From an uncultured Burkholderiaceae bacterium (lineage in GTDB: Bacteria > Pseudomonadota > Gammaproteobacteria > Burkholderiales > Burkholderiaceae), in NCBI GenBank assembly GCA_937871985.1, contig CALMPB010000222.1:1-14091 (forward strand): a stretch of DNA of 14,091 nt, given 5' to 3'. Shown here one piece after another: positions 1 to 14,091 of this stretch (position 1 is the first letter of the stretch; the number at the start of each line of letters is the position of its first letter). A program made the position numbers and the translations under genes. The notes beneath the pieces were generated by a model. That model was not told where the DNA came from, ran no database searches, and was given only the letters and a program-made list of their open reading frames with translations.

Positions 1-851
1 TCCAATGCGGCGGCCAGAATCGCCAAGGGCACATGGGTGATATAGCGCGTGGTGAACCAGTCGTCGAAGACGGGGATGGCTGCGACGAGGCCGGCGATGG
101 CGAAGAGGGCGCAGAAGGCCATGAAGAAGGCCAGGGGGCGGTAGTAGCGCAGGATCTGGGCAATGGTGACGATGACGCGGGCGCCGTCGGAGAAAGTGTT
201 CAGTTTGGAGACGCTGCCGGCGGGGCGGTCTTTGTATTCGACGGGGATTTCCAGGATGCGCATGCGCCGGTGCAGGGCGTGCAGGGTGACGTCGGTTTCT
301 ATCTGGAAGCCTTCGACAAGAATGGGGTAGGTTTTGACGAACGAGCGGTTGAATACGCGGTAGCCGCTCATGATGTCCACCAGGTTGGCGCCGAAGAGGC
401 GGTTGACCAGGTTTTGCACGAGCCCGTTGCCGAAGTTGTGCAGGGGGCGTTTGTTCTCGTTGGCGTAGTGGCCGCCGGAATGGCGGTCGCCCACGACCAT
501 GTCGGCCTTGCCTTCGAGCACGGGGCGCAGCAGGTCGTGCACGCGGTCGGCGGGGTAGGTGAGGTCGGCGTCGGCCAGCACATAGGCATCGGCCTCGGTA
601 TCGAGGAAGGCGCGGCGCACAGCGTTACCTTTGCCTTGTCGGGGCTCGTCGATGACTTCGCCGGCAATGTTCAGCCCGGCCAGGGTGTCGGCGGCGATCT
701 GGTGGGTGGCATCCTTGGAGTTGTTGTTGACGACAACGATGCGGGCCTGCGGCAGTTGGGCGTGAAACGCTTCGATGGTGGCCGCGATGGTGAGTTCTTC
801 GTTATAGGCGGGAAGGATGACCGCAATGCTGGGTGTGTTCGTGGTTGTCAT
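1..851 (-). CDS. Family 2 glycosyltransferase, polyprenyl-phosphate sugar synthase type (partial, C-terminus beyond window)
   Basis: The minus-strand frame opens at the ATG at 851-849 and stays open to position 1, so 283 residues are visible and the C-terminus is missing. The GT-A fold starts at residue 8 with a strand ending in PAYNEE (about 14-19), and the metal/nucleotide DxD motif is D94-A-D96 within LADADLTYP. An MSGYRVFNRSF segment (161-171) is typical of dolichol-phosphate mannose synthase (DPM1)/GtrB-like enzymes. After the catalytic domain come a hydrophobic segment at about 240-260 and the start of another at about 270, so the protein is probably membrane-anchored. The family transfers a sugar from a nucleotide donor to undecaprenyl phosphate on the cytoplasmic face; the sugar here is unknown. 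It is divergently placed to the GT-C-like gene at 949, a natural user of a lipid-phosphate sugar. Codon use is strongly GC-rich, like that gene. Family call sure, substrate not. Confidence 0.88.
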   Translation of the reverse strand, partial: MTTTNTPSIAVILPAYNEELTIAATIEAFHAQLPQARIVVVNNNSKDATHQIAADTLAGLNIAGEVIDEPRQGKGNAVRRAFLDTEADAYVLADADLTYPADRVHDLLRPVLEGKADMVVGDRHSGGHYANENKRPLHNFGNGLVQNLVNRLFGANLVDIMSGYRVFNRSFVKTYPILVEGFQIETDVTLHALHRRMRILEIPVEYKDRPAGSVSKLNTFSDGARVIVTIAQILRYYRPLAFFMAFCALFAIAGLVAAIPVFDDWFTTRYITHVPLAILAAAL

Positions 852-948
852 ATTGAGCGAAATCAGGCGAAATCACGGCTCCGTAATCACGGTTCTATAG
901 GGCGTTTGCTAGAATTGTAGCCTTTCCCTTTTCCCCTTCTCCCGGCCA
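852..948. promoter_or_regulatory. Divergent intergenic region, candidate promoters for both flanking genes
   Basis: This 97-base gap separates two divergent genes, so it should carry promoters in both directions. On the plus strand TAGAAT at 910-915 resembles a -10 box, but no good -35 lies 17 bases upstream. On the minus strand TATAGA at 898-893 is a weak -10 candidate. A short direct repeat, AATCACGG, occurs at 871-878 and again 14 bases later, and could be a regulator site or chance. A pyrimidine-rich stretch (about 920-942) lies directly before the ATG at 949, which therefore has no Shine-Dalgarno sequence. Only the divergent geometry is well supported; the boxes are guesses. Confidence 0.3.
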
Positions 949-2793
949 ATGCTTCCCGAGCTGTTCAAGGTTCTTGCCGCCATGGTGCTGTTCGTGCTGC
1001 ATTGCTCCGCGCTGGGTGAGGCGCTGTTGCCGGCGGCGCTGCGGGCGCGCTCGGCGGAGTGGAGCGGCAATGGCTGCCTGAAGTGGTTTTTTGCCCTGTG
1101 CCTGGGCATGCTGGCTAATATTGCCATGTTGTTCGCGCTGGGCATGGCGGGGTATTTGACCAAGCCAGCGGTGTTGATGGCGGCGCTGGCCGCCTTTGTG
1201 GTGGCCCTGCCGCGGCTCCACCGGCAGTTTCAGGTATCCCTCCACCCAAGCCCAAGCGCTATACCAAACTCCAATCCAAACCCAATGGGCCTGGACCTTA
1301 AGGCCACGCGGATTGCGACCTGGCTGGCGCTGGCCCTGCTGTTCTTCCTGTCCGTCATCGTAGCCTTCCACCCGCCAGGGCATTGGGACGACACCATGTA
1401 CCAGTTGCCCCTGGCGCGGGGCTATGTTCAGCACCAGGCCATTGTCCTGAACGAATACCTGCGGTTTCCCCTGTTTCCCCAGAACATCAACCTGCTGTTC
1501 GCGCTGGGTTTGATGTTTGGCGGCGATGTGCTGGCGCAGGCGTTTTCTTCGTTGCCGATCTTTGTGATGGGGCTGGGGCTGATTGGTGTGTCGATCCGCT
1601 TGCTGGCTTCCCCCAATGTGGGCATTTTGGCGGCGGCTGGCCTGTTCATGATCGGGCCCATAAAGCGAACCTTGGGCTATGCATATATTGACAACGGCCT
1701 GGGCATGTTCTGCTGGGCGGCCATTGTGGCGATGATGCTGTGGTCGAAAGAAGACCAGGCAAAGCGCTCGTGGCATTGGGTGATTCTGGCCGGCCTGATG
1801 GCCGGGGGCGCGGCGGGCAGCAAGTATTTCGGCGTGGTGCTGGCCGCCATTCTGGGCGTGTATTTGCTGCTGGCGCGGCGCGACTGGAAGGCCTGCTTTA
1901 TCTACGGCTGCGCGGTACTGGCGGCGGGCTGCTGGTGGTATGTGCGAAGCTTTGTGATTTCCGGCGACCCGATCCACCCGGCGGGCGGCGGCCTGTTCGG
2001 CTATTACCTGTGGGACGCCGGCGACTTGCTGCTGCAGACCCAAGAGCAGGCCATGCACGGATCATCGCGCAACCCTTTATATATATGGACGGCGCTGAAG
2101 GACGCCCACGTGCTGCTCTGGGTACTGGCCTTGTTGGGCCTATTGCTTGCCAAGGCGCCAAAACCCATTCGCGTGCTGCAGGCCGCGTTCCTGGCCTATT
2201 TCCTGTTCTGGTTTTTTGTGACCCAGGTATGGCGCTATTTAGCGCCCATTTATGCGGTTGCAATGTTTCTATCTTGTTATACACTTTACCGTTGGTATGC
2301 TTGGGTTGCCAATTTTTTCAAGCGAACCAGCCCTGCCGCGGCGGGAGCCAAGGCGATAGCGGCGGTGTTGCTTGCCGTGCTGCTGGCGGTGTATGCCGCT
2401 AACCGCTTCCAGGCCTATAAGGAACAAATGGCGAACTGGGGTTCCATTTTGGAACAAGACCCCGGCTACCGCTTGTTCCAGGCTGCCAATGCCCATATTC
2501 CCGAGCTGGGGCCCAAGCTGGTGCAGCTTGGCTTTGAGTACGACGTCTATTTTTTCAATGGCACGGTCATTGGCGACTGGTTCGGGCCGGGCCGGTACCG
2601 CAACCTGTTGGACTGCTCGGGCGGCAAGTGTCGGCCCATTGGGCCAGAGGCCATGTCCAGGTATATGGAAAAGGCAGGAAGCCGGATGCTGGCAGTATCA
2701 ACCAAAGAGTATCCAGAGTTCGATCCAAACAATTATGAAGGGGAGTTTACGGTGTTGGCCAAGTTCCCTGGAGGGGTGTTGTTCAAGCGATGA
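949..2793 (+). CDS. GT-C-like polytopic membrane glycosyltransferase
   Basis: A 614-residue protein made mostly of hydrophobic segments, with roughly ten or more predicted membrane helices by eye. After two to three N-terminal helices and a Pro/Asn/Ser-rich linker (about 99-114), a helix at about 122-141 runs into HPPGHWDDTMYQLPLAR (141-157). An acidic pair (D147, D148) in the first large periplasmic loop is the usual place for the catalytic acid of GT-C enzymes (ArnT/PMT/RgtA-like). A hydrophilic C-terminal domain follows from about residue 490. GT-C enzymes use a polyprenyl-phosphate sugar on the periplasmic side and transfer the sugar to a glycan or lipid. The divergent family 2 glycosyltransferase could make that donor. 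The ATG at 949 lacks a ribosome binding site; ATG 982 is an in-frame alternative, with AAGG 11 bases upstream. It could instead be a ligase or polymerase of similar topology; the exact role is unassigned. Confidence 0.75.
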   Translation: MLPELFKVLAAMVLFVLHCSALGEALLPAALRARSAEWSGNGCLKWFFALCLGMLANIAMLFALGMAGYLTKPAVLMAALAAFVVALPRLHRQFQVSLHPSPSAIPNSNPNPMGLDLKATRIATWLALALLFFLSVIVAFHPPGHWDDTMYQLPLARGYVQHQAIVLNEYLRFPLFPQNINLLFALGLMFGGDVLAQAFSSLPIFVMGLGLIGVSIRLLASPNVGILAAAGLFMIGPIKRTLGYAYIDNGLGMFCWAAIVAMMLWSKEDQAKRSWHWVILAGLMAGGAAGSKYFGVVLAAILGVYLLLARRDWKACFIYGCAVLAAGCWWYVRSFVISGDPIHPAGGGLFGYYLWDAGDLLLQTQEQAMHGSSRNPLYIWTALKDAHVLLWVLALLGLLLAKAPKPIRVLQAAFLAYFLFWFFVTQVWRYLAPIYAVAMFLSCYTLYRWYAWVANFFKRTSPAAAGAKAIAAVLLAVLLAVYAANRFQAYKEQMANWGSILEQDPGYRLFQAANAHIPELGPKLVQLGFEYDVYFFNGTVIGDWFGPGRYRNLLDCSGGKCRPIGPEAMSRYMEKAGSRMLAVSTKEYPEFDPNNYEGEFTVLAKFPGGVLFKR

Positions 2794-2823
2794 TTCATTA
2801 AAACCAGAGCGCGGCCACTGAAT

Positions 2824-4092
2824 ATGTCTTTGCGGCGCAACTCGATGTGGAATTTGGCTGGAACAGGATTGCCGTTGATCCTGGGCGTCGTCACGATTCC
2901 GTATTTGATAAAGCATATAGGGGTCGAAGCGTTTGGAATTCTTACGCTTATCTGGTCGTTGATCGGCTACTTCAGCTTGTTTGATTTCGGACTGGGCCGC
3001 GCCTTAACCCAGCGAGTGGCGGCAAGCCTTGTTTCGGAAAATACCTGCAACGTGCCCCATGTCGTGAAATCTGGCTTGGTGTTCATGGCCTATACCGGCA
3101 TAGCAGGCGGAATACTGCTGGCCTTGCTGGCCTACCCCTTGGGCAGCGACTGGCTGAATGTAAGCCATCCCCTGCAAACCACTACTATCGGCAGCCTGTT
3201 CGTGGCTGCTTTAGGTATACCGCTGGCCACCGTAACCTCCGGCTTGCGGGGAGTACTGGAAGCCTATGAAGACTTCAAAACGGTAAACCTGCTAAGAATC
3301 GTGCTGGGCATTGCCAATTTCGGCCTGCCCGCGTTGAGCTTCGTGTTGTTGGGGCCTTCGCTGGTGTATATGGTGTCTATGCTTATTGCGGCCCGCCTGG
3401 TGGTGCTGCTTGCCTATGGCCTGCTGGCGCATCGGCGCATGCCGGAAGGCTGGCTTAAAAGCGCCGCGCAAACCAACGACGTGAAGGATTTGCTGTCGTT
3501 TGGCGTGTGGATGACGGTTTCCAATATTATCAGCCCGCTTATGGTCACCGCCGATAGATTCGTGATTGCAGCAGTACTGGGGGCAAGCGCCGTGGCCTAT
3601 TACACCGTGCCGTTTGAAATGCTGGTGCGTGTATTGGTAATTCCCTCCGCACTGACCAGTGCCTTGTTCCCCAAGCTGGCTTCCACGATAAAAAGCAACC
3701 CGGCCATTGCCCGGATGCTTTATCGGCGATCGATGAAGCTGATGTCATTGACGCTGCTGGCCATAAGCCTGGCTATGTGCCTGGCTTCATATTGGGGGTT
3801 GGCGTTATGGCTGAACGCCGATTTTGCTTCGAGGTCCTGGCTTATTGTGTGTATTTTAAGCGTCGGCATTCTATTCAACGGGATCGCCTTGGTGCCTTTT
3901 TCCGCCATACAGGCAGCGGGAGACGCCAAAACCACGGCGCATTTGCATGTGTTTGAATTTATTATTTATGTGCCTGTATTGCTAGTAGCCTTGGATGTGT
4001 TTGGGCTGGTGGGGGCAGGTCTGGCTTGGGTGTTTCGTGTTGGGTTGGATCTGGTTTTGCTTTTGTGGCAGGCCAAAAAGGTTTTTGGATAG
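2824..4092 (+). CDS. wzx: Wzx-type polysaccharide/O-antigen flippase
   Basis: A 422-residue, almost wholly hydrophobic protein with about twelve membrane segments, the usual size and topology of Wzx (MOP exporter superfamily). The N-terminus is characteristic: an RRNSMWNLAG start, then IPYLIKHIGVEAFGI (about 27-41) and a segment containing FDFGLGRALTQRVA, the charged loop conserved near the start of these flippases. It would flip undecaprenyl-diphosphate-linked repeat units across the inner membrane. It follows the GT-C gene by 30 bases on the same strand, so cotranscription is likely. The ATG at 2824 has no clear ribosome binding site, but the conserved N-terminus fits this start. Base composition lies between the GC-rich genes to its left and the AT-rich gene to its right. 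The transported glycan cannot be read from sequence. Confidence 0.85.
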   Translation: MSLRRNSMWNLAGTGLPLILGVVTIPYLIKHIGVEAFGILTLIWSLIGYFSLFDFGLGRALTQRVAASLVSENTCNVPHVVKSGLVFMAYTGIAGGILLALLAYPLGSDWLNVSHPLQTTTIGSLFVAALGIPLATVTSGLRGVLEAYEDFKTVNLLRIVLGIANFGLPALSFVLLGPSLVYMVSMLIAARLVVLLAYGLLAHRRMPEGWLKSAAQTNDVKDLLSFGVWMTVSNIISPLMVTADRFVIAAVLGASAVAYYTVPFEMLVRVLVIPSALTSALFPKLASTIKSNPAIARMLYRRSMKLMSLTLLAISLAMCLASYWGLALWLNADFASRSWLIVCILSVGILFNGIALVPFSAIQAAGDAKTTAHLHVFEFIIYVPVLLVALDVFGLVGAGLAWVFRVGLDLVLLLWQAKKVFG

Positions 4093-4304
4093 TAATAGAG
4101 CTTTTGGGGGCAGGTATTAAATAAAAATACGTGCGGTATGTTGTGTGTAAAAGAGGTGAGCCCGCATTATAGGTGGGTACTGCTTTAGAGTATTTTGGCG
4201 CATGGGTTAGTGGTTTTGGTAGCGAGTGTATCTGCGGACGATACTCATTATCGACGTGCTATAACTGCTCTACTGATACCGACCTTTCGTTGGAGCATGA
4301 TATT
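4093..4304. other. Intergenic leader at the composition boundary
   Basis: These 212 bases between the flippase and the most credible starts of the next gene hold no recognisable gene. A GTG at 4173 opens the downstream frame, but the roughly 44 residues it would add are Cys/Ser-rich and soluble, sit before the first membrane helix, and have no ribosome binding site. I therefore treat this stretch as leader DNA. AT-rich patches around 4115-4129 could be part of a promoter, but no well-spaced pair of boxes stands out. No terminator hairpin was seen. Confidence 0.4.
4292..4295 (+). promoter_or_regulatory. Ribosome binding site (GGAG) supporting the TTG start at 4305
   Basis: GGAG lies 9 bases before an in-frame TTG at 4305. 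A second possibility is GAGAG at 4307-4311, 5 bases before the in-frame TTG at 4317. Both place the start just before a Lys-rich stretch and the first membrane helix, which is the expected layout for a membrane protein; the in-frame GTG at 4173 has neither signal. Confidence 0.4.
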
Positions 4305-6353
4305 TTGAGAGCCACATTGAAATATAAAAAGAAGGATGTTGTTCTAGCGGCTCAATTTCTCTTTATTGCTGCAGTAAGTCTTATTTCTATGGCTGCCGTA
4401 ATATTGGCAAAGCTTTATCACCTGATAGTGGCCCCGTCAGTTATTAACCTGTCAATAATACTACCAAGATATAGAAACGGGCTCATGCCAGAGCATGATG
4501 AACGTTTTGTATTCTTGTCTCTCGGAGTTGTTGTTCCTGTCGTTTTGCTAATAATTTGCGTAGTGGTCTTTCGCGGTAGCTTGCAGGATTTGAAGGGTAA
4601 TTCAGAGAGTAGAGCTGCCGTTACCCCTATCGCAATAGCGGTCTTGTTTATTTTTTTGTTTGCGGGATTTGAATTTAGTGGTTGGTTGAGGAACGGTATA
4701 TATGACTCAAAATCTTGTGAGCAAACCATTCTTATATTAATAGCTTGCTTTGTGAGTGCACTTTTTTGGTATTTTCTTATGGCATGTTGTCATTGGACAC
4801 ATAAAGCAATAATAAAGACGAAATTATATGTGGTATGGGCTATTTTTTTTGCTGCAATGTTGCTACAAGTCTTTTCTTGGCGAATAGTGGGGAGTAACTC
4901 CATAACTAATATAGGAGCGTGGCATGGTCATGTCGACGCTGTCATATACGCTCTTAGCCAAGTAATAGGTGGGAAAACGATACTTGCAGATTTACCATCA
5001 CAGTATGGATTGTTTCCAGAAATTCTTGCTCCCCTATTTAAGGTGTTTGGCCTTTCGATATTGTCGTTTTCCATTGTGTGTGCTGTGATGCAAATTACCT
5101 CTATGACGAGTGTGATGTATGTCTTACAACGACAAGTACGTGATCCGGCAATTAAGGTAGTTAGCAGTATAGCGTTTGTGATGATCACATTTGAGACTTG
5201 TTTATGGGCTATAGGTGTTGAGGAGCGTTATTTCCAGTATTGGCCAATCCGTTTTTTCTGGCCGGCCCTTTCTGTTCTTGCCTTTTATCATTACAGTCAG
5301 TTGCCTACGTTGAGACGTGCTCTGCTCGTCTCAATAGCAGGAACGATAGGGGCTTTGTGGAACATTGACTCTGGAATAATGATTGAGATGGCTTTTGCGG
5401 CCTTCCTTTTGTCAAAATTGGCTCTATTGTATGGAGCTCGGCGACATGAGGTGCGTAATTATCGATTGCATTTATTAAGCGCGCTGAGCCAACATCTAGC
5501 TGTTGGGTTGTTGATCGTTACTCTGTTTTTTTTCTATCTTGCCCTGAAATCATCATTGCCGATTCATTTAGCGTGGCTTTATGAATATCAAAGGATTTTT
5601 TATGATCTTGGATTCATGATGCTACCAATGCCTTTGTTTCCACACGCTTGGATGGTGGTGTTAGGTGTGTATTTGATAGGGATAATTGTTGCTTTTTCGG
5701 GGCTTGCGCAGTGGCCATGTAGTAAATCAATGGACAATATTTTGTTTCTATGTTTGCTTGGCTTTGGTCTATTTATTTATTATCAGGGGCGATCACACGT
5801 TCTAAATCTAATTACGGTGGCATGGCCTGCACTTATTGTTGCATCTATATTAGCAGATCGAGTAGTCAGAGCTGTGAAAGCTCAAATACTTTGTCGGGTG
5901 AATTTAGTCTTGCCAGCAGCGGCGTTAGCTATTCTTATGTTTTGTGCTTTACCATTTATCCTAGCAATCCCGAGATTTTATGGTGACGCTTTGTCAGTAT
6001 TACGTAATCGTAATGTAGTGAAGGATCGAGTAGTACATGATGAAATTAACTTTATTCGCTCTCATTCGAGTCGAGGGCAGGTGTGCGCTATTTTATCTTT
6101 ACGGCAGGGCATCTATTATGCAGAAACGGGACTGGTCTCACCGCTATTGGGGCCGGGTTATGTTGAAACTGTTTTACAGTCCGACCTTGATAACATGATT
6201 AATCAAATTAAAGTTGGTAAGCCTAGCTGTATTTTCTTAGGTTTGGGAGCAAGCGCCATCGATTTAGGAGGGAGAGAAGCGAAGATGTTTAATAGATACA
6301 AAGTTTATGCGACAAGTAGCCAAGGAACCATGCAATTGCTTTTATTAAAATAA
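4305..6353 (+). CDS. Large GT-C-like integral membrane protein, probable glycosyltransferase (start uncertain)
   Basis: From TTG 4305 the product is 682 residues, with about twelve or more hydrophobic segments; the frame is also open back to a GTG at 4173 (726 residues). TTG was preferred because GGAG lies 9 bases upstream and the first helix follows at once. The first large extracytoplasmic loop holds WHGHVDA (W206-A212, acid D211), then GGKTILADLPSQYGLFPE with SQYG at 232-235. A Gly-Lys-x-Leu...Asp...QYG pattern after an early Asp recurs in poorly characterised GT-C-like membrane proteins of surface-glycan loci, from my memory of the family. A hydrophilic C-terminal tail of about 130 residues ends the protein. 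Base composition is far more AT-rich than its left neighbours, which suggests separate acquisition. A GtrA homologue and a family 2 glycosyltransferase at the right edge could supply its lipid-linked donor. Wzy polymerase is an alternative. Confidence 0.6.
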   Translation: MRATLKYKKKDVVLAAQFLFIAAVSLISMAAVILAKLYHLIVAPSVINLSIILPRYRNGLMPEHDERFVFLSLGVVVPVVLLIICVVVFRGSLQDLKGNSESRAAVTPIAIAVLFIFLFAGFEFSGWLRNGIYDSKSCEQTILILIACFVSALFWYFLMACCHWTHKAIIKTKLYVVWAIFFAAMLLQVFSWRIVGSNSITNIGAWHGHVDAVIYALSQVIGGKTILADLPSQYGLFPEILAPLFKVFGLSILSFSIVCAVMQITSMTSVMYVLQRQVRDPAIKVVSSIAFVMITFETCLWAIGVEERYFQYWPIRFFWPALSVLAFYHYSQLPTLRRALLVSIAGTIGALWNIDSGIMIEMAFAAFLLSKLALLYGARRHEVRNYRLHLLSALSQHLAVGLLIVTLFFFYLALKSSLPIHLAWLYEYQRIFYDLGFMMLPMPLFPHAWMVVLGVYLIGIIVAFSGLAQWPCSKSMDNILFLCLLGFGLFIYYQGRSHVLNLITVAWPALIVASILADRVVRAVKAQILCRVNLVLPAAALAILMFCALPFILAIPRFYGDALSVLRNRNVVKDRVVHDEINFIRSHSSRGQVCAILSLRQGIYYAETGLVSPLLGPGYVETVLQSDLDNMINQIKVGKPSCIFLGLGASAIDLGGREAKMFNRYKVYATSSQGTMQLLLLK

Positions 6354-6576
6354 ATAATGACTTGGGCAAAACAGGTACATGGTGTGTTGTTCATGGCCTC
6401 TTGGGGAGGATGTATTCGAGAAGACTGTGGTGATTAGGAAAGTCAAGTGAAATAACAAGTTCTCATATGTAGTTGCGATGATAAGATAGCGAGGGCTATT
6501 CATATAGCATTGAGAATTAAAGGCCTATGATTTAGCTACTTCTCGGATTACTCTATTAATATAAATGGTTAATTGA
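6354..6576 (+). promoter_or_regulatory. 223-base gap before ddhD; candidate promoter, no clear gene
   Basis: This is the longest gap inside the plus-strand run and the natural site for a promoter of the ddh genes. TATAAA at 6560-6565 and TATTAA at 6554-6559 are -10-like, with only a weak TTTAGC (6531-6536) as -35 for the latter. If TATAAA is used, transcription would begin within a few bases of the ddhD ATG at 6577, and that ATG also lacks a Shine-Dalgarno sequence, so a leaderless mRNA is conceivable. A 26-codon ATG frame (6357-6437) lies here but has no ribosome binding site and no recognisable product. No terminator hairpin was found. Confidence 0.3.
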
Positions 6577-7563
6577 ATGCCATATGTAATACTGGCAAAT
6601 GCTAAAAAATTTGTAGCTGCGAGTGATAAAGTAATATTGCTTGAGGCCAGTGCCAACGGTATTGCCCTAGAATACAGTTGTCGAACTGGGCGTTGTGGGG
6701 TATGCAAAGCACAAGTCATTCAAGGTGAAACACTTTCTCTTCGGGCTGAAGAGGCGCTTACGCCTGAAGAGTTGCAGTCGGGAGTTATTCTGACATGCTG
6801 TCGTGCGGCAAATACAGATGTTGAGTTGGATATTGAGGATCTTGGTCGTTTGGCTGAAATAGCAATCAAAACAGTACCATGTCGCATCGATTTGCTTGAA
6901 AGGCTTGCGACGGATGTCATTCAGATCACCCTACGCCTTCCTCCCGCTAGCAGGCTCAATTATTTATCGGGCCAGTATGTCGATGTAATCTGGCAAGGTA
7001 ATCGTCGAAGCTATTCCATTGCTAATGCTCCGCGGGCGGATGGAAAACTCACTTTACAGGTTCGCCATGTTGAACAAGGACTAATGAGTCAATATTGGTT
7101 CGACGAGGCCAAAGTTAATGATCTGCTGCGGCTGGAGGGGCCGTTAGGCACATTTTGTCTTCGAACAGTGGAACCTAGTAACTTGGTCTTCCTGGCAACG
7201 GGTACCGGTATTGCTCCCGTAAAAGCCATGCTTGAAGAGTTGGCCATGTCTCCTGAGTTGGCTCTTGGCAAAAGCATTCATGTTTATTGGGGCGGGCGCT
7301 CCATTGGTGATATATATTGGCAGGCTGAGTTCAAAGGACTTAACGTGAGTTTTGTTCCTATTTTGTCTCGCCCATCTCATGATTGGAAGGGGCGGCGTGG
7401 GTATGTTCAGCAGGCTCTTTTAGATGACGAGATTGACTTAACCGATACTGTGGTTTACGCATGCGGTTCGGATGACATGATTCATTCGGCTCGTAAACAG
7501 TTGACGAATGCTGGATTACATCCGAAAAAATTTTACTCGGATGCTTTTGTTAGCTCGAATTAA
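6577..7563 (+). CDS. ddhD: CDP-6-deoxy-Δ3,4-glucoseen reductase (E3), ferredoxin-NAD(P)H reductase type
   Basis: A 328-residue iron-sulfur flavoprotein that passes electrons from NAD(P)H to the E1 dehydrase in 3,6-dideoxyhexose synthesis (RfbI/AscD/DdhD family). Domain order is clear. An N-terminal plant-type [2Fe-2S] ferredoxin domain has ligands C35, C40 and C43 in SCRTGRCGVC plus C74 (or C75). A FAD domain follows with RSYSIAN (144-150), where R-x-Y-S contacts the flavin. The NAD domain has GTGIAP (209-214) and ends with YACGSDDMI (294-302) and FYSDAF (319-324). Length matches the family. It is first of four genes in the order D-A-B-C, as in the Salmonella and Yersinia ddh clusters, and lies 12 bases before ddhA. 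That position separates it from other reductases with this architecture. The ATG has no visible ribosome binding site. Confidence 0.93.
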   Translation: MPYVILANAKKFVAASDKVILLEASANGIALEYSCRTGRCGVCKAQVIQGETLSLRAEEALTPEELQSGVILTCCRAANTDVELDIEDLGRLAEIAIKTVPCRIDLLERLATDVIQITLRLPPASRLNYLSGQYVDVIWQGNRRSYSIANAPRADGKLTLQVRHVEQGLMSQYWFDEAKVNDLLRLEGPLGTFCLRTVEPSNLVFLATGTGIAPVKAMLEELAMSPELALGKSIHVYWGGRSIGDIYWQAEFKGLNVSFVPILSRPSHDWKGRRGYVQQALLDDEIDLTDTVVYACGSDDMIHSARKQLTNAGLHPKKFYSDAFVSSN

Positions 7564-7575
7564 ACAGGATATTTC

Positions 7576-8349
7576 ATGAAAGCAGTAATTCTTGCTGGTG
7601 GCTTGGGGACTCGATTAAGCGAAGAGACTGGCATACGGCCAAAACCCATGGTCGAGATAGGTGGGAAGCCTATTCTTTGGCACATTATGAAAATCTATTC
7701 GTCCTATGGCATTAATGATTTTGTGATTTGCTGTGGCTACAAGGGTTATCTAATCAAAGAATATTTCGCTAACTATTTTCTACATATGTCTGATGTCACC
7801 TTTAACATGCGTGACAACACAATGAAGGTGCACGATAAGCGTGCAGAGGCCTGGAATGTGACGCTGGTAGATACCGGTGAGAATTCCATGACTGGTGGCC
7901 GTTTGCGTCGAGTTGCCGATTATGTAAAGGACGAGGAAAGCTTTTGTTTCACCTATGGCGATGGTGTTGGTGACATCGACATTAGTGCAACGTTGGCCTT
8001 CCATAAAAAGCATGGCAAGGCAGCTACATTGACTGCCACTTTTCCGCCTGGCCGTTTTGGCGCCTTGGATATCCGTCAAGGACAGGTCATGAGTTTTAAA
8101 GAAAAGCCGAAAGGTGATGGCGCCATGATCAATGGTGGTTTCTTTGTATTGAAGCCAGATGTTCTGAATTACTTAACGGATGACAGTACAACATGGGAGC
8201 AAGAGCCGCTAATGAGCCTAGCAGCCGAAGGCCAGTTGATGGCCTACGAGCATGCCGGTTTTTGGCAGCCCATGGACACATTGCGCGATAAGCATTTGCT
8301 TGAAGAGCTTTGGGATAAAGGTAGAGCCCCCTGGAAGACTTGGGAGTAA
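7576..8349 (+). CDS. ddhA: Glucose-1-phosphate cytidylyltransferase
   Basis: Converts alpha-D-glucose 1-phosphate and CTP to CDP-glucose plus diphosphate, the entry step to CDP-3,6-dideoxyhexoses (RfbF/DdhA/AscA). The 257-residue length is that of the family. The nucleotide-binding signature AGGLGTR lies at residues 7-13, followed by RPKPMVEIGGKPILWHIM (21-38), where K23 is the family's conserved lysine. FTYGDGVGDID (125-135) supplies the metal-binding acids (D129, D133). The YGINDFVICCGYKGYLIKEYF segment is near diagnostic for the cytidylyl rather than thymidylyl or uridylyl enzymes. AGGA at 7566-7569 is a reasonable ribosome binding site 6 bases before the ATG. It sits between ddhD and ddhB with tight spacing, so one operon is likely. 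Confidence 0.96.
   Translation: MKAVILAGGLGTRLSEETGIRPKPMVEIGGKPILWHIMKIYSSYGINDFVICCGYKGYLIKEYFANYFLHMSDVTFNMRDNTMKVHDKRAEAWNVTLVDTGENSMTGGRLRRVADYVKDEESFCFTYGDGVGDIDISATLAFHKKHGKAATLTATFPPGRFGALDIRQGQVMSFKEKPKGDGAMINGGFFVLKPDVLNYLTDDSTTWEQEPLMSLAAEGQLMAYEHAGFWQPMDTLRDKHLLEELWDKGRAPWKTWE
8342..8346 (+). promoter_or_regulatory. Ribosome binding site (GGGAG) fixing the ddhB start
   Basis: GGGAG ends 7 bases before ATG 8354. The reading frame is open further upstream to an ATG at 8252, but that would overlap ddhA by about 100 bases and add 34 residues ahead of the normal family N-terminus, so 8354 is the supported start. Confidence 0.7.
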
Positions 8350-8353
8350 GCCC

Positions 8354-9439
8354 ATGAAGGCTGTTGTGGATTCCGCTTTTTGGAAAGACAAGAAAGTCTT
8401 TCTTACTGGGCATACCGGCTTTAAAGGGAGCTGGTTGTCGCTTTGGTTGCAGCTTATGGGGGCAAATGTTAAGGGTTATTCGCTAGAGCCTCCCACTACT
8501 CCTGCTCTTTTCAATGAGGCATGTGTGGCAAAAGGAATGCAATCGCAGGTTGGGGATATCCGCGATGCAGAAACCCTACGCGCAAGCATGACGGGATTCA
8601 ACCCCGATATCGTGATTCACATGGCTGCGCAACCCTTGGTACGGTTATCGTATCGCGAGCCCATTGAGACTTACAGCACGAATGTCATGGGATCCTTGCA
8701 AGTTCTCGAGGCGGCACGGCAATGTACTAATTTGCGAGTAATCGTAAATGTGACTACAGATAAGTGCTATGAAAATCACGAATGGGAATGGGGATATCGT
8801 GAGAATGAGCCGATGGGCGGGCATGACCCATATAGCAACAGCAAGGGCTGTGTCGAGCTCATAACTTCAGCATATCGCAATTCGTTCTTCAACAATCCTC
8901 AAGGTGCTGCACTTGCTTCGGCTCGCGCCGGCAATGTGATTGGAGGCGGGGATTGGGCCGAAGACAGGCTTATACCTGATATTCTTCGCGCTTTCAGCTC
9001 CAATCAACCTGTAGTCATTCGCAATCCGAAGGCGACTCGGCCGTGGCAACATGTGCTGGAACCCTTGAGTGGTTATTTGGTACTGGCTCAAAACTTATGG
9101 ACTGGCGGTTCCAAATATGCAGAAGGATGGAATTTTGGGCCTAAAGACGAAGATGCGAGGCCCGTCGAATGGATACTCAACCGCATGGTTGAAACATGGG
9201 GGCCAGACGCCTCCTGGAGGTTGGACAGCGACCCCCAACCTCATGAGGCTCGCTACCTGAAGCTGGATATTTCCAAAGCTCGCTCACGATTGAGCTGGTC
9301 GCCTAGCTGGAATCTAGAAACCGCCTTGGTGCGGATCGTCAATTGGCATCGCGCTTGGTTGGCTCACGAAAACATCCATTCCGTTTGTATAGATGAAATC
9401 AGCGCATATGTGCGTGATATGTCTGTACAGGATAAATAA
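8354..9439 (+). CDS. ddhB: CDP-glucose 4,6-dehydratase
   Basis: An NAD-dependent extended SDR enzyme that converts CDP-glucose to CDP-4-keto-6-deoxyglucose (RfbG/DdhB/AscB). With the start at 8354 it has 361 residues, the family length. VFLTGHTGFKGSWLSLWL carries the GxxGxxG dinucleotide motif (G19-G25), and the helix after it is typical of CDP-glucose dehydratases. HMAAQPLVRLSYREP (89-103) is the family signature after the fourth strand. VTTDKCYEN (133-141) includes the T-D-K catalytic region, with D136 and K137, and Y160-S-N-S-K164 is the YxxxK pair. The ribosome binding site and the 4-base gap from the ddhA stop point to coupled expression. Its product is the substrate of the ddhC enzyme next downstream. 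Confidence 0.96.
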   Translation: MKAVVDSAFWKDKKVFLTGHTGFKGSWLSLWLQLMGANVKGYSLEPPTTPALFNEACVAKGMQSQVGDIRDAETLRASMTGFNPDIVIHMAAQPLVRLSYREPIETYSTNVMGSLQVLEAARQCTNLRVIVNVTTDKCYENHEWEWGYRENEPMGGHDPYSNSKGCVELITSAYRNSFFNNPQGAALASARAGNVIGGGDWAEDRLIPDILRAFSSNQPVVIRNPKATRPWQHVLEPLSGYLVLAQNLWTGGSKYAEGWNFGPKDEDARPVEWILNRMVETWGPDASWRLDSDPQPHEARYLKLDISKARSRLSWSPSWNLETALVRIVNWHRAWLAHENIHSVCIDEISAYVRDMSVQDK

Positions 9440-9464
9440 CACGAATTTTTATTAGGTAATATCA

Positions 9465-10778
9465 ATGACCCCCGATTTGTTCCGCAAGGAAATCAGTAAG
9501 CTCGTCGAGCAATACGCTCAGGTTGCGCTGGCCGCCAAGCCTTTTGTTGCGGGCGAAAGCGTTATCCCACCCTCAGGTAAAGTAATCGGCGCTTCCGAGC
9601 TACAGCTTATGGTCGATGCTGCGCTTGATGGTTGGCTGACCACAGGCCGTTTCAATGCCGAGTTCGAGAAAAAGTTGGCGGAGTTTCTTGGCGTGCAATA
9701 CCTGATAACGGTGAATTCGGGTTCATCCGCAAACTTGGTTGCATTCAGTACGTTGACCTCGCCAAAGCTAGGCGAGCGTGCAATCAAGAAGGGGGACGAA
9801 GTTATTGGTGTGGCGGCAGGTTTTCCCACGACGGTCAATCCTATCGTGCAGTTTGGCGCGGTGCCTGTTTTCGTCGACGTGGACATGGCGACTCACAACG
9901 TTGATGCCGATCTTATCGAAGCAGCTATCACGCCAAAGACAAAAGCGATCATGTTGGCGCATACATTGGGCAACCCGTTCAACTTGGGTAAGGTCAAAGC
10001 GCTTTGTAAGAAATACAATCTTTGGCTTGTGGAGGATTGCTGTGATGCACTTGGCGCTACCTATGACGGAAAATTAGTAGGCACCTTCGGTGATATTGCG
10101 ACGCTAAGCTTCTACCCAGCTCATCACATCACCATGGGCGAGGGGGGGGCGGTATTTACCAATGACCCACAACTCAAGCTGATTGCAGAGTCTTTCCGGG
10201 ATTGGGGGCGGGACTGTTACTGCGCTCCGGGTTGCGATAACACTTGTGGAAACCGATTCGGCCAGCAATTCGGTAGCTTGCCACAAGGATATGACCATAA
10301 GTATGTTTATGCGCATCTTGGCTATAACCTAAAAATCACGGATATGCAGGCAGCCTGTGGACTGGCGCAGTTGGACCGAGCCCAGGAGTTTATCGATACT
10401 CGTAAGCGTAATTTCAAGTTGTTGAAGGAGCGTTTAAGTAGTTTGTCGGAGTTTCTGGAAATCGCAGAGGCGACTCCCAATAGCGACCCATCATGGTTCG
10501 GGTTCCCTGTTACGCTTAAAGAAAGTGCCGGGGTGGCACGAGTCGATCTACTCAAGTTCCTGGATCAAAATAAAATTGGCACTCGTTTGCTCTTTGCGGG
10601 TAATTTGACGCGACAACCGTATTTCCAAGGCGTCGAGTATCGTGTCGTTGGCGAGCTTACAAATACTGACCGGACGATGAATCAAACTTTCTGGCTGGGC
10701 ATTTATCCAGGGGTAGGCATCGACCATTTTGAGTATGTTGGGCAAAAGCTGGAAGAGTTTTTTGGCATTGGGTTTTAA
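9465..10778 (+). CDS. ddhC: CDP-4-dehydro-6-deoxyglucose 3-dehydrase (E1), PMP and [2Fe-2S] enzyme
   Basis: A 437-residue member of the aspartate-aminotransferase-fold sugar enzymes (RfbH/DdhC/AscC). With DdhD it removes the C3 hydroxyl from CDP-4-keto-6-deoxyglucose, giving CDP-3,6-dideoxy-4-hexulose. The decisive feature is [16 protein letters not shown]: the usual PLP lysine is replaced by H220, the residue known in the Yersinia enzyme, so it is a dehydrase and not an aminotransferase. D191 in VEDCCDALG is positioned to hold the cofactor ring. Iron-sulfur ligands fit the known spacing C-x57-C-x-C-x7-C exactly: C193, C251, C253, C261. All catalytic residues I can check are intact. An unusual run of eight G (10142-10149) encodes part of the GEGGA turn right after the catalytic histidine. 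No strong ribosome binding site is seen before the ATG. Confidence 0.96.
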
Positions 10779-10868
10779 AAGGGCCTCCCAACTATGCAAT
10801 AGCCATTCTCGGTATGAAAGAGGAACGGCCAATCATCTAGCAAGTCTATAAAGCATCAAGGCAACAGG

Positions 10869-11837
10869 ATGAAGATAGCAATACTTGGGGCGACCAGTGA
10901 AATAGCTAAAGATTTGATTCGTTGGCTGTTGCGCGCGCCTGGATATGAGTGCGTTTTGTTTGCTCGTCGCCCGGATGCAGTAGCTACATGGCAGGCGGAA
11001 CAAGGGTTGCCAAATTGTTTTCCTGTTGGATGCTTTAATCAGTTGCTCGAAACCCCTGATTTCGATGCCATCATCAATTTTGTTGGTGTTGGCAATCCAG
11101 CGTTAGCTGCCCAAATGGGGGCATCAATACTTGACGTTACAGCAAGCTATGACGACTTGGCGCTTGCCTACGTCAAAAACCGTCCAGCTTGCCGCTATAT
11201 TTTTCTAAGTAGCGGGGCTGTTTATGGCGAAAACTTTGACGTTCCTGTTACTGATACAAGCCGCGCCATTTTCCCGATTAATGACCGTCAGATCACTAAT
11301 TGGTATTCGGTAGCGAAATTCTATGCGGAGATGCGACATAGAGCGTTATCGGAGCAGCCTATAATAGACATTCGAGTTTTTAATTATATTAGCCGCTATC
11401 AGAATGTAGATGCTCGTTTTTTACTTACCGATATGATAAGGGCAATTAAAGAGCCTACTATCTTTAAAACATCGACAAGCAATTTTTATCGCGATTATTT
11501 AAGTCCCGTAGATTTCTGCCAGATGATAGCTTGCGTATTAAATGGCCCGAATATAAATGCTGCCATAGACTGTTTTACCAAAGCGCCAGTCGACAAGCAT
11601 GGCTTGCTAAATAGCATGAGTCAGAGATTTGGCTTGGTGTACGAGTTTATGAAAGAGCCCGGTGACGCTAACATTACTGGGTTAAAGCCCAATTACTTTT
11701 CTACAAACCATTTGGCTACAGAGCTTTTTGGGTACACACCACAAAAAACAGCCTTGGAAGCGGTTATTGAAGAAACGGACGCAATACTAAACAGCAAAGA
11801 AGCAAGTGCGCCTAAAACGATAGGAATGGCGTCGTGA
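10869..11837 (+). CDS. Extended SDR oxidoreductase (NAD-dependent epimerase/dehydratase family), probable CDP-sugar reductase
   Basis: A 322-residue Rossmann protein. The N-terminal dinucleotide motif is the variant GATSEIA (7-13), with S10 and A13 where glycines are common. SSGAVYG (114-120) carries the SDR serine, and Y146-S-V-A-K150 is the catalytic YxxxK pair. In ddh clusters a gene in this place is usually the C4 reductase that completes abequose, paratose or ascarylose, but I could not match it to a particular synthase. It shares a 4-base GTGA overlap with the transketolase N-subunit, so its step is probably linked to that enzyme. My inference is reduction of a ketone on the branched sugar, as the reductase does in yersiniose synthesis. 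AAGG at 10858-10861 is a good ribosome binding site 7 bases before the ATG. SDR membership is certain; the substrate is inferred. Confidence 0.8.
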   Translation: MKIAILGATSEIAKDLIRWLLRAPGYECVLFARRPDAVATWQAEQGLPNCFPVGCFNQLLETPDFDAIINFVGVGNPALAAQMGASILDVTASYDDLALAYVKNRPACRYIFLSSGAVYGENFDVPVTDTSRAIFPINDRQITNWYSVAKFYAEMRHRALSEQPIIDIRVFNYISRYQNVDARFLLTDMIRAIKEPTIFKTSTSNFYRDYLSPVDFCQMIACVLNGPNINAAIDCFTKAPVDKHGLLNSMSQRFGLVYEFMKEPGDANITGLKPNYFSTNHLATELFGYTPQKTALEAVIEETDAILNSKEASAPKTIGMAS

Positions 11838-12667
11838 ATCCACTACCTAATGTAGATAAATTAGCGTTCAGCCCAACAGTGTTGCGCAAGCTGGTGTTGG
11901 ATATGGCATATGCGGGTTCGACCGTGCATATAGGTTGTGCCTTCTCAATCATTGAAATTTTGGCAGTGCTTTATCGTAGCTATTTACGTTATCCGAATAA
12001 TGATCCCAAAGCGGCAAATAGAGATTACTTGGTACTCAGCAAGGGTCATGGCGTGATGGCTCAGTACGCTTGCATGCACGAATTGGGGTGGATTAGCTCG
12101 GAAACGTTGTCGAACTATTTTTCGGATGGCAGTGAACTAAAAGGGCTGTCAGATTCTCGTGTCCATGGCTTGGAGGTCACATCAGGTTCGTTGGGCCATG
12201 GGTTTTCGGTAGGCGTCGGGCTGGCTATGGGCGCAAAGTTGAAGGGTACAGAGCAAAAAACGTATGCCTTAGTGGGCGATGGTGAAATTAATGAAGGCCC
12301 AATATGGGAAGGCGCCTTGTTTGCCAGCCATCATAATTTGAAGAATTTTATGGTTATAGTCGACGAGAATAATTTCCAGGCTATGGGCGAAACGAAAGAT
12401 ATATTGCGATTAGGCTCGATTCAAAACAAGTTTGAAAGTTTTGGTTTCGAAAGCCTGACTCTTGATGGGCACGATGAGGATGCTATCGATAGAGCTATCA
12501 AGCAACTATGGTCCAGCAAATCAAGCGCACCTAAGGCTCTTATCGCAAAGACAGTGAAAGGGAAAGGGGTGCCATTCATGGAGAATAATAATCTCTGGCA
12601 TTACACTCGCCTGAGCGCTGAAACCTACGCGTTGGCCCTGGCGGCCCTGGAAGAAGGTAAATTATGA
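11834..12667 (+). CDS. Transketolase-like enzyme, N-terminal (ThDP-binding) subunit
   Basis: A 277-residue protein equal to the N-terminal third of transketolase. The ThDP/Mg2+ motif is intact: V147-GDG (148-150) through E151-INEG and ending in DENN (177-180). The cofactor and substrate histidines are present: VHIG (H32), LSKGHG (H72) and GLEVTSGSLGHG (H122). The remaining chain gives the usual KTVKGKGVPFMENNNLWH segment. It starts at GTG 11834, inside the SDR stop (GTGA), with AGGA at 11822-11825 upstream, and its own stop overlaps the C-subunit start (ATGA). These overlaps imply stoichiometric, coupled synthesis with both neighbours. Transketolases move a two-carbon ketol unit from a ketose to an aldehyde. 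A split copy inside a sugar-nucleotide operon suggests a specialised acceptor rather than pentose phosphate metabolism. The family call is firm, the reaction inferred. Confidence 0.9.
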   Translation: MNPLPNVDKLAFSPTVLRKLVLDMAYAGSTVHIGCAFSIIEILAVLYRSYLRYPNNDPKAANRDYLVLSKGHGVMAQYACMHELGWISSETLSNYFSDGSELKGLSDSRVHGLEVTSGSLGHGFSVGVGLAMGAKLKGTEQKTYALVGDGEINEGPIWEGALFASHHNLKNFMVIVDENNFQAMGETKDILRLGSIQNKFESFGFESLTLDGHDEDAIDRAIKQLWSSKSSAPKALIAKTVKGKGVPFMENNNLWHYTRLSAETYALALAALEEGKL

Positions 12668-13587
12668 GAGCTGCTTTTTCAGAAGCCTTGGTTCGCCTTG
12701 CCCAAGCCGACCCCAGTGTATTATTACTAACTGGCGATCATGGTTACGCGCTTTTTGATGAATTTCGTCGTGTATGTCCTAGCCAGTATATCAATGCGGG
12801 GATCGCAGAACAGAATATGGTGGGAATGGCGGCGGGGCTGGCCCGTTCGGGATTTAGGCCGTTTGTTTATGGGCTAAGTGCATTTATCCCCGTTCGCGTC
12901 GTCGAGCAGATCAAGCTAGATATTGCGCACGATGAGCTTCCTGTGGTGCTGATAGGTGATGGTGCGGGTTTTGTTTACAGCCATTTGGGTACAAGCCATC
13001 AATCTACTGAAGATATTGCTTGCACTCGCGCTATTCCGCATCTCTCCATATATTCTCCTGGCGACAGATTTGAGCTTACCTCATGCATGGAATTAGCATA
13101 TCAGTCTGCTTCGCCCTGCTATTTTCGTATGGGTAAATCGGATCGCGGCGATGTGCATGTCCAAGTTCCAAATATAGAAGTGGGCAAGCTTCTAAATGTG
13201 AAACCAGGCCGGTCCAATGACATACTTTTTGTTGCTACGGGATCTATGTTGCGTACTACGCTTGATATAGCTACCCAACATTATCCGGATGTGGCCGTCT
13301 GGAGTGCGCCAATAATCAAACCTATTGACACGAAGCAACTTGTAGCGTTGTGTCGCGAAAGTTGCGCGGTGATAGTGGTGGAGGAGCATTCCGTAATGGG
13401 AGGGTTAGGCTCGTTGATTGCAGAAACAATCGCAGAGTTTGCACCCACCCGTTTATTGCGAGTGGGAGTGGAGGATAAATTCTCCCACTGCTGCGGTACA
13501 TATGAGTACTTATTGCAAGAGCACGGATTGGATAAAGGGACAATAATCAGGAAAATAGATGGCTTTCTTTCTGCTATGACGTTGTAA
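12664..13587 (+). CDS. Transketolase-like enzyme, C-terminal (Pyr and C-domain) subunit
   Basis: A 307-residue partner of the preceding gene, covering the pyrimidine-binding and C-terminal domains of transketolase. The essential glutamate that activates ThDP is E49 in INAGIAEQNMVGMAAGLA. TSHQSTED (110-117) gives the conserved active-site histidine H112, and YFRMGK (153-158) has R155 at the usual arginine position. The C-domain ends with VEEHSVMGGLGSLIAE, normal for this family. Two places look unusual compared with ordinary transketolases from memory: the segment before TSHQ reads GDGAGFVYSHLG (98-109) where SHAG...GEDG is typical, and GDHGY (24-28) replaces the common phosphate-contacting region. 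This may mean a different donor or a bulky acceptor. ATG 12664 overlaps the N-subunit stop by 4 bases, with AAGG at 12654-12657 as ribosome binding site. Confidence 0.9.
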   Translation: MRAAFSEALVRLAQADPSVLLLTGDHGYALFDEFRRVCPSQYINAGIAEQNMVGMAAGLARSGFRPFVYGLSAFIPVRVVEQIKLDIAHDELPVVLIGDGAGFVYSHLGTSHQSTEDIACTRAIPHLSIYSPGDRFELTSCMELAYQSASPCYFRMGKSDRGDVHVQVPNIEVGKLLNVKPGRSNDILFVATGSMLRTTLDIATQHYPDVAVWSAPIIKPIDTKQLVALCRESCAVIVVEEHSVMGGLGSLIAETIAEFAPTRLLRVGVEDKFSHCCGTYEYLLQEHGLDKGTIIRKIDGFLSAMTL

Positions 13588-13626
13588 GCCTCCGATGTAT
13601 CCAACATGTAATTTTTATTGTCGAAA

Positions 13627-14049
13627 ATGAGAGAAGCCCAGCTTAGCGCAATAAAGAGGTTAAGTAAAAAGCCCGCAGCGCTTATCAAATCCTCTCAGTT
13701 CCATCGGTATTTAATGGTCGGTTTATTAAATACTTTGTTTGGATATGGAATCTTTGCTTTATTGATTTACTTAGATTTTAGTTATCCGGTAGCTCTCTTG
13801 TTGGCAACCATCTTAGGTGTGCTGTTCAATTTTAAAAGCATCGGCATTCTAGTATTTGAGTCTCGCGACAATAAATTGATATTTCGATTTATAGTGGTGT
13901 ATGTAGTAATCTATCTTTTGAATCTGGCCGGACTTAAGCTGCTATCTATGGCGCATGTAAATATGTATGTTGCTGGCGCCATCTTACTCCCATTAATGGC
14001 CATTATTGGATTCGTAATTAATAAAAGGTTCGTTTTTAACCATGAATAA
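13627..14049 (+). CDS. GtrA-family membrane protein
   Basis: A 140-residue protein with a basic N-terminal tail and four hydrophobic helices, the size and topology of GtrA (PF04138). The family pattern is visible: FHRYLMVGLLNTLFGYGIF at the first helix, LGVLFNFKSIGILVF at the second to third helices, and GFVINKRFVF at the C-terminus. GtrA proteins are thought to flip or help supply undecaprenyl-phosphate sugars for periplasmic transfer, working with a GtrB-type synthase. Such a synthase appears to start at 14042, overlapping this gene by 8 bases. I chose ATG 13627 over an in-frame TTG at 13618; neither has a good ribosome binding site. It follows the transketolase pair by 39 bases on the same strand. 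The sugar carried is unknown. Confidence 0.9.
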   Translation: MREAQLSAIKRLSKKPAALIKSSQFHRYLMVGLLNTLFGYGIFALLIYLDFSYPVALLLATILGVLFNFKSIGILVFESRDNKLIFRFIVVYVVIYLLNLAGLKLLSMAHVNMYVAGAILLPLMAIIGFVINKRFVFNHE

Positions 14050-14091
14050 GCTCATCAGTATTGTGACTCCATGTTTTAATGAAAAGGATAA
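14042..14091 (+). CDS. Family 2 glycosyltransferase, N-terminus only (runs off window)
   Basis: Only the first 16 codons are present, reading MNKLISIVTPCFNEKD. The hydrophobic strand followed by TPCFNE is the standard start of family 2 glycosyltransferases, including GtrB/DPM1-type undecaprenyl-phosphate sugar synthases. The ATG lies inside the end of the GtrA gene, so the two are translationally coupled, which favours the GtrB-like reading. The subfamily cannot be settled from so short a piece. Confidence 0.75.
   Translation, partial: MNKLISIVTPCFNEKD

Follow-up and report, generated by a model that had tools for sequence, protein, structure and literature searches.

The window analysed here, the whole 14,091-nt stretch of DNA from an uncultured Burkholderiaceae bacterium, carries on one strand the gene order ddhD-ddhA-ddhB-ddhC-SDR-tktN-tktC. 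The preliminary description had reported a complete, apparently intact ddhDABC set followed by an SDR and a two-part transketolase-like enzyme, all co-directional between positions 6577 and 13587, and both its coordinates and its gene content are borne out (Table 1). The last three genes are tightly packed: the GTG start of tktN overlaps the stop of the SDR gene (4 bases, GTGA) and the ATG of tktC that of tktN (4 bases, ATGA). Matches to the GtrA-like protein also occur beside several related clusters; this protein is accessory to glycan assembly and has no part in the branching step.

Table 1. Genes identified in the window
Gene product	Position	Strand	Supporting match
DdhD-like CDP-6-deoxy-glucoseen reductase (E3)	6577..7563	+	Pfam PF00111, PF00970, PF00175
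DdhA, glucose-1-phosphate cytidylyltransferase	7576..8349	+	TIGR02623 equivalog, 479 bits (cut-off 300)
DdhB, CDP-glucose 4,6-dehydratase (start taken as internal ATG at 8351)	8351..9439	+	TIGR02622 equivalog, 519 bits (cut-off 278)
DdhC (RfbH), CDP-4-keto-6-deoxyglucose 3-dehydrase (E1)	9465..10778	+	NF011936, 748 bits (cut-off 423)
SDR, proposed branch-ketone reductase	10869..11837	+	PF01370
TktN, N-terminal (ThDP diphosphate-binding) half of split transketolase-type enzyme	11834..12667	+	PF00456; 6yak, 186 bits
TktC, C-terminal (pyrimidine-binding and C-terminal) half of the same enzyme	12664..13587	+	PF02779, PF02780; 6yaj, 159 bits
GtrA-like membrane protein	13618..14049	+	PF04138

With DdhA, DdhB and DdhC all above their NCBIfam cut-offs, the cytidylyltransferase, 4,6-dehydratase and 3-dehydrase of the CDP-3,6-dideoxyhexose core pathway are present. 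The closest solved structures to DdhB, 1rkx (540 bits) and 1wvg, are both CDP-glucose 4,6-dehydratases. DdhC is matched end to end by the solved CDP-4-keto-6-deoxyglucose 3-dehydrase 3bcx (759 bits), with which it shares a Cys-rich stretch and, within an 11-residue stretch, His at the place of the PLP-lysine, where 3bb8 has Lys. DdhD reached no NCBIfam equivalog at or over cut-off; its label rests on gene position and on domain composition (Fer2, FAD_binding_6 and NAD_binding_1, that is, a ferredoxin plus flavin reductase in Pfam). The established chemistry of the DdhA-D families leads to CDP-3,6-dideoxy-4-hexulose.

The absence of a YerE-like gene near ddhDABC, also claimed previously, holds for the window, where none was matched by an IlvI probe at E 1e-3. 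The ThDP enzyme of the window is of transketolase type and not a decarboxylase-superfamily (AHAS-like) protein. Judging from the PP, Pyr and C-terminal domains together with the ThDP/Mg residues, TktN/TktC can be assigned to the transketolase superfamily, and transketolase models match both halves far better than E1 dehydrogenase models do.

The pair recurs with ddhC. Of the 80 genome loci that carry a TktC relative, ddhC is matched on the same locus fragment in 72, and seven of the remaining eight genomes have RfbH over cut-off elsewhere. In 74 of the 80 loci the stretch preceding tktN could be assessed; in 68 of these, ddhC lies on the same strand at most 4 kb before tktN, so that the linkage, which spans many groups, is more than chance. 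The two are adjacent (gap of at most 300 bases) in 45 of the 68. Six judgeable loci have no ddhC within 4 kb, L068 has only a ddhC homologue below the RfbH cut-off, and at L052 and L054 an AHAS-like gene directly follows tktC, which is odd if YerE and TktN/TktC replace each other.

The SDR has the fold of NDP-sugar SDRs, and its Y146 and K150 are invariant in 22 aligned relatives; the fold alone says nothing decisive on substrate. Its family was found in 8 genomes among 399, which leaves seven unselected SDR loci when the selected genome G007 is omitted, and in none of 368 unselected genomes drawn at class level. In all seven loci the SDR gene stands directly behind a ThDP enzyme gene. Five of them (L124, L136, L192, L193, L194) have yerE directly before it, with ddhA, ddhB and ddhC upstream, and two (L138, L147) have tktN-tktC. 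The YerE of L124 aligns with 5ahk along its entire length (603 bits). In related clusters the position between ddhC and the SDR is held by YerE or by the transketolase pair, unlike in the window, where the SDR gene lies before tktN.

A tree of the SDRs places the five YerE-linked and two transketolase-linked members in one group (support 96/80). Within the tree YerE-linked SDRs nest among transketolase-linked ones, with 22 open forks, unsettled bootstrap values and long branches, that of the window's own SDR included; a single switch of partner is all that the starred branches require. YerE and TktN/TktC are exchanged for each other beside one SDR family, which is a new result. The exchange speaks for a two-step scheme like that of yersiniose synthesis, in which a C4 carboligase acts first and a reductase second. 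The earlier placing of the pair in the YerE slot and of the SDR in the reductase slot gains from these data. As such, the exchange is equally compatible with a hydroxyacetyl and an acetyl branch.

To specify the active site, 80 family sequences were aligned and numbered as in the E. coli enzyme. The ThDP/Mg catalytic residues H66, D155, E160, N185, H261, E411 and H473 are kept in all 80. On the contrary, the donor-hydroxyl residue H100 is Leu in every sequence, as are D469 and F434; H461 is invariably Gly, and R520 is Lys in 79 and Arg in the 80th. In the window's TktN the Leu at the H100 place is Leu105. The residues by which a canonical pentose phosphate transketolase recognises the donor hydroxyl and the sugar phosphate (H100, H461, D469 and, in 79 sequences, R520) are thus altered in the family. 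The alterations at H461, D469 and R520 affect the sugar/phosphate end of the site and make phosphorylated donors, as suggested in the preliminary description, less well supported. H473, the other donor-hydroxyl residue, is retained and Q118 has become an invariant His, which leaves room for a hydroxylated donor. S385 falls in a gap of the 80-sequence alignment and is Ala in the window in another alignment; it is not conserved and its alignment is unsure. The E. coli DXS row is unreliable at the H100 place, since our alignment gives Glu where Phe is reported (PMC7661550).

The change at H100 has a laboratory counterpart: H100L is used by engineers to give transketolases activity with pyruvate. 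In TKgst, H102 was changed to G, L or T, and the best variant of the engineered Geobacillus transketolase also had H474 changed; its efficiency with pyruvate is low (0.01 per s per mM, versus 0.15 for E. coli DXS). The additional H474 change and this low efficiency count against the pyruvate reading. Fixation of Leu in 80 of 80 sequences favours acetyl transfer from pyruvate and makes a hydroxyacetyl donor less likely.

Combining these data, we slightly favour the following pathway over its negation. DdhA-D would supply CDP-3,6-dideoxy-4-hexulose. TktN and TktC would together make up a single transketolase-superfamily ThDP enzyme standing in for YerE, which is known to use pyruvate as donor and CDP-3,6-dideoxy-4-keto-glucose as acceptor. 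The donor that this enzyme activates would be an alpha-keto acid, with pyruvate the likeliest, and addition of the two-carbon unit to the C4 ketone would give a tertiary alcohol that bears an acetyl group as its branch. Reduction of the branch ketone by the SDR would then yield 1-hydroxyethyl, and the product, CDP-yersiniose or a stereoisomer, would be built into a surface glycan. Taken by parts, TktN/TktC is probably a C4 carboligase and, granted this, a donor of the pyruvate type is fairly likely; a 4-C-acetyl and then 4-C-(1-hydroxyethyl) branch appears more likely than a 1,2-dihydroxyethyl one. Gene content, recurrence, the exchange and the residue pattern are read from sequence, and from them we infer acceptor, C4 position, donor, stereochemistry and reduction.

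The preliminary description proposed ketol transfer, in which TktN/TktC would take a hydroxyacetyl unit from a ketose or hydroxypyruvate and place it on C4, after which reduction of the new ketone by the SDR would give a 4-C-(1,2-dihydroxyethyl)-3,6-dideoxyhexose. This part of its claim has lost ground, and we now consider it rather unlikely: the retained H473, the His gained at Q118 and an exchange compatible with either branch would agree with it, but the uniform Leu at H100 favours pyruvate, and the SDR is common to YerE clusters, where the branch would be acetyl if their YerE uses pyruvate. H100 is retained by the sister split pairs that lie close to ddh genes in Burkholderiales (L137, L143), which are thus better candidates for such transfer than the window's family.

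SDR reductases also complete unbranched CDP-3,6-dideoxyhexoses. The SDR could thus be a C4 ketoreductase yielding an unbranched sugar, with the transketolase pair making a precursor or another sugar of the same glycan; the undecided substrate of the SDR fold and a second SDR family, occupying the slot in 19 loci, would permit this. Adjacency of the pair to ddhC, the SDR-tktN overlap in the window and the position of the SDR directly behind YerE or TktC in seven of seven loci argue against it, and we regard it as quite improbable. It is hardly credible that TktN/TktC is a split transketolase with an ordinary pentose phosphate pathway role, present in the cluster by chance. Its domains are the same and its closest solved relatives are chains of a working split transketolase; however, H100, H461, D469 and R520, kept in that Carboxydothermus enzyme as read from alignments, are altered in the family, and the ddhC linkage extends across many groups.

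A wider statement can be made only tentatively, at slightly below even confidence: TktN/TktC may represent a natural class of the transketolase superfamily, present in surface-glycan clusters of several phyla, that acylates the C4 ketone of CDP-3,6-dideoxy-4-hexulose from pyruvate, was swapped with YerE beside one reductase family, and in which evolution fixed the H100 to Leu change and the loss of D469 found by engineers. If true, this would provide the first demonstrated case of a natural transketolase that takes a ketone and forms a tertiary alcohol; addition of carbon units to ketones by transketolases has been described as unproven (PMC12247030). Since the family offers many sequences, including one from a cultured carrier, Paucimonas lemoignei DSM 7445 (L005), a predicted acceptor, few candidate donors and, in the YerE that stands beside the same SDR family, a natural control, this question becomes directly testable. 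A further ThDP superfamily would enter C-branching of surface sugars, a YerE-independent route to C4-branched sugars would be suggested for many environmental bacteria, and natural candidates would be at hand for pyruvate-using transketolases yielding chiral tertiary alcohols.

That no characterised pathway with this combination is known, as stated previously, agrees with a 2025 review, which lists as further ketone-branching transketolases only 13 uncharacterised split-gene candidates, all from Streptomycetes (PMC12247030). The miharamycin/amipurimycin split transketolases of Streptomyces are likewise proposed to branch a keto sugar; their proposed role is in antibiotic sugars, whereas the window holds a surface-glycan cluster with ddh genes. 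KbDH and related enzymes of the alpha-keto acid dehydrogenase 2 type are also two-subunit ThDP enzymes and transfer a C2 unit from pyruvate onto C3 or C4 keto sugars of antibiotics, but belong to a different superfamily than TktN/TktC. The Carboxydothermus hydrogenoformans split transketolase, the best solved relative (TktN to 6yak, E 5e-54; TktC to 6yaj, E 1.8e-45), shares the two-chain organization and ThDP-catalytic residues; unlike the window's family, it has His at H100, and it takes aldehydes as substrates. Engineered transketolases (E. coli 6M, which includes H100L and D469T; Geobacillus H102L/H474S) resemble TktN/TktC in having Leu in place of H100 and in lacking the acid of D469, but are laboratory variants acting on aldehydes, whereas the window's enzyme is natural and its predicted ketone acceptor is a CDP-sugar. 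In the yersiniose pathway (DdhA-D, YerE and a branch reductase), the CDP-4-keto-3,6-dideoxy acceptor likewise comes from DdhA-D and a ThDP enzyme precedes an SDR, and the window's SDR family is common to YerE-containing clusters; the difference lies in the ThDP enzyme itself, of the decarboxylase superfamily in YerE and of split transketolase type in the window.

The preliminary description saw ddhDABC, an SDR gene and a two-part transketolase (TktN and TktC, its N- and C-terminal halves) running in one direction, and all of them indeed lie on the same strand. The SDR gene overlaps tktN by GTGA, and tktN overlaps tktC by ATGA. DdhC shares a histidine with the solved 3-dehydrase 3bcx where 3bb8 shows lysine. 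YerE, the AHAS-like ThDP enzyme adding a two-carbon unit at C4 in yersiniose synthesis, had been described as missing, and the probe IlvI likewise matched no YerE-like gene in the window. Since a 726-residue protein, possibly a polymerase or glycosyltransferase, is encoded upstream of the ddh genes together with a flippase-type protein (PF01943), a weak PMT_2 match slightly below cut-off and a family 2 glycosyltransferase, the window is taken for a putative surface-glycan locus.

Genes of the window discussed in the text
Product	Position	Strand	Remarks
726-residue protein	4173-6353		upstream of ddh genes; no Pfam or NCBIfam match, hydrophobic by eye
DdhD	6577-7563	+	named from domain make-up and place
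DdhA	7576-8349	+	over curated NCBI cut-off
DdhB	8351-9439	+	over curated NCBI cut-off
DdhC	9465-10778	+	over curated NCBI cut-off; end-to-end alignment with 3bcx
SDR	10869-11837	+	
TktN	11834-12667	+	
TktC	12664-13587	+	
GtrA-like protein	13618-14049	+	downstream of TktC

Scanning species genomes with TktC yielded 150 confirmed relatives. The best 80 of these 150 belong, by record titles, to Proteobacteria, Chlorobi, Bacteroidota, Cyanobacteria, Spirochaetes, Planctomycetota and Actinobacteria. The preliminary description had proposed a search for ddhC near split transketolase genes, and the two do occur together: ddhC (at least 45% identity to window DdhC, same strand, within 4 kb of tktN) was found in 68 of the 74 loci judgeable 5' of tktN, six further loci being too short, and the gap is at most 300 bases in 45 of the 68. 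It is absent from this range in L055, L058, L067, L068, L070 and L071. Any ddhC match on the same fragment was detected in 72/80 loci; in seven of the other eight, RfbH (DdhC) passes the cut-off at another place in the genome, and the L068 genome has only a weaker homologue below it. For comparison, of 200 genomes drawn from one order, 29 have an RfbH above the cut-off (28 of 199 without the selected genome G007). In 70 of the 78 loci where both genes are complete, tktC abuts or overlaps tktN.

Three gene orders are seen repeatedly: ddhABC-tktN-tktC-SDR; ddhDABC-tktN-tktC with a second SDR family after it; and ddhABC, the second SDR family, then tktN-tktC. The window, with SDR 5' of tktN, is a variant. 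Its SDR family lies within 3 kb downstream of TktC in 33 of the 70 loci with sufficient downstream sequence; the second family has 19 members at TktC loci and a third has four. In Microcystis aeruginosa (L055, L056), the fragment carries no ddhC: tktN-tktC has the second SDR family and a GtrA gene as neighbours, and RfbH is on a different contig of the same genome. A DdhD match shares the fragment in 11/80 TktC loci only, so most of them have their E3 reductase at another place or use a different kind; among loci with the window's SDR family downstream, DdhD was matched in 2 of 35.

Further, we examined 28 unselected ddhC genes with as much as about 9 kb of flanking sequence on each side, several of these stretches ending at contig ends (L102 has 4.2 kb only). 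AHAS/YerE-like genes are found in ten, pairs of the window's transketolase family in two (L138, L147) and more distant pairs in two (L137, L143); none of the 28 has an AHAS/YerE-like gene plus a transketolase pair. The window's SDR family is present in 8/399 genomes of the order, including G007. In five of the seven other loci (L124, L136, L192, L193, L194) yerE is directly 5' of SDR, with ddhA, ddhB and ddhC upstream; in L138 and L147 this place is taken by tktN-tktC, ddhC preceding ddhA in L147. The ddh-yerE-SDR arrangement is compact in L124, L192 and L194, and ddhC and yerE are about 1.1 kb apart in L193 and 4.6 kb in L136. L124 YerE is 78 to 85% identical to the other four and matches 5ahk, which we take to be PpYerE, over its full length (603 bits). 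PpYerE is a YerE homologue with solved structure (PMC12247030). The five YerE-linked rows of the SDR tree group with two Tkt-linked ones (96/80) inside the Tkt-linked set; the fewest partner changes are two, of which starred branches force only one, with 22 forks open and bootstrap unsettled.

Since either enzyme can be flanked by the same set of acceptor genes and one shared reductase family, this exchange suggests that TktN/TktC performs the YerE step, and is the strongest evidence for it. In four of the 80 TktC loci (L015, L052, L054, L064), an AHAS-like gene on the same stretch counts against a clean exchange. The encoded proteins are 29 to 35% identical to L124 YerE. In L052 (11171-12892) and L054 (11274-13100) the gene directly follows tktC, so two ThDP enzymes may be at work in these clusters.

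More distant split pairs were seen at L137 (12530-14238) and L143 (7081-8804), both near ddhC, and at L156-L163. GSLGH is common to them, D469 (E. coli TktA numbering throughout) is gone and H100 kept; they may be true ketol-transferring relatives. Beside the pairs of L158, L161 and L162, DdhC matches reach 29-33% only. L147 also encodes a second TktC-like protein of 434 residues (16438-17742) without D469 at the locus of its TktN/TktC pair.

To specify the active site of TktN/TktC and their close relatives, residues of the window and 79 loci per chain were mapped on E. coli TktA (L009 lacks full TktN, L066 full TktC). H66, D155, E160, N185, H261, E411 and H473 are conserved in 80/80; H26 is kept in 79, the remaining sequence having a gap there. 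Replaced in all 80 are H100, D469 and F434 (by Leu) and H461 (by Gly); R520 is Lys in 79/80, and an invariant His occupies the Q118 position. S385 has no certain counterpart, being a gap in one alignment and Ala for the window in another. Independently of alignment, GL[SA]D is present in 79/79 TktN and LGxSHQ in 79/79 TktC; neither GHP nor canonical DGx[TS]HQ occurs in any of these chains. As all 80 were chosen as window relatives, the H100/H461/D469/F434/R520 pattern characterises the family and does not represent 80 separate events. It is also present in unselected L138 and L147. The Carboxydothermus split enzyme, used as control, retains H100 and, judged from alignments, the equivalents of H461, D469 and R520. 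Among the 30 best-matching loci of the 68/396 genomes with a match in the phylum of G003, pairs outside the family keep H100 in 26/26 with readable N part and D469 in 16/29.

Several of these positions bear on the donor. E. coli variant 6M, with H100L and D469T on a stabilised enzyme, is described as using pyruvate (PMC10787763); in Geobacillus transketolase, H100L (E. coli numbering) reportedly brings pyruvate activity to one third of that of DXPS (PMC7661550), and changes at H102 and H474 make aliphatic keto acids usable (PMC7696235). Because engineered transketolases with H100L/D469T-type changes gain pyruvate use, the family appears to be naturally pyruvate-using, with an acceptor that is unphosphorylated. 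YerE itself is described with pyruvate as donor and CDP-3,6-dideoxy-4-keto-glucose as acceptor (PMC12247030). The preliminary description had proposed hydroxyacetyl transfer to C4 before SDR reduction; this seems less likely, though H473, kept in every family sequence, and the invariant His at Q118 would be compatible with it. With pyruvate as donor, the simplest predicted product would be a 4-C-acetyl 3,6-dideoxyhexose, which would then become the 4-C-(1-hydroxyethyl) sugar.

We file the window as a putative pathway to a C4-branched deoxysugar in which the key enzyme is exchanged for another. No title or abstract among the matches listed in open-licence literature joins ddh genes and a transketolase in glycan synthesis. 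Transketolases have been proposed, not demonstrated, as keto-sugar branching enzymes in miharamycin and amipurimycin, and the review concerned states that in vitro characterisation is lacking for all of them (PMC12247030). Those split enzymes and 13 further ones described there are all from Streptomycetes (PMC12247030), whereas that of the window resides in a ddh-containing cluster.
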